Under the pieces are notes generated by a model that saw nothing but the letters and a program-made list of their open reading frames with translations, was not told where the DNA came from and searched no databases. Shown piece by piece: positions 1 to 64,000 of a stretch of 64,000 nt of DNA. Source of the stretch: Butyrivibrio sp. NC3005 (GTDB lineage Bacteria; Bacillota; Clostridia; Lachnospirales; Lachnospiraceae); NCBI RefSeq assembly GCF_000424545.1, contig NZ_AUKC01000016.1, positions 1 through 64,000 on the forward strand. Reading direction: 5' to 3'. The translations under genes were made by a program, and so were the position numbers. Numbering within the stretch: the stretch's first letter is position 1; each line of letters opens with the position of its first letter.

Positions 1-277
1 TACGTTTATAATCAAGCGAAAGCGTGTCTGCGACGAAATATACAAACAGTAAAACGGACTATATAAAAACAATAAAGTATAGATTTTTGGATAAAAACTA
101 TTAGTCTTTAAAGCAGTAAATATAAAAGATGTTTAATTTCACATCTTAATCATATCATTTAGTTAGCCAAAAAAAGTAAGAGTTTTCAACATTCAACATT
201 TAGACATTTATATAATCTGAAATTTATAGCAAGTCATCTATATATACCAATGTATATTTTTTAGTAGCAGTTTTAAT

Positions 278-1450
278 ATGTTAGTACAATTTACTCTTGA
301 AAATTATAGGTCTGTAAAAGACAGTGTAACTTTTGATTTGCAGGCATTGAACAAAGTTCATGAAAAAACGGAACACATAATTGAGAAGTTTGATGATAAG
401 ATTCTTCCGTTTGCGGTTATATTTGGTGCGAACGGAAGTGGTAAGTCAACAATTGTTAATGGTCTTACACAACTTAGAGAAATTATTCTTGGGGAGATTC
501 CGCTTACATCTATCACTCCTTATTATTTTTCTGAAGAAAAGAAAAAAGAAAGCACCACATTTGAACTTGTTTTTACAGTAAACGAAAATGAATACCGCTA
601 TATAATAAAGATTCTTAGCGGTAAGATAGAATACGAAAGTTTGGAAATGGTCAGATTTTCAACTGGAAGAAAATCACTTCTGTTTGAACGAAAGAAAAAT
701 GAATACCATTTTGGAAGATGTTTTATCAACCTGAAAATACTGTCTGAATTGTATGATCAGGAATCCTTATTTAAAGTTTTATATGACAGATATCCTGGAA
801 ATGACATCCTTAGCGAAACAATGAATTTTATAAAAAATGAAATAGATTATATTGGTACCAAAGATATGGCGGAGCATATTCTTCCTGATATTTTCAAGAA
901 GGATAAAGTATGGGATCTTTTTAGACAGATGTTACAGGAACTTGACCTTGACATAAAAGAAGTAAAAGTTGTGGGTGAACATGTAATTGTAATACATCAG
1001 GTTAAAGATACCTGCATGCACCTTCCACTTGCTGCAGAGTCAAATGGAATAAGAGAATTATTAACTCTTTTGCCCAAAATTGCAGATAGTCTTTTGTCAG
1101 GAAAAGTGCTTATAGCCGATGAAAGTATAAGAGGACTTCATCCTAATGTATTAAAACATATCATTGGATATTTTATCAATAATGAAAGTAACAAATTTGG
1201 AGCTCAACTTCTCATGACATCCTGTGACATATCGATTTTAAAAAAAGAATTTCTTAGAAGAGATGAGATATGGTTTGCCGCCAAAAATGAGGAACAGAGT
1301 ACTATTTTGTATAGCCTTGCAGACTTTTCTAAGGTTCGGGATAATAGAAAAACTGTTGATTATGATAAAAGGTACCTTGATGGCGTATATGGAGCTAACC
1401 CGTATATAAGAGATACTATTAACTGGACAAAGTTTTTTGGATGTGAATGA
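278..1450 (+). CDS. AAA family ATPase (AAA_15/AAA_21 type)
   Basis: A 390-residue soluble ATPase of the RecF/ABC-like AAA_15/AAA_21 group, often found in phage-defence or abortive-infection settings. The protein opens with the usual FTLENYRSVKD strand, has Walker A GANGSGKST at about 50-58, an SNGIREL signature-like loop near 255, Walker B VLIADES at about 277-283, and the family's C-terminal RYLDGVYGANPYI segment. No nuclease (TOPRIM or HNH) domain is fused and no partner gene is adjacent. The start has only a poor SD. It is more AT-rich than the ribosomal genes that follow and looks like an acquired gene parked upstream of rpmG. ATPase identity is secure; role unknown. Confidence 0.85.
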   Translation: MLVQFTLENYRSVKDSVTFDLQALNKVHEKTEHIIEKFDDKILPFAVIFGANGSGKSTIVNGLTQLREIILGEIPLTSITPYYFSEEKKKESTTFELVFTVNENEYRYIIKILSGKIEYESLEMVRFSTGRKSLLFERKKNEYHFGRCFINLKILSELYDQESLFKVLYDRYPGNDILSETMNFIKNEIDYIGTKDMAEHILPDIFKKDKVWDLFRQMLQELDLDIKEVKVVGEHVIVIHQVKDTCMHLPLAAESNGIRELLTLLPKIADSLLSGKVLIADESIRGLHPNVLKHIIGYFINNESNKFGAQLLMTSCDISILKKEFLRRDEIWFAAKNEEQSTILYSLADFSKVRDNRKTVDYDKRYLDGVYGANPYIRDTINWTKFFGCE

Positions 1451-1487
1451 AAAATAGCCGATAATTCGTTGATTTTGCAAAAATATA

Positions 1488-1517
1488 TTGACGAAACACA
1501 CTAATATGTGGTAAGCT
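1488..1517 (+). promoter_or_regulatory. Promoter for rpmG-secE-nusG
   Basis: TTGACG (1488-1493) and, after 18 bases, TAAGCT (1512-1517) preceded by TGG, an extended -10. It lies just after the AAA gene and about 95 bases before rpmG. Confidence 0.5.
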
Positions 1518-1611
1518 AGCGTAGCGGCGAGAAAGATTTAGGTCTTTTTTTTATGCATAAATTTAAATAAATTAAAAAATTCAGCTACAAAAAGCGCACG
1601 GAGGTAAAGAG

Positions 1612-1761
1612 ATGCGTACAAGAATTACACTCGCTTGCACAGAGTGCAAGAATCGTAACTACGATACAACTAAGGATAAGAAGACACACCCAGAGCGTAT
1701 GGAAATCAAGAAGTACTGTCCGTTCTGCAGAAAGCACACTCTTCACAAAGAGACAAAATAA
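1612..1761 (+). CDS. rpmG: 50S ribosomal protein L33
   Basis: A 49-residue protein of the large ribosomal subunit. It starts [17 protein letters not shown] and has two CxxC pairs (CTEC and CPFC), so it is the zinc-binding form of L33. A good SD (GGAGG) sits 8 bases before the ATG. The place before secE and nusG is the usual one in Firmicutes. Confidence 0.97.
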
Positions 1762-1811
1762 TCTAGTGATCTAGAAATCTATTATGATTTCCGGAAGGGA
1801 GACCAATAGTT

Positions 1812-2099
1812 ATGGAAGAATCCAAAAAGGCAACACAAGTTAAGACAAATGTTTCAAAATCTTCTGACAAACAAAAGAGTGCTCCCGAAAAGAAAGGGAA
1901 AATCAGCGCAATTATAAGCGCCATCAGCGCATTCACAAAGGGCTTGAAAACTGAGTTTTCTAGGATAGTTTGGCCGACTCGTGATACAGTTGTTAAACAG
2001 ACTTTCGCAGTTGTTGTTATTTGTGCGATTGTTGCTGCTCTGATTGGTATCCTTGATTATGGTTTCGAAGCAGGTTTGAATTTCCTTCAGACGCTTTAA
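1812..2099 (+). CDS. secE: Preprotein translocase subunit SecE
   Basis: A 95-residue single-span SecE of the SecYEG channel. The charged N-terminal half is rich in Lys/Ser. The conserved amphipathic part TEFSRIVWPTRDTVVKQT is followed by one hydrophobic membrane segment (about residues 63-85). It is longer than the minimal 60-residue Gram-positive SecE because of the polar N-terminal extension. It lies 50 bases after rpmG and 78 before nusG, presumably one transcript. Confidence 0.96.
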   Translation: MEESKKATQVKTNVSKSSDKQKSAPEKKGKISAIISAISAFTKGLKTEFSRIVWPTRDTVVKQTFAVVVICAIVAALIGILDYGFEAGLNFLQTL

Positions 2100-2176
2100 A
2101 TCTGAGGGTAGTGACTTAGAGGATATTCCCTAAAGCCGCAGTTGTGCATCCAATGAATTTTGATGAGGAGATTCAA

Positions 2177-2803
2177 ATGGCAGAAGAAGAAAAAAACGTT
2201 CAGGATGAGCCTGTTGAAGAAGGTTTGACAGAAGAAGTTGAATCTGTTGAAACAGTTGAATCACTTTCAGAAGAAGCAATATCTTCTGATGCAAAGTGGT
2301 ATGTTGCTCATACATATTCTGGGTATGAGAACAAAGTAAAGGCAAATCTGGAAAAAACTATCGAGAACCGTCACCTTGAGAACCAGATTCTTGAGGTTCG
2401 TGTTCCACTTCAGGATGAAGTGGAAGTTAAGAATGGTAAGAAGCGTACTGTTCAGCGCAAGATGTTTCCTGGATATGTTCTTGTTCATATGATTATGAAT
2501 GATGATACATGGTACGTTGTCCGTAACACAACTGGTGTTACTGGATTCGTAGGTCCTGGATCAAAGCCGGTACCGCTTTCAGATGCTGAAGTTAAACCTT
2601 TAGGAATCAAGACTGAGACTGTTAAGATTGACTTTGGTGTAGGCGATGAAGTTAGAGTCATTGCCGGAGTTTGGAAAGATACATCTGGTTATATCGATAG
2701 AATCGATATGAACAAGCAGACAGCTACAATTAGTGTTGAATTGTTTGGTCGTGAGACACCAGTAGAGATTAGCTTTGCTGAAATTCGTAAGATTGACAGC
2801 TGA
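2177..2803 (+). CDS. nusG: Transcription termination/antitermination factor NusG
   Basis: NusG binds the RNA polymerase clamp and couples transcription with translation. The protein (208 residues from the chosen start) has an acidic N-terminal tail of about 35 residues rich in Glu, then the NGN domain (WYVAHTYSGYENKVKANL, MFPGYVLVHM, TGVTGFVG) and a C-terminal KOW domain (GDEVRVIAGVWKDTSGYI). The ATG at 2177 follows GAGGAG (2165-2170) with 6-base spacing. An in-frame ATG at 2144 exists but lacks an SD. Confidence 0.96.
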   Translation: MAEEEKNVQDEPVEEGLTEEVESVETVESLSEEAISSDAKWYVAHTYSGYENKVKANLEKTIENRHLENQILEVRVPLQDEVEVKNGKKRTVQRKMFPGYVLVHMIMNDDTWYVVRNTTGVTGFVGPGSKPVPLSDAEVKPLGIKTETVKIDFGVGDEVRVIAGVWKDTSGYIDRIDMNKQTATISVELFGRETPVEISFAEIRKIDS

Positions 2804-2859
2804 GAAATCTTTTGATATAGTATCTAATTGAGTTAAAATTCAAGTAGTAGGGTGTGATG

Positions 2860-3040
2860 CATCCAAACTGAGAGTAATCTCTACGCTTGCGGACATGGTA
2901 TTATGCTTTTGGCATAGGCTGTGGTTGAAACAAGAAGCTTGCAAATAATTGCAGGAATGTCGATTATAAACCCTATGGAGTGGGAGTGAGAGTGCTATGC
3001 ACTAACACGTCCAACCACATAAATTCTTAGGAGGAAGCCA
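2860..3040 (+). promoter_or_regulatory. Structured leader of rplK-rplA
   Basis: The roughly 240-base gap before rplK folds into nested stems. TGTGGTTG (2920-2927) pairs with CAACCACA (3012-3019) and encloses a 7-bp hairpin (2938-2944 with 2949-2955) and a perfect AGTGC/GCACT hairpin (2991-3003). The closing stem ends just before the SD. Autoregulation by L1 or L11 is known in other bacteria, so a protein-binding leader is plausible. No terminator is visible inside it. Confidence 0.5.
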
Positions 3041-3042
3041 CA

Positions 3043-3468
3043 ATGGCAAAGAAAGTCGAAGGATACATTAAGTTACAGATCCAGGCTGGAAAAGCAACAC
3101 CAGCACCGCCAGTTGGACCAGCACTTGGTCAGCACGGCGTTAACATCGTTGAATTCACAAAGCAGTTCAACGCAAGAACAGCAGATAAGGGTGACCTTAT
3201 TATCCCTGTTGTTATTACAGTTTACACAGACAGAAGCTTTACATTTGTTACAAAGACTCCACCTGCAGCAGTTCTTTTGAAAAAAGCTTGCAACCTTCAG
3301 AAAGCATCTGGCGTACCTAACAAGAATAAGGTAGCTAAGATTTCTAAGGACAAGATTCGTGAAATCGCTGAGATGAAGATGCCTGATTTGAATGCTGTTG
3401 ATATCGATGGTGCTATGAGCATGATCGCTGGTACAGCACGAAGCATGGGTATCGTAGTAGAAGACTGA
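3043..3468 (+). CDS. rplK: 50S ribosomal protein L11
   Basis: L11 (141 residues) binds the GTPase-associated region of 23S rRNA. It is full length, with the N-terminal domain [20 protein letters not shown] and the C-terminal rRNA-binding domain ending [12 protein letters not shown]. It starts at ATG 3043 after AGGAGG. The stop lies 17 bases before rplA. Confidence 0.98.
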
Positions 3469-3485
3469 TAGGAGGAGAGCAAATC

Positions 3486-4175
3486 ATGAAGCACGGAAAG
3501 AAATATACAGAAGCTGCAAAGCTGATTGAAAAAACAAAGCTGTATGAGCCTGCAGAAGCAATTGCTCTTGCAAAGAAGTCTGCTACAGCAAAATTTGATG
3601 AAACTGTAGAAATGCACATCAAGACTGGTTGCGATAGCCGTCATGCAGATCAGCAGATTCGTGGAGCTGTTGTACTTCCTAATGGAACTGGTAAGACTGT
3701 TAAAGTTCTTGTATTTGCAAAGGGAACAAAGCTTGATGAAGCACAGGCTGCTGGAGCTGACTTTGTTGGTGGACAGGAACTTGTTCCGAAGATTCAGAAC
3801 GAAGGCTGGCTTGATTTCGATGTTGTAGTAGCTACACCTGATATGATGGGTGTTGTTGGTCGTCTTGGTAAGGTTCTTGGTCCTAAGGGACTTATGCCAA
3901 ACCCTAAGGCTGGCACAGTAACTATGGATGTTACAAAGGCTATTAACGATATTAAAGCAGGTAAGGTTGAGTATAGACTTGATAAGGCTAACATCATCCA
4001 TGTACCGCTTGGAAAAGCTTCTTTCACAGAAGAGCAGCTTAACCAGAACTTCGATGCTGTTATGGAAGCTATCGTAAAGGCTAAGCCATCAACAGTTAAA
4101 GGTCAGTATCTTAAGTCAATCTCCATTGCTACAACAATGGGTCCTGGCGTAAAGGTTATTGCAAACCGCTATTAA
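3486..4175 (+). CDS. rplA: 50S ribosomal protein L1
   Basis: L1 (229 residues) forms the mobile L1 stalk. Conserved segments include [42 protein letters not shown] and the C-terminal [12 protein letters not shown]. The size is typical. It follows rplK closely and is closed by a terminator at 4209-4242. In other bacteria L1 represses its own operon, which fits the long leader before rplK. Confidence 0.98.
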
Positions 4176-4208
4176 TTAAAATATTCGTAGCTGAATATTA
4201 ATAATGAG

Positions 4209-4242
4209 CGTCATCTTGATTTATATCAGGGTGACGTTTTTT
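4209..4242 (+). terminator. Terminator after rplA
   Basis: A 12-bp stem with two G-U pairs (4209-4220 with 4225-4236), a 4-base loop and a run of T. Confidence 0.85.
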
Positions 4243-4419
4243 ATTATATAAAAATTTTGGTAGTCATTGTGTTATACTTAGAATAGATTGATGTACATAA
4301 GTGATTATTCATGAATTGAGTTTTGATGGATGCGAATATGATTATTTGCCAAAAAACATATGCTCAAGACGGTTTCTGAATAAATTCTAATCAAATACAA
4401 TGTAAAGGTGACAGCATAT

Positions 4420-5793
4420 ATGAAAAAGAAGAAACGCTACAGTGGTCAAATAAAAAAAAATAGTAAAAGAGAAAAATCGGAACGAATGCTATTATTTTTA
4501 ACAGTTGTAGTAGTGGTATTGTTTTTCATGGCGTTAGAGCTAGGATTTAGATGTATTTTTGCGTCTGAAAGAAACCAAAATAATATAGGCAAGGCAGAAA
4601 ATAACGATTATTCAAAAGTGGTTGCATCGGAGAATAATAATTCTTCTGATGCTGAGTATGCAGTGGCGGTTCCGTTTGAAGGAATAGATACTGTTACATC
4701 AGCAAATGATAATACTACTGATAGTAATCTTAGTAATGAGCAAGATGGAACTTCTTTTTCTTATCCTTCAGGCGGTTGTGTAATTACAGAAAATATTTAT
4801 AATAATGATTATTCTGTAAAACTGCCGGATGGACAAGATACAATAACTGTGTCGTTTGCCGGAGATGTGTTGTTTTCGAATGATTATGCAGTTATGTCAA
4901 ATATTAGACGAAATGGTGGAAGTATTGAAGGAGTAATGGATGCTAATCTTCTTGATTTAATGAAGAATAGTGACTTATGTATGGTTAACAATGAATTTCC
5001 ATATACACTTGAAGGAAGTCCTAATCCAGGCAAAGAATGGACATTTCATGCTAGCCCTGACACTGTAGCTTATTTGTATGGCATGGGTGTGGATTTTGTG
5101 ACTCTCGGAAATAATCATGTTTTTGATTATGGCGAAGTTGGAATGAATAATACGTTTACAACATTGAAAAATGCAAAGATTCCGTATATTGGTGCAGGTG
5201 AAAATATTGATGAGGCTTCTAGGATTCTTTATTTCACAACCAGTAATGGGATAAAACTTGCTTTTATTAATGGATGTGATATTGAAAAAGGAGATAACCC
5301 ATTTACACGTGGTGCAACACAGACGCAGGGGGGAGTTTTTAGAACCAGGGATGACTCATTATTGTGCAGTAAGATAAGTCAGGCAAAGTCAAATGGAGCA
5401 TTTGTGATAGTGTATATGCATTGGGGCGTTGAACAGACAACTCAGCTCAATCATATTCAGCAGTCACAATCAGTAGATATTGCGAGGGCTGGAGCTGACT
5501 TAATAGTAGGAGATCATCCACACTGTCTTCAAAAAGTGGATTATGTAGAAGGTGTTCCGATTATTTATAGTCTTGGAAACTTCCTTTTTAATTCTAAAAC
5601 AGTGGATACAGGTTTGCTGCAGGCAACATTTAGCACGCAGGGTGTAGTTTCCTGGAAATTTGTTCCTGCTATACAGAGAAAATCATCTTGCAAACTTGCT
5701 ACAGGCGCTGAAAAAATACGTATATTGAATTATCTTCAGTCGCTATCATCAAAAGTTATAATAGATGCAGATGGGAATATAAGTCCAAGATAA
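4420..5793 (+). CDS. CapA family membrane-anchored metallophosphatase-like protein
   Basis: A 457-residue protein of the CapA/PgsA (PGA_cap) family, a calcineurin-like fold linked to poly-gamma-glutamate or cell-surface polymer handling. A Lys/Arg-rich start is followed by one hydrophobic span (about residues 24-46) and a Ser/Asn-rich linker. The extracellular domain holds the family motifs VSFAGDVLFSND, MVNNEFPYT, FVTLGNNHVFDYG, VYMHWGVE and GADLIVGDHPHCLQ. An upstream in-frame GTG (4408) exists, but ATG 4420 has the better-spaced SD (AAAGGTG). No pgsB/C genes are nearby, so the polymer is unknown. It sits alone between two ribosomal operons. Confidence 0.85.
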   Translation: MKKKKRYSGQIKKNSKREKSERMLLFLTVVVVVLFFMALELGFRCIFASERNQNNIGKAENNDYSKVVASENNNSSDAEYAVAVPFEGIDTVTSANDNTTDSNLSNEQDGTSFSYPSGGCVITENIYNNDYSVKLPDGQDTITVSFAGDVLFSNDYAVMSNIRRNGGSIEGVMDANLLDLMKNSDLCMVNNEFPYTLEGSPNPGKEWTFHASPDTVAYLYGMGVDFVTLGNNHVFDYGEVGMNNTFTTLKNAKIPYIGAGENIDEASRILYFTTSNGIKLAFINGCDIEKGDNPFTRGATQTQGGVFRTRDDSLLCSKISQAKSNGAFVIVYMHWGVEQTTQLNHIQQSQSVDIARAGADLIVGDHPHCLQKVDYVEGVPIIYSLGNFLFNSKTVDTGLLQATFSTQGVVSWKFVPAIQRKSSCKLATGAEKIRILNYLQSLSSKVIIDADGNISPR

Positions 5794-5878
5794 TCAATAG
5801 AAAGTTGCAGTATAATGCTGATTTAAAGCGTTTTGGAAAAAACAGATAATAAAAAATAAATTAAATACAGTTTAGTAC

Positions 5879-5908
5879 TTGACAATAAACTATGATTAAT
5901 TGTATAGT
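5879..5908 (+). promoter_or_regulatory. Promoter for rplJ-rplL
   Basis: TTGACA (5879-5884), 18 bases, then TATAGT (5903-5908) with a TG just before it. It lies directly upstream of the L10 leader. Confidence 0.75.
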
Positions 5909-5913
5909 ACTAA

Positions 5914-6030
5914 AGGTCGTTGACCAAGCCGAAGACAGCAGGTGGTGTAAACCGTAAACATGATAGTACCTGCCGAGGAGAAGTTTATAATTTGACTTTT
6001 CGCCTCCCTATGTCTTTGGGAGGTTTTTTG
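5914..6030 (+). promoter_or_regulatory. Ribosomal protein L10 leader with attenuator
   Basis: Matches the known L10 leader arrangement: a stem-loop region containing AAGCCGAAGACAGCAGGT, a partner strand GTACCTGCCGAGGAG, then a terminator hairpin CCTCCC/GGGAGG (6003-6008 with 6018-6023) followed by six T. In the known family the L10(L12) complex binds the first part and tips the RNA toward the terminator. The rplJ SD follows at about 6048. Confidence 0.85.
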
Positions 6031-6061
6031 TTCGGCCAAAATCTATAAGGAGGTTAGAAAC

Positions 6062-6595
6062 ATGGCAAAGGTTGAATTAAAGCAGCCTGTAGTAAAGGAA
6101 ATCGCTGAAGTGGTTAATGGTGCTCAGGCAGCTGTTCTTGTAGATTACCGCGGACTTACAGTTGCTGAAGATACAGCTCTTCGTAAAGCACTTCGTGCTG
6201 AGGGTGTATCTTACAAGGTATACAAGAACACAATGATGAAGCGTGCATTCGAGGGTACAGATTTTGCACAGCTCGATGAGCTTCTTGATGGACCGAGCGC
6301 ACTTGCAGTATCCAAAGAGGATCCAGCAGCTCCAGCTCGTGTTATCGCTGAATTTGCTAAGACTGCAAAGGCACTCAGCATGAAGGGTGGCGTTGTAGAA
6401 GGCAAGTTCTATGATGAGAACGGTATTCAGGCAGTTGCAGCTATTCCACCAAAGGATCAGTTGCTTTCCAAGTTGCTTGGATCTATGCAGTCTCCAATTA
6501 CAAACTTCGCTCGCGTTATCAAGCAGATCGCAGAGAAGAATGCAGAAGGTGGAGAAGCAGTTTCTGCAGAAGCAGAAGCACCTGCAGCAGAGTAA
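6062..6595 (+). CDS. rplJ: 50S ribosomal protein L10
   Basis: L10 (177 residues) anchors the L12 stalk. The N-terminal rRNA-binding part (KQPVVKEIAEVVNGAQAAVL, DYRGLTVAE, YKVYKNTMMKRA) and the Ala/Glu-rich C-terminal tail that holds L12 dimers are present. Start ATG 6062 follows AGGAGG. It is co-transcribed with rplL 121 bases on. Confidence 0.98.
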   Translation: MAKVELKQPVVKEIAEVVNGAQAAVLVDYRGLTVAEDTALRKALRAEGVSYKVYKNTMMKRAFEGTDFAQLDELLDGPSALAVSKEDPAAPARVIAEFAKTAKALSMKGGVVEGKFYDENGIQAVAAIPPKDQLLSKLLGSMQSPITNFARVIKQIAEKNAEGGEAVSAEAEAPAAE

Positions 6596-6716
6596 TTTTG
6601 TTGCTTGCTTTTGGTTATACACTGAATGTTTTTCAGTTGTTATACCTAATTGAATCTTCTACTAGGGAAGAATTATATTATTAAAAATTAACCAATTTTA
6701 TATGGAGGTAATTATC

Positions 6717-7088
6717 ATGGCAAAGTTATCCACACAGGAAATTATTGATGCTATTAAAGAGCTTTCCGTTCTTGAGTTGAACGATCTTGTAAAGGCTTGT
6801 GAAGAAGAGTTTGGTGTATCTGCAGCAGCAGGTGTTGTAGTTGCAGCAGCAGGTGCTGGCGCAGCAGCTGAAGAGAAGACAGACTTCAATGTAGAGCTTA
6901 CAGAAGTAGGTCCTAACAAGATTAAGGTTATCAAGGTTGTACGTGAGATTACAGGTCTTGGTCTTAAGGAAGCAAAGGAACTCGTTGAGGGTGCTCCTAA
7001 GAACCTTAAGGAAGGTGTTGAGAAGGCAGAAGCTGAAGACATCAAGGCTAAGCTTGAGGCTGAAGGCGCTAAGATTACTCTTAAGTAA
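6717..7088 (+). CDS. rplL: 50S ribosomal protein L7/L12
   Basis: The stalk protein that recruits translation factors (123 residues). It shows the helical N-terminal dimer domain, an Ala/Gly-rich hinge ([18 protein letters not shown]) and the globular domain with [20 protein letters not shown]. The start is ATG 6717 after GGAGGT; the in-frame ATG at 6702 lies upstream of that SD. Confidence 0.98.
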
Positions 7089-7110
7089 TTTTTGCTTTTT
7101 TGATTTTTCA

Positions 7111-7142
7111 GGGGGGTGTATTTATACACTCCCCGTTTTTTT
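7111..7142 (+). terminator. Terminator after rplL
   Basis: A 10-bp stem (7111-7120 with 7125-7134, one G-U), 4-base loop, then G and seven T. Confidence 0.9.
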
Positions 7143-7309
7143 ACCAAAAGTTCTATAAATGTGACTTCTTTTCTTACTTCTACTTAAATAAAGAAAAATT
7201 CTTACCGTATCTAAAACAATAATCGTTATTCTTTATTCTTTATTATCTTTAAATCATACTAGTATGATTTATTTTTTTGTTTCAATACGTTATTTTATAA
7301 AAAAGAATA

Positions 7310-7396
7310 TTGACATTTGACAATAAAAGAGTTATTATATAAAGTGCACTTATTGTGGAGCGATAGGCTCAAAAAGTGAGTCGTAAGCTCTTTTTT
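7310..7396 (+). promoter_or_regulatory. rpoB promoter and short attenuator-like leader
   Basis: TTGACA (7310-7315), 17 bases, TATTAT (7333-7338). The short transcript start then forms a two-part hairpin: GAGC/GCTC outside (7358-7361 with 7387-7390) and GGCTCA/TGAGTC inside (7366-7371 with 7377-7382). Six T follow at once (7391-7396), so it has terminator form only 30 bases before rpoB. Confidence 0.65.
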
Positions 7397-7425
7397 ATAT
7401 AAAACTTAGAACGGGGTGAATGTCA

Positions 7426-10400
7426 ATGGAAAAGTTCAGAATACATCCTACTGGTTCGGACGAAAGTGTCCGCATGAGTTTTCAGCGCCAGAAGGAAAAC
7501 CTTGAGATGCCTAACCTCATTGAAGTCCAGACTAACTCTTACAAGTGGTTTTTGGATGAGGGACTTAAGGAAGCCTTCGACGATATTTCTCCAATTGAAG
7601 ACTATGCTGGTAAGTTGAGCCTGGAATTTGTAGACTTTAAACTTTGTGAAGATGAAGTAAAGTATTCTATAGAAAAATGCAGAGAAAGAGATGCTACTTA
7701 TGCAGCGCCTCTTAAAGTGAAGGTTCGCCTTCATAATAAAGAGAAGGATGAAATCACAGAACATGAGATTTTCATGGGTGATCTTCCTCTTATGACCGCT
7801 AACGGTACATTCATTATCAATGGTGCCGAGCGAGTAATTGTATCACAGCTTGTACGTTCACCTGGTATTTACTATGATATAACATTTGATAAACTAGGTA
7901 AGAAGCTTATTGCATGTACAGTTATTCCTAACCGTGGTGCATGGCTTGAGTATGAAACTGATTCTAATGATGTATTTTATGTACGTGTAGACCGTACTCG
8001 TAAAGTCCCGGTAACTGTACTTATTCGTGCACTTGGAATTGGTACAAACGAAGAAATTATCGATCTCTTTGGAGACGAACCTAAGTTACAGGGCTCTTTC
8101 TCCAAAGATCCTTCAACAGATTATCAGTCGGGTCTTCTTGAATTATATAAGAAGATTCGTCCTGGTGAACCACTTTCTGTTGATAGTGCTGAATCTTTGA
8201 TTAATGCAATGTTCTTTGATTCTAGAAGATATGATCTTGCTAAGGTTGGACGATATAAGTTCAATAAAAAGCTTCATTTCAAGAATCGTATTGCTGGTCA
8301 TGTTCTTGCAGAGGATGTTGTTGATGAGACAACAGGTGAAATGATTGCTGCTGCAGGCACTAAAGTTGATCGCAAGCTTGCTAAAGAGATTCAGGATTCA
8401 GCTATTCCTTATGTTTGGCTTCAGGAAGAAGACCGTAACGTTAAAGTTCTCTCCAATATGATGGTTGATTTAACTCATTATGTTGATTGTGACCTTAAGG
8501 AACTTGGAATCAACGAAGATGTATACTATCCAGCACTTCGTGAGATTTTGGATGAGTACGCAGCTCTAGATGATGGCGAAGCTTTAGCAGAAGCACTTGC
8601 TGCAAGAGTACGTGATCTTATTCCTAAGCATATTACAAAGGAAGATATTCTTGCTTCCATTAACTATAATATGACTCTTGAATATGGCATTGGTTTTGAT
8701 GATGATATCGATCATCTTGGGAATCGTCGTATTCGTTGTGTGGGCGAACTTTTACAGAACCAGTATCGTATTGGATTGTCAAGACTTGAGCGTGTTGTTC
8801 GTGAGCGTATGACAACAAGAGATGCTGAAGAAGTTTCTCCTCAGACTCTTATTAACATTAAGCCAGTACAGGCTGCCGTTAAGGAGTTCTTTGGTTCTTC
8901 ACAGCTTTCTCAGTTCATGGATCAGAATAATCCACTTTCTGAGCTTACACATAAGAGACGTCTTTCAGCACTTGGTCCTGGTGGTCTTTCAAGAGATCGT
9001 GCCGGATTCGAGGTTCGAGATGTACATTATACACACTATGGTCGTATGTGTCCTATTGAGACACCTGAAGGACCTAACATCGGTTTGATTAACTCTCTTG
9101 CATCCTATGCGAGAATTAATGAGTATGGTTTTGTAGAGGCTCCTTATAGAAGAGTTGATCATACAGATCCACAGAATCCTGTTGTAACAGATGAAATTGC
9201 ATATATGACAGCAGATGAGGAAGATAATTATCATGTAGCTCAGGCTAATACACCTTTGGATGAAGATAATCACTTCATTCGTAATAGTGTATCCGGTCGT
9301 TTCAGAGAAGAAACTTCTGAGTATCCAAAGGCTCAGATTGATTATATGGATGTATCTCCAAGAATGGTATTCTCTGTTGCTACAGCACTTATTCCTTTCC
9401 TTGCAAACGATGATGCTAACCGAGCTCTTATGGGTTCTAACATGCAGCGTCAGGCAGTGCCTCTTCTTACAACAGAAGCACCTGCAGTAGGAACAGGTAT
9501 GGAGAGAAAAGCAGCAGTCGATTCAGGAGATAGCGTAGTAGCTCGTAAGGCAGGTGTCATTGACTATGTTGATGCTAAAGTTATTCGTGTAAGTTATGAT
9601 GATGGAGATAAGGAAGAATTCCATCTTCTTAAGTTCCAGAGAACTAACCAGAGTAACTGCTATAATCAGAGACCTATCGTATTTAAGGGTGATCATGTAA
9701 ATGCAGGACAGGTTATTGCTGATGGTCCTTCTACACATGATGGAGAACTTGGTCTTGGTAAGAACCCTCTTATCGGTTTTATGACATGGGAAGGTTACAA
9801 CTACGAAGATGCTGTTCTGCTTTCAGAACGTCTTGTTCGTGATGATGTATTTACATCCATACATATGGAAGAATTCGATGCAGAAGCACGTGAGACAAAG
9901 CTTGGACCAGAAGAAATTACTCGTGATGTTCCTGGTGTTGGTGATGATGCACTCAAGGATTTGGATGACAATGGTATCATCCGTATTGGTGCTGAAGTTC
10001 GCGCCGGAGATATCCTTGTAGGTAAAGTTACACCAAAGGGTGAAACAGAATTAACAGCAGAAGAGAGACTTCTTCGTGCAATTTTTGGTGAGAAGGCAAG
10101 AGAGGTTCGTGATACATCACTTAAAGTTCCTCATGGATACTATGGTATCGTAGTAGATGCTAAGGTATTTACACGTGAAAACGGTGATGAATTAAGTCCT
10201 GGAGTTAACAAGGCAGTTAGAATCTACATTGCACAGAAGAGAAAAATTGGCGTTGGTGATAAGATGGCTGGACGTCACGGAAACAAGGGTGTAGTTTCAC
10301 GTGTACTCCCAATCGAGGATATGCCTTATCTTCCAAACGGAAGACCGCTTGATATCGTACTTAATCCTTTGGGTGTGCCTTCACGTATGAATATCGGACA

Positions 10401-11286
10401 GGTTCTTGAAATTCACCTTTCTCTTGCAGCTAAGGCTCTTGGCTTTAATATTGCAACACCTATTTTTGATGGTGCTAATGAGAAAGATATTGCCAATATG
10501 CTTCAGATGGCTAACGATTATGTTAACTTCGAATGGGAAGAGTTTGAGGCTAAATATAAAGAAAGTCTTGATTCAGGTATTATGGATTATCTTTATGAAC
10601 ATAGAGATCACCGTGAACTTTGGAAAGGCGTTCCGATTACAACAGATGGTAAAGTACAGCTTCGTGACGGTAGAACAGGTGAGAAGTTTGATGGAAAGAC
10701 AACAATTGGTCACATGCATTACCTGAAGCTCCACCACCTTGTAGACGATAAGATTCATGCTCGTTCAACTGGTCCTTACTCTCTTGTTACTCAGCAGCCA
10801 CTTGGTGGTAAAGCACAGTTTGGTGGACAGCGTTTCGGAGAAATGGAAGTTTGGGCATTGGAAGCTTATGGTGCTGCATATACACTTCAGGAAATCCTGA
10901 CAGTTAAGTCTGATGACGTTATCGGACGTGTTAAGACATATGAAGCAATTATCAAGGGCGAGAATATTCCTGAACCTGGTGTTCCTGAATCATTCAAGGT
11001 TCTTTTGAAAGAGCTTCAGGCACTTGGTCTTGATATCCGTGTACTTCGTGATGATGATACAGAAGTTGAGATTCTTGAATCAAGCGAATATGATACAAGC
11101 ACAGATTATCGTTATGAAATTGAAGGCGAGAAGCGTAGCCGTGATTTCAAGAGCGAAGGATTTGCAGAAAACGGATTTAGTGAACAGGGCTTCGATGAAA
11201 ATGGAGAGCTTGTTAACAGTGAAGATTCTGTATCCAGTGAATTTGATGCAGCCATGGATATGCAGGCTGATGACGATAATATGTAA
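7426..11286 (+). CDS. rpoB: DNA-directed RNA polymerase subunit beta
   Basis: The beta subunit (1286 residues), catalytic together with beta'. The rifampicin-pocket segment reads [23 protein letters not shown], i.e. the usual susceptible-type residues. The conserved C-terminal part ([36 protein letters not shown]) is present, followed by an acidic tail of about 80 residues. ATG 7426 is chosen because GGGGTG lies 7 bases upstream; ATG 7420 would overlap that SD. Confidence 0.98.
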
Positions 11287-11341
11287 TTTTGTTACTGTAC
11301 ATGAACCAAAAGTAAATGAACAGTAAAATAAGGTTGAAGAT

Positions 11342-11366
11342 GGCACCAGAAAAATATTCTGGTGCC
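11342..11366 (+). other. Hairpin between rpoB and rpoC
   Basis: A perfect 10-bp stem (11342-11351 with 11357-11366) with a 5-base loop and no T run, so not a terminator. It could be an RNA processing or stability element that separates rpoB from rpoC in the message. Confidence 0.6.
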
Positions 11367-11386
11367 GGACAAGGAGAATAGATAGC

Positions 11387-14300
11387 ATGTCAGATTCAAC
11401 AATGAATAAAGCAATCAATGAAGCTTCCAGCGGCAAATCGACTCTTCAGCAGCCGTATCAGCCGATGACCTTCGACAAGATCAAAATTGGTCTTGCTTCT
11501 CCGGAAAAGATTCGTGAGTGGTCTCATGGTGAAGTAACAAAGCCAGAGACAATCAACTACAGAACACTTAAACCAGAACGTGATGGTTTGTTTTGCGAGA
11601 GAATCTTCGGACCTACAAAGGACTGGGAATGTCATTGTGGAAAATATAAGAAAATTCGTTACAAGGGTGTAGTTTGTGATAGATGTGGAGTAGAAGTAAC
11701 AAAGTCTTCTGTACGTCGTGAACGTTTAGGACATATTGAGCTTGCAGCTCCGGTATCTCATATTTGGTATTTCAAAGGAATTCCTAGCCGAATGGGACTT
11801 CTTTTGGACATTTCTCCTAGAATTCTTGAGAAGGTGCTCTATTTTGCATCTTATATAGTTCTTGATCCAGGAGAATCAACACTTGAGTACAAGCAGGTTC
11901 TTTCTGAAAAAGAATATCAGGATGCTCGCGAAGAATTTGGTAACAGATTCCGAGCTGGAATGGGTGCAGAGGCTATTAAAGAGCTCCTTATGGATATTGA
12001 CCTTGAGAAAGAATATCAGCAGCTTAAAAGCGAGGTGGACACTTCAAGCGGACAGAAGAGAGCAAGAGTTATTAAGAGACTTGATGCTATTGAAGCTTTC
12101 CGTGAGTCTGGTAATCTTCCTAGTTGGATGATAATGGATTGTATTCCTGTTATTCCACCAGATCTTCGTCCTATGGTACAGCTTGATGGTGGACGTTTTG
12201 CAACATCAGATCTTAATGATTTGTACCGCAGAATTATTAATAGAAATAATCGACTTAAGAGATTGTTAGAGCTTGGTGCACCTGATATCATCGTTCGTAA
12301 CGAAAAGAGAATGCTTCAGGAAGCAGTAGATGCTCTTATCGATAATGGACGTCGTGGTCGTCCTGTAACAGGACCTGGTAATAGAGCGCTTAAGTCACTC
12401 TCTGATATGCTTAAGGGTAAGTCTGGACGTTTCAGACAGAACCTTCTTGGAAAGCGAGTTGACTATTCTGGACGTTCAGTTATCGTAGTAGGACCAGAAC
12501 TTAAGATTTGGCAGTGTGGTCTTCCAAAGGAAATGGCAATCGAATTGTTCAAGCCTTTCGTTATGAAAGAACTTGTTTCCAGAGGAATTTCACAAAATAT
12601 TAAGAATGCAAAGAAGCTTGTAGAACGTTTGGATACACGCGTTTGGGATGTACTTGAAGATGTAATTAAAGAGCATCCTGTTATGCTTAACCGTGCCCCC
12701 ACACTTCACAGACTTGGTATCCAAGCATTTGAGCCTATTCTTGTAGAAGGTAAAGCTATTAAGCTTCATCCTCTTGCATGTACACCTTTCAATGCCGACT
12801 TTGATGGTGACCAGATGGCTGTACACCTTCCATTGTCTGTAGAGGCTCAGGCAGAAGCTAGATTCCTTATGCTTCTTCCAAACAACTTGTTGAAGCCAGC
12901 TGATGGAGGACCGGTTAACGTACCTACACAGGATATGGTACTTGGATGCTATTATCTTACACAGGAACGACCAGGAGCAATCGGCGAAGGAAAGTATTTC
13001 AAGTCTGTAAATGAAGCAATTCTTGCTTATGAAAATGGTGCAGTAACACTTCAGTCTCGTGTATTTATTCGTATGAGTAAAAAGCGTGCTGACGGAGAAG
13101 TTGTAACCGGATTTGTATCAAGTACAGTTGGACGTTTTATTTTCAATGAGGGAATACCTCAGGATCTTGGATTTGTTGATCGTTCCAAGGAAGAAAACTT
13201 CCTTAAACTTGAAGTAGACTTTATGGTAGGTAAGAAACAGCTTAAGCAGATTATTACAAAGTGTATTAATGTGCATGGTACATTTGGAACTGCTCCTGTT
13301 CTTGATTACATCAAGGCTACAGGTTATCACCTTTCAACAAGAGCAGCTATGACAGTTTCAATTTCTGATATGACTGTACCACCACAGAAGGCACAGATGC
13401 TTGAAGAAGCTCAGAAAACTGTTGATAGAATTTCTGCAAACTACCGCCGTGGTCTTATTACTGACGAAGAGCGTTATCGTGCAGTAATTGATACATGGAT
13501 GGCTACCGATAAGGAACTTACAGAAGTTCTTCTTAAAGGTCTTGACAAGTATAACAATATTTACATGATGGCTGATTCCGGTGCACGAGGATCTAACCAG
13601 CAGATCAAACAGCTTGCAGGTATGCGTGGACTTATGGCTGATACAACAGGTCGTACAATCGAACTTCCTATCAAGTCAAACTTCCGTGAAGGTCTTGATG
13701 TTTTGGAATACTTCATGTCAGCGCATGGTGCTCGTAAGGGTCTTTCTGATACTGCTCTTCGTACAGCCGATTCAGGATACCTTACACGTCGAATGGTTGA
13801 TGTATCTCAAGAACTTATTATTCGTGAGATTGACTGTTCACTTGGAAAAGAAGAAATTCCAGGAATTGTTGTTAAAGCATTCATGGATGGAAAAGAAACA
13901 ATTGAGCCATTGATTGATAGAATTACAGGTAGATTTACTTGTGAAACAATTAAGGATAAAGATGGTAATGTAATTGTTAAGAAAAATCACATGATTACAC
14001 CTACAAGAGCTGAAAAAGTTCTCTCTGAAGGAGTTGACAATAATGGTAATCCAATTGATGCAGTAAAGATTAGAACAATCCTTACATGTAGAAGTCATGT
14101 AGGAATCTGTGCTAAGTGTTACGGAGCTAACATGGCTACTGGTGAAGCAGTTCAGGTTGGTGAAGCAGTTGGTATCATTGCAGCTCAGTCAATCGGTGAG
14201 CCAGGTACACAGCTTACAATGAGAACATTCCATACAGGTGGTGTTGCCGGTGGTGATATTACACAGGGTCTTCCTCGAGTAGAAGAGTTGTTTGAAGCAC

Positions 14301-15118
14301 GTAAACCAAAAGGACTTGCAATTATTTCAGAACTTAAGGGACGTGTAGAAATTAAGGATACAAAGAAGAAGCGTGAAGTCGTAGTAACAGACGATGAAAG
14401 CGGAGAATCAAAGACTTATCTCATTCCTTATGGTTCACGTATTAAGGTTCAGGATGGACAGATGATTGAAGCTGGTGATGAACTTACAGAAGGTTCTGTA
14501 AACCCACATGATCTTCTTAAGATTAAGGGTATTCAGGCAGTTCAGGATTATATGCTTCGTGAGGTACAGCGTGTATATCGTCTCCAGGGTGTTGATATCT
14601 GCGATAAGCATATCGAAGTAATTGTTCGTCAGATGCTTGGAAAAGTAATGATTGATGAAGCAGGGGATACAGGATTCCTTCCAGGAACACTTGTGAACTT
14701 CCTTGATTTTGAAGAGAAAAATGAGGAACTTGAAGTTGAAGGAAAGAAACCTGCAATTGGTAAGAATGTAATTCTTGGAATTACAAAAGCAGCACTTGCA
14801 ACAGATTCATTCCTTTCAGCCGCATCTTTCCAGGAAACAACAAAAGTACTTACTGATGCAGCTATTCGTGGAAAGATAGATCCACTTCTTGGACTTAAGG
14901 AAAACGTATGTATTGGTAAGCTTATTCCAGCTGGTACAGGTCTTAAGAGATACAGAGATGTAGGTCTTAATACCGACGAAAACTTCCGTGATCCACAGAA
15001 GATGATTTTAAGAAACCAGCCAAAGGTTAAACATACAATCACAATAGATGATGTAAATGATTCTGATAGCAAGGATCGTGAAGAAGACATTATCAGTGTT
15101 GGTGATGATGTTGAATAA
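11387..15118 (+). CDS. rpoC: DNA-directed RNA polymerase subunit beta'
   Basis: The beta' subunit (1243 residues). It has the N-terminal zinc site ([23 protein letters not shown]), the catalytic [12 protein letters not shown] motif binding the active-site Mg2+, and the bridge helix and trigger loop region ([19 protein letters not shown]). It starts 101 bases after rpoB with the hairpin at 11342 between them. Confidence 0.98.
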
Positions 15119-15184
15119 AGTATTAGAGGAAAATACTTTATAAAAATTTCTTTAATATAATATAAAAAAGAAATTTAAACCAGG

Positions 15185-15225
15185 ATTTCAGGCTTTTTCG
15201 CACGAAAAGGCCTGAAATTTTGTTT
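15185..15225 (+). terminator. Terminator after rpoC
   Basis: ATTTCAGG pairs with CCTGAAAT, extended by CTTTT/AAAAG with a one-base bulge; a TTTTG run follows. Confidence 0.85.
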
Positions 15226-15256
15226 AAAAAAATTATGTCGGTTATACAGAAAAAGA

Positions 15257-15342
15257 TTGACAAGAATTTGCAAATTCATTATAATATCGAGTTGTGTGAA
15301 AATGGGAATTGAGAATGGTTAAGAGCTCAATTCGGTCACACG
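15257..15342 (+). promoter_or_regulatory. str operon promoter and structured leader
   Basis: A full-consensus promoter: TTGACA (15257-15262), 17 bases, TATAAT (15280-15285). The RNA then forms nested stems GTGTGA/TCACAC (15294-15299 with 15336-15341) and AATTGAG/CTCAATT (15307-15313 with 15326-15332) upstream of rpsL. A T run follows at 15353, but it is separated from the stem. Confidence 0.7.
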
Positions 15343-15382
15343 TTGATATACATTTTTTAAAATCCAACAGGAGGTGAAAAGA

Positions 15383-15802
15383 ATGCCAACATTTAACCAG
15401 TTAGTCAGAAAGGGTCGTCAGACAACTGTAAAGAAGTCTACTGCTCCTGCACTGCAGAAGGGTTTCAATTCTCTTCATAAGAAGGATATTGCAACATCTT
15501 CTCCTCAGAAGCGTGGTGTATGTACAGCTGTTAAGACAGCAACACCTAAGAAGCCTAACTCTGCTCTTCGTAAGATTGCAAGAGTACGTCTTTCAAACGG
15601 TATCGAAGTTACATCCTATATTCCTGGCGAAGGTCACAACCTTCAGGAGCATAGCGTTGTTCTTATCCGTGGTGGAAGAGTTAAGGATTTGCCAGGTACA
15701 AGATATCACATTATCCGTGGTACACTTGATACAGCTGGTGTTGCAGATCGTAAACAGGCTCGTTCAAAGTATGGCGCTAAGAGACCAAAGGCTTCTAAGT
15801 AA
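15383..15802 (+). CDS. rpsL: 30S ribosomal protein S12
   Basis: S12 (139 residues) at the decoding centre. It has the [10 protein letters not shown] loop and GGRVKDLPG with lysines in the positions that, when changed, give streptomycin resistance elsewhere, so it is wild type there. Start ATG 15383 follows GGAGGT; the GTG at 15374 lies inside that SD. Starts the str operon. Confidence 0.98.
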
Positions 15803-15835
15803 TTATAATTGAAGCTAAGAAAAATTAATTAAGTG

Positions 15836-15990
15836 TTGGAATTCTTTAAACATATATAGATATAATAGTCATTTATTGATGCAAGTTATATTGAAAGTTT
15901 TGGAAAACCGCACGAACACTTATATTGCAGACAAAGATTCTGCAAGTGAGTACCGATGATTTATTGAATAATTCGTAAGGAGGGAAGAAC
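15836..15990 (+). promoter_or_regulatory. Leader region of rpsG
   Basis: The 189-base gap before rpsG holds a possible weak promoter (TTGGAA 15836, TATAAT 15861, 19-base spacing). A hairpin TTGCAG/CTGCAA (15925-15930 with 15940-15945) is extended by CAC/GTG. S7 is the regulatory protein of this operon in other bacteria; whether it binds here is unknown. Confidence 0.35.
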
Positions 15991-15991
15991 C

Positions 15992-16462
15992 GTGCCGCGT
16001 AAAGGACATATTGTAAAACGTGATGTATTGGAAGATCCGATGTACAACAGCAAGGTTGTAACAAAGCTTGTAAACCAGGTAATGCTGGATGGCAAGAAAG
16101 GTGTTGCACAGAAGATTGTATATGGCGCTTTCGCACAGATTGAAGAGAAGGCTGGTAAGCCAGCTCTTGAAGTATTCGAAGAAGCTATGAACAATATCAT
16201 GCCTGCACTTGAAGTAAAGGCTAGACGTATTGGTGGTGCTACATATCAGGTTCCGATTGAGGTTAGACCTGACAGACGCCAGGCCTTGGCTCTTCGCTGG
16301 CTTGTAATGTTTTCACGTAAGAGAGGCGAGAAGACTATGATCGATCGTCTTGCTGGAGAGATTATGGATGCATCTAACAATACAGGTGCAGCTGTAAAGC
16401 GTAAGGAAGACATGCACAAGATGGCAGATGCAAACAAGGCTTTCTCACACTATCGTTTCTAA
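15992..16462 (+). CDS. rpsG: 30S ribosomal protein S7
   Basis: S7 (156 residues) nucleates the 30S head. It starts at GTG 15992, 8 bases after AAGGAGGG, with the usual MPRKGHI start, and has the segments [15 protein letters not shown] and the C-terminal [14 protein letters not shown]. Typical length. Confidence 0.98.
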
Positions 16463-16508
16463 TAGTTGAGACCTTGTTTCAGCTCTATTTTTTAAGGAGG
16501 AAGAACCA

Positions 16509-18629
16509 TTGGCTAAAAGAGAATACCCATTGGAGAGAACCAGAAATATAGGTATTATTGCTCATATCGATGCTGGTAAAACAACATGTACAGAGCGTAT
16601 CCTCTATTACACTGGTGTTAACTACAAGATTGGTGAAACACACGACGGCGCTTCTACCATGGACTTCATGGAGCAGGAGAAAGAGCGTGGAATCACAATT
16701 CAGTCTGCTGCTACAACTTGCCACTGGACTCCACAGGAATACGGAAAGAAAATTGAAGGAGCACCTGAGTATCGTTTGAATATCATTGATACTCCTGGCC
16801 ACGTTGACTTCACAGCTGAAGTAGAACGTTCACTCCGTGTACTTGATGGCGCAGTTGGTATTTTTGACGCTAAAAATGGCGTTGAGCCACAGTCTGAAAA
16901 CGTATGGCGTCAGGCTGACACATACGGCGTACCTCGTATCGCATTTATCAACAAGATGGATATCGTAGGTGCAAATTTCTACCATGATTTGGACATGATT
17001 CGTGATCGTCTTGGTAAGAACCCAATCGCTATCAATATCCCGATTGGTGCTGAAGATACATATGAAGGACTTATTGATCTCTTTGAAATGAAAGCATATT
17101 ATTTCAAGGGAGCAAATGGTGCTGATGAAGATTGTGAGGAAATCCCAGAGGAACTCAAAGATCAGGCTGAAGAATGGCACAACAAGATGGTTGAGCAGAT
17201 TGTAGAGCTTGATGAGGAACTTATGGAGAAATTCCTTGAAGGCGAAGAGATTTCTAATGCTGAACTTAAGGCAGCTCTTCGTAAGGGAACAATTGCTTCT
17301 GAGGCAGTTCCGGTTTGTAACGGAACAGCTTATAGAAACAAGGGTGTTCAGAAGCTTCTTGATGCTGTTATCGAGTATCTTCCAGCTCCAACAGATGTAC
17401 CAGATGTTGAAGGTACAGATATGGATGGTAACGAAATTACATGTAAGTCTACAGAGGATGGACCTCTTGCAGCACTTGCATTTAAGATTGTATCAGATCC
17501 ATTCGTTGGTAAGCTTGCATTTATCCGTGTCTACAGAGGAATTCTTAAGTCCGGATCTTATGTACTTAACTCAACAAAGGATAAGAAGGAACGTGTAGGT
17601 CGTATCATGCAGATTCATGCTGATAAGCGTACTGAGATCCAGGAAGCATTTGCTGGTGATATCGCTGCAGCAGTTGGATTTAAGGATACAACTACAGGTG
17701 ATACAATCTGTGATGAAAGCAATCCAGTTATCCTTGAGTCTATTGAGTTCCCTGATCCAGTTATTGAGCTCGCTATCGAGCCTAAGACAAAAGCTGGTCA
17801 GGCTAAGCTTGGTGAAGCTCTTGGTAAGCTTTCTGAAGAAGATCCTACATTCCAGGTACACACAAACCATGAAACAGGCCAGACAATTATCGCTGGTATG
17901 GGTGAGGTTCAGTTGGAAGTTATCGTAGACCGTCTCCTTCGTGAGTTTAAGGTTGAAGCTAACGTAGGTGCACCTCAGGTTGCATATAAGGAAGCTTTCA
18001 CAAAGGCTGTTGATATCGAATCTAAGTATGCTAAGCAGTCTGGTGGACGTGGTCAGTACGGACACTGTAAAGTTAGATTCGAGCCAATGGATGCTAACGG
18101 AGAAGAGCTTTATAAGTTCGATAACGAAGTTGTTGGTGGTGCTATTCCTAAGGAATTCATCCAGCCAATTTCTGAAGGTATCGAAGAAGCTATGAGAGCT
18201 GGTAATATTGCTGGCTTCCCAGTTGTTGGTGTTCATGCTACTGTATATGATGGATCATATCATGAAGTCGATTCTTCTGAAATGGCATTCCACATTGCAG
18301 GTTCTATGGCATTCAAGGATGCTATGGCAAAGGCAGCTCCAACTCTTCTTGAGCCTATCATGAAGGTTGAAGTAACAATGCCAGAAGAGTACATGGGTGA
18401 TGTAATTGGTGATATCAACTCTCGTCGTGGACGTGTTGAAGGTATGGATGATCTTGGAAATGGTAAGATTGTTCGTGCATACGTTCCACTTGCTGAGATG
18501 TTTGGTTATGCTACAGATCTTCGTTCTAAGACTCAGGGACGTGGTAACTACTCAATGTTCTTTGAGAAGTATGAGCCAGTTCCAAAGAACGTAGCTGATA
18601 AAGTTATCGCTCAGTACAAGCAGGGTTAA
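16509..18629 (+). CDS. fusA: Elongation factor G
   Basis: The translocation GTPase (706 residues). G1 [10 protein letters not shown]2 [12 protein letters not shown]3 DTPGHVDF and G4 NKMD are all present, followed by the domains III-V typical of EF-G. It starts with TTG at 16509, fixed by AAGGAGG upstream and by the alignment of [15 protein letters not shown]. In the str operon after rpsG. Confidence 0.98.
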
Positions 18630-18706
18630 TTTAAGTTTGAACCTATCCTGAGATAATTCAGCTTTCTAAACAGTTTTTATCAAATTGCGATGGAAAGCTT
18701 GAATTA

Positions 18707-18736
18707 TTGACGGAATTTTAATATAATCGATATTAG
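18707..18736 (+). promoter_or_regulatory. Possible tuf promoter
   Basis: TTGACG (18707-18712), 18 bases, TATTAG (18731-18736). A long hairpin (TTCAGCTTTC paired with GAAAGCTTGAA, one bulge) just precedes it, so tuf may have its own start in addition to read-through from fusA. Confidence 0.45.
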
Positions 18737-18788
18737 TCGGTTAAAAAATTAATGTTGTCACACATTTATTTTAAGGAGGACATTTAAA

Positions 18789-19982
18789 ATGGCAAAGGCA
18801 CATTTCGACAGAACAAAGCCGCATGTTAACATCGGTACAATCGGACATGTCGATCACGGTAAGACAACTCTCACAGCTGCTATCACAGCAGTTCTTGCTG
18901 AGAGACTTGGTGTTGATCCAGCAGTTCCGTTCGATCAGATTGATAAGGCACCAGAAGAAAAGGCTCGTGGAATAACCATTTCTTCTGCTCATATCGAGTA
19001 TGAGACAGCTAACAGACACTATGCTCACGTTGACTGCCCAGGTCACGCTGACTACGTAAAGAACATGATCACAGGTGCAGCTCAGATGGATGGTGCTATC
19101 CTTGTTGTTGCTGCTACTGATGGTGTTATGGCTCAGACAAAGGAGCACGTTCTTCTTGCTCGTCAGGTAGGCGTTCCTTACATCGTTGTATTCCTTAACA
19201 AGTGCGATATGGTTGATGATGATGAGCTTCTTGATCTCGTAGAGATGGAAGTTAGAGATCTTCTTAACGAGTATGATTTCCCAGGCGATGATACTCCAAT
19301 CATCCGTGGATCTGCTCTTAAGGCTCTTGAAGATCCTAAGTGCGAGTGGGGCGACAAGATCATGGAACTTATGGATACAGTTGATTCCTATATTCCAGAT
19401 CCTCAGCGTGATGTTGATAAGCCATTCCTTATGCCTGTTGAAGATGTATTCACAATCACAGGTCGTGGAACAGTTGCAACTGGCCGTGTAGAGAGAGGTC
19501 AGCTCAAGATGAACGACGAAATCGAAATCGTTGGTATTAAGGAAGAGACAAAGAAGTCTGTATGTACTGGTATCGAGATGTTCAGAAAGACTATGGATTA
19601 CTGCGAAGCTGGTGATAACGTAGGTCTTCTTCTCCGTGGTGTAGATCGTACAGATATCGAAAGAGGTCAGGTTGTTGCTAAGCCTGGTACTGTAACTTGC
19701 CACAAGAAGTTCACAGCAGAGGTTTACGTACTTACAAAGGATGAAGGTGGTCGTCATACTCCATTCTTCAATAACTATCGTCCTCAGTTCTATTTCAGAA
19801 CTTCTGACGTTACAGGTGTTTGCGTACTTCCAGAAGGAACAGAGATGTGCATGCCTGGTGATCACGTAACAATGACTGTTGAATTGATTCACCACATGAC
19901 AATGGAGCCAGGTCTTACATTCGCTATTCGTGAAGGTGGACGTACAGTTGGTTCAGGTCGTGTTGCTACAATCATTGAGTAA
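18789..19982 (+). CDS. tuf: Elongation factor Tu
   Basis: EF-Tu (397 residues) delivers aminoacyl-tRNA. [34 protein letters not shown] and NKCD motifs and domains 2 and 3 are complete. It starts at ATG 18789 after AAGGAGG. Only one tuf copy is seen here. It ends the str operon with a strong terminator. Confidence 0.99.
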
Positions 19983-20018
19983 TTACGAGCGAACAGCCCA
20001 ACCCAAATTTTAAATTTC

Positions 20019-20050
20019 AGCTCTCGAGGATTTTCCTCGGGAGCTTTTTT
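20019..20050 (+). terminator. Terminator after tuf
   Basis: A 12-bp stem AGCTCTCGAGGA/TCCTCGGGAGCT (one G-U), 3-base loop and six T. Confidence 0.93.
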
Positions 20051-20241
20051 AGATTTTTATACTAATAACAAAAATTTTAACCTTGATTTTTTGAGTGATA
20101 TGCAGTAGGATGTACAGGGTTTTCATAATATAAACACATTTACGGGGTACAATAATCTTAATCTTTTGATAAAAACATATTATAAACAAGTTATTTTTCT
20201 ATTTTAGAACTTTTTGAAAAGTAACATAGACGAGGAGTTTG

Positions 20242-21249
20242 ATGGAAAGAGATAGAAGACCAGCAGATAGAATGCTTGGAAATATAGCATTATCAGATTT
20301 GAAGACAATTTCACAGGAAGATATTAATAGATTGCTGTTATTTACAGATCAAGTTGATTCGTTTCAAGATTTGATGATGCGATATGAATGTGCGATGTAT
20401 GAAATTCGTACTAAGCTTGATGTCTTGAATAAAGAGTTATCACTCAAAAATAATCGTAACCCTTTTGAATCTATAAAGACAAGAATCAAAACACCATTAA
20501 GCTTGTATGAGAAAATGCAGCGTAAGGGAATAGAATTTTCTGTAGAGAACATAGAAAAGAACATTAATGATGTAGCTGGAATTCGTGTTATATGTTCATT
20601 TCTTGATGATATATACATGCTGGCTGATTGTTTGAGAAAACAGGATGATATTGAACAAATTGAAGTTAAGGATTATATAAAAAATCCAAAGCCAAGTGGT
20701 TATAGAAGCTTACACTTAATATTGCAAGTGCCTATTTTTTTGACACATCAGAAAAGCTTTATGAAAGTAGAAGTCCAGTTTAGAACAATAGCAATGGATT
20801 TCTGGGCAAGTCTTGAACATAAAATGAAATATAAAAAAGATGTTCAGGATGCTGAGATGATTACAGAAGATTTGGCTTTTTCTGCAGATTTAATTAACCA
20901 GTTGGATAGAAGAATGCAACAAATAAGAGAAAGAATTGATGCTGATAAGAATTCTAATGATGTGGTTGATAAAATAACTGCTAAGGATTTTGAGTTGGAA
21001 ACAGAAAACATACAAGTTTTGGATGAAACAAAGTCAGAATCTAATGTAAAAAATAAAAGCGCAAATGATGCTCCTAAAAATAAAGAAGATTCATCTGATC
21101 CAGATTATTTGTATGATTCTATGATTGAGTCGGATAAATTGGATATTAAAGAAAACTATGATGGCGCAGGTAACAAATACTTGTATGTAAGAGCATCTAG
21201 TGATGAAAGAAAAAAAGCAAATTATGTTCAATCGTCAATTAATGAATAG
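20242..21249 (+). CDS. Small alarmone synthetase-like protein (RelA/SpoT domain, RelQ/YjbM type)
   Basis: A stand-alone (p)ppGpp synthetase domain of about 230 residues without hydrolase, TGS or ACT domains. Motifs: KTRIKTPLSLYEKMQRKG, GIRVICSFLDDIYMLADCL, KPSGYRSLHL and VEVQFRTIAMDFWASLEHKMKY. These match the RelA_SpoT synthetase fold, which moves pyrophosphate from ATP to GDP/GTP. A charged C-terminal extension of roughly 95 residues (Lys/Asp/Glu/Asn rich) is longer than in Bacillus RelQ. ATG 20242 follows GAGGAG. Monocistronic, ending in a terminator shared with the opposing methyltransferase. Confidence 0.88.
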   Translation: MERDRRPADRMLGNIALSDLKTISQEDINRLLLFTDQVDSFQDLMMRYECAMYEIRTKLDVLNKELSLKNNRNPFESIKTRIKTPLSLYEKMQRKGIEFSVENIEKNINDVAGIRVICSFLDDIYMLADCLRKQDDIEQIEVKDYIKNPKPSGYRSLHLILQVPIFLTHQKSFMKVEVQFRTIAMDFWASLEHKMKYKKDVQDAEMITEDLAFSADLINQLDRRMQQIRERIDADKNSNDVVDKITAKDFELETENIQVLDETKSESNVKNKSANDAPKNKEDSSDPDYLYDSMIESDKLDIKENYDGAGNKYLYVRASSDERKKANYVQSSINE

Positions 21250-21296
21250 AGAGTAATAAAAGCTTAATTAGATTTTATTATTGTGTTTCGTAATAG

Positions 21297-21342
21297 AAAA
21301 ACTAGCGTTTTAAAGCCGAGAGGCATAAAACGCTAGTTTTTT
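21297..21342. terminator. Bidirectional terminator
   Basis: AAACTAGCGTTTT and its exact complement, separated by 15 bases, with A and T runs on both sides. It can serve both the synthetase and the converging methyltransferase. Confidence 0.88.
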
Positions 21343-21377
21343 GTATAAAAGAAAAATAAATTATAATTTAAAATCTA

Positions 21378-22241
21378 TTAACAAGATGTCCATCTTCCGC
21401 TTGCTCCACATGGTAATACAAGACCGTTACTACTAATAGGAATTCCTATTTCTTGTGCCTCAACAACACCTTTATGAATTGGATTTAGAACAGTATTGAG
21501 CATGTAAGATAAAACTGCCGGCTGTAATCCCGTGGTATATGAATTAATAAGGAAAAATAAAGGATCATCAGATAACAATTTTGAGCACAATTCAACAAAT
21601 GGGAAAATATTATCTTCAATCTTCCAAATTTCTCCTTTTGGACCTCGACCGTAAGAAGGAGGATCCATGATAATAGCATCATAATGATTGCCGCGCCTGA
21701 TTTCGCGCTGAACAAATTTAATACAATCATCAACAAGCCATCGAATGGGCGCATCAGCCAAACCTGAGGAACATGCGTTTTCTTTTGCCCAAGTAACCAT
21801 TCCTTTGCTGGCATCAACATGAGTAACACTTGCACCAGCAGCCGCAGCTGAAACAGTTGCTCCTCCTGTATATGCAAAAAGATTTAAAACTTTAATAGGT
21901 CTGTTGGATTTTTTGATTAATTCAGAAAACCAATCCCAGTTAGCTGCTTGCTCCGGAAAAAGACCAGTATGCTTAAAACTAAAAGGTTTAAGGTGAAATG
22001 TTAGTTCGTTATAATGAATTGTCCATTCTTGTGGAAGATTATTAAAATCCCATTCGCCGCCACCTTTGTTGCTTCTATAATAGTGACCATTTGGTTTTTT
22101 CCATCCAAAGTGATTTTTGGGTGTATTCCATATTACCTGAGGATCTGGACGAACAAGAAGGTAATCACCCCATCGTTCAAGTTTTTCACCATGTGAAGTG
22201 TCAATTACTTCATAATCTTTCCAATTGTTAGCTAACCACAT
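21378..22241 (-). CDS. Class I SAM-dependent methyltransferase, RlmI-like
   Basis: A 287-residue methyltransferase of the PF10672 type (related to 23S rRNA methyltransferases RlmI/RlmK). Motif I is VLNLFAYTGGATVSAAAAGA, the acidic ribose-binding residue follows in THVDASKGMV, and the catalytic motif IV is MDPPSYGRG. The N-terminal part lacks a full PUA domain. It is the only reverse-strand gene before 52 kb, and its promoter region is the long AT-rich gap at 22.3-22.5 kb. Confidence 0.85.
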   Translation of the reverse strand: MWLANNWKDYEVIDTSHGEKLERWGDYLLVRPDPQVIWNTPKNHFGWKKPNGHYYRSNKGGGEWDFNNLPQEWTIHYNELTFHLKPFSFKHTGLFPEQAANWDWFSELIKKSNRPIKVLNLFAYTGGATVSAAAAGASVTHVDASKGMVTWAKENACSSGLADAPIRWLVDDCIKFVQREIRRGNHYDAIIMDPPSYGRGPKGEIWKIEDNIFPFVELCSKLLSDDPLFFLINSYTTGLQPAVLSYMLNTVLNPIHKGVVEAQEIGIPISSNGLVLPCGASGRWTSC

Positions 22242-22869
22242 AAATTACTCCATTCTAAAACATCAATATAAATATAATAGAAACGTATCAAAAACGTATA
22301 GCAAATAACTAAACAAAATATTTGTTGTAAAAATTATTTAGCCATTCAAATCGTACATCTTGTAGAAAGACATCTTCATTCTTTACAAGAGTACATGAAT
22401 GCGCAAAAATCATTTTTGTAGCGTTTACTAATAAATTATTATTTGGTTAAACAATATATTTTAAAGCATAGCTTTGATTATACATTATTTATCGGAATGT
22501 TGAAAGGTGATAATATATTTTTTGCAAAATGAAGTTAGAAAAGAAATAAGGCAAGAAGAGAATAAAATAAGAAATGAAACAAAGTAAGAATTGAAATGGA
22601 GAAAGATATGAAATAGAGAAAGAAACAAGAAAGAAAATAAAGTAATAGGAAGTAAAAGCGAGATAATTTCAGTAGGTATAGAAAGGGGGATTCAGGCTGG
22701 ATAGGTTAATTATATAATGTTAATAAATTATTTATACTATAAATATAGTATTTGAGACGAAAAAGTGTAGAATGTTTAAATGTAAGGCAATAAAACAAAA
22801 AATAATAATCAATAAACTTGATTATTATTATCTAATTTAGTAATTCAGAAACTTTTTTTGATAAACCAC
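22242..22869. other. Gene-free AT-rich gap with a purine-rich tract
   Basis: No coding region is supported here. About 22520-22670 is almost pure A/G on the + strand with loose repeats of the kind GAAATAAGAA and GAGAAAGA. The rest is simple AT-rich sequence leading to the rpsJ promoter. Confidence 0.6.
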
Positions 22870-22898
22870 TTGCAAATAAACAAAAAAAGGAATAATAT
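22870..22898 (+). promoter_or_regulatory. Promoter of the S10-spc-alpha superoperon
   Basis: TTGCAA (22870-22875), 17 bases, TAATAT (22893-22898), placed just before the folded leader. Confidence 0.6.
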
Positions 22899-22904
22899 AG
22901 CAAA

Positions 22905-23175
22905 TGCTGTGACATGATAGCGATGAAGCGTGAGGTTGCCACATAATCCAGTGATGTGGGTTTTCCGCGGAGCGAATGTCCTGAGGCTTAATTTTTAAGC
23001 CACACAATCATGACGACAAGTCACTGTACAAGCAAATGATGTCTGTTACAAATCCAAATGGATTGATGGACAGAAACGACGTGAAAGTGAAAATCTGGTT
23101 TATTTTGATGATGGACCAGGACACACACGGGAGAGTGTACAGTCACCGCTTGTCGTACTTATCAAAAAGTGCGAA
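22905..23175 (+). promoter_or_regulatory. Large folded leader RNA of rpsJ
   Basis: About 270 bases with strong long-range pairing. ACGACAAG (23013-23020) pairs with CTTGTCGT (23149-23156) and, two bases inside, ACTGTACA (23023-23030) pairs with TGTACAGT (23136-23143). CATGAT (22913-22918) pairs with ATCATG (23007-23012), directly stacked on the first helix. Local hairpins: CCACAT/ATGTGG, GGCTTAA/TTAAGCC and TCTGT/ACAGA. A competing hairpin TCGTACTT/AAGTGCGA (23153-23175, one G-U) uses part of the long-range strand and ends at the SD. The S10 operon is L4-regulated in E. coli; the ligand here is unknown. Confidence 0.75.
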
Positions 23176-23193
23176 AAGGAGGCGACTTTTTTT

Positions 23194-23505
23194 ATGGCAA
23201 ATCAGGTAATGAGAATCACACTTAAGGCATATGATCATCAGTTGGTTGATGCATCTGCTAAGAAGATTATCGAAACAGTCAAGAAGAACGGATCTCAGGT
23301 TAGTGGACCTGTACCGCTTCCAACAAAGAAGGAAGTTGTTACAATTCTTAGAGCCGTACATAAGTACAAGGATTCTAGAGAACAGTTCGAACAGAGAACA
23401 CATAAGAGATTGATCGATATCATCACCCCTACACCTAAGACAGTCGATGCATTGCAGAGACTTGAAATGCCTGCAGGTGTTTACATTAACATTAAGATGA
23501 AATAA
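23194..23505 (+). CDS. rpsJ: 30S ribosomal protein S10
   Basis: S10/NusE (103 residues), a 30S head protein and partner of NusB/NusG in antitermination. Reads [19 protein letters not shown] and ends [15 protein letters not shown]. The SD AAGGAGG is followed by a T-rich spacer. First gene of the superoperon. Confidence 0.98.
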
Positions 23506-23652
23506 TCATCACGAAACATTAAATTCACCTCTACTAGTATGATGCAAGGCGCATGATGCCGCGACACTGGAAATTATCATCATTATGGATAATGAAACGA
23601 CATTGCGATCGTAACACGCATCCGCTGTAGATGAATAAAGGAGGTAATTTTC

Positions 23653-24321
23653 ATGAAGAAGGCTATTTTAGCTACTAAAGTCGGAATGACACAGATCTTC
23701 AAGGAAGACGGTTCCCTTGTTCCGGTAACTGTACTTCAGGCAGGACCTTGTGTTGTAACACAGGTTAAGACTGTTGAAAACGATGGCTACGAAGCTGTTC
23801 AGGTTGGCTTTGTAGATGCAAAGGAAAAGGTTTACATGGATGGCAGACTTAGACACACACATGGTGTTAATAAGCCTGAGGCTGGTCATTTCAAAAAGGC
23901 TGGCGTTACATCTAAGAAGTATGTAAGAGAGCTTAAGCTTGAGAACGCTACAGAGTATCAGCTTGGTGCTGAAATCAAAGCAGATATCTTTGAGAACGGC
24001 GATAGAATCGATGCTACAGCAATCACAAAGGGTAAAGGATTCCAGGGCGCTATTCGTAAGAATGGTCAGCATAGAGGACCTATGGCTCACGGTTCCAAGT
24101 TCCATCGTCATCAGGGTTCTAACGGTTCAAGTTCTGATCCTAGCCGTGTATTCAAGGGCAAAGGGATGCCTGGTCACATGGGTAGCGTAAGAGTTACAAT
24201 TCAGAATCTTGAGATTGTTAAGGTAGACGCTGAGAAGAATCTTATTCTTGTTAAGGGCGCTATCCCAGGACCTAAGAAGGGCCTTGTTACAATCAAAGAG
24301 ACAACGATCGTTGAGGCATAA
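23653..24321 (+). CDS. rplC: 50S ribosomal protein L3
   Basis: L3 (222 residues) with the [16 protein letters not shown] start and the peptidyl-transferase-reaching loop [17 protein letters not shown]. The 147-base gap after rpsJ is unusually long for this operon and contains a small hairpin (ATTATCAT/ATGGATAAT). Confidence 0.98.
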
Positions 24322-24344
24322 CGAAGGAAAGGAGGAACATTCAG

Positions 24345-24968
24345 ATGGCTAATGTATCTGTTTTAAATATGGAAGGCAAAGAAGTTGGCACAATCGAATT
24401 AAGCGATGCTGTATTCGGTGTTGATGTTAACGAGAATCTGGTTCACCTTGCAGTTGTTCAGCATTTAGCTAACAAGCGTCAGGGAACACAGAAGGCAAAG
24501 ACACGTTCCGAAGTTTCTGGAGGCGGTAGAAAGCCTTGGAGACAGAAAGGAACAGGTCATGCAAGACAGGGTTCAACAAGATCTCCTCAGTGGACAGGTG
24601 GTGGTGTTGTATTTGCACCAGCTCCAAGAGATTATTCCTTCAAGATGAACAAGAAGGAGAAGCTTGCAGCTCTTAAGTCTGCTCTCACAGACAAGGTTCA
24701 GAATGGTAACCTTATCGTTGTTGATGAACTTAAGCTTGATGAGGTTAAGACAAAGAAGTTTGCAGAGGTTATGACTAACCTTAACGCAACACGCAAAGCT
24801 TTAGTTGTAATTCTTGATAATGATCAGAACGTAGTTCTTTCCGCAAGAAATTATGCAGAGGCTATGACAACTCAGGCAAATCTGTTGAATGTTTATGATA
24901 TTGTTAATGCAAGAACACTCGTTCTTACAAAAGACGCAGTGAACAAGATTGAGGAGGTATATGCATAA
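24345..24968 (+). CDS. rplD: 50S ribosomal protein L4
   Basis: L4 (207 residues), exit-tunnel protein. The tunnel loop [19 protein letters not shown] is intact. In E. coli it also represses the S10 operon. It overlaps rplW by one base (shared TAATG). Confidence 0.98.
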
Positions 24969-25258
24969 TGGCAGCACTTGAATATTATGATATTATCCTT
25001 AAGCCAGTTGTAACTGAGAAATCCATGAACATTATGGAAGGAAAGAAATACACATTTCTCGTAAATCCTGAAGCAAACAAGATTCAGATTAAAGAAGCTG
25101 TTGAGAAAATGTTCGAAGGCACAAAAGTTGCTAAGGTTAATACACTCAATGCTAAGGGAACAAAGAGAAGAAGAGGTATGACAGTAGGTTACACAGCTAA
25201 GACTAAAAAGGCTATTGTTACTCTTACAGCAGACAGCAAGGATATCGAGCTGTTCTAA
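24968..25258 (+). CDS. rplW: 50S ribosomal protein L23
   Basis: L23 (96 residues) at the tunnel exit, docking site for trigger factor and SRP. Contains [19 protein letters not shown] and [17 protein letters not shown]. It begins at the last base of rplD. Confidence 0.97.
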
Positions 25259-25281
25259 GGGCTTAATTTGAAAATAACTAT

Positions 25282-25370
25282 GCGTACAGGCTCTTCTAAG
25301 TCCTAGAGCCGAGGGAAAAATCCCTAGTATGCGATAAAGCTTATGAAGAGTCACAAGTGATTCTTCATAA
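25282..25370 (+). promoter_or_regulatory. Three-way-junction leader of rplB
   Basis: GCGTAC (25282-25287) pairs with GTATGC (25327-25332, one G-U) and encloses two hairpins: GGCTCT/AGAGCC (25289-25310) and AGGGA/TCCCT (25312-25325). A further 13-bp hairpin (25341-25353 with 25358-25370) follows just before the rplB SD. Nothing here resembles a terminator. Confidence 0.6.
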
Positions 25371-25389
25371 ATAAAGGAGAAAAATAATC

Positions 25390-26232
25390 ATGGGAATTAA
25401 GAAGTATGGTCCTTATACCCCATCCAGAAGAAATATGACTGGTTCTGATTTCGCTGAAATCACTAAGAAGACTCCAGAAAAGAGCCTCTTGGTTTCTAAG
25501 AACAGCATTGCTGGACGTAATAATCAGGGTAAGATTACAGTTAGACACAGAGGATGTGGAAATAGAAGAAAGTACAGAGTTATCGATTTCAAGAGATACA
25601 AAGATGATGTACCTGCAAAGGTTATCGGTATCGAGTACGATCCTAACCGTACAGCTAACATCGCTCTTATTTGCTATCAGGATGGTCAGAAAGCTTATAT
25701 CCTTGCTCCTGCAGGATTAACAGATGGAATGACTGTTATGAACGGTGTAAATGCTGAAATCCGTGTTGGTAACTGCTTACCATTATCTGCTATTCCAGTA
25801 GGTACTCAGGTTCACAATATCGAGCTTTATCCTGGAAAGGGTGGTCAGCTTGTTCGTTCAGCTGGTAACTCTGCTCAGTTGATGGCTAAGGGTGAGAAGT
25901 ATGCAACTCTTCGTCTTCCTTCAGGTGAAATGAGAATGGTTCCTATTGAGTGCCGTGCTACTATCGGAACAATCGGAAATATTGAGCATAACCTCATTAA
26001 TTATGGTAAGGCTGGACGTGTTCGTCATATGGGTATCCGTCCAACAGTTCGTGGTTCTGTTATGAACCCTAATGATCACCCACATGGTGGTGGAGAAGGT
26101 AAGGCACCTGTTGGTCGTCCTGGTCCTTGCACACCTTGGGGCAAGCCTGCTCTTGGATATAAGACTCGTAAGTCTAAGAAGGCTTCTAACAAGTTGATCA
26201 TCAGAAGAAGAAATGGTAAGGCTATCAAATAA
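25390..26232 (+). CDS. rplB: 50S ribosomal protein L2
   Basis: L2 (280 residues), needed for subunit joining and peptidyl transferase. Contains [38 protein letters not shown] with the functional histidine in [12 protein letters not shown]. Start ATG 25390 after AAAGGAG. Confidence 0.98.
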
Positions 26233-26247
26233 TTAAGGAGGAACATA

Positions 26248-26529
26248 ATGTCCAGATCATTAAAAAAGGGACCATTTGCTGATGCAAGTCTCTTAAAGAA
26301 AATAGATGCTATGAACGCAAACAATGACAAGCAGATCATCAAGACCTGGTCTCGTCGTTCCACGATTTTCCCGTCTTTCGTAGGACATACAATCGCTGTA
26401 CACGATGGTAGAAAGCATATTCCGGTATATGTTACTGAGGATATGGTAGGTCATAAGCTTGGTGAGTTCGTTCAGACAAGAACTTTCCGTGGCCATGCAG
26501 GCAATGAGAAGTCAACTGGAGCTAGATAA
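26248..26529 (+). CDS. rpsS: 30S ribosomal protein S19
   Basis: S19 (93 residues), head protein next to S13. [18 protein letters not shown] and [18 protein letters not shown] are typical. 15 bases after rplB. Confidence 0.97.
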
Positions 26530-26553
26530 TAGCTGATCGAAAGGAGGTTCGTC

Positions 26554-26949
26554 ATGGCAGAAGAAAAGAAAAAGTCCAGATCTCAATATAAAGTTGAGAG
26601 AAATAAAACAAATAGAGAAACCAGACCGCATGCTAAGCTGACTAACGCTAGAATCCCGGTTCAGAAGGGTTGCTTCGTTATGGATGCTATCCGTGGTAAA
26701 GATGTAACAACAGCTCTTGCTATCTTACAGTTCAATCCAAGATATGCTTCCAGCGTTATCTATAAGCTTCTTGCATCCGCTATTGCAAATGCAGAATTCA
26801 AGGGAATGAATCGCGAGAATCTGTATATCGCAGAGTGCTATGCAAACAATGGCCCTATTATGAAGAGAATTCAGCCTCGTGCACAGGGCAGAGCTTACAG
26901 AATCAACAAGAGAATGAGCAATCTTAGCATCATTCTTGGTGAGAGATAA
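26554..26949 (+). CDS. rplV: 50S ribosomal protein L22
   Basis: L22 (131 residues), tunnel constriction protein. Carries a basic N-terminal extension of about 20 residues (EEKKKSRSQYKVERNKTNRE) before the usual AKLTNARIPVQKG. The beta-hairpin RIQPRAQGRAYRINKR is intact. Confidence 0.97.
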   Translation: MAEEKKKSRSQYKVERNKTNRETRPHAKLTNARIPVQKGCFVMDAIRGKDVTTALAILQFNPRYASSVIYKLLASAIANAEFKGMNRENLYIAECYANNGPIMKRIQPRAQGRAYRINKRMSNLSIILGER

Positions 26950-26968
26950 GAAAGGAGACTGAAATCAA

Positions 26969-27643
26969 ATGGGACAGAAAGTTAATCCGCATGGCATGAG
27001 AGTAGGCGTTATCGCTGACTGGAATTCCAGATGGTACGCTGAAAGTGGTGCATTTGCTGATAATCTTGTTGAAGATCATAAGATTAGAGAGTTTCTTAAA
27101 AAGAAACTTTATGCAGCTGGTGTTTCCAAGATCGAGATTGAAAGAGCATCTGATCGTGTTAAGGTTATCGTTTTCACAGCTAAGCCTGGTGTTGTAATAG
27201 GTAAGGGCGGCGCTGAGATCGAAGCTACAAAGAAAGAGCTTCAGAAGATAACAGATAAAAAGGTTATGATCGATATTAAAGAGATCAAGAGACCTGATAA
27301 GGATGCACAGCTTGTTGCTGAGAACATTGCACAGCAGCTTGAGAACCGTGTATCTTTCAGAAGAGCAATGAAGTCTTGTATGAGCAGATCAATGAAGAGC
27401 GGCGCGCTTGGTATTAAGGCATGCTGCGGCGGTCGTCTTGGTGGTGCTGATATCGCTCGTAAGGAGTTCTACAGCGAGGGTACAATCCCGCTTCAGACAC
27501 TTAGAGCAGACATTGATTATGGATTTGCGGAAGCTAATACAACCTATGGTAAGGTTGGTGTTAAGGTTTGGATTTATAAGGGAGAAGTTCTTCCTAACAA
27601 AGCAAACTCTGTTGACGCAGTCAAGGAAGGGAGCGATAAATAA
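26969..27643 (+). CDS. rpsC: 30S ribosomal protein S3
   Basis: S3 (224 residues), mRNA entry helicase protein. KH domain with [20 protein letters not shown] and the C-terminal [17 protein letters not shown]. Overlaps rplP by one base. Confidence 0.98.
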
Positions 27644-28077
27644 TGTTAATGCCAAAGAGAGTGAAACATCGTAAACAGTTCCGTGGTTCTATGGCTCACA
27701 AGCTTAACCGCGGCACAACAATTAGTTACGGTGAGTTCGGAATTGTTGCTCTTGATCCTTGCTGGATCAAGTCAAACCAGATTGAAGCAGCCCGTGTTGC
27801 TATGACACGTTTCACAAAGCGTGGTGGTCAGGTTTGGATTAAAATTTTCCCTGATAAGCCGGTTACAATTAAGCCTCTCGGAACTCGAATGGGTTCTGGT
27901 AAAGGTGCTGTAGACGGTTGGGTTGCAGTTGTTAAGCCAGGTCGCGTAATGTTCGAGATCGGTGGAGTTGCCGAGGCAGATGCTAGGGAGGCTCTTCGTC
28001 TTGCTATGCACAAACTTCCGTGCCGTTGCAAGATTGTTTCCAAGGCAGATTTGGAAGGCGGTGTATCTAATGAGTAA
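27643..28077 (+). CDS. rplP: 50S ribosomal protein L16
   Basis: L16 (144 residues) near the A-site tRNA elbow. [17 protein letters not shown] start; [21 protein letters not shown] conserved. Its last codons overlap rpmC by 8 bases. Confidence 0.97.
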
Positions 28078-28285
28078 TGTAAGAAACGCATATGTACAGG
28101 AGCTTAAGAATAAGGACACAAAGGCTCTGCAGGAAGAGCTTGTTGCTGCCAAGAAAGAGCTTTTCAATCTGAGATTCCAGAAAGCTACCAATCAGCTGGA
28201 TAATACTGCAAGAATCACTACAGTTAGAAAGAATATTGCAAGAATCCAGACATTCATAACAGAGAAGTCCAAGGCAGCTGAATAA
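28070..28285 (+). CDS. rpmC: 50S ribosomal protein L29
   Basis: L29 (71 residues), a helical hairpin at the tunnel exit: [19 protein letters not shown], then [23 protein letters not shown] 28070 lies inside the end of rplP, suggesting coupled translation. Confidence 0.95.
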
Positions 28286-28314
28286 TTCCGGTATCCGGGA
28301 AAGGAGAAACAATC

Positions 28315-28569
28315 GTGGAAAGAAATCTTAGAAAAACACGTGTTGGTAAAGTAACAAGCGATAAGATGGATAAAACCATCACTGTTTCCATTGAAGACCA
28401 TGTAAAACATCCGCTTTATAAGAAAATCGTAAAGAGAACTTATAAGCTTAAGGCACATGATGAAAACAACGAGTGCCATATCGGTGATACCGTTAAGGTT
28501 ATGGAGACAAGACCGCTCTCTAAAGATAAGAGATGGAGACTTGTTTCAATCATTGAGCGCGCAAAGTAA
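28315..28569 (+). CDS. rpsQ: 30S ribosomal protein S17
   Basis: S17 (84 residues), OB-fold. Starts with GTG at 28315 after [27 protein letters not shown] and [20 protein letters not shown] are diagnostic. Confidence 0.97.
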
Positions 28570-28605
28570 TTTTGAAAGCTCACGTTTATTAGAAGGAGAA
28601 TTAGC

Positions 28606-28974
28606 ATGATTCAACAGGAAAGCAGACTTAAGGTCGCTGATAATACTGGTGCTAAAGAGCTTTTATGCATTCGTGTTATGGGTGGATCTACAAGAAGATA
28701 TGCAAGAATCGGCGACATAATAGTTGCGTCCGTTAAAGAAGCAACACCCGGTGGTGTTGTAAAGAAGGGTGACGTTGTTAAGGCTGTTGTCGTTCGTACT
28801 GTAAAGGAAACACGCCGTAAAGACGGTTCCTATATAAAGTTTGACGAGAATGCTGCAGTTGTTATCAACGACGAAGGCAACCCAAAGGGAACTCGTATTT
28901 TTGGACCGGTTGCAAGAGAACTTCGTGAGAAGAAATTCATGAAGATTTTGTCACTTGCTCCGGAAGTATTATAA
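28606..28974 (+). CDS. rplN: 50S ribosomal protein L14
   Basis: L14 (122 residues), part of an intersubunit bridge. [20 protein letters not shown] and [20 protein letters not shown] are conserved. Confidence 0.98.
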
Positions 28975-28987
28975 GGAGGAACCAATA

Positions 28988-29362
28988 ATGGCTACAAGAA
29001 TTAAAACAGGTGATACAGTTAGAGTAATTGCTGGTTCCTATAATTACAAAGGTAAAGAAGGAAAGGTTCTTTCAGTTGATGAGAAGAATCATCGTGTAGT
29101 TGTTGAAGGTATCAACAAGGTTAAGAAGCACGAGAAGCCTTCTATGCAGAACCAGAACGGCGGAATCGTTGAAGTTGAAGCTCCAATCGATATCTCAAAT
29201 GTAATGCTTGTCGTTGATGGTAAGACAACTCGAGTTGGTTATAAGTTCGAAGAAGGTGCTGATGGTAAGCTTGTAAAGAAGCGTTATGCTAAAGCTACTG
29301 GTAAAATCCTTGACGAAGTTAAGACTAGAAACAAGGGTAAACTCGACAAGCAGGATAAATAA
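28988..29362 (+). CDS. rplX: 50S ribosomal protein L24
   Basis: L24 (124 residues), an assembly initiator. KOW segment [20 protein letters not shown] and [18 protein letters not shown] are present. It is about 20 residues longer than the usual 100-105, owing to a Lys-rich C-terminal extension. The ATG at 28988 after AAGGAGG is preferred over an earlier in-frame start inside rplN. Confidence 0.96.
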
Positions 29363-29379
29363 GGAAAGGAGGTATCATT

Positions 29380-29919
29380 GTGAGCAGATATAAAGATTTA
29401 TATAAAAACGAGATCGTGGATGCCATGACAAAGAAGTTCGGTTATAAGAACGTTATGGAAGTACCGAAGCTCGATAAGATTGTTGTTAATATGGCAGTCG
29501 GTGAGGCTAAGGAGAACGCAAAGGTTCTTGAGAATGCTGCTGGTGATATGGAAATTATCACTGGTCAGAAGCCTGTATTGACAAAGGCTAAGAAGTCAAT
29601 CGCTAACTTCAAAATCAGAGAGGGCCAGGCAATTGGTTGCAAGGTTACTCTTCGTGGTGAGAAGATGTATGACTTCTTGGATCGTCTTGTAAACTTGGCA
29701 TTGCCTCGTGTACGTGACTTCCGTGGTATTAATCCTAACTCTTTTGATGGCAGAGGTAACTATGCTCTTGGTCTTCGTGAGCAGCTGATCTTCCCTGAAA
29801 TCGAGTATGATAAAGTTGATAAGACCAGAGGTATGGATATAGTTTTCACAACTACAGCTAAGACAGACGAGGAAGCAAGAGAGCTTCTTAGACTGTTCAA
29901 CATGCCTTTTGCAAAGTAA
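29380..29919 (+). CDS. rplE: 50S ribosomal protein L5
   Basis: L5 (179 residues) binds 5S r[19 protein letters not shown] and [20 protein letters not shown] are typical. GTG start at 29380 after AAGGAGG. Confidence 0.98.
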
Positions 29920-29941
29920 TTATTAGGAGGAAAGATTAAAC

Positions 29942-30127
29942 ATGGCTAAATTATCCATGAAGAGAAAGCAGCAGATGAAACCGAAGTTCTCTACAAGAGC
30001 TTATACTCGTTGTAAAATCTGCGGTCGTCCTCATTCAGTTCTTAGAAAGTACGGAATCTGCAGAATTTGCTTCCGTGAACTTGCTTACAAGGGCGAGATT
30101 CCTGGCGTAAGAAAAGCTAGCTGGTAA
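29942..30127 (+). CDS. rpsZ: 30S ribosomal protein S14 type Z
   Basis: The short, zinc-binding form of S14 (61 residues). Two CxxC pairs, CKIC and CRIC, hold the zinc. Followed by a GC-rich hairpin before rpsH. Confidence 0.97.
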
Positions 30128-30138
30128 TTTAAAAATCG

Positions 30139-30187
30139 TTGCGGCTTCGTGTCTCTGCCCCTTTCGGTGGGCAGTAAGGCGAAGCAA
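30139..30187 (+). other. Stem-loop upstream of rpsH
   Basis: CTGCCC/GGGCAG (30155-30160 with 30169-30174) sits inside CTTCG/CGAAG (30145-30149 with 30180-30184), extended by TTG/CAA. No T run. S8 is the repressor of the spc operon in E. coli, so a site just before the S8 gene is suggestive. Confidence 0.55.
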
Positions 30188-30218
30188 TAATAAATAATAA
30201 TTAAGGAGAGTATTTAAA

Positions 30219-30620
30219 ATGGCAATGAATGATCCTATCGCAGATATGCTTACAAGAATTCGTAACGCTAACGCTGCAAAACATGACACTGTTGATGTTC
30301 CATCTTCTAAGATGAAGCTCGCTATCGCTAACATTCTTCTTGAAGAAGGTTATATCAAGAAGCTTGACGTTGTTGATAATAAAGGATTCAAAGATCTTCA
30401 CATTACTTTAAAGTATGGTGCTGATCGTAATGATAAAGTTATCACTGGTATCAAGAGAATCTCTAAGCCTGGTCTTCGTGTTTACGCTGGTAAGGAAGAT
30501 CTTCCTCGCGTACTTGGCGGTCTTGGAATAGCTATTATTTCAACAAACCACGGTGTTGTAACTGATAAAAAGGCAAGAGAGCTGCAGGTAGGTGGCGAAG
30601 TTCTTGCATTTGTATGGTAA
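30219..30620 (+). CDS. rpsH: 30S ribosomal protein S8
   Basis: S8 (133 residues), platform protein. [19 protein letters not shown] start and [20 protein letters not shown] end. Start ATG 30219 after AAGGAGAG. Confidence 0.97.
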
Positions 30621-30635
30621 ATTGGAGGTACGGGC

Positions 30636-31175
30636 ATGTCACGAATCGGAAAAATGCCAATCGCAATTCCTGATGGAGTAACTATCAGTGTTGCAGAAAA
30701 TAACAAGGTGACTGTAAAAGGTCCTAAGGGAGAACTTTCAAGAGAGCTTCCTAAGGAAATGACAATTGAGCAGAAGGATGGCGAAGTTGTTATTTCAAGA
30801 CCTAATGATGATAAGAAGACAAGAGCTCTTCATGGTCTCACTAGAGCACTTCTTCATAACATGGTTGTAGGTGTACACGAAGGTTTCGAGAAGAAGCTTG
30901 AAGTTAACGGTGTAGGTTATAGAGCTGCTAAGAAGGGTAAAACACTCACACTTTCTCTTGGATATTCTCACCCGGTTGAGCTTGAGGATCCTGAAGGTCT
31001 TGAATCTGTTGTTGAAGGACAGATCATTACTGTTAAGGGTATTGACAAGGAAAAGGTTGGCCAGTACGCTGCTGTCATCAGAGAGAAGAGAAAGCCTGAA
31101 CCATATAAGGGTAAGGGTATTAAGTATGTTGATGAAGTCATCAAGCGTAAGGTTGGTAAGACCGGTAAGAAGTAA
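30636..31175 (+). CDS. rplF: 50S ribosomal protein L6
   Basis: L6 (179 residues), near the factor-binding centre. [15 protein letters not shown] and [20 protein letters not shown] are the family signatures. Confidence 0.98.
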
Positions 31176-31194
31176 TAGATAAGGAGAGTGTAAA

Positions 31195-31563
31195 ATGGTT
31201 AGTAAAGAATCCAGACAGGAAATTCGTGTTAAGAAGCACCTGAAGGAACGTAAGCGCTATAGTGGCACTGCTGAGAGACCTAGAATGGCAGTGTTCAGAA
31301 GCAACAAGAATATCTATGTTCAGGTTATTGATGACGTAGCACAGACAACTCTTGTTTCTGCTTCTACTCTTGAAAAGGATATCAAAGCTGAGCTTAAGCA
31401 CACAGATGATGTAGAAGCTGCTGCATATGTTGGAGATGTAATTGCAAAGAGAGCCCTTGAAAAGGGAATCAAGACTGTTGTATTTGACAGAGCTGGTTAC
31501 ATCTACCAGGGTAAGGTTGCGGCTCTTGCCGATGCTGCCAGAAAAGCTGGCTTGGAATTCTAA
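31195..31563 (+). CDS. rplR: 50S ribosomal protein L18
   Basis: L18 (122 residues), binds 5S r[23 protein letters not shown] and [20 protein letters not shown] are typical. Confidence 0.98.
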
Positions 31564-31581
31564 GAGAGGAGAAGAAATTAA

Positions 31582-32091
31582 ATGAAACATACAATCGTTG
31601 ATGCAAGTCAGCTTGAGTTAACAGATAAAGTCGTTACCATCAAACGTGTTACCAAGGTTGTTAAGGGCGGACGTAACATGAAATTTGCAGCTCTTGTAGT
31701 TGTTGGTGATGGTAATGGTCATGTTGGTGCTGGTCTTGGTAAAGCTACAGAAATCCCAGATGCAATTCGTAAGGGTAAAGATGCAGCAATTAAGAACATG
31801 ATTACTGTTGCTCTTGATGAAAACAATAGTGTTACACATGACTTCGTTGGTAAGTTTGGTAGTGCTTCTGTTCTTTTGAAGAAGAGCCCAGAAGGTACTG
31901 GTATTATCGCAGGTGGTCCAGCTCGTTCTGTTTGCGAACTTGCAGGTATCAAGAACATCCGTACAAAGTCTATGGGTTCCAATAACAAGCAGAATGTTGT
32001 ATTTGCAACCCTGAGCGGACTTAGTCAGCTCAAGACACCTGAGGAAGTTGCTAAGATGCGCGGTAAATCAGTAGAAGATTTAAAGGCTTAA
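31582..32091 (+). CDS. rpsE: 30S ribosomal protein S5
   Basis: S5 (169 residues), decoding-fidelity protein. [40 protein letters not shown] and [15 protein letters not shown] are intact. Confidence 0.98.
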
Positions 32092-32122
32092 GTTACAGCA
32101 ACTTATTGAAAGGAGTAAATCA

Positions 32123-32314
32123 ATGGCAACAAATGAAAAGAAACTCAAGATCACATTGGTTAAGTCCACAATCGGTGCTGTACCTAAGCAGGTAGCTACC
32201 GTAAAATCAATGGGATTTAAGAAGCTTAACAGTGTTGTTGTTCTTCCGGATAACTCTGCAACAAGAGGACAGATCCAGCAGATCAGACACCTTGTTAAGG
32301 TTGAAGAAGTTTAA
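32123..32314 (+). CDS. rpmD: 50S ribosomal protein L30
   Basis: L30 (63 residues). KITLVKSTIGAVPKQVATV and VVLPDNSATRGQIQQIRHLV are characteristic. Only a short gap separates it from rpsE. Confidence 0.96.
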   Translation: MATNEKKLKITLVKSTIGAVPKQVATVKSMGFKKLNSVVVLPDNSATRGQIQQIRHLVKVEEV

Positions 32315-32333
32315 TTTAAAAGCATAATTGCGA

Positions 32334-32372
32334 GCGAGCCGTGTCCACCTTACGCTGCGAGACACGGCTTGC
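32334..32372 (+). other. GC-rich stem-loop before rplO
   Basis: AGCCGTGTC (32337-32345) pairs exactly with GACACGGCT (32361-32369), extended outward by three more pairs, one of them G-U. No T run, so not a terminator. Function unknown. Confidence 0.6.
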
Positions 32373-32409
32373 GTTATAGTGATTTCGCAGCGGGAAATGA
32401 GGATGTAAA

Positions 32410-32850
32410 ATGGAATTATCCAATTTAAGACCAGCAGAAGGTTCTGTACACAGCGATAACTTTAGAAGAGGTCGTGGTCACGCTTCAGGAAACGGAAAGA
32501 CTGCAGGTAAGGGTCACAAGGGTCAGAAGGCTCGTTCTGGAGCACCAAGACCAGGATTCGAAGGTGGTCAGATGCCATTGTTCAGAAGACTTCCTAAGAG
32601 AGGTTTCCAGAACATCAATTCTAAGCACATCGTAGCAATCAACTTGGATAGATTGGAAGTATTTGAAGACGGAGCTGAAGTTACTGTTGACGCACTTAAG
32701 AATCAGGGTATCATCAAGAAAGAGTATGATGGTGTTAAGATTCTTGGAAGTGGTGAGCTGACTAAGAAGCTTACGGTTAAAGTAAATGCATATTCTGCAT
32801 CTGCAAAAGAAAAAATCGAGGCACTTGGTGGAACTGCTGAGGTGATCTAA
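32410..32850 (+). CDS. rplO: 50S ribosomal protein L15
   Basis: L15 (146 residues). [20 protein letters not shown] and [16 protein letters not shown] are conserved. Its stop overlaps the secY start by one base. Confidence 0.97.
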
Positions 32851-34169
32851 TGTTCACAACCTTAAAGAATGCATTCAAAATCAAAGATATTAGAAATAAG
32901 ATTTTCTTTACTTTTTTGATGCTTGCTATTGTCAGACTTGGAACTGCAATTTCAGCTCCAGGAATTAAATCAGATGTATTTACTAACTGGTACAATGGCA
33001 TGACATCTAATAAGGCTCTTGGTTTTATGGATCGTTTTACAGGTGGTTCATTTGAAAAAATGTCTATTTTGGCATTAAATATAACCCCCTATATCACATC
33101 CTCTATTATCATTCAGCTGCTGACGATTGCAATTCCTAAATTGGAGGAGTTGCAGCATGATGGAGAAGAAGGACGTAAAAAGCTTACTGCCTATACTCGT
33201 CGTGTTACTATTGCTCTTGCTCTTATAGAATCAATAGCAATGTCTGTTGGATTCTATCGAAATGGCAATATGATTAAGTCTCAAAATATGATTTATTGTG
33301 TAGAGATAGTATTAGCTCTTACAGCTGGTAGTGCATTCCTTATGTGGATTGGTGAAAGAATCACAGATTATGGTGTAGGCAATGGTATATCCATTGTCTT
33401 GACAATTAATATTGTGTCTAGAATGCCGCAAGATTTAGGAGCACTCTATACAAAGTTTTTGAGCAATCATTCAATTGTTCAGAAAGTTGTATATGGACTA
33501 ATTATTTTTGCGATTATTGTAGCAATGGTAGTTGTTGTAGTAATCTTAAATGATGCTGAAAGAAGAATTCCTGTTCAATATGCAAAGAAACTTCAAGGGC
33601 GTAAAATGGTTGGAGCAGGCGGAGCTGAAATTCCTCTTAAGGTTAATACAGCTGGTGTTATGCCAATTATTTTTGCTATGTCACTTTTTCAGTTCCCACT
33701 TATTGTATCTCAATTAGTTGGATATAACGGAACTGGTGTTTGGGGCGAAGTACTTAAGTATTTGAACGAAGGAAACTGGTTTGACAAGACTGCTCCAAAG
33801 TATTCTATCGGTCTTGTTGTTTACCTTTTGTTGATGATCTTTTTTGCTTATTTTTATACATCGATTACTTTTAATCCGTTGGAAGTTGCTGATAACCTGA
33901 AAAAGCAGGGTGGCTTTATTCCTGGAATTCGTCCTGGAAAACCAACAAGTGATTATTTGAATACTGTATTAAACTACATTATTTTTATCGGTGTATGTGG
34001 CCTTATGATTGTCGCAATTCTTCCGATTATGTTTAGTGGTCTGTTTGGAGCGAATATTTCATTTGGTGGTACATCAATGATAATTGTAGTAAGTGTTATA
34101 CTTGAGACAATTAAACAGATTGAATCACAGATGCTTGTTCGTAACTATAAGGGCTTTTTAGACGATTAA
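32850..34169 (+). CDS. secY: Preprotein translocase subunit SecY
   Basis: The pore subunit of the Sec channel (439 residues, ten membrane spans). Contains NITPYITSSIIIQLLTIAIP, GIGNGIS-like GVGNGISIVLTINI, and KKQGGFIPGIRPGKPTSDYL in the cytoplasmic loop that meets SecA and the ribosome. Works with secE (1812). Translationally coupled to rplO and followed by a terminator. Confidence 0.98.
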   Translation: MFTTLKNAFKIKDIRNKIFFTFLMLAIVRLGTAISAPGIKSDVFTNWYNGMTSNKALGFMDRFTGGSFEKMSILALNITPYITSSIIIQLLTIAIPKLEELQHDGEEGRKKLTAYTRRVTIALALIESIAMSVGFYRNGNMIKSQNMIYCVEIVLALTAGSAFLMWIGERITDYGVGNGISIVLTINIVSRMPQDLGALYTKFLSNHSIVQKVVYGLIIFAIIVAMVVVVVILNDAERRIPVQYAKKLQGRKMVGAGGAEIPLKVNTAGVMPIIFAMSLFQFPLIVSQLVGYNGTGVWGEVLKYLNEGNWFDKTAPKYSIGLVVYLLLMIFFAYFYTSITFNPLEVADNLKKQGGFIPGIRPGKPTSDYLNTVLNYIIFIGVCGLMIVAILPIMFSGLFGANISFGGTSMIIVVSVILETIKQIESQMLVRNYKGFLDD

Positions 34170-34173
34170 AAAT

Positions 34174-34223
34174 GACAGAGGCCGGAAAACATGGAATTGC
34201 CATGCTCGGTCTCTGCCTTTTTC
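34174..34223 (+). terminator. Terminator after secY
   Basis: A long stem: AGAGGCCG/CGGTCTCT with an inner CATGG/CCATG, then CCTTTTTC. It partly separates secY from adk. Confidence 0.75.
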
Positions 34224-34228
34224 TATTA

Positions 34229-34257
34229 TTGACTGTAGTGGGTATTTTCGGTTTAAA
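34229..34257 (+). promoter_or_regulatory. Possible adk promoter
   Basis: TTGACT (34229-34234), 17 bases, TTTAAA (34252-34257). Weak -10, but it lies straight after the secY terminator. Confidence 0.4.
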
Positions 34258-34302
34258 TTTAGGTTTTGTTAAATCTTATTTAAGAAGAAAAGGAGCAAAA
34301 GG

Positions 34303-34944
34303 ATGAAAATAATTATGCTGGGTGCACCTGGTGCTGGAAAAGGCACACAGGCTCAAATGATCTGTGATAAGTACAGTATTCCACACATTTCTACAGGAGA
34401 TCTTTTCCGTTCAAATATTAAGAACGGTACTGAATTAGGAAAAAAAGCTAAAGAGTACATGGATAAAGGACAGTTAGTACCAGATGAATTAACAGTTCAG
34501 CTTTTGCTTGATAGAGTAGCAAATGATGATTGCAAAAATGGTTATGTGCTTGACGGATTTCCACGTACTATTCCACAGGCAGAAGTTCTTGATAAAGAAC
34601 TAAGCGGTCTTGGAGATAAAGTAGATTTTGCAATTAACGTAGATGTCCCAGATGAAAATATTGTTCGAAGAATGTCTGGTCGTCGTACTTGCCCTAAGTG
34701 TGGTGCAAGCTATCATATTGAGCATATTCCTCCGAAAAAAGAAGGTGTATGTGATAGATGTGGTGCAGAGCTTATTCAAAGAGATGATGATAAGCCAGAG
34801 ACCGTTCAGAATCGTTTAAGTGTTTATCATGAACAGACTCAGCCATTAATTAATTTTTATGATGAAAAAGCTATTCTTAAAACAGTTGATGGCACTAAAG
34901 ATTTGAATGATGTTTTTGCTGACATTGTGGCTATTTTAGGATAA
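34303..34944 (+). CDS. adk: Adenylate kinase
   Basis: Converts ATP plus AMP to two ADP (213 residues). P-loop [11 protein letters not shown] at about 7-17, DGFPRT motif, and a LID domain of the zinc type with CPKC and CDRC, as in Gram-positive adenylate kinases. 12 bases before map. Confidence 0.98.
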
Positions 34945-34956
34945 TGGAGTTTTATC

Positions 34957-35727
34957 ATGTCGGTTGTTATTAAGACAAAGGATGAGATTGCTCTTATGAG
35001 AGAATCTGGTCATATTCTTGCTAAAGTTCATCAAGAATTGCATGAGGCTCTTCATCCGGGAATGTCAACTTTAGAAATAGACCAGTTAGGTGAAAAATTA
35101 ATTCGACAGATGGGTGGTGTACCTAATTGTAAGAATTATGAAGGGTTTCCAGGATCAATTTGCATTTCAATAAATGATGAAGTTGTACATGGCATACCAA
35201 AATCTGACAGATATGTAGAAGAGGGTGATATAGTTACCTTTGATACAGGTCTTATATATAAGGGATGGCATTCTGATGCTGCTCGAACATGGGGAGTTGG
35301 AAAAATATCAGATGATGCCAAACAATTAATTGATGTAACAAAGCATAGTTTTTTCGTTGGTATAAAAAAGGCAGTAGCAGGCAATAGATTATTTGAGATT
35401 TCTAAATCCATTGATAAATATGTTACTTCTTATGGTTATGGAATTGTTCATGAATTATCAGGGCATGGAATCGGAAGAGAACTTCATGAAGATCCGATTG
35501 TTCCTAATTATAGGCAGTTGAGAAGAGGAATTCTTTTAAAAGAAGGAATGACTATTTGCGTTGAGCCTATGATAACAATGGGACAACGATATGTCGATTG
35601 GCTTGATGATGAGTGGACTGTAGTTACTGCGGATCATAGCCTTTCAGCTCACTATGAAAATACAATAGCTATTACTGATGGAGAACCAGAAATATTAACC
35701 ATGCTTGATGATGAACAAGGAGAATAA
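34957..35727 (+). CDS. map: Methionine aminopeptidase type I
   Basis: Removes the N-terminal Met from new proteins (256 residues). Metal ligands are recognisable in [17 protein letters not shown] (two Asp), [10 protein letters not shown] (His), VEPMI (Glu) and the C-terminal [16 protein letters not shown] (Glu). Lies between adk and infA, 1 base before infA. Confidence 0.97.
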
Positions 35728-35728
35728 A

Positions 35729-35947
35729 ATGTCGAAAGCAGATGTTATTGAAATCGAAGGAAAAGTAATTGAAAAGCTTCCTAACACAATGTTTCGTGTT
35801 GAGCTTGAAAACGGTCACATCGTTCTCGCTCATATAAGTGGTAAGCTTAGACAGAACTTTATCCGTATTCTTCCTGGAGATAAAGTTACAATGGAGCTTT
35901 CTCCATATGATCTTAGTAAAGGAAGAATTATTTGGAGAGATAAGTAA
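35729..35947 (+). CDS. infA: Translation initiation factor IF-1
   Basis: IF-1 (72 residues), S1/OB fold binding the A site during initiation. [19 protein letters not shown] and [20 protein letters not shown] are typical. ATG 35729 follows AAGGAGA, which lies in the end of map. Confidence 0.98.
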
Positions 35948-36020
35948 TTACAAAACAGTTTATTTTCGAAAAAATTGTATAAATCGTAGAAAAAAATTGT
36001 CGAAAATTTACAAAAAGTTA

Positions 36021-36049
36021 TTGCAATAAAAAAAACAATGATGTATACT
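36021..36049 (+). promoter_or_regulatory. Promoter before rpmJ-rpsM
   Basis: TTGCAA (36021-36026), 17 bases, TATACT (36044-36049). Gives the alpha part of the superoperon its own start. Confidence 0.6.
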
Positions 36050-36149
36050 TTAAAACGGTCTTTTGTGTAGAGACCTATATTTGTGTCCTCAAGGCACAAA
36101 ATTGAGGTATTTCATTATATATGCGTTTAATCGCAAGAAAGGAGTCAGG

Positions 36150-36263
36150 ATGAAAGTCAGATCTTCTGTTAAGCCAATGTGCGAAAAGTGCAAGGTTATT
36201 AAGAGAAAGGGTGTTATCAGAGTTATCTGTGAGAACCCTAAGCACAAGCAGAGACAGGGTTGA
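36150..36263 (+). CDS. rpmJ: 50S ribosomal protein L36
   Basis: The smallest ribosomal protein (37 residues), [20 protein letters not shown], with C-C-C-H zinc ligands (CEKC, C27, H32). SD AAAGGAG 5 bases or so upstream of ATG 36150. Confidence 0.97.
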
Positions 36264-36537
36264 TTCGATTCGTCTGGACTTAGAAGTCTGTTCGATTAAT
36301 ATATCGTAGAGCCTACGTATATTACTTTTTGATACCAAGCGTATTGGAAAGATCGGATGAAAAAACCTGTCCGATTGGGCATATAGATTTCAGCTTTTAG
36401 CGAAGTTATGAATTATTATTAATTCAGGTGCCTCAATCAATAAGTAACCGTATGCCACAATAATAAAAGCATTCTTACACTGAACCGGTAGGAATAGCAG
36501 TGACATACCTATTCAATATTATGGAGGAATTTTTAAA
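36264..36537 (+). promoter_or_regulatory. Structured leader before rpsM
   Basis: No gene in this 274-base stretch. It holds several hairpins: GACTT/AAGTC near 36280, an A/T-rich stem around ATCGTA/TACG (about 36299-36325), and ATCGG/CCGAT around 36352-36375. The layout resembles the other ribosomal leaders of the window. Confidence 0.4.
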
Positions 36538-36906
36538 ATGGCTCGTATTGCAGGTGTTGATTTACCTAGAGACAAGCGCGTTGAAATCGGCTTGACTTAT
36601 ATCTATGGAATCGGTAGAACAAGTTCTAATAAGATTCTCGCTAAGGCTGGTGTTAATCCAGATACTCGTTGCCGTGACCTTACAGATGAAGAGGTTAAGA
36701 AGCTTAGCGAAGTAATTTCAGATGATTATATGGTAGAAGGTGATCTCCGTCGTGATGTTGCTATGAACATCAAGAGACTCACTGAGATTGGTTGTTATCG
36801 TGGATCTCGTCATAGAAAGAACCTTCCTTGCCGTGGTCAGAGAACAAAGACCAATGCAAGAACTCGTAAGGGTCCTAAGAGAACAATTGCTAATAAGAAG
36901 AAGTGA
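36538..36906 (+). CDS. rpsM: 30S ribosomal protein S13
   Basis: S13 (122 residues), top of the 30S head. [20 protein letters not shown] and [20 protein letters not shown] are diagnostic. Confidence 0.98.
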
Positions 36907-36989
36907 TAAATTTCGTGTGAATTAAGGATTATTAGTATAGTCACTCGTAAATTTGATTCACAAATAGGAAGAAAGTAGGTTAGTTTACT

Positions 36990-37382
36990 ATGGCAAATAT
37001 AAAAGCTGGCGCTTCTAAGAAGCGTGTTAAGAAAAACGTTGAACACGGTCAGGCACATATTCAGGCATCTTTTAACAACACAATTGTAACATTAACAGAT
37101 GCTGCTGGAAATGCTCTTAGTTGGGCAAGTGCTGGTGGACTTGGATTTAAAGGTTCAAGAAAATCTACTCCTTATGCTGCACAGGTAGCTGCTGAGACAG
37201 CAACAAAGGCTGCTCTTATTCACGGTCTTAAGACAGTAGATGTATTCGTAAAGGGACCAGGTTCAGGAAGAGAAGCTGCAATAAGAGCTCTTGCTGCGAA
37301 CGGTCTTACAGTAACAAGCATTACAGACGTAACACCAGTTCCGCATAACGGATGTCGTCCACCAAAGAGAAGACGTGTATAA
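36990..37382 (+). CDS. rpsK: 30S ribosomal protein S11
   Basis: S11 (130 residues). [19 protein letters not shown] and [17 protein letters not shown] at the end. Followed by a 156-base gap with a perfect palindrome before rpsD. Confidence 0.98.
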
Positions 37383-37429
37383 TCGTAACCTTTGATTATT
37401 GGTGTATTAAGTTATTATAGTTGTTTTAT

Positions 37430-37462
37430 ATGATGTAATATCATAATTTGATATTACATCAT
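37430..37462 (+). other. Perfect 14-bp palindrome before rpsD
   Basis: 14 bases (37430-37443) pair exactly with 37449-37462 across a 5-base loop. No T run follows. It may be an S4 target (S4 autoregulates in Bacillus and E. coli) or a processing site. Confidence 0.55.
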
Positions 37463-37538
37463 TGTATAAATGAAAGTTGGAAGAAGGTTTATAACTGTAA
37501 ACAACAACAGGATTTTTCCTGAAAGAAAGGAGCCCAAA

Positions 37539-38132
37539 ATGGCAGTAAATAGAACTCCCGTCCTTAAGAGATGCAGATCTCTTGATCTTGATCCTACATT
37601 CCTTGGATATGATAAGAAGTCTAAGAGAAATTCTCAGAGAGCAAATCGTAAGTTATCTGAATATGGTCAGCAGCTTCGTGAGAAGCAGAAGGCTAAGTTC
37701 ATCTATGGCGTACTTGAGAAGCCTTTCAGAAATTACTACAAAAAGGCTGATCAGATGAAAGGCCAGACTGGTGAAAACCTTATGATTATCCTTGAGAGAA
37801 GACTTGACAATGTCATCTTCCGTCTTGGTTTTGCAAGAACAAGAAGAGAAGCTCGTCAGATCGTTCTTCACAAGTTTGTTACAGTTAATGGCGCTACAAT
37901 AAATGTACCATCTTACATGATTAAAGCTGGTGATGTAGTAGCTATTAAAGAGTCTGCGCAGAATATGCAGAGATTTAAAGATGTTGCAGAAATTGCTGGA
38001 TCACGTCTTGTTCCAGAGTGGATTGATGCCGATAAAGAAAATTGGAAGGGTACAATTAAGCAGCTTCCTGCTAGAAACATGATTGATGTTCCTGTAGATG
38101 AAATGCAGATCGTCGAGTTGTACTCCAAGTAA
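37539..38132 (+). CDS. rpsD: 30S ribosomal protein S4
   Basis: S4 (197 residues from ATG 37539, chosen for AAAGGAG upstream). It has the S4 domain ERRLDNVIFRLGFARTRREA and the C-terminal ending PVDEMQIVELYSK. Only one Cys in the N-terminal part, so a zinc-free form. Confidence 0.97.
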   Translation: MAVNRTPVLKRCRSLDLDPTFLGYDKKSKRNSQRANRKLSEYGQQLREKQKAKFIYGVLEKPFRNYYKKADQMKGQTGENLMIILERRLDNVIFRLGFARTRREARQIVLHKFVTVNGATINVPSYMIKAGDVVAIKESAQNMQRFKDVAEIAGSRLVPEWIDADKENWKGTIKQLPARNMIDVPVDEMQIVELYSK

Positions 38133-38187
38133 TTAGTGTATTAACTGGATTGCAGCCATTGATGAAGCATATAAGGAGGAAATATCA

Positions 38188-39153
38188 GTGTTTGATTTTG
38201 AGAGACCAAATATTGAAGTTGCAGAAATCTCAGATGATAAGAAGTATGGAAGATTCGTTGTAGAGCCTCTGGAAAGAGGTTATGGTATTACACTTGGTAA
38301 TTCCCTCAGAAGGATCATGCTTTCTTCATTACCCGGTGCTGCTGTAAGTCAAGTCAAAATTGATGGTGTTCTTCATGAGTTCAGTACTATTCCAGGAGTA
38401 AAGGAAGATGTTACTGAAATAATCATGAATATCAAGAGTCTTGCTATTAAGAATAATTCCGAGACAAATGAGCCAAAGACTGCTTACATCGAATTTTCAG
38501 GTGAAGGTGTTGTTAAAGCATCTGATATTCAGGTTGATCAGGATATCGAGATTATGAACCCTGATTTGACTATCGCAACTCTTTGTGGTGCTGATGCTAA
38601 GCTTTATATGGAGCTTACAATTACAAAGGGAAGAGGATATGTAAGTTCAGACAAGAATAAATCACCTGAACTTCCAATTGGTGTTATTGCAATTGATTCT
38701 ATTTATACTCCAGTTGAGCGTGTGAATGTAATCGTTGAAAATACTCGTGTTGGTCAGGTAACAGATTTTGATAAACTGACATTGGATATTCATACAAATG
38801 GAACACTTGGTCCTGATGAAGCTGTTAGCCTTGCAGCTAAGGTTTTATCTGAGCATTTGTCTTTGTTTATTGATTTATCCGAGAATGCTAAGGCTACTGA
38901 GATTATGGTAGACAAAGCAACAGATACTAAGGGTAAAGTTCTTGAGATGAATATTGATGAACTTGAACTTTCTGTTCGTTCTTTTAATTGTCTTAAGAGA
39001 GCCGGAATCAATACTGTTGAAGAACTTTGCAATAAGACTCCGGATGACATGATGAAGGTTCGTAATTTAGGACGTAAATCTTTAGAGGAAGTATTAGCTA
39101 AGTTGAAAGAGCTTGGTCTTGCCCTTAGAGATTCAGAGAATTCAGAGCTTTAA
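38188..39153 (+). CDS. rpoA: DNA-directed RNA polymerase subunit alpha
   Basis: Alpha subunit (321 residues), scaffold for beta/beta' and promoter UP-element contact. N-terminal domain with [21 protein letters not shown]-terminal domain with [21 protein letters not shown] start at 38188 after AAGGAGG. Confidence 0.98.
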
Positions 39154-39161
39154 TTATATTT

Positions 39162-39307
39162 GAGTGTTATTTAATTAATAAAATAATACTCAATCCGTTG
39201 ATGGTAAAACCAAAGAGTACGGAAACGGATTCTCAAACGGTGTAGTTAACATTTTGTAGGTAAGTCCGATGAGCACTGCATTATGTACCTTGTAGAGAGA
39301 ACTCTAC
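39162..39307 (+). promoter_or_regulatory. Structured leader before rplQ
   Basis: Three hairpins in a row: an 11-bp stem (39162-39172 with 39181-39191), AATCCGTT/AACGGATT (39192-39199 with 39224-39231) and GTAGAG/CTCTAC (39292-39307). None ends in a T run. Confidence 0.45.
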
Positions 39308-39328
39308 ATAGAGAAAGGAAATAAAAAA

Positions 39329-39883
39329 ATGGCAATGTATAGAAAGCTTAGTAAAGCAACAAAACCTAGAAAGGCTCTTTTGAGAAATCAGGTTACAGCT
39401 CTTCTTTATAATGGAAAGATCGTTACAACTGAGGCTCGTGCAAAGGAAGTACGTAAAATTGCTGAGCACCTTATAACTCTTGGTGTTAGAGAGAAAGATA
39501 ACACAGTTGAAGGTGTTGTAAAGGTTAAGCATGTAAAGAAGGACGAGAACGGAAAGCGTATCGTTCTTAAGAAAGTCATGAATGCTGAACACAAGAGTGT
39601 TAAGGTTTATGATTATGTTGTTGAAGAGAAGACAGTAACAAAGGATCAGCCTTCTCGTCTTCACGCTAGACGTCAGATGTACAAAATGCTTTATGCAGTA
39701 ACAGAAGTACCTGCTGATGGTAAGGCTCGTAAGAAGAATACAAACAGAGTTGATCTTACAGATAAGATTTTTGATGAGTATGCTCCAAAGTATGCTGATC
39801 GTAAGGGTGGTTACACTCGTATTATCAAGCTTGGAACTCGTAAGGGTGACGCAGCTGAGATGGTTATTCTTGAGCTTGTTTAA
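39329..39883 (+). CDS. rplQ: 50S ribosomal protein L17
   Basis: L17 (184 residues), about 55 longer than E. coli L17. The extra part is a charged insertion of about 50 residues (roughly 58-108) between [13 protein letters not shown] and [16 protein letters not shown]. The C-terminal [18 protein letters not shown] is normal. Such insertions are known in Lachnospiraceae. Ends the superoperon. Confidence 0.96.
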
Positions 39884-39906
39884 TTTTTATTGTTTTTTAT
39901 AAAAAA

Positions 39907-39943
39907 ATATCGGTCACTAGCTTAGTGACTGGTATTTTTTTTT
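39907..39943 (+). terminator. Terminator after rplQ
   Basis: A 13-bp stem (39907-39919 with 39923-39935, two G-U) and a long T run. Confidence 0.92.
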
Positions 39944-40264
39944 GTGTGACAAAAATGTATTCGCGACGTTCTTGTAGCGTATGCAAATATTTACATAGAT
40001 ATTTATATAAGAGTTTGTACAAAATTTTTCGCAGGCTTTGCCTGGTTCAAATATGGAAGAAATGTGTCCATTCAACCTATATGCTGCTATTGTAAAAATT
40101 CCCGTATGAATATAAAATGATTAGAGTATGTTTAAAAATAACTTTTTTATGTTGTTCGAAAAATGATGCTTAAATTGGTAATTAAAAAGCTTTGTAGGAT
40201 AAAAAATTAACGTCTAGTCTTGGCTATGATGTTTTTTATTATTTGATTAAAGCATGAATCTATT

Positions 40265-40402
40265 GATTTTTGTCACTGTGTTCCGAAAAATGCGCAAACT
40301 GACCATTTAAAAAGGCTTCGCCTTGGATCATTCTGCCGCTTGACTTTTGTTCTCACGAAACTCGCAGTAAATGCGAGTTTCTGAATATAAGTGACAAGAA
40401 GT
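40265..40402. repeat. 138-bp repeat with inverted ends, copy 1
   Basis: Begins GATTTTTGTCACT and ends AGTGACAAGAAGT, nearly complementary ends. Inside: AAGGC/GCCTT hairpin and a perfect 9-bp hairpin AAACTCGCA/TGCGAGTTT. Same length and order as copy 2. The gap 39944-40706 has no gene. Confidence 0.85.
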
Positions 40403-40436
40403 TTAGGACAACGCCAAGAATCCTGCTTTGCAGGAC

Positions 40437-40461
40437 AAAATTTGTCTTAACGACAAATTTT
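40437..40461. repeat. Perfect palindrome between the two repeats
   Basis: AAAATTTGTC (40437-40446), loop of 5, GACAAATTTT (40452-40461). It lies in the 105-base spacer between copies; a TCCTGC/GCAGGA hairpin is just upstream. Confidence 0.6.
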
Positions 40462-40507
40462 GGTCTGGTACGGTTCTTGATTTTTCTGATGAAAGCAAGA
40501 ACCTATA

Positions 40508-40645
40508 GATTTTTGTCACTACGTTCCAAAAACTACGCAAACTGGCCATTTAAAAAGCCTTCGCCTTGAACCAGTTTGCCGCTTGACTTTTGTTCTCACG
40601 AAACTCGCAGTAAATGCGAGTTTCTGAATATAAGTGACAAAAAGT
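40508..40645. repeat. 138-bp repeat with inverted ends, copy 2
   Basis: The direct repeat of 40265-40402. Here TTTTTGTCACT and AGTGACAAAAA are exact 11-bp inverted ends. An extra stem ACTGG/CCAGT is intact. It ends about 60 bases before ecfA1. Looks like a small non-coding (MITE or REP-like) element. Confidence 0.85.
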
Positions 40646-40706
40646 CATGCTATTAAGTATAATACTAATATTGTTAAATAATATGACCGATTTCTAGGAG
40701 ATTAAC

Positions 40707-41582
40707 ATGAACACTAGAATTGATGAGATGATTAAAGCTCAAAATGTAAAGTTTAAATATATAAAGCATGATGAAGAAGGAAATCCTGAAGGTGAAATTA
40801 CTGCAATTGATGATGTTTCTTTAAAAATTAAAAAGGGTGATTTTGTTGCTATTTTAGGCCACAATGGTTCAGGTAAGTCAACGCTTGCAAAACACTTCAA
40901 TGCATTATTATTTCCATTAGATGGAACGATACAGATAGATGGAATGGATACGCAAGATGAGTCTCTTTTGTGGGATATTAGGCATAATGCAGGTATGGTA
41001 TTTCAAAATCCTGATAATCAGATTATTGGACAGATTGTAGAAGAAGATGTAGGATTTGGACCTGAAAATATGGGTGTACCTACAGATGAAATATGGCAGA
41101 GAGTTGAAAACAGTCTTAATATTGTAGGAATGAACAAGTATAGAAAAAAATCTCCAAATCATTTATCAGGAGGTCAAAAACAACGCGTTTCAATTGCTGG
41201 TGTTATTGCTATGCAGCCTAAGTGCATAATCATGGATGAACCCACTGCAATGCTTGATCCAAGTGGTCGCAGAGAAGTTATTCGCGCTGCACATGATCTT
41301 AACAAGAATCATGGAATAACAATCATTCTAATTACTCACTATATGGAAGAAGTAGTGGATGCTGATTATATATATGTTATGGAAAAAGGGAAAATAGAGA
41401 TGCAGGGCAAACCTAGAGAGATTTTTTCTAAGGTTGAAAAGCTGAAAGAGTTGAGACTTGATGTTCCTCAAGTAACACTTCTTGCTCATGAACTCAGAAA
41501 AAAGGGTATTCCTTTATCTGAATGCATCCTTTCACGTCAGGAATTGGAAAATGAATTATTAAATTTGTATAGAAACAAATAA
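40707..41582 (+). CDS. ecfA1: ECF transporter ATPase EcfA1
   Basis: One of two ATPases of the energy-coupling module for vitamin and metal uptake (291 residues). Walker [10 protein letters not shown] at about 51-59, signature LSGGQKQR, Walker [13 protein letters not shown], and the EcfA1 C-terminal region. Forms ecfA1-ecfA2-ecfT-truA, the common Firmicute order. No S component is here, so this is a shared (group II) module. Confidence 0.95.
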
Positions 41583-41718
41583 ATATTTTATCTACATTAA
41601 AAGATATTCAAATTTTTGTTTGAATATTTGGTTTAATATTTTTGAATAAATACATCGATATATAACAACGAATTTATGTAAGTTAAGTGAATAAATTATT
41701 GGAAGGAAACAGTAGAAG

Positions 41719-42567
41719 ATGTCAATTAAACTAGAGCATGTACAGCATATATATGAAAAAGGTACAGCGATGGAGCAGATTGCTCTAGATGATATAAATT
41801 TAGAAATTCTTGATGGACAGTTTATTGGGTTAATTGGACATACAGGATCTGGTAAATCTACTCTTGTAACACATCTAAATGGATTAACAAAACCAACAAG
41901 TGGAAGAATACTATGGAATGGTGAGGATATTAATGCATCAGGTTTTGATATGAAAAAACTTCGCTCAAAGGTAGGACTTGTTTTCCAATATCCAGAGCAT
42001 CAGCTGTTTGAAGCAGATGTTTTTAGTGATGTGTGTTTTGGACCCAAAAACCTTAAACTACCAAAAGAAGAAGTTGAAAAAAGAGCTTACGAAGCTTTGA
42101 AAATGGTAAAACTAGGAGATGAATTTTATAAACAATCTCCATTTGATTTGTCAGGAGGACAGAAGAGAAGAGTAGCAATAGCAGGAGTACTTGCAATGAA
42201 TCCAGAAGTGTTGATTTTGGATGAACCAACTGCGGGGCTTGATCCAAAGGGAAAGAAAGATATTTTAAATTTGATTTCTGATCTTCATAAAGAAAAGAAA
42301 ATAACTATAGTACTTGTTTCACATAGCATGGAAGATGTTGCTGAATATGTAGAACGAATAATAGTGATGAATTTTGGAAAAGTAATGTTTGATGATACTC
42401 CAAAACTTGTTTTTAGAAATATACAAGAACTTGAAAAAATGGGGCTTGCTGTTCCTCAAGTTACATATGTGATGCATGATTTGTATAATGCAGGCATCCC
42501 GGTTGATAAGGATGTCACTACAATAGAAGAAGCAAAGAATGAAATTTTAAAAATTTTCCATTCTTAA
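41719..42567 (+). CDS. ecfA2: ECF transporter ATPase EcfA2
   Basis: Second ATPase of the module (282 residues). Walker A GHTGSGKST, Q-loop FQYPEHQLFEADVFSDV, signature LSGGQKRR, Walker B LILDEPTAGLDP, H-loop VLVSHSMED. Pairs with EcfA1 and EcfT on the inner face of the membrane. 136 bases after ecfA1. Confidence 0.95.
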   Translation: MSIKLEHVQHIYEKGTAMEQIALDDINLEILDGQFIGLIGHTGSGKSTLVTHLNGLTKPTSGRILWNGEDINASGFDMKKLRSKVGLVFQYPEHQLFEADVFSDVCFGPKNLKLPKEEVEKRAYEALKMVKLGDEFYKQSPFDLSGGQKRRVAIAGVLAMNPEVLILDEPTAGLDPKGKKDILNLISDLHKEKKITIVLVSHSMEDVAEYVERIIVMNFGKVMFDDTPKLVFRNIQELEKMGLAVPQVTYVMHDLYNAGIPVDKDVTTIEEAKNEILKIFHS

Positions 42568-42582
42568 AGGACGGGTAAAAGT

Positions 42583-43392
42583 ATGTTAAGAGACATAACA
42601 ATTGGACAATACTATCAAGCCGATTCGTTAATACATCGTCTTGATCCTCGAGTAAAAATTTTATCAACTTTTGTATTTATAATTTCATTATTTGCTGTAA
42701 ATAACTTTTTTGGCTATTTTATTGCCGCGTTATATTTAGCTATTATTATAAAAATTTCAAAAGTTCCATTTAGATTTATCATGCGAGGGATGAAAACTAT
42801 CTTTTTTCTCTTGCTAATAACAGTGGTGTTTAATTTGTTTTTAACGCCAGGAAATACTATTTTTAAACTTGGTTTTTTGACTATTTCTGATCAGGGACTA
42901 AAAATGGCTGTAAGAATGGCTGTTAGACTTATTTTTCTATTGATTGGTTCATCAATTATGACATTGACAACAACTCCCAATCAGTTAACAGATGCTCTTG
43001 AGTCTTTATTAAAACCACTAAAAAAAATCGGAATTCCTGTTCATGAAATTTCCATGATGATGTCAATTGCACTCAGATTTATTCCGATACTGATGGAAGA
43101 AACAGATAAGATTATGAAGGCACAAATGGCTAGAGGAGCAGATTTTGAAAGTGGAAATCTATTACAGCGTGCCAAGAGTTTAATACCAATTTTAGTGCCA
43201 TTATTTATATCTGCGTTTCGAAGAGCCAACGATTTAGCAATGGCTATGGAGGCAAGATGTTATCGAGGTGGTGATGGTAGAACAAAGATGAAACCGCTTA
43301 TATATAAAAGATGCGATTATTACGCTTATAGTTTTATGGCTGTATGTAATATTGCTATTATAGTTCTTGGACGAATTAGTAAAATTTATTGA
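42583..43392 (+). CDS. ecfT: ECF transporter transmembrane protein EcfT
   Basis: Membrane component (269 residues) with about five hydrophobic spans and the coupling helices with the Ala-Arg-Gly motif (KAQMARGADF and AMEARCYRGG) that dock onto the ATPases. Starts GQYYQADSLIHRLDPRVKIL as is usual. 15 bases after ecfA2. Confidence 0.95.
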   Translation: MLRDITIGQYYQADSLIHRLDPRVKILSTFVFIISLFAVNNFFGYFIAALYLAIIIKISKVPFRFIMRGMKTIFFLLLITVVFNLFLTPGNTIFKLGFLTISDQGLKMAVRMAVRLIFLLIGSSIMTLTTTPNQLTDALESLLKPLKKIGIPVHEISMMMSIALRFIPILMEETDKIMKAQMARGADFESGNLLQRAKSLIPILVPLFISAFRRANDLAMAMEARCYRGGDGRTKMKPLIYKRCDYYAYSFMAVCNIAIIVLGRISKIY

Positions 43393-43406
43393 AAGGTATT
43401 TTAGAC

Positions 43407-44183
43407 ATGCGTAGAATTATGCTGACAGTAGCATATGATGGCACAAATTATAATGGTTTTGCTTATCAGGTTGGAATAAAATCAGTTGAAGGAATATTAA
43501 ATAATGCAATATATGGATTAACGGGCGAGAAGGTTGCTGTTATTGGCGCAAGCAGAACTGATGCAGGAGTTCATGCATATGGAAATATTGCAGTTTTTGA
43601 TACTGAGTCTAAGATTCCAGATACAAAATTCACTCCAGCGTTAAACCGGCTTTTGCCAGACGATATTAAGATTATGAATTCAAGAGAAGTTAATGTAGCT
43701 TTTCACCCAAGACACTGTTCAAGTAAGAAAACATATGAATATAGAATTTGGAATGGTGATATAATCCCGCCTACAAATCGATTTTATTATTACCCTTGCA
43801 GTTATAAATTAGATGTACAAAAAATGGAAGAGGCAGCGCAATATTTAGTAGGCGAGCATGATTTTACTTCCTTTTGCAATGTCGAATCACAAGCACTTAC
43901 TAAGATTAGAACCATTTATGAAATAGAAGTAATTAGAGAAAATAATACTGTTACCATAAAGGTTGTAGGCGGCGGTTTTTTATATAATATGGTTCGTATA
44001 ATTGCAGGAACATTACTTTTGGTAGGAAGAGGCAAAAAAACTCCTGAAGAAGTTAGAGAAATGTTGGAAGCGTGTGACAGGAAAAAGGCTGGACCAACAG
44101 CGCCTCCTCAGGGGCTTTTTCTGATAGGATATGATTTTTTAGAGCCGGAATTGCTTTCTTGTATCGATACTAGTGAGGATTGA
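43407..44183 (+). CDS. truA: tRNA pseudouridine synthase A
   Basis: Makes pseudouridine at tRNA positions 38-40 (258 residues from ATG 43407, which has GAAAGG upstream). Catalytic Asp in GASRTDAGVHAYGN; GGGFLYNMVRIIAGTLL is the second signature. Follows ecfT directly, as in many Firmicutes. Confidence 0.97.
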   Translation: MRRIMLTVAYDGTNYNGFAYQVGIKSVEGILNNAIYGLTGEKVAVIGASRTDAGVHAYGNIAVFDTESKIPDTKFTPALNRLLPDDIKIMNSREVNVAFHPRHCSSKKTYEYRIWNGDIIPPTNRFYYYPCSYKLDVQKMEEAAQYLVGEHDFTSFCNVESQALTKIRTIYEIEVIRENNTVTIKVVGGGFLYNMVRIIAGTLLLVGRGKKTPEEVREMLEACDRKKAGPTAPPQGLFLIGYDFLEPELLSCIDTSED

Positions 44184-44311
44184 ATGTTAGTGAGTTTGTT
44201 ATCGCTTTTTGTTGAAAAATCAAATTCCGCGTTTGACATTTTAATTTATAATTTACCTTTTCACTAGTTGTTTTTTGGTTTCTTTTTATTAATAAAATAG
44301 AGTTAATAGGA

Positions 44312-44550
44312 TTGACAGAATAGAGTGAATTAATATATAATGTTTTACTGTCTGAATAGATATTGTTTAAATTTCCCGGTAAGAGTTTAAACAATGAGTA
44401 AGGTTCCGCGTCACGAACGGAGAAGTCGAATCCACCGGCTTTATGCCTTACATATAGTTCAAGGTGGAAATCAGGTGAAGGGTTTCTGCATCACGGAAGA
44501 GACTGGCGGCAGTTGATTTCGTCGGAAAGTTATTGAACAGTAATTATGGA
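44312..44550 (+). promoter_or_regulatory. rplM promoter and leader
   Basis: TTGACA (44312-44317), 18 bases, TATAAT (44336-44341). The roughly 200-base leader has GTAAGG/CCTTAC around a TCCG/CGGA hairpin and further G-rich stems up to the SD at 44548. L13 leaders are known in Firmicutes; I cannot match this one to the family with certainty. Confidence 0.55.
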
Positions 44551-44559
44551 GGTAACATA

Positions 44560-44988
44560 ATGAAGACATTTATGCCGAGCGCAACTACAGTTGAGAAGAA
44601 ATGGTATGTAGTTGATGCTACAGATAAGACTCTTGGTCGTTTAGCTACAGAGGTTGCTAATGTTTTAAGAGGAAAAAATAAGCCAATTTTTACACCTAAC
44701 ATTGATACAGGTGATTATGTAATCGTAATTAACGCTGAGAAGATTAAGGTTACTGGTAAGAAGATGGATCAGAAGATTTACTGGCATCACACAGACTACG
44801 TTGGTGGTCAGAAGCAGGCAACTCTTCGCGAGATGCTTAATACACATCCAGAAAGAGTTATCGAGCACGCAGTAAAGGGTATGCTTCCAAAGAATTCTCT
44901 TGGAAGAGCTATGTACACAAAGCTTCATGTATATGCAGGAGCCGAGCACAATCATGCTGCTCAGAAGCCTGAAGTACTGGATTTTTAA
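44560..44988 (+). CDS. rplM: 50S ribosomal protein L13
   Basis: L13 (142 residues, the usual length) from ATG 44560 after [26 protein letters not shown] and [20 protein letters not shown] are typical. 27 bases before rpsI. Confidence 0.98.
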
Positions 44989-45015
44989 TACAGGGATTTG
45001 AAAGGAGAATTCAAA

Positions 45016-45414
45016 ATGGCTAAAGCAGCTAGTTTTTATGGAACAGGTAGAAGAAAGAGCTCTGTAGCAAGAGTATATCTTTTCCCTGGTAAAGGTAATA
45101 TTACAATCAATAAGAAGAATATTGATGAGTATTTCGGTCTTGAGACTTTGAAGACAATCGTTCGTCAGCCACTCGTTGCAACAGAGACTGTTGATAAGTT
45201 TGATGTTGTTGTAACAGTTAAGGGCGGCGGTACAACTGGTCAGGCTGGTGCTATTCGTCATGGTATTTCCAGAGCACTTCTTCAGGCTGATACAGAAGAG
45301 TACAGACCAACTCTTAAGAAAGCAGGATTCCTTACAAGAGATCCTCGTATGAAGGAGCGTAAGAAGTACGGCTTAAAGGCAGCTCGTCGCGCACCTCAGT
45401 TCTCAAAGAGATAA
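45016..45414 (+). CDS. rpsI: 30S ribosomal protein S9
   Basis: S9 (132 residues), whose C-terminal Lys-Arg reaches the P-site t[17 protein letters not shown] start and the essential end RRAPQFSKR. The last codons (FSKR-stop) are the sequence that recurs four times downstream, so this gene's 3' end is the probable integration site of the following accessory DNA. The protein itself is intact. 3' ends of rpsI are known targets of integrative elements in streptococci. Confidence 0.97.
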
Positions 45415-45416
45415 TC
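45399..45416 (+). repeat. Putative attachment core in the 3' end of rpsI
   Basis: The 18 bases GTTCTCAAAGAGATAATC at the rpsI stop. Exact copies occur at 55952-55969, 59190-59207 and 62867-62884, and a slightly changed one at 50276-50291. Confidence 0.8.
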
Positions 45417-45439
45417 AATCTGCTATTGCAGATTTCAAA

Positions 45440-45469
45440 GGCTCGGTACGAAAGTACCGGGTCTTTTTT
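45440..45469 (+). terminator. rpsI terminator
   Basis: GGCTCGGTAC/GTACCGGGTC (two G-U) with a GAAA loop and six T, preceded by an AATCTGC/GCAGATT hairpin (45417-45434). Close relatives of both follow the repeat cores at 50.3 and 62.9 kb. Confidence 0.92.
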
Positions 45470-45477
45470 GTGTGCCG

Positions 45478-45506
45478 TTGAACAGGATGATAGATATAGG
45501 TATAAT
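45478..45506 (+). promoter_or_regulatory. Promoter facing into the accessory array
   Basis: TTGAAC (45478-45483), 17 bases, TATAAT (45501-45506), 8 bases after the rpsI terminator. A similar promoter occurs at 60021-60049. Confidence 0.65.
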
Positions 45507-45588
45507 TATAAACAGTTGCTACAAAGTAAAAATTTAAGTATTTCTGAATAGATTAACTTTAAGTTTAAAATATCTAACAGGGGAGAGT

Positions 45589-46371
45589 ATGAAGACTATC
45601 ATTAAATCAGATATAGTAAGTGCATTAAAAAGTGTTGGGCTCCAGAATGGTGATTCAGTAATGGTACATACATCACTTGGACAGATTGGATATGTATGTG
45701 GTGGTGCACAGACTATTATTGAAGCTTTGATTGATGTTGTGGGGCAGAATGGAACTATTATGATGCCTACACAGTCATGGAAAAACCTTGATCCGGAAAC
45801 AGGAGTTCATTGGGATGCAGATGAGGCTGACTGGGATACAATACGCGAAAACTGGCCGGCATATGATAAGGCAATTACTCCGACAAACACTATGGGTGCG
45901 GTTGCCGAAATGTTCCGTTCATGGCCGGGAACATTAAGGAGTGACCATCCTGCCAGATCTGTTGCGGCTTGGGGAAAGAATGCTAAGTATTTAACTGAGA
46001 ACCATGATCTTTCGAATATATTTGGAGACTCATCACCAATTGGGAGGCTTTATAAACTCGATGGGAAAGTTTTACTGATTGGAGTTGATTATGATAAGAA
46101 TACTTCCATTCATTTAGCGGATGCGCGTGCAGAATACTCAAGCAAACATACCTGCATTGAACACAGTGCAGTCATGGAGAATGGTGTTCGGGTCTGGAAA
46201 GCGTATGAAACATTGTATGTTGATGGAGAGGACTTCAAAGATATAGGAAGGGCATTTGAAGTAGCCTATACTACATGTAAGGTAAAAGTGGGCAATGCTG
46301 ACATAAAGCTGATGAACCAACGTGAATTAGTAGATTTTGCTGTATCGTGGATAGAATGTAACAGAAAATAA
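45589..46371 (+). CDS. AAC(3) family N-acetyltransferase
   Basis: A 260-residue member of the Antibiotic_NAT family (aminoglycoside 3-N-acetyltransferase-like). Family segments: MVHTSLGQIGYVCGGAQT, TPTNTMGAVAEMFRSWPG, SDHPARSVAAWG and IGVDYDKNTSIHLADARAE, which include the acetyl-CoA and substrate-site residues. Related proteins include true resistance enzymes but also chromosomal ones of unknown substrate, so resistance is not proven. First cargo gene after rpsI, under the promoter at 45478. Confidence 0.85.
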   Translation: MKTIIKSDIVSALKSVGLQNGDSVMVHTSLGQIGYVCGGAQTIIEALIDVVGQNGTIMMPTQSWKNLDPETGVHWDADEADWDTIRENWPAYDKAITPTNTMGAVAEMFRSWPGTLRSDHPARSVAAWGKNAKYLTENHDLSNIFGDSSPIGRLYKLDGKVLLIGVDYDKNTSIHLADARAEYSSKHTCIEHSAVMENGVRVWKAYETLYVDGEDFKDIGRAFEVAYTTCKVKVGNADIKLMNQRELVDFAVSWIECNRK

Positions 46372-46419
46372 CTTCCAGTATAACTTAGAATAGGAAACAG
46401 TATTTGTAGGGAGAATTAT

Positions 46420-46893
46420 ATGTGCGGAATATGTGACAGAATTAAAGAAACAAAGGCTGGCAACAATCCATTTCTTGTAAAAGAACTTGAAACTGGATAT
46501 GTGGTAATTGGAGATTTTCAACATTTTAAGGGGTATACGCTTTTTTTATATAAAGACCATGTTGTTGAACTGTTTGATTTGGATGAGAAGACAAGGGCAA
46601 AGCACTTATATGAAATGACACTGATTGCTGAAGCGGTGAAAAATGCTTTCGGAGCCGAAAAAATGAATTATGAATGTCTGGGAAACGGTGAAGGTGGTGC
46701 ACATATTCATTGGCATCTGTTTCCAAGAAGGGCTGGCGACATAGATAACTATGGAAACCAAGGCAAGGGACCTGTCTGGTGTTATCCAAGCGAAAAAATG
46801 TATGCTGACATAAACAGACCCAGCAGTGAAGAACTAGGAGAAATGAAAGAGAAGCTCCTTTATGAGCTGGATAAACTATTGATGATGTTATAA
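46420..46893 (+). CDS. HIT family protein
   Basis: A 157-residue histidine-triad nucleotide hydrolase/transferase. The triad is HIHWHLF at about 95-101. An N-terminal CGIC pair is seen in some zinc-binding HIT proteins. Substrate unknown. A 22-base motif (TTCCAGTATAACTTAGAATA...) lies in the gap before it. Confidence 0.85.
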   Translation: MCGICDRIKETKAGNNPFLVKELETGYVVIGDFQHFKGYTLFLYKDHVVELFDLDEKTRAKHLYEMTLIAEAVKNAFGAEKMNYECLGNGEGGAHIHWHLFPRRAGDIDNYGNQGKGPVWCYPSEKMYADINRPSSEELGEMKEKLLYELDKLLMML

Positions 46894-46969
46894 AAATGTT
46901 TTGTAGGTATATTACGACGTAAAATCAAACGAGGAAAAGAGGGGATTTTTGAAGATATTGGAGGACAGT

Positions 46970-47551
46970 ATGTCTGAAAGACCTACACTAACGTTGGGAT
47001 TAAAGAGACAAGATTTTCTTGAATATTATTACCTGAAGGAAGAACTTGTAAAGTTCTGCCACGATAACGGGTTGCCTGCTTCCGGCGGAAAACAAGAGCT
47101 TACTGAGAGGATTGCATACTATCTTGATACGGGGAAAATCAAGAATTCATCGGGGACAGCATCTACTAAAAGAAAGGCAAAGATAACCACTATAACAGAG
47201 GCCAGTAAAATTGAAGAGAACATTATTTGTTCGGAGGTTCATAGAGCCTTTTTTAAGAGCAAAATAGGGGAGTCATTTTGTTTCAATGTGACATTTCAAA
47301 AATGGCTCAAAGCGAATTCCGGGAAAACATATAGTGATGCCATTGATGCTTATTATGAGATCAAAAGAACAGTAAAGCAGGGGCAGACTGTTATTGGAAA
47401 GCAGTTTGAGTATAATACCTATATCAGGGATTTCTTTGCAGATAACAAAGGTGCTTCGCTGGATGATGCTATAAGATGCTGGAAGTATAAGAAAAGCCTC
47501 AAAGGTCAAAACAAATATGAGAGATCTGATCTTAAAGTGTTGGAACAGTAA
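46970..47551 (+). CDS. SAP domain protein with C-terminal DUF6434-like region
   Basis: About 193 residues. The N-terminal part (LKRQDFLEYYYLKEELVKFC, then GLPASGGKQELTERIAYYL) is a SAP-like DNA-binding helix-turn-helix. The C-terminal half (FNVTFQKWLKANSGKTYSDA, FEYNTYIRDFFADNKGASLD) resembles proteins named DUF6434. The ATG at 46970 follows GGAGGA; a TTG at 46949 is an alternative. Role unknown. Confidence 0.7.
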   Translation: MSERPTLTLGLKRQDFLEYYYLKEELVKFCHDNGLPASGGKQELTERIAYYLDTGKIKNSSGTASTKRKAKITTITEASKIEENIICSEVHRAFFKSKIGESFCFNVTFQKWLKANSGKTYSDAIDAYYEIKRTVKQGQTVIGKQFEYNTYIRDFFADNKGASLDDAIRCWKYKKSLKGQNKYERSDLKVLEQ

Positions 47552-47651
47552 AACGGAATATATTTCAGTAAAAACGACTAAACTTTAATTCGAAAAAAGT
47601 TAATATTTATTTTCAATCGTATAAATGTCTAGAAGCAAGGAGATTTATTAT

Positions 47652-48164
47652 TTGATTAAAATAGAATTATTATCAGAAAAGAATTTCTCTATTAATTCAT
47701 TGGATTCATATAACAGAAAACAGGATGTAAATAAGGTATATCGCAGAATTGACGGGGAATATATATTGATTGAATGCAAATATACCGAAGATTGGGATCT
47801 AAATAAAAAACGTTCAGTAGCCAAGCAAATAAGCAGTGATGAATATATTACATACATTGCATTAGAAAATGATAGAGTTGTTGGTTTTATAGGACTATTA
47901 AAACAGCTAAAAGGTCGATATATGATTCTTGATATGATGCAGGTATCTTCTGAATGTAGAGGTCTAGGCATCGGCAGACGATTATTTGAAGTAGGAAAAG
48001 ATGAAGCAAGAAAAAATGGTGCGGAAGCTTTGTACATATCTGCTTGCTCTTCAGAGGAGACGATTGCGTTTTACAGAGTGATGGGGAGTGATTTGACAGT
48101 TAACCCAATAAAAGAAATTGCTGAAGAAGAACCATTTGACCTTCAGATGATGTGCCCTGTGTAA
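47652..48164 (+). CDS. GNAT family N-acetyltransferase
   Basis: About 170 residues. The acetyl-CoA loop is VSSECRGLGIGRRLFEVG, preceded by the strand MILDMMQ and followed by AFYRVMGSD. TTG at 47652 is chosen because AAGGAG lies 8 bases upstream; ATG 47625 is in frame but has no SD. Substrate unknown. Confidence 0.75.
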   Translation: MIKIELLSEKNFSINSLDSYNRKQDVNKVYRRIDGEYILIECKYTEDWDLNKKRSVAKQISSDEYITYIALENDRVVGFIGLLKQLKGRYMILDMMQVSSECRGLGIGRRLFEVGKDEARKNGAEALYISACSSEETIAFYRVMGSDLTVNPIKEIAEEEPFDLQMMCPV

Positions 48165-48202
48165 GATTAATTTCAGTTTTATTTACGATGGGGGATTTTT
48201 AT

Positions 48203-48667
48203 ATGATAGTGATGAAAGAAATGGAAGCAATATTTGGAGAAAGTTCATATATCGATTCGTGGATGCAGCTTGTTCGAAAGGTTAGCTGGAATTTCCCCGG
48301 GCTCGAAACAGAAGAGAATTTAGAAGAACATAAGCAGACTGTATTGAAGTTTATGAACAAGCTGCAAGCTGTATGTGTCAAAGACAGTGAAACTATTGTG
48401 GGAGTTCTTCTGTTTTCACGTAATAGAAATATGATCTGTTGTCTTGCTGTGGATCCTGAATACAGGCAGCAAGGGTTTGCTTCAATCCTTCTGAGAAAAG
48501 CGCTTGCTGAATTGGATAGAAGTAGGGAAATCACGGTATCAACGTTTCGTGAAAATGATGAAAAAGGAATTGCTCCGAGAGCTTTGTATAAAAAATTCGG
48601 ATTTCAAGAGGGCGAAATGACTGAGGAGTTTGGGTATCCCAATCAAGTATTTGTTTTACATCCTTAA
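48203..48667 (+). CDS. GNAT family N-acetyltransferase
   Basis: A 154-residue acetyltransferase with ICCLAVDPEYRQQGFASILL as the acetyl-CoA site and ALYKKFGFQEGE near the end. ATG 48203 follows GGGGA. It belongs to a run of five acetyltransferase genes in 47.6-51.2 kb. Confidence 0.82.
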   Translation: MIVMKEMEAIFGESSYIDSWMQLVRKVSWNFPGLETEENLEEHKQTVLKFMNKLQAVCVKDSETIVGVLLFSRNRNMICCLAVDPEYRQQGFASILLRKALAELDRSREITVSTFRENDEKGIAPRALYKKFGFQEGEMTEEFGYPNQVFVLHP

Positions 48668-48715
48668 ATTCCAGGATAACTGAGAAAAAACGCTGTTTGT
48701 AGGAAGGGGATAAGG

Positions 48716-49030
48716 ATGTTTTATTTTATATTTAATCTTATTATGGCACTCATTATGTTTCTGCTGGGGATATGTTTTTATAAATCTAACGGAAAAGCTG
48801 CTGAATTTTTAACCGGTTATAATTCAAGATCAAAAGAAGAACGAAAAAACTATGATGAAAAAACTATGTGCGAGGCTTATGGAAGAAGGATTATGTTTAT
48901 GGCTTTTCCTTTTATAGTTGGGACAATTATTGATTTTTTCTATCAAGGAATTGGATGCTTGATCGCGTGGGCAATATGGTGTGTCATGTTTGTTTTATTA
49001 CTTATTAACAGACATATGACAGAACACTAA
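48716..49030 (+). CDS. Small membrane protein, DUF3784-like
   Basis: 104 residues with hydrophobic spans at about 1-22, 63-80 and 80-98. The soluble loop GYNSRSKEERKNYDEKTMCEAYG matches the DUF3784 pattern. Function unknown. A good SD (GGAAGGGG) precedes it. Confidence 0.7.
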   Translation: MFYFIFNLIMALIMFLLGICFYKSNGKAAEFLTGYNSRSKEERKNYDEKTMCEAYGRRIMFMAFPFIVGTIIDFFYQGIGCLIAWAIWCVMFVLLLINRHMTEH

Positions 49031-49055
49031 CTTCAAGTTTGCTGAGGAAATAAAA

Positions 49056-49475
49056 ATGGAAATAAGATATGTGGAGCTAAAAGATAAGGAAGAGTGGTAT
49101 TTGCTGGATAGACATTTGCCTGATTCTGGATTTGAGGAGAAAGTCAGAAACAAGCAGGGTTATGTTGTGGTTGATGAGGATAAAATTGTAGGCGTTTTAC
49201 GTTACAACCTTTTCTGGGATAATACGCCTTTTTGTACTATGCTTTATGTCGACGAAAAATATCGGAGCCGTGGATATGGAAAACTCCTAATGGAACACTG
49301 GGAAAACGATATGAAGGCCATGGAATATGGAATGCTTATGACTTCAACACAAGTTGATGAGAATGCGCAGCATTTTTATCGAAAGTTGGACTATAAGGAC
49401 TGCGGAGGCTTCATTGTTGATGTGCCGGGATATGAGCAACCGATGGAAATGATCATGATCAAGGCTGTACAGTAA
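49056..49475 (+). CDS. GNAT family N-acetyltransferase (paralog of 50750-51163)
   Basis: 139 residues with the acetyl-CoA loop VDEKYRSRGYGKLLMEHW and HFYRKLDYKDCGG. It shares long identical stretches (GVLRYNLFWDNTPFCTML, VDVPGYEQPMEMIMIK) with the gene at 50750 on the other side of the first folded repeat, so one is a copy of the other. Confidence 0.85.
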   Translation: MEIRYVELKDKEEWYLLDRHLPDSGFEEKVRNKQGYVVVDEDKIVGVLRYNLFWDNTPFCTMLYVDEKYRSRGYGKLLMEHWENDMKAMEYGMLMTSTQVDENAQHFYRKLDYKDCGGFIVDVPGYEQPMEMIMIKAVQ

Positions 49476-49527
49476 AGCTTGAAGAAGATATCTTGCAGAA
49501 TAACAATCGAAAGAGGAGACAAACTAA

Positions 49528-50037
49528 ATGGCTGAAATAACAGTAAAAGAGGCAAATCCATCGGATGCTCAAAAGATACTTGATTATATGAAAATAATCG
49601 GTGGAGAGACAGATAACCTTACTTATGGGGCAGAAGGAAGAGATATTTCTGTTGAGAAAGAAGCAAGTATTCTGAAAACTATGCATGATGATAATAAAAG
49701 CGTATTTTATTGTGCGTGGGATGGATCAGAGTTAGTAGGAACGGCTAATATGAGTGGGATGCCACGAAGAATGGCGCATAGGGCTGAAATAGGGATTTCT
49801 GTCCTTAAGGCATATTGGAACAGAGGGATAGGCACTAAGTTGCTTCGGCATCTTATAGATTATTCCAAGGAACATGAAATTGAAATAATAAACTTGGAAG
49901 TTCGAAGTGATAATGCAGCGGCGATTCATCTTTATAAAAAATATGGATTTGATAAGACTGGAACAATACCGGCTTTTTTCAAAATTGGAAATGAATATAT
50001 TGATTTTGATCTTATGAGTTTGGATATGAGGAAATAA
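49528..50037 (+). CDS. GNAT family N-acetyltransferase
   Basis: 169 residues. Acetyl-CoA site ISVLKAYWNRGIGTKLLRHL, then NLEVRSDNAAAIHLYKKYGF, the pattern of RimJ/RimL-like or speG-like GNATs. AGAGGAG SD before ATG 49528. Last gene of the first array unit. Confidence 0.88.
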   Translation: MAEITVKEANPSDAQKILDYMKIIGGETDNLTYGAEGRDISVEKEASILKTMHDDNKSVFYCAWDGSELVGTANMSGMPRRMAHRAEIGISVLKAYWNRGIGTKLLRHLIDYSKEHEIEIINLEVRSDNAAAIHLYKKYGFDKTGTIPAFFKIGNEYIDFDLMSLDMRK

Positions 50038-50166
50038 ATATATGACACTGAATGTGTAGATATTATTAAATGTAATAATAACCGGAAGATAATCTTACAA
50101 AAGACAGACAAAGATTTAATGAGTAGAAAGTAAAATCAGAGAATTATTTTTGATCGCTGATATTAA

Positions 50167-50291
50167 AGTTGCCACCAGCCGCATACAGTAGCCCTGAGCT
50201 TTCTACCGTACGCAGCAGGTAAACAGCAACTCGCTTTACAAATGCCCAAAACAAGGCACTTAAGGCAGTGAAAAAGTTCTCAAAGAGGTAA
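50167..50291 (+). repeat. Folded array repeat, copy a
   Basis: AGTTGC (50167-50172) pairs with GCAACT (50226-50231). Then the variable stem GCTTTA (50233-50238) with TAAGGC (50261-50266) encloses TGCC/GGCA. It ends in GTTCTCAAAGAGGTAA, the rpsI-like core with one G for A. The middle CAGTAGCCCTGAGC...ACCGTACGCAGCAGG is nearly invariant in all copies. Confidence 0.88.
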
Positions 50292-50411
50292 AACATCCCT
50301 TTGGATGTTTTACGGGCACGTATTCGAGCACTATGTGCGAGAGTGCCCCGGTGAATCAATCTGCGTTGCAGATTTCAAAAGACTCGGTACAATGTAACGG
50401 GTCTTTTTTTG
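50292..50411 (+). terminator. Insert plus rpsI-like tail and terminator after copy a
   Basis: After the core there is a hairpin-rich insert (ACATCC/GGATGT and GGGCAC/GTGCCC). Then the rpsI-like tail resumes: AATCTGC/GCAGATT, and GACTCGGTAC/GTAACGGGTC with seven T (50381-50410). Confidence 0.75.
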
Positions 50412-50418
50412 TGTGCCG

Positions 50419-50592
50419 AAAGCCTTTAAAACATTCAACGAATGGTGGGACAGGACTAAGAAGCCTGAGATAGCTGAAAAGGCTAAAATGAGCATTTTAC
50501 AAAAGCTAAGAGAAAGCCAGGAAATAGTTGATTAGAGAAAAGAGCAACAAGTCCCTAATCTTAATAGGAATAATCTCAGTCTGGAGAGATGA
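50419..50592 (+). pseudogene. MobV relaxase C-terminal remnant
   Basis: Reads KAFKTFNEWWDRTKKPEIAE, continues to ESQEIVD, then an in-frame TAG (50533-50535) and a homologous tail to TGA 50592. It is a close copy of the end of the mobilization gene at 59287-59963 including downstream bases. All relaxase motifs are missing. Confidence 0.8.
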
Positions 50593-50749
50593 GTACTCTG
50601 CTGTGGTAAGCAGGTGCGTGAAAACGTCCTTGTTTTACGTATGTACATTGGATAAAATAAGGAATAGAGGTTATAAATTCAATCACAGAGTTTGTAGCAA
50701 CATATTACATTACAGGGCAACTTAGAATGGCATGGGGAGAAGAATATCA

Positions 50750-51163
50750 ATGATAAGACTGGTTGAAAAACGTGATAAAGAAGCATGGTATGCTCTCGAC
50801 AAGCATTTGCCAGAATCTGTGTTTGATGAAAAGGTAAGATGTGGACAAGGGTATGTATATACTGAAGATGAGGTAATCATCGGGGTGCTCAGATATAATC
50901 TTTTCTGGGATAATACTCCGTTTTGCACAATGCTATTCATAGATTCCGATTATCGCAATCAGAAATATGGAAAACAGTTGATGGAATACTGGGAACAGGA
51001 TATGAAGTCACGGGGATACGGAATGCTGATGACATCCACTCAGGTCGATGAGTATGCACAACACTTCTATCGCAAGTTGGGATATAAGGATTGCGGAGGA
51101 TTCGTCGTAGATGTTCCCGGGTATGAACAGCCAATGGAGATGATAATGATAAAGGGAGTGTAA
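50750..51163 (+). CDS. GNAT family N-acetyltransferase (paralog of 49056-49475)
   Basis: 137 residues from ATG 50750 (SD GGGGAGA at 50734). Acetyl-CoA loop IDSDYRNQKYGKQLMEYW and HFYRKLGYKDCGG. Sister of the gene at 49056. One base before the TfoX gene, so co-translated. A promoter-like TTGGAT/TATAAA pair lies at 50648-50677. Confidence 0.86.
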   Translation: MIRLVEKRDKEAWYALDKHLPESVFDEKVRCGQGYVYTEDEVIIGVLRYNLFWDNTPFCTMLFIDSDYRNQKYGKQLMEYWEQDMKSRGYGMLMTSTQVDEYAQHFYRKLGYKDCGGFVVDVPGYEQPMEMIMIKGV

Positions 51164-51164
51164 A

Positions 51165-51476
51165 ATGGCATCAAGTAAAGAGTATTTGGATTTCATATTG
51201 GAGCAGCTTTCGGAGCTGCATGAAATTTTATCTCGGGCGATGATGGGAGAATACATTATATATTATCGCGGCAAGGTGGTGGGAGGTATCTATGATGATC
51301 GTTTTTTGGTAAAGCCGACAAAATCCGCTGTGACAATGATGCCTGATGCTGATTTGGAACTGCCGTATGATGGGGCAAAGGAAATGATCCTCGTGGATGA
51401 TGTTGATAGCAAGGCTTTTCTGCGAGATTTGCTGGAAGCGATGTACAATGAACTGCCGGCGCCAAGGAAGAAATGA
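51165..51476 (+). CDS. TfoX/Sxy N-terminal domain protein
   Basis: 103 residues resembling the N-terminal TfoX domain: MGEYIIYYRGKVVGGIYDDR, then KAFLRDLLEAMYNELPAPRK. In gammaproteobacteria the full protein regulates competence; small single-domain forms like this occur widely with no known role. Starts 1 base after the GNAT gene. Confidence 0.78.
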   Translation: MASSKEYLDFILEQLSELHEILSRAMMGEYIIYYRGKVVGGIYDDRFLVKPTKSAVTMMPDADLELPYDGAKEMILVDDVDSKAFLRDLLEAMYNELPAPRKK

Positions 51477-51537
51477 TTATATTCCAGTATAATGTACTAA
51501 CCTGAATGATGAATAAGTTGATTTTTTTGCCTTAGGG

Positions 51538-51552
51538 ATATACAATGTATAT
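51538..51552. promoter_or_regulatory. Palindrome in the mazEF promoter region
   Basis: ATATACA-A-TGTATAT, a perfect 7-bp inverted repeat, 4 bases before the mazE SD. Fits an operator for antitoxin autoregulation. Confidence 0.55.
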
Positions 51553-51570
51553 ACAAAGGAGGTATTGCTT

Positions 51571-51816
51571 ATGCAAGCTCAAGTTAAAGCATGGGGAAAT
51601 AGTCAAGGAATTAGAATACCCAAAGAAGTGCTTCAGGAAGCAGCTGTTTCAGTTGATGATGTTCTCGATGTCAAGGTATCTAATGGCATGATAATGCTTG
51701 TTAAACCATTTAGACATAGAACGCTGGAAGAACGTGCTGCAGAATATGGTGGGCAGCTCCATTTAGACGGTGAATTTGACTGGGGTGAATCGGTAGGAAG
51801 AGAGATTTGGGAATGA
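51571..51816 (+). CDS. MazE-type antitoxin (AbrB/SpoVT fold)
   Basis: 81 residues. The N-terminal swapped-hairpin DNA-binding motif VKAWGNSQGIRIPKEVL is followed by an acidic tail that would bind the toxin. ATG 51571 after AAAGGAGG. Its stop overlaps the toxin start (ATGA). Confidence 0.88.
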   Translation: MQAQVKAWGNSQGIRIPKEVLQEAAVSVDDVLDVKVSNGMIMLVKPFRHRTLEERAAEYGGQLHLDGEFDWGESVGREIWE

Positions 51817-52118
51817 AGGAAGAATTGCATCAGGGGGATATACTTAAGATTGAGCATATCAAGAAACCGGTTCTTATTGTGAGTAAGGATTTCTTTAATC
51901 AGACCTTTGAAATAATCGGCTGTCCTATTTTTGAAAAAGGGGAAGCAGGACCCTTACATATACATATCAAAACTGAAGATGTAGAAGGTTATGTGCAATG
52001 CGAAAAAATGGCACTCCTTGATTTAAATATCAGGGGTTATTCGATGATTGATAGGATACATTATCATGACATTATAAATATCACAGACGCTATTCAAGGA
52101 ATCTTTGACTACATCTGA
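51813..52118 (+). CDS. MazF/PemK-type toxin
   Basis: 101 residues of the PemK/MazF endoribonuclease fold: QGDILKIEHIKKPVLIVSKD, IIGCPIF, VQCEKMALLDLNIRG. MazF toxins cut mRNA at short motifs. The start overlaps mazE by 4 bases. An AACTACCC/GGGTAGTT hairpin follows at 52128-52164. Confidence 0.82.
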   Translation: MKEELHQGDILKIEHIKKPVLIVSKDFFNQTFEIIGCPIFEKGEAGPLHIHIKTEDVEGYVQCEKMALLDLNIRGYSMIDRIHYHDIINITDAIQGIFDYI

Positions 52119-52124
52119 AAATGA

Positions 52125-52350
52125 ATGAACTACCCTCACAGACTCCACTTTGGAAAGGGTAGTTTATTTACGAAAGATAATATAGACAATCTGTTGTTCC
52201 AACTGGCAAAAGAGTACAAAAAGATCAATAGAAAGAATACACTTGCAGAGATTGTTATTATAGGTGGAGCAGTAATAGTGTTAAAATATGGCTGCCCGGA
52301 GATTGTAAAAGGTTTTTGTGATGCAGATGATATCTGTTATGCAAATATGC
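52125..52350 (+). pseudogene. Remnant of a DUF6036-like nucleotidyltransferase gene
   Basis: An open stretch whose first part (KDNIDNLLFQLAKEYKKINR, then EIVIIGGAVIVLKYG) looks like the start of a small nucleotidyltransferase-like (AbiEii/DUF6036) protein. After KYG the match is lost and the sequence runs into an acetyltransferase tail in another frame. So a broken fusion of two genes. Confidence 0.55.
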
Positions 52351-52356
52351 ATTCAA

Positions 52357-52578
52357 AGTTATCCTGGGATAGGAACAGCTTTGGTAAATACGATTATCCG
52401 AGAGGCTGAGCAATGTGGATATTGGAGCATATATTCTGCAATATTTTCAATTAATAAAGCAAGTATAGCATTACACAAAAAATGTGGTTTCAGGGAAATT
52501 GGCTATAGGGAAAGAATAGCTAAAGATCGATTTGGAAAATGGCAGAACACAACTCTTATGGAGTACAGAGCTTCATAA
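52357..52578 (+). pseudogene. C-terminal half of a phosphinothricin acetyltransferase-like GNAT
   Basis: Reads GIGTALVNTIIREAEQCGYW, then SINKASIALHKKCGFREIGY, the second half of a PAT-type GNAT with the acetyl-CoA loop at its edge. The N-terminal half is missing, replaced by the DUF6036-like remnant. No SD of its own. Confidence 0.75.
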
Positions 52579-52601
52579 TTAGTTTATAGGAGAAACTAAT
52601 T

Positions 52602-52831
52602 ATGACTATTGAAGAAAAAGCAAACAGGATTATTGAAGATATACGTGATGAAAAAGGCGTAAATCCTATCAAGATGTTTAAGTCAATGGCAAAAAAAGAG
52701 TATATAAGCATACATGGGCCAGGGCATCATATATTAGATTTTAATGGCTTATCATAATGCTGGTGGTAAAATAGATATAGACTCTGCGTTGGAGATGCTT
52801 TTGAAAGAAGGACTCCGGATGCCGGGAGCAA
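52602..52831 (+). pseudogene. Frameshifted and truncated DUF5714-like gene
   Basis: ATG 52602 after TAGGAGA opens a 51-codon frame (NRIIEDIRDEKGVNPIKMFK, then HGPGHHILD) that stops at 52757. The match continues in another frame as AYHNAGGKIDIDSALEMLLK and GLRMPGAMC, until the repeat at 52831 cuts it. Intact DUF5714 proteins continue with a Cys-rich part. Confidence 0.55.
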
Positions 52832-52904
52832 TGTGCGAGAGTGCCCCGGTGAATCAATCTGCGTTGCAGATTCGAAACCCCCAGATTTTATCTGGGGGTT
52901 TTCT
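52831..52904 (+). repeat. Partial rpsI-tail repeat and terminator
   Basis: 42 bases (52831-52872) identical to 50333-50374, including AATCTGC/GCAGATT, but without the folded block or core. A different terminator follows: CCCCCAGA/TCTGGGGG (52878-52898) and TTTTTC. Confidence 0.8.
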
Positions 52905-52966
52905 TATATTAATCATGTAGTTCAGATATTCTACGGCCGTTCTAAATCTTCATCGTTGCCTTGTTC

Positions 52967-53869
52967 TTAATTATTACGGTATTCACGAGGTGAACAGTGG
53001 AACAGTTCCTTAAATGATTTAGAGAAATAACTGTTGTTATCAAATCCACATAACTCATAAATTGTTTGAACTGAGTAAGTGCTGCTTTTAAGCATATATG
53101 CCGCATTTTGCAATCTGAAATTCTTAAGATATTTAATTGGTGAAATATTGATAATTGACTTAAAGCACCTAAGAACTTCACTTTTACTAACATTTGCAGC
53201 ATTAGCCAGGTCATCTAACGTTATATTTTTAGAATAGTTTGAATGGATGTAGTTTAGGATTATCTGTACGCGCTCCTCTAACAGTGGATTTACTGTGTGG
53301 GTAAGCATACTTTCTGTTAGATTCATATGATTTAGTACAGCAAAAAAATCAGATAATTCATTTCTGACTGATATCTCGTAATCCTCTGGTTCATGATTTA
53401 TTATTTCCCATACAGTTTTGATAATATTGTCCAATTTGCTAAAGAATATGGAATCTGACTTCAGTATAAAATCTCTAATACTTGCGCTATGGATGATAGG
53501 ATGTAAATACTTTTTATAATAAATACTTTCTGTATTGCTGCTTATAACAGAGCTGTCAAATATGACAGATTTAAAAATTGCTGCATTGACGGGGGTATGA
53601 TTACGCATGGAATGCAAAACATTGGTATTTATGAAAAATAAGTCTCCTTCTGAAAGTATATATTTTCTGTTACCGCATTCTAAAAGAATAACGCCCTTTT
53701 CGACATGGCCTATCTCAATTTCAGCGTGCCAGTGCCAGTTGACAAAATCTTCGGTGATATCATCTCTATATATGGCAACTGGAAACTCTACAGTTCCATG
53801 GGTTCCAGTTTCATCTATATTGAATGGAGTTGCTTGTTTTGATAATGATATACATGATGAGAGTGCCAT
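52967..53869 (-). CDS. AraC family transcriptional regulator
   Basis: 300 residues: an N-terminal cupin-like sensing domain (WHWHAEIEIGHVEKGVILLE, ILSEGDLFFINTNVLHSM) and two C-terminal helix-turn-helix motifs (ITLDDLANAANVSKSEVLRC and SVQTIYELCGFDNNSYFSKS). The only reverse gene in the array. Divergent from the DUF1349-MFS pair, so it probably controls them in response to a sugar. Confidence 0.92.
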   Translation of the reverse strand: MALSSCISLSKQATPFNIDETGTHGTVEFPVAIYRDDITEDFVNWHWHAEIEIGHVEKGVILLECGNRKYILSEGDLFFINTNVLHSMRNHTPVNAAIFKSVIFDSSVISSNTESIYYKKYLHPIIHSASIRDFILKSDSIFFSKLDNIIKTVWEIINHEPEDYEISVRNELSDFFAVLNHMNLTESMLTHTVNPLLEERVQIILNYIHSNYSKNITLDDLANAANVSKSEVLRCFKSIINISPIKYLKNFRLQNAAYMLKSSTYSVQTIYELCGFDNNSYFSKSFKELFHCSPREYRNN

Positions 53870-54003
53870 AATTATTCCTCTTGAAGATATAGTTATACTA
53901 TTTGACCATTTTATTCCTTTTATTATATTAATAATACGATATAATTACAATAATTTCTTTCGATTAACAAAAAAGCACTAACAAAAAGAGGAGGCTGTAG
54001 ATT

Positions 54004-54603
54004 ATGTTTGATAATTTTAAATGGATCAATAAAGGTGAGATAAAAATTGAAGAGAATAAGGTTACAATAAAAGCACCGGCTTTGACAGATTTCTTCTGTG
54101 GTGGAAGTACAACAAGTGAAGAAGGAATTCTTCCTGAATCACTTTGTAATGCTCCATATTTCTACACAGATGTTAAGGGCGACTTCGTTCTTAATGTAAA
54201 GGTATCTCATGATTTTAAGGAAACTTATGATTCTGCATCTGTAATGGTTATGCAGGATATGGACAACTGGGCTAAATGCTGTTTTGAACTTACTGACTTT
54301 GGAACACACGCTGCTGTAAGTGTTGTAACTAAAGATGGTGAATCCGATGATGCTAATGGATGCGATATTGAAGGACAGAATTTTGCATATCTTAGAGTTT
54401 GTCGCGTGGGCAGAGCATTTTCTTTTCATTACTCCCTGGATGGAGTGCATTTCCACATGACAAGATATTTCTTAATGAAAGATGCTGAGTCTGTGAAAGT
54501 AGGTTTACTTGCTCAGGCACCTACAGGCCAAGGTGGAGACAGAATATACGAGAATCTTTCTATTGAAAGCAAAACGGTAAAAAATATCAGGGCCGGGGAA
54601 TAA
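54004..54603 (+). CDS. DUF1349 domain protein
   Basis: 199 residues with the beta-sandwich pattern of DUF1349 (concanavalin-like): DFFCGGSTTSEEGILPESLC, ASVMVMQDMDNWAKCCFELT, FSFHYSLDGVHFHMTRYF. Relatives are often next to carbohydrate genes. No signal peptide. 2 bases before the MFS gene and divergent from the AraC regulator. Confidence 0.85.
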   Translation: MFDNFKWINKGEIKIEENKVTIKAPALTDFFCGGSTTSEEGILPESLCNAPYFYTDVKGDFVLNVKVSHDFKETYDSASVMVMQDMDNWAKCCFELTDFGTHAAVSVVTKDGESDDANGCDIEGQNFAYLRVCRVGRAFSFHYSLDGVHFHMTRYFLMKDAESVKVGLLAQAPTGQGGDRIYENLSIESKTVKNIRAGE

Positions 54604-54605
54604 AA

Positions 54606-55787
54606 ATGGAAGTAGAAAAGAATTATAAAAAAACACAGCTTGCATGTTATCTGGGATTTGTAACACAGGCCATCTGCGCTAATTTTGTACCGCTATTGTT
54701 TATAACATTTCATAATACATACAATATATCATTTGGAAAGCTGGCCGCTATTTCAACAGTATTCTTTGTTACACAGCTTGTAGTTGATTTTTTATGTGCA
54801 GGTATAGTAGATAAACTGGGTTACAGAGTATGCGTAATAGCTGCAGAGATTACATCAGGATTAGGACTTGCAGGACTTGCTGTATTACCTGACTTATTGT
54901 CAGTACCATTTTGGGGAATCCTTGTGTGTGTATTTATATATGCTGTTGGAAGTGGATTGACAGAAGTGCTGGTAAGTCCAATTGTAGAAGCATGTCCATT
55001 TGAAAATAAGGATACAATGATGAGTCTTCTTCATTCCTTTTATTGCTGGGGATGGGTTGGAGTTGTCTTGGGCTCCACAGCCTTCTTTACGGTTTTTGGT
55101 ATAGAAAAATGGAGAATAATGGCACTTATATGGTCGGTCATTCCGCTTTATAACATTTTCAATTTTGCAACCTGTCCAATCGAACCACTGGTAGAAGATG
55201 GTAAGAGCATGACAATGCCCCAACTGTTGAAAACAAAAGCATTTTGGATTTTTATTATACTCATGATCTGCGCAGGTTCTTCAGAAATAGCGATGGGACA
55301 GTGGGCATCCGCCTATGCTGAATCAGCACTACATGTTTCCAAAACAGTTGGAGATTTGGCTGGACCCTGCGGATTTGCAGTGTGCATGGGAATCAGTAGA
55401 CTTCTTTATGGAAAGTTCGGTGAAAAAGTTGATCTGACAATTTTCATGATGGCATCCGGAGTAATGTGCCTTATGTGTTATCTGGTTGCCGGACTGGCAA
55501 ATATACCATGGGTTGGATTGATTGGATGTGCATTATGCGGATTTTCTGTAGGTATAATGTGGCCAGGTTCAATTAGTATATCATCACAGATACTTCCAAC
55601 TGGAGGTACAGCAATGTTTGCACTTCTAGCGCTCGCAGGAGATTTAGGGGGAGCAATGGGCCCTGCTATTATTGGAAGTATATCTGAAAAAGCGGCTAAT
55701 AATTTGCAGGCAGGAGTATTGGCAGGTATAGGTTTTCCTATCATTTTAGTAATTTCAGTGTTCTATATTCGAAATAAGTATCGATAG
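54606..55787 (+). CDS. MFS transporter
   Basis: 393 residues with about 12 hydrophobic spans. The loop 2-3 signature is AGIVDKLGYRVCVIAAE, and the second half repeats it near LLYGKFGEKVDLTIFMMAS. Sugar or nucleoside uptake (FucP-like) is likely from the neighbours, not shown by the sequence. Confidence 0.85.
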   Translation: MEVEKNYKKTQLACYLGFVTQAICANFVPLLFITFHNTYNISFGKLAAISTVFFVTQLVVDFLCAGIVDKLGYRVCVIAAEITSGLGLAGLAVLPDLLSVPFWGILVCVFIYAVGSGLTEVLVSPIVEACPFENKDTMMSLLHSFYCWGWVGVVLGSTAFFTVFGIEKWRIMALIWSVIPLYNIFNFATCPIEPLVEDGKSMTMPQLLKTKAFWIFIILMICAGSSEIAMGQWASAYAESALHVSKTVGDLAGPCGFAVCMGISRLLYGKFGEKVDLTIFMMASGVMCLMCYLVAGLANIPWVGLIGCALCGFSVGIMWPGSISISSQILPTGGTAMFALLALAGDLGGAMGPAIIGSISEKAANNLQAGVLAGIGFPIILVISVFYIRNKYR

Positions 55788-55842
55788 ATATTCAAATTGG
55801 TGGAAGTAATATAGCAGGCAATATCGTCATATTATAAACTTT

Positions 55843-55969
55843 CGTTGCTAACAGCCTCGCACAGTAGCCCTGAGCTCTCTACCGTACGCAGCAGGTAAAC
55901 AGCAACTAGATGAAGAAATGCCTCAAATACGGCATTTTCACTTCATTAATCGTTCTCAAAGAGATAATC
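55843..55969 (+). repeat. Folded array repeat, copy b
   Basis: GTTGC (55844-55848) pairs with GCAAC (55902-55906). The variable stem is ATGAAG (55910-55915) with CTTCAT (55941-55946) around TGCC/GGCA. It ends in an exact core GTTCTCAAAGAGATAATC (55952-55969). The left part is the most diverged of the four copies. Confidence 0.87.
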
Positions 55970-56015
55970 GTTTCACAACGTATTACGTCTTTGGACAATC
56001 ATATACGACTTATTA

Positions 56016-56048
56016 CACCTCAGGACAATTGTCCTGAGGTGATTTTTT
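56016..56048 (+). terminator. Terminator after copy b
   Basis: A perfect 26-base palindrome (56016-56041) followed by ATTTTTT. Unrelated in sequence to the rpsI terminator but in the same place relative to the core. Confidence 0.9.
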
Positions 56049-56084
56049 GATACTCGCTCTACCAAAAAAAGGTTAAAAAACTTA

Positions 56085-56113
56085 TTGACATAAAGGTATA
56101 ATATGAATACTAT
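56085..56113 (+). promoter_or_regulatory. Promoter of the XRE-ImmA pair
   Basis: TTGACA (56085-56090), 17 bases, TACTAT (56108-56113), about 30 bases before the start codon. Confidence 0.65.
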
Positions 56114-56142
56114 TAAGTTATGAGGATGAAAGGAGAAACAGC

Positions 56143-56502
56143 ATGTATACGAAATTTGGTGAATTTGTCAGAATTCTTAGAATTAAGAATCATGAGGTGA
56201 TGGGTGATATGGCTAAAATGCTTGGAACTACGACACCATTTTTATCAGCTGTTGAAAACGGACGAAAAAATGTACCAAAGGACTGGATGGGGAAAATATC
56301 AACCCATTACAATTTATCATCAGAGGATAAGACCTTATTAAAAAAGGCAATAGATGAGTCTAAATTACAGACAAAGATTGATATGAAGGATTCATCCATT
56401 ATGCAAAGAAGGGTAGCGCTTCAGTTTGCAAGATCATTTGATGATATTGATGATGAGACAGCAGAAAAGATAATTGCATTGTTGAAACAGAAGGAAAAAT
56501 AG
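56143..56502 (+). CDS. XRE family helix-turn-helix regulator
   Basis: 119 residues. HTH region FGEFVRILRIKNHEVMGDMA, then MLGTTTPFLSAVENGRKNVP; the C-terminal half is charged (FARSFDDIDDETAEKIIALL). Followed 2 bases later by an ImmA-type metallopeptidase, the usual regulator/protease pair of mobile elements. Confidence 0.88.
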   Translation: MYTKFGEFVRILRIKNHEVMGDMAKMLGTTTPFLSAVENGRKNVPKDWMGKISTHYNLSSEDKTLLKKAIDESKLQTKIDMKDSSIMQRRVALQFARSFDDIDDETAEKIIALLKQKEK

Positions 56503-56504
56503 CT

Positions 56505-57020
56505 TTGGATTATATTACAAAACCTGTTAGCAGAAAACAACTGAGACAGTATGCAGTATTATTTAGAGAATTGTTTGATGTTTCGCAAGGAGGCCCATTT
56601 CCGGTGTTAGATGCACTGGAAATGTTGCCTGATGTATTTGAGGGGAGCACATATGTAGTTGTCCAAGATGATGAACTGCCTAAGAATGTTGTAGCTCAAT
56701 GCGTAAAGAATGAAGGAAAAGGATTCACTATCGAGATTAAGCAATATGTCTACGATGGTGCATTAGAAAGAATAGGTGCATATTGTGGATTTATATTGCA
56801 TGAGATGGCACACATATTTATGTATGAGATAGGTTACACTCCAATATTACAGAGATCATTTGAAAAAATGCCACTTTATTGTAGTGTGGAGTGGCAAGTT
56901 AAGGCGCTGACTGGTGAAATTGCTATGCCTTATGAAGAAACAAAAGAAATGTCTGTTCCTGAAATAATGAAAAAATATAACGTATCAAAAGGCTTTGCTA
57001 AGAAAAGACAACGATATTAA
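56505..57020 (+). CDS. ImmA/IrrE-type metallopeptidase
   Basis: 171 residues with the zinc site HEMAH at about 99-103. Proteins of this family cut a partner XRE repressor to switch on element genes or a stress response. The start is TTG 56505 with AAGGA upstream. The partner is the gene just before it. Confidence 0.85.
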   Translation: MDYITKPVSRKQLRQYAVLFRELFDVSQGGPFPVLDALEMLPDVFEGSTYVVVQDDELPKNVVAQCVKNEGKGFTIEIKQYVYDGALERIGAYCGFILHEMAHIFMYEIGYTPILQRSFEKMPLYCSVEWQVKALTGEIAMPYEETKEMSVPEIMKKYNVSKGFAKKRQRY

Positions 57021-57135
57021 GGAGGGATGATGCCTATGATTTAATTGATTTTGAAATGTACTGTATACTGTTGGCGCAGTTCCAATACATTTCAAATACT
57101 ATTTAAAACTGAATATGGAACTGGAAGTGATGATG

Positions 57136-57154
57136 TGTTAAACATACCAAATCG
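57136..57154 (+). repeat. 19-bp direct repeat, left copy
   Basis: TGTTAAACATACCAAATCG, identical to 59002-59020. The pair flanks the four-gene operon at 57.2-59.0 kb. Confidence 0.85.
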
Positions 57155-57205
57155 TATATGTTATGCATATCACATCCCAAACAATGTTAAACGGAGGGTA
57201 TGAAA

Positions 57206-57880
57206 ATGCATATCAAAAGTTTAAAAGACATATTTGTAATAATTGATGAGCTATACTTGTATCTCGAGGGGGAAGAGATTTCTTTTGACAAAGATGGCTT
57301 TCCGATATTCACTAATGAGATGTTTTTAAGAGATTGGCCAGACTTAGTAATTCCTTTTTCTCAGCGAAAAAACAAAAGAGTCATTAATAGAAAAAAGACT
57401 GTATTATGTTTTTTTGACAAGGATCATCATTTATATCCAAGGCTGAGCAAGCTACTGAAAGAGATCGACGAATACAAAATGTATATGGGTGTTATAGGGC
57501 TGGATGTTACTTTTACGGATGATATGGACGAAGAGTGGCAGAGCGCAATGGCTTTATTAAACCAACTCTTTCTAGCAGTTTTAGCTGTTAATGGAATTAG
57601 TATTGTTTTGAACACGAGGACTGCAGGATTAGATGCTGCTTGTGTGTGGCAAAATATTCCGCAAGGAGTGATGGCTGCGTCAGGTTTTCTGGGATGCGAT
57701 CCATTAGATTCTGAGGATGATTTTTCATACCTGAAAAAAATCTTAATGCTTTTGCCAGAAAAGCTCATCATATATGGCAAACACGACGAAAAGGCTGAAA
57801 AACAGCTGGACACCATGGGCATTGATTACAGGGTCTACACTGACTTTCATAGATTGTGTAAGGAGGTGCGCCACGGCTGA
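57206..57880 (+). CDS. DUF4417-like protein
   Basis: 224 residues from ATG 57206 (SD GGAGGG at 57193). The stretch VLCFFDKDHHLYPRLSKLLK, then VIGLDVTFTDDM, NGISIVLNTRTAG and AASGFLGCDP resembles DUF4417 proteins found in phages and mobile elements. Function unknown. First of a four-gene set with overlaps. Confidence 0.55.
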   Translation: MHIKSLKDIFVIIDELYLYLEGEEISFDKDGFPIFTNEMFLRDWPDLVIPFSQRKNKRVINRKKTVLCFFDKDHHLYPRLSKLLKEIDEYKMYMGVIGLDVTFTDDMDEEWQSAMALLNQLFLAVLAVNGISIVLNTRTAGLDAACVWQNIPQGVMAASGFLGCDPLDSEDDFSYLKKILMLLPEKLIIYGKHDEKAEKQLDTMGIDYRVYTDFHRLCKEVRHG

Positions 57881-58250
57881 TAGTAAAGCGAGATATTCAC
57901 AGGCTGCAAAACACTATGCTCGAATACTGATTCATAGTTCTATGCTTGATGCTATAAGATACTATAGGAGCAAAGTACGTGAATCAAAATTCAACGAGAA
58001 TTGGAAAAAGCATATGGTTAATCTCAATGATGTGGTTAATCAGTATACTCTAGGAGTAAAAGGAAAACCGAAGGGCGTTAAATACCAGTTCGAAAACAAC
58101 AAGTACATTATAAAAGTGGACATGCCGTCTGGATATCTTAGGATATATGACAAAAGTGCAAAGATGTATACAAAAATTGACGGAACCCCAAGTACAGACT
58201 TTGAATTAACGCATTTCAAAATAATGAAAAGAAAGGAGATGTCAAGATGA
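57873..58250 (+). CDS. Toxin-like protein of a polymorphic-toxin type, probable ACG start
   Basis: No ATG, GTG or TTG lies near the strong SD AAGGAGG (57860-57866). The in-frame codon 6 bases on is ACG (57873), giving TADSKARYSQAAKHYARILI, 125 residues. The C-terminal part (YIIKVDMPSGYLRIYDKSAK, then DGTPSTDFELTHFKIMKRK) resembles C-terminal nuclease-like domains of polymorphic toxins; this is a resemblance, not a firm family call. It overlaps the gene before by 8 bases and the next by 4. Confidence 0.5.
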   Translation, partial: TADSKARYSQAAKHYARILIHSSMLDAIRYYRSKVRESKFNENWKKHMVNLNDVVNQYTLGVKGKPKGVKYQFENNKYIIKVDMPSGYLRIYDKSAKMYTKIDGTPSTDFELTHFKIMKRKEMSR

Positions 58251-58594
58251 GATTATATTTAGCTAAAACATTAGAAGGGCTTAGAATGTACGGACCCATA
58301 TATGATCTTGGGAGCGGTGTGCCAGATAAAGTTGAAGATTATGTGATGGAATTCGATGAGCATGACTGGTTGATGGATAATTTAGTCGATAAAATAAATG
58401 CTACTTGTGACACATTACTTGATGATGGTGATGTTGACTATATACCTGCAGAGAAATGTGAGAAGCTTATTTCATTACTCGATGATCTTCCGGATCAATT
58501 TGTGCCTCAAAAGTATATTAAAGTGGTTTCAGTGTTGAAAGATTTCGCGACTCGTGCACTTGAGTATAACACAGGCATTGCTATTGAAATGTAG
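58247..58594 (+). CDS. Hypothetical acidic protein, possible immunity partner
   Basis: 115 residues, strongly acidic (VEDYVMEFDEHDWLMDNLVD, CDTLLDDGDVDYIPAEKCEK). I do not recognise the family. Small, acidic and overlapping the toxin-like gene by 4 bases, it has the profile of an antitoxin or immunity protein. Its SD lies in the preceding gene (AAAGGAG). Confidence 0.6.
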   Translation: MRLYLAKTLEGLRMYGPIYDLGSGVPDKVEDYVMEFDEHDWLMDNLVDKINATCDTLLDDGDVDYIPAEKCEKLISLLDDLPDQFVPQKYIKVVSVLKDFATRALEYNTGIAIEM

Positions 58595-58605
58595 GAGGTA
58601 CAGAT

Positions 58606-58995
58606 ATGAAAACATCATATAAATTGTTTGGTACCTTTTGGGATAACAAAGATGTTTCGAGTAAAAAACTCATGATAAACATCTCTGGAGAACACGCAAA
58701 CTCAGAAAGCTGTTTGTCACTATCAGAGGTGTTAAGCAATGAGCAGCCAATAGAACAAAGTTGCGTCGTAGGGGAAAGTGTTGTTTTATTATTGGATTAT
58801 ATGCCAGTGAATGAGTCTGCGATAGTATGGGATTTTTTTCTGAAAAGACTGCTTCAAATCGTAGAATACTATAACGTTGAGGCTATTAATTGCATAGATC
58901 AACAGCAGGTATCGCGATTGGAATATGCTATTGATAATTATTTAAAAAAGAAAACACCGAATAGATTGTTGGCGCAATCAAACGGTGTTCTCTAG
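58606..58995 (+). CDS. Hypothetical protein
   Basis: 129 residues, soluble, no motif that I recognise. It is mixed in composition with a helical end (RLEYAIDNYLKKKTPNRLLA). SD AGGAGG 5-6 bases before ATG 58606. Last gene of the operon between the 19-bp repeats; maybe a second immunity protein. Confidence 0.55.
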   Translation: MKTSYKLFGTFWDNKDVSSKKLMINISGEHANSESCLSLSEVLSNEQPIEQSCVVGESVVLLLDYMPVNESAIVWDFFLKRLLQIVEYYNVEAINCIDQQQVSRLEYAIDNYLKKKTPNRLLAQSNGVL

Positions 58996-59001
58996 ATGAT
59001 A

Positions 59002-59020
59002 TGTTAAACATACCAAATCG
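59002..59020 (+). repeat. 19-bp direct repeat, right copy
   Basis: Same 19 bases as at 57136-57154, directly after the last gene of the operon. Confidence 0.85.
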
Positions 59021-59080
59021 CGTCTTAATTGTATCATCGGATTTGTAATTGTTCAATAGTGAGTATAGAGTTGTCACAAG

Positions 59081-59207
59081 AGTTGTCACAAGCCGCATAC
59101 AGTAGCCCTGAGCTTTCTACCGTACGCAGCAGGTAAACAGCAACTTGAAGGAGAAATGCCTAAAATACGGCACTTTCACTTCATTAATAGTTCTCAAAGA
59201 GATAATC
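59081..59207 (+). repeat. Folded array repeat, copy c
   Basis: AGTTGT (59081-59086) pairs with GCAACT (59140-59145, one G-U). Variable stem TGAAG (59146-59150) with CTTCA (59179-59183) around TGCC/GGCA. Exact core at 59190-59207. A tandem 12-base repeat (GAGTTGTCACAA twice, about 59069-59092) covers its left edge. Confidence 0.88.
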
Positions 59208-59235
59208 TTTCGAGATTCAAAAAGAATTTACAAAT

Positions 59236-59266
59236 CTCAGAAACTCAGTGTTTCTGGGGTTTTTCT
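59236..59266 (+). terminator. Terminator after copy c
   Basis: CAGAAAC/GTTTCTG with a 5-base loop, then GGGTTTTTC. Confidence 0.8.
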
Positions 59267-59286
59267 TTTATCTATAATTGTATTAA

Positions 59287-59963
59287 GTGGCGGAATACAA
59301 CAAAGGTAAAAGAAGTGACAGACAGATTCATGACTATCTGGAGTATGTATCCGAAAGTAAAAAGAATGATGTGGCTACTGAGGTAATTCTCCAAGTAGGG
59401 ATAAGGAATTCTGGGCAGATAAGACGAGAGAACAGTGGAATGCAATGAAGCCACTCTTGAGGGAACAGCTTGAATATGTAAAAGAGATAGTTCCGGAATT
59501 CAAAATTGCTTCGGCAGTAACACACTTGGATGAGGATTCACCTCATATGCACGTAGTAGGAGTTCCGGTAGCAACAGGATACAAACGAGGACTAAGCAAA
59601 CAGGTGGCAAAAACAAAAGTGTTTGATCAGGAGAGACTAGAAAAAATACAAGATCTAATGCACGATTTTGTAGAGCATCAGATGAAAGACCACCCGGAGA
59701 TCTTTGGAGATGAAACCTTAATGAAAAAGGAATTCATGAGATACGCAACACTTGAAAATCCCAAGACTACACTGGGAAAAATAGTCTCAAAAGCCTTCAA
59801 AACATTTAAGGAGTGGTGGGACAAGACCAAGAAGCCTGAGATAGCTGAAAAGGCTAAAACAAGCATTTTACAAAAGCTAAGAGAAAGCCAGGCAATAGTT
59901 GATCAGAGAAAAGAGCAACAAGTCCCTAATCTTAATAGGAATAATCTAAGACCTGAGAGATGA
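59287..59963 (+). pseudogene. MobV/Pre relaxase remnant
   Basis: The N-terminal relaxase motifs are missing. The first readable part is AEYNKGKRSDRQIHDYLEYV to VATEVILQVG; then one G appears lost near 59399, and the frame changes to KEFWADKTREQWNAMKPLLR and onward. Motif III of MobV relaxases, HLDEDSPHMHVVGVPV, is intact. The C-terminal end matches the remnant at 50419. It marks the units as former mobilizable elements. Confidence 0.82.
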
Positions 59964-59981
59964 ATAACTGATAGCAGTAAG

Positions 59982-60007
59982 CAAGGGCGTGAAAACGCCC
60001 TTGTTTT
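59982..60007 (+). terminator. Terminator after the mob remnant
   Basis: CAAGGGCGT/ACGCCCTTG with a GAAA loop, then TTTT. A decayed copy is at about 50610-50635. Confidence 0.85.
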
Positions 60008-60020
60008 CTGAGGCTATATG

Positions 60021-60049
60021 TTGAAGAGGATAATAGAAATAAGTATAAT
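60021..60049 (+). promoter_or_regulatory. Promoter inside the array
   Basis: TTGAAG (60021-60026), 17 bases, TATAAT (60044-60049). The spacer resembles that of the promoter at 45478. Confidence 0.6.
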
Positions 60050-60100
60050 TGTAGTGTTTGCTGCATGAATATGGAAGGTTAGAATGGGATTTATTGATAT

Positions 60101-60519
60101 ATGGATATTAGAATAACTAAACAAGTCACGGATTCAGATATCAAAGAAATATATGAAAGATTAAAAAAGTTTAATCTAAGTAATAGAGAAGAGTCTGAGA
60201 ACGTTCCTATAGGTGTTTCTTTGAAGATAAAGATGGTAAAAAAACAGCTGTATTGACAGGGGAAACTTTTGGGAATTGGCTTTGCATACAATACTTATAT
60301 GTGGATGACGAATACAGGGGGCAGGGAATAGGCCGTAATTTATTACTTGCTGCTGAGAAAGAGGCGGCTGAACGAGGGTGTAAATATGTATTTGTAGACA
60401 CTTTTTCTTTCCAAGCACCTGAATTTTATAAAAAAATGGGATATGAAACAGTGTTTGTCTTGGATCAATATCCATATACCGGGAAAAGGTATTATTTTTC
60501 AAAGGTATTATCCCAGTGA
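60101..60519 (+). pseudogene. Frameshifted GNAT acetyltransferase
   Basis: ATG 60101 opens MDIRITKQVTDSDIKEIYER and reads on to about NVPIGV. The frame then changes near 60218 and the second part continues as EDKDGKKTAVLTGETFGNWL, YVDDEYRGQGIGRNLLLAAE and EFYKKMGYETVFVLDQYPY. One small deletion would explain it. An unbroken N-acetyltransferase gene is the likely ancestor. Confidence 0.75.
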
Positions 60520-60538
60520 GATTATAAGGAGATGACAA

Positions 60539-61183
60539 ATGGCAACTTATGTATTAACCAGTATGTATGAAAAAGAATTTCCTTCAGAAACAATCAAGAT
60601 GCTTAAATCCGAAATTAAAGGGAGGCACAGCATTGTTTGCATAGCATCCGACTTTTATTCATACAAAATGACAGACCATTTTTGGAGCATATTCTATGAT
60701 ATGTTCTGTAATGCCGGATTAGAATTTGAAAGCTCAATGGTCATAGATTCAAGAATTACCCCGGAGATGGCAAGAGAATATACTAAAAATGCTGATGTGG
60801 TATGGATTTCTGGTGGCGATACTCCTACAGAATATAAATATATAAAAGAATATGGATTAGATGACATTTTGAAAGAATATGATGGGGTAGTAATCGGTAT
60901 GAGTGCTGGAACGCTAAATCTTGCACAAACAGTCATTTGTGCTATTTGTAATGGCCATTACGAGCAAGTTATTTATGATGGACTTGGCTTAGTGGATATA
61001 ACTGTTATATCACACTATGACATGAAGGAGGTACAGCAGGAAATACTTGATCTGTCAATGAAATACGAAATCTATTTAATGACAGATGGTAGCCATATTC
61101 TGTGCAATGAGAATGGAAAGCGTTACTATGGCGATATAATATGCTTAAACAAGGGTGAGATCAAGACTATAAGTAATTTATAA
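60539..61183 (+). CDS. Peptidase E-like (S51 family) protein
   Basis: 214 residues. The nucleophile elbow is GMSAGTLNLA (Ser at about 122) and the preceding VVWISGGDTPTEY loop is typical of S51 peptidases. Members cut Asp-X dipeptides, but many relatives are uncharacterised. SD AAGGAG before ATG 60539. Confidence 0.85.
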   Translation: MATYVLTSMYEKEFPSETIKMLKSEIKGRHSIVCIASDFYSYKMTDHFWSIFYDMFCNAGLEFESSMVIDSRITPEMAREYTKNADVVWISGGDTPTEYKYIKEYGLDDILKEYDGVVIGMSAGTLNLAQTVICAICNGHYEQVIYDGLGLVDITVISHYDMKEVQQEILDLSMKYEIYLMTDGSHILCNENGKRYYGDIICLNKGEIKTISNL

Positions 61184-61201
61184 GTCTATATGAGGATGAA
61201 A

Positions 61202-61738
61202 ATGAAAAAATGCAGACTGACATATGATGAGTGGAAGAGTATGAAAAAGAAGAGAAGATATGGCGTTGATGCGCATACTTCTGATTTCAACGGATACATT
61301 GGTTTATTGTCAATAGATGAGGTTTCAGAACCTCAAAAATGGAAATATCAAAATGACACTATTACTGTGCTTGATAATGGTTATAAGTGGCTTTCAATTA
61401 TGCCCGATGATGATTATTATTGTATAACTGTCATGATGAATCAGAATTACAGGATAGTTGTAAGCTACATTGATATGATTGATACGCATGGGAGTGATGA
61501 AGATGGCGTTCCTTTCTTTTATGATTGCTACCTGGATTTGATTGTTTATCCTGATGGAAATATTATTGTTGATGACAGGGATGAACTTGACGAAGCTTTA
61601 AAGACTAATGATATTTCTGAAGAACAATATCAAAGAGCTCTGTCAACCGCAGAGAAACTACAGAATGGATTGTTATCTGATTATAAGAAATATGAAGTGT
61701 TTATAGCGAAAATGCTAAATATAACCGGTTCCAAATAG
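61202..61738 (+). CDS. DUF402 domain protein
   Basis: About 178 residues. The DUF402 part is ITVMMNQNYRIVVSYIDMID, then FFYDCYLDLIVYPDGNIIVD and ELDEALKTNDISEEQYQRAL. Some DUF402 proteins are nucleoside di/triphosphate phosphatases, others act on RNA. The start could be 61190, 61196 or 61202. Confidence 0.75.
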   Translation: MKKCRLTYDEWKSMKKKRRYGVDAHTSDFNGYIGLLSIDEVSEPQKWKYQNDTITVLDNGYKWLSIMPDDDYYCITVMMNQNYRIVVSYIDMIDTHGSDEDGVPFFYDCYLDLIVYPDGNIIVDDRDELDEALKTNDISEEQYQRALSTAEKLQNGLLSDYKKYEVFIAKMLNITGSK

Positions 61739-61739
61739 G

Positions 61740-61767
61740 TTGCAAAGAATTCAAATCGTGTTATACT
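61740..61767 (+). promoter_or_regulatory. Promoter of the Abi_2-linked small RNA
   Basis: TTGCAA (61740-61745), 16 bases, TATACT (61762-61767). Confidence 0.6.
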
Positions 61768-61773
61768 ATGATT

Positions 61774-61835
61774 AACAGAGTTGCCAGGTGCGAATAACAC
61801 TTGGGACCAAGCCGAGCGTTGAGCTTGGCTTTTTT
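61774..61835 (+). ncRNA. Two-hairpin small RNA upstream of Abi_2 (AbiF-type RNA antitoxin candidate)
   Basis: About 60 bases. Hairpin 1: CCAGGTG (61784-61790) with CACTTGG (61798-61804), loop CGAATAA, one G-U. Hairpin 2: CCAAGC (61807-61812) with GCTTGG (61823-61828) and six T, a terminator. It lies 17 bases before the Abi_2 start. AbiF proteins are reported to be toxins held by such an upstream RNA and to be relatives of Cas13 ancestors (established for the family, not tested here). Confidence 0.65.
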
Positions 61836-61851
61836 ACTTTATGGAGATTGT

Positions 61852-62757
61852 ATGGATTTAAAGAAACCTTATACATTAGATGAACAGATAAAAAAGCTAA
61901 AAGATCATGGAGTAGTAATATCTGATGATGCATTTGCAAGAAATGTACTTCGGAAAGTCAGCTATTATAGACTTTCGGGATATATGTTGCAATATAGGTT
62001 GTCAACTGATAGTCATGAGATGATTAATGGTATTCGTTTTGAAGATATTTACACGGTTTATTGTTTTGACGAAGAAATCAGATCATTGCTTAGACAGTAC
62101 ATTGAAAAAGCAGAATTCTTCTATAAAGATTTGATAGGAAATAAATTTGCAGAACTAAAATGTCAGACACCACCATATGATCAGCACTATGATGTGAAGA
62201 ACTATTACGATAAAGTTGGAATTACAAAGACATTGCAGAATTTCACCAAAGAAAAGTCATATTATAAGGATAGTGCAATTGTTAAGCATCATTTCAATAA
62301 ATATGCTGATAAGATGCCGGTATGGGTTATGTTGGAACTGATGACTTGTTCAAGTGTTTCTCTGTTCTATCATGCATTGTATTTATCGGATAAGAATGTG
62401 ATAGCATCTGAGGTTGGCATAAGCACAGCAACACTTGAGAATCACCTACATGCCTTGTCTGTGCTCAGAAATAAATGTTCTCATGGTGTGCGTTTGTATA
62501 ATTCTACGATGAATCCTCCGGTAAAGTTCAATAAAAGTTTTTTGAGGAATAACCCGGCAATAAGGAATGATTCGCTGTTTGCGTATATACTTATGCTTAT
62601 TAAGAGGTTACCTTCTGATGATGAAAGAAAGCAATTTAGAGATAAGCTTAATCGTATAGTAAAGAAATATGAGAAGGATATAGATATTAACCTTATAGGA
62701 TTTCCCAAAAGCTATAGGGAACTTATGTATATAAAGAATTTGAAGAATATTACTTAA
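61852..62757 (+). CDS. Abi_2 family abortive-infection protein (AbiD/AbiF type)
   Basis: 301 residues from ATG 61852 (GGAG 5 bases upstream). It has the family's N-terminal KVSYYRLSGYMLQYRL, the middle DKMPVWVMLELMTCSSVSLF, and the HEPN RNase motif RNKCSH at about 206-211 (Arg-x4-His). HEPN RNases cut RNA to stop phage growth. Its stop is immediately followed by folded repeat d, and the upstream RNA has its own promoter and terminator, so this module is a compact toxin-RNA unit. Confidence 0.9.
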   Translation: MDLKKPYTLDEQIKKLKDHGVVISDDAFARNVLRKVSYYRLSGYMLQYRLSTDSHEMINGIRFEDIYTVYCFDEEIRSLLRQYIEKAEFFYKDLIGNKFAELKCQTPPYDQHYDVKNYYDKVGITKTLQNFTKEKSYYKDSAIVKHHFNKYADKMPVWVMLELMTCSSVSLFYHALYLSDKNVIASEVGISTATLENHLHALSVLRNKCSHGVRLYNSTMNPPVKFNKSFLRNNPAIRNDSLFAYILMLIKRLPSDDERKQFRDKLNRIVKKYEKDIDINLIGFPKSYRELMYIKNLKNIT

Positions 62758-62884
62758 AGTTGCCACCAGCCGCATACAGTAGCCCTGAGCTTTCTACCGT
62801 ACGCAGCAGGTAAACAGCAACTCGTCCTAGAAATGCCACAAACACAGCACTTAGGACATTGAAAAAGTTCTCAAAGAGATAATC
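62758..62884 (+). repeat. Folded array repeat, copy d
   Basis: AGTTGC (62758-62763) pairs with GCAACT (62817-62822). Variable stem GTCCTA (62824-62829) with TAGGAC (62852-62857) around TGC/GCA. Exact core at 62867-62884. It starts on the base after the Abi_2 stop codon. Confidence 0.9.
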
Positions 62885-62935
62885 ACTGCTTCGGCAGATT
62901 TCAAAAGACTCGGTACAATGTACCGGGTCTTTTTT
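62885..62935 (+). terminator. rpsI-like tail and terminator after copy d
   Basis: CTGC/GCAG mini-hairpin, then GACTCGGTAC/GTACCGGGTC (62907-62929) and six T, nearly the rpsI terminator. Confidence 0.9.
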
Positions 62936-62941
62936 GCGCCG

Positions 62942-62978
62942 AAAGTGGACCTGGGGGACGGGGTTAGTGGTTCACTTT
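62942..62978. repeat. Small palindromic element
   Basis: AAAGTGGACC pairs with GGTTCACTTT (one G-U) around a G-rich loop GGGGGACGGGG. Looks like a REP or IS-end type sequence. Confidence 0.45.
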
Positions 62979-63086
62979 TGTGCTAAAAGATTAAGGGTAA
63001 GGCTTGCTTATTTTAATATGACTTTATTAAAATGTAAGAAAGCACCATGGAATAATATTGGATTAACCGATGAGAGAAGATAGATT

Positions 63087-64000
63087 ATGGACAAATTATG
63101 GTCAGAAAACAATAAAGAAATACAGAAATTGTTGACGAAGGAAGCAACCTTTAAAGATGCTATAAAGAAGCTTTTGGCTTTCCGCGAGGAAATGTTTGAG
63201 CAGATTACTCAGATTGTGAGTGGATACCCGGATGAGGCCTTTGCCAAAATGCCTTTTGCGGGTGCAGATGGATATCACAGTAAAACCCTTGCCTATTCTA
63301 TCTGGCATATTTTCAGGATTGAAGATATAGTTGCCCATGAGATGATAGCAGGGGATAGTCAAATCCTTTTTACACATGACTTTCATAATCGCATTGGCGC
63401 ACCTATTATTACTACGGGTAATGAACTTCAGTGGAACGAGATTGCAGAGTTTTCAGAAAAACTGAATATTAAAGAACTATATCTGTATGTAAAAGCTGTA
63501 AAGGAGTCTACGGATCAGATTCTTGGAGATCTGACATACAAGGATTTAAAGCAAAAATTCGGCGGCGATGTAAAGGAAAAACTTATCCGGAGTAAATGTG
63601 TCAGTGAGAATGAGAATGCCTTTTGGCTGATTGATTACTGGTGCGGAAAGGATATAAAAGGACTGATTCAGATGCCATTTAGCCGTCACTGGATCATGCA
63701 TATCGAAGCCATGCGCCGCATCAAGAATAAACTTTGCAAGATAGCACGAAAGGGTGTTGATCCTGTTGCTTATTGTGGCTTTTCCTGTAATCACTGTTTC
63801 CTTTCAGAGTGGTGCGGATCCTGCAGAACGAAGTACAATGTCTGCTCTTTTGCTACCTGTGAGGAGGACAGAATATGTCCGAATGTGAAATGCTGTAAGG
63901 AAAAAGATTTGGACGGATGTTATGAGTGTGATGAGCTCGAAAATTGCAATAAAGGATTCTATATTTCATCAAATGACGGAGCAAATGCAGCAAAGGCTCA
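63087..64000 (+). CDS. DinB-like plus DUF3795 protein (cut by window end)
   Basis: Open from ATG 63087 to the window end (at least 304 residues). The N-terminal part (MFEQITQIVSGYPDEAFAKM, HSKTLAYSIWHIFRIEDIVA) has the helical DinB/DfsB pattern with metal-type histidines. The C-terminal part, from YCGFSCNHCFLSEWCGSCRT on, is a Cys-rich DUF3795 domain. The combination is a two-domain protein of unknown role. It is the first cargo gene after copy d. Confidence 0.75.
   Translation, partial: MDKLWSENNKEIQKLLTKEATFKDAIKKLLAFREEMFEQITQIVSGYPDEAFAKMPFAGADGYHSKTLAYSIWHIFRIEDIVAHEMIAGDSQILFTHDFHNRIGAPIITTGNELQWNEIAEFSEKLNIKELYLYVKAVKESTDQILGDLTYKDLKQKFGGDVKEKLIRSKCVSENENAFWLIDYWCGKDIKGLIQMPFSRHWIMHIEAMRRIKNKLCKIARKGVDPVAYCGFSCNHCFLSEWCGSCRTKYNVCSFATCEEDRICPNVKCCKEKDLDGCYECDELENCNKGFYISSNDGANAAKA

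Follow-up and report, generated by a model that had tools for sequence, protein, structure and literature searches.

A conserved 3′ domain beyond the RF03136 core in rpsJ leaders of Butyrivibrio sp. NC3005 and other Clostridia: a candidate expression platform for control of the S10 operon

INTRODUCTION

Many ribosomal proteins are encoded in the S10 operon, and how Gram-positive bacteria control it is unsettled. A ribosomal protein leader (r-leader) for S10 in Firmicutes was established by Yao et al. (2007), according to the accessible text of PMC7247131, which adds many examples from Clostridia and, in that text, gives them without further discussion. A motif upstream of rpsJ in Peptostreptococcaceae, RLC-47-1, has been described with 87 representatives from three genera of this one family (PMC11109978, accessible text), and a study of C. 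difficile states, in the available portion of PMC3933415, that the data there do not support the L4 model known from E. coli.

Here we describe the leader ahead of rpsJ in a stretch of 64,000 nt from Butyrivibrio sp. NC3005 (positions 1 to 64,000 of contig NZ_AUKC01000016.1), which as a whole is referred to below as the window. The ORF directly 3′ of the leader (23194–23505, + strand, 103 aa) is taken from its translation to be rpsJ, encoding S10, an assignment consistent with the Rfam family found upstream, and the ORFs that follow presumably constitute the S10 operon, their gene names likewise being assigned from translations. Between a tuf-like ORF and rpsJ lie two further ORFs, which from their translations we take to encode a RelA/SpoT-like (p)ppGpp synthetase (20239–21249, + strand) and a SAM-dependent methyltransferase (21378–22241, − strand). 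Elsewhere in the window an ordinary L10 leader, RF00557, is present (5911–6038, + strand; 62.3 bits against 44).

METHODS

The stretch 22850–23200 was scanned with the 4227 families of Rfam 15. Genus and family genomes were scanned for RF03136 with a stricter filter, which loses weak matches; 183 distinct loci matched, of which 157 were fetched and 26 left out, and rpsJ was found in 150 of the 157, the other seven giving no tblastn match. Alignment A1 holds 91 of these 150 leaders, the 59 excluded being near-duplicates, L145, L147, L149, over-long leaders and then 37 removed by hand. Alignments A2 and A4 hold 24 of 43 proposed rows and 47 of 70 rows, respectively. The set labelled ‘class’ consists of 25 same-class loci together with L180, which is from the same phylum.

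RESULTS

The 5′ third of the leader is an RF03136 core

The sole real match in 22850–23200 is to RF03136, the S10-Clostridia ribosomal protein leader. It scores 70.3 bits, where the gathering score is 35.1; two further matches at E values up to 10 are noise. A sequence-only reading had suggested that this leader might lie outside the described families and be a clostridial solution separate from that of E. coli. The first part of this claim fails for 22915–23019, which matches a described family, an S10 leader in Firmicutes being already in print, and the second part stands. The features of the 5′ region and of the start of translation are as follows.

22870–22898, + strand: promoter-like TTGCAA / 17 bases / TAATAT, found by eye, 8 of 12 matches
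22909–22914, + strand: GUGACA, conserved 5′ sequence of the leader, from alignment A1
22915–23019, + strand: RF03136 core, matched over its full length (1–81)
22928–22930/22966–22968 and 22932–22935/22962–22965, + strand: helix P1, paired in 96.9 % of cells of A1
22939–22943/22955–22959, + strand: helix P2, paired in 96.4 % of cells of A1
22978–22984/23008–23014, + strand: helix P3, GUC-C-UGA / UCA-U-GAC, placed by homology to GUCC/GGGC and enclosing a small hairpin
23177–23182 and 23187–23193, + strand: Shine–Dalgarno sequence (SD) AGGAGG and U tract, both near-invariant in A1

The promoter-like pair is absent from the program's promoter list (4 listed versus 3.0 expected) and was not the best pair picked for the window leader in the comparison with relatives. 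Pairs with at least 9 of 12 matches precede 74 of 128 relatives' leaders, and for 65 of them the spacing between the end of the second hexamer and GUGACA is 9–10 bases, that in the window being 10. Within GUGACA itself the G, U, G and C are invariant in 91/91 rows of A1, and A is either A or G.

Helices P1 and P2 covary, with four pairs of each changed on both sides among the 91 rows of A1. P3 could be placed in 63 of 79 leaders, and its first four pairs, GUCC/GGGC, form in 61–63 of those 63, with two-sided changes. Rfam draws this last helix in the other register, UGUC/GACA; both registers pair in the family, GUCC/GGGC covaries across class, order and phylum, and GACA is missing from short leaders, so that the Rfam register may be off. 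The Rfam model covers the 5′ third of the leader and ends at 23019: its last bases are part of strand A of the long-range helices described below, the rest of which lie outside it, and it includes no AB helix, I1, I2, hairpin A or SD region.

The leaders examined, that of the window among them, lie upstream of rpsJ, as expected of RF03136. The family was matched once per genome in 47 of 61 genus genomes and 137 of 150 family genomes; 48 of 57 order genomes match the core, as do 71 of 118 in a class-wide draw and 68 of 159 in a phylum-wide draw (38 of the 159 above cut-off).

A 3′ domain is closed by long-range helices

Between the core and the SD lies a second set of pairings, listed here.

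23013–23020, + strand: AB1 5′ strand, ACGACAAG, exact 8 bp with CUUGUCGU at 23149–23156
23149–23156, + strand: AB1 3′ strand, CUUGUCGU, same evidence
23023–23030, + strand: AB2 5′ strand, ACUGUACA, exact 8 bp with UGUACAGU at 23136–23143
23136–23143, + strand: AB2 3′ strand, UGUACAGU, same evidence
23042–23046/23070–23074, + strand: inner hairpin I1, UCUGU/ACAGA; two-sided changes in all 5 pairs, pairing in 83.4 % of cells
23080–23083/23126–23129, + strand: inner helix I2, CGUG/CACG; two-sided changes in 3 of 6 pairs, pairing in 87.3 % of cells
23118–23135, + strand: conserved strand AGGACACACACGGGAGAG, comprising the I2 motif and the linker to strand B
23153–23160/23167–23174, + strand: hairpin A, UCGUACUU/AAGUGCGA, overlapping AB1 by UCGU

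The coordinates bear out the earlier claim that two exact 8-bp long-range helices close a domain ahead of rpsJ; AB1 and AB2 together enclose 144 nt. Searches with loose patterns, in which up to 4 (core), 4 (strand A) and 6 (strand B) errors were allowed, found strand A in 149, strand B in 147 and the core in all 150 of the own-genus and own-family leaders. In A1, AB1 pairs in 99.5 % of cells and AB2 (7 pairs counted) in 95.8 %, with one-sided changes only in both; since AB is near-invariant in genus and family, the family data neither prove nor refute the pairing.

Covariation of AB was found among more distant leaders. A first test of cognate complementarity with wider windows gave a weak result: in 3 of 26 leaders the cognate partner scored above every non-cognate partner and each of 60 shuffles. 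The windows were then narrowed, one to 24 bases and the other to no more than 55, and L190, whose motif had been miscalled, was dropped. The 24 bases after P3 were then paired with the stretch after the I2 motif, and complementarity to a leader's own partner was compared with that to other leaders' partners. Among 25 distant leaders (24 of the same class plus L180 of the same phylum, two mis-set windows, L211 and L212, being kept) the own-partner mean was 23.36 versus 17.09 for non-cognate partners, and 0 of 20,000 permutations were as high. The replaced pairs can be read directly in L180 (GCGACA, GGGGAA / UUCCCC, UGUCGC), L199 (GACUUUAAGAC / GUCUUAAGUC) and L202 (GGGUUUC, UAUAC / GUAUA, GGAACCC). 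The 19 leaders of the order set gave no AB covariation signal (26.08 versus 25.87; 5815 of 20,000 permutations as high), because the sequence barely varies there.

Two-sided changes in alignment A3 affect 2 of 8 pairs of AB1 and 3 of 7 of AB2; over the whole platform 13 of 23 pairs are changed on both sides, against 4.8 in shuffles, a comparison that leans towards the structure because A3 was fitted to it. A covariance model built on the platform by itself (R1) found 24 of 28 order genomes, with one match each, and 35 of 54 loci at E values up to 0.01. Within AGGACACACACGGGAGAG, ACAC and CGG are near-invariant in A1, and a related GAHACRCMCGG is present in class and order leaders. The sequence-only reading had made its proposal depend on these pairings being kept in related rpsJ leaders, and both the strand counts and the distant covariation agree with it. 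The 3′ domain next to the ribosome-binding site is real and conserved, and it looks like the switching half of the leader.

As to its distribution, an insert is present in 24/24 of the retrieved class loci that lie outside the family and hold rpsJ (a further locus, L206, is without rpsJ). Among the best 28 new phylum loci, 26 have the SD right after P3, in the form GUCCG-loop-CGGGC-GAAAAGGAGG, and the other two carry a long insert, one of them (L168) belonging to the same class and one (L180) to the same phylum. Of the 27 leaders examined from outside the class, 26 have no platform, and in these the core abuts the SD. Among the best-scoring matches examined, the platform is therefore frequent within the class and seldom seen beyond it.

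Hairpin A competes with AB1 beside the SD

The helix GUACUU/AAGUGC (23155–23160/23167–23172), of 6 bp with one G-U pair, can be lengthened into hairpin A, whose 3′ end lies two bases ahead of AGGAGG. Hairpin A and AB1 are mutually exclusive, as UCGU of the long-range strand is common to both; we take this to be the competing hairpin near the SD that had been predicted to use part of that strand. The hairpin A pair at A1 columns 290–329 is UG, UA, CG or AU in 51/51 distinct rows. Hairpin A occurs in 19 of 21 order leaders versus 50 of 420 shuffles; in more distant leaders the figures are 5 of 19 versus 55 of 380, hardly above chance. This arm of the device is therefore young or local.

Thermodynamic folding of the window leader gave a mixed picture. 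The regions 22870–23200 and 23010–23160 are more stable than their shuffles (z −4.23, 0/100 equally stable; z −4.24, 0/200, respectively). In the ensemble of 22905–23224, pair probabilities are 0.79–0.99 for hairpin A, 0.01–0.15 for AB1 and 0.19–0.23 for AB2, so that hairpin A is favoured when the whole leader is folded, and AB and the core are not. The core helices P1 and P2 also reach only 0.00–0.01 in this ensemble despite their good covariation; single-sequence folding is thus a poor judge here, and the comparative data decide.

Several other pairings were considered and set aside. A second hairpin candidate by the SD, AAAGUGCG/CGACUUU on the U tract, pairs in 93.6 % of cells with zero two-sided changes, shows no excess over shuffles and is degraded in order leaders (e.g. 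L222, L226 and L230); it was rejected as a conserved switch arm. A pairing of AGGUUGC in the RF03136 core with GCGACUU beside the SD, present in the minimum free energy fold, was rejected: it forms in 99.5 % of cells with no two-sided changes, has a pair probability of 0.08–0.13 in the window and is broken in order leaders with GGGGAC, GGUCUU, GGCUCU or GGCUGU at this place. The RNAalifold proposals AGGAG/CUUUU (SD-U) and GAUA/UGUC likewise show no two-sided changes. In an extended pairing of the 5′ GYUGUGRC onto strand B (GUCACCRC) the C/U and G/A changes are uncoupled by inspection; the inner GUGRC/GUCAC pairing may form.

The seven U residues at 23187–23193 of the window, between the SD and the AUG of rpsJ, are an observation in their own right: no conserved pairing accounts for them, and the tract is kept in the family and order leaders examined and not in the short leaders.

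A candidate attenuator in other Clostridia

In the distant set an intrinsic-terminator-like hairpin (−8 kcal/mol or better) lies between strand A and the I2 motif in 13 of 26 leaders versus 3 of 78 shuffles; in the diverse set 12 of 26 leaders still lack a terminator when a looser U-run is accepted. A second set of 70 loci was collected with a search pattern taken from P3 and strand A, and of these 10 were skipped (all without the I2 motif, one also without rpsJ). Among the 60 usable loci 54 have a terminator (54 of 70 overall) versus 8 of 180 shuffles, often of the form GCCCAGG...CCUGGGU-UUUU; the genera represented include Acetivibrio, Ruminiclostridium, Thermoclostridium and Pseudobacteroides. 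In the family 2 of 128 leaders have one. None was found in the 24 leaders of the order set, of which 23 are from the order and one is from the family; two of the 24 regions were mis-anchored, so that the stretch searched was empty or one base long. The window has no terminator-like site in 22750–23700, nor was any found in the insert, and its leader does not class as an r-leader of the terminator type.

The 5′ arm of these terminators can pair with the 3′ strand of P3. In an ungapped search of 54 loci the best upstream partner of the terminator arm lay on the P3 3′ strand in 25, in the upstream core region in 24 and elsewhere in 5. With a bulge allowed, a test chosen after the ungapped result, GAAACCGGGC and GCCCAGGUUU pair over 7–10 bp in the 14 duplexes displayed, and the duplex between the P3 strand and the terminator arm is at least as stable as −8 kcal/mol in 53 of 54 cases versus 48 of 270 pairings with other terminators at the same loci. 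The same pairing in the diverse set was found in 13 of 14 cases versus 24 of 76 with other terminators. The p-values, 5e-28 and 1e-5, overstate the significance because the rows are related; both sets agree. The simplest reading is that, in these relatives, P3 and an antiterminator compete for one strand, in which case whatever stabilises P3 favours termination. We therefore regard the relatives' platform as a candidate transcription attenuator.

A second element before rplC, and comparison with rRNA

In relatives a second covarying element, UCUAGGAUGA-stem-UCCGCUGUAGA, lies between rpsJ and rplC, right before the rplC SD. A pattern search found it in 97 of 138 loci of the family and 21 of 26 of the order set, but in 2 of the 24 class loci and none of the 28 phylum loci. 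Compact copies (47 of 70 rows) have two-sided changes in 7 of 9 pairs (75 cells versus 22.5 in shuffles), and a model of the element, R2, found 27 of 38 order genomes with one match each. Examples of the compact form are as follows.

L061, 965–1019, − strand: compact rplC element
L217, 2057–2116, + strand: compact rplC element

The form in the window, 23531–23632, is larger and is missed by R2. At gathering scores Rfam gave no match to the element in L217, L224 and L061, and the window gave only noise. The element may be an r-leader in its own right, for L3, L4 or L23. Other Clostridia (e.g. L188, L189, L193 and L203) have a different short hairpin before rplC, AUGUUGG...CCAACCAAUAACC, which adjoins the SD.

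Four pieces were also compared with the 16S and 23S rRNA of E. coli K-12, used because no 23S match was obtained in the 13 genus genomes searched (its own included); none of the likenesses was convincing. One of the eight comparisons, that of the window platform with 16S, stood out (5 of 200 shuffles as good), and as this stretch is variable between relatives the likeness is taken as chance.

DISCUSSION

We propose that the leader is a two-domain autoregulatory S10 leader, in which the RF03136 core is joined to a clostridial expression platform that acts translationally in the window, and we give this explanation as a whole a probability of about 0.55. On this model the core would be the likely binding site of a ribosomal protein encoded by the operon, and the 3′ domain would be an expression platform inserted, in Clostridia, between the core and the ribosome-binding site, with the AB long-range helix closing the platform and bringing the two together. 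In many other Clostridia the P3 3′ strand would be held within P3 in the off state, leaving the terminator free to form, and in the on state would pair with the terminator 5′ arm as an antiterminator. In the window, which has no terminator, the remaining platform (AB, I1, I2 and hairpin A) is kept; ligand-stabilised P3 would there most probably shift pairing from AB1 to hairpin A and so lower rpsJ translation. As the window has no terminator and retains the closing helix, we infer that control by translation is more likely there than control by termination. The SD is unpaired in both the AB1 and the hairpin A forms as drawn, so that this effect on translation is a guess. The description of the leader as a regulatory switch is accordingly upheld as regards mutually exclusive pairings; that the window leader actually switches is presumed, and the case is firmer in the terminator-bearing relatives.

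The alternative that retains most weight, at perhaps one chance in five, is that the core alone regulates beside the SD, as it would in the short leaders, the platform being a tolerated insertion whose closing helix serves to keep core and SD close. Such an arrangement accords with the core standing directly before the SD in 26 of the 27 leaders examined outside the class and with the closing helix being the best-kept part of the platform, yet it leaves the covariation of I1, I2 and hairpin A and the sequence conservation of the I2 motif to be explained, and a terminator within the platforms of many relatives is unexpected of an inert spacer. The possibility that the window also terminates transcription early, by a weak or factor-dependent terminator that the scan missed, seems to us improbable: its close structural relatives are candidate attenuators and a U tract follows the SD, but no terminator-like site was found in 22750–23700 or the insert, the family and order-set counts are 2/128 and 0/24, and the A-U-rich hairpin that precedes the U tract shows no covariation. 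Equally improbable is control of S10 by this conserved structured element without a ribosomal protein, for example through another factor or RNA stability, for while no rRNA likeness was found by sequence and some RNAs regulating ribosomal protein genes may not bind such a protein (PMC7247131, accessible text), the leaders examined stand before rpsJ and feedback by an operon protein is described in the same text as usual for such leaders.

Returning to the two-domain model, a broader reading is offered tentatively and with rather less than even confidence, namely that a single protein-binding core works with three platforms within one phylum: with none, with an attenuator, and with a terminator-free translational strand exchange among P3, AB1 and hairpin A. 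As part of that reading, and no more firmly than the whole of it, the attenuator's terminator arm would be a copy of the P3 5′ strand, and the terminator-free form would be that of the window's order. If so, the leaders would exemplify a single RNA core that has passed between control of transcription and control of translation. A fuller leader model, together with a candidate attenuator in the culturable Acetivibrio and Ruminiclostridium, makes both ligand and mechanism directly testable.

In the literature searched, which mostly excluded subscription papers, we found no description of a platform or attenuator for the S10 leader; one may be drawn elsewhere. Among known systems, r-leaders of the terminator/antiterminator kind resemble the relatives' leaders in the competition of a 5′ structure with a terminator for one strand, and differ from the window leader, which has no terminator. 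The L4-controlled S10 leader of E. coli is also a structured leader, premature termination being one level of its control (PMC3933415, accessible portion), a likeness taken from the description of that leader. RLC-47-1 is likewise a structured rpsJ 5′ UTR from a related lineage, known here by its description rather than its structure and with no terminator named in the accessible text (PMC11109978). RF03136 itself has the same site before rpsJ, the same core sequence and the same helices P1 and P2, with a score far above the cut-off. The window leader differs from it in running on beyond the end of the Rfam model at 23019; the last helix, for which both registers pair in the family, is drawn by Rfam in the other one. 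The RF03136 core is thus already known, and the 3′ platform is what lies outside the Rfam model.
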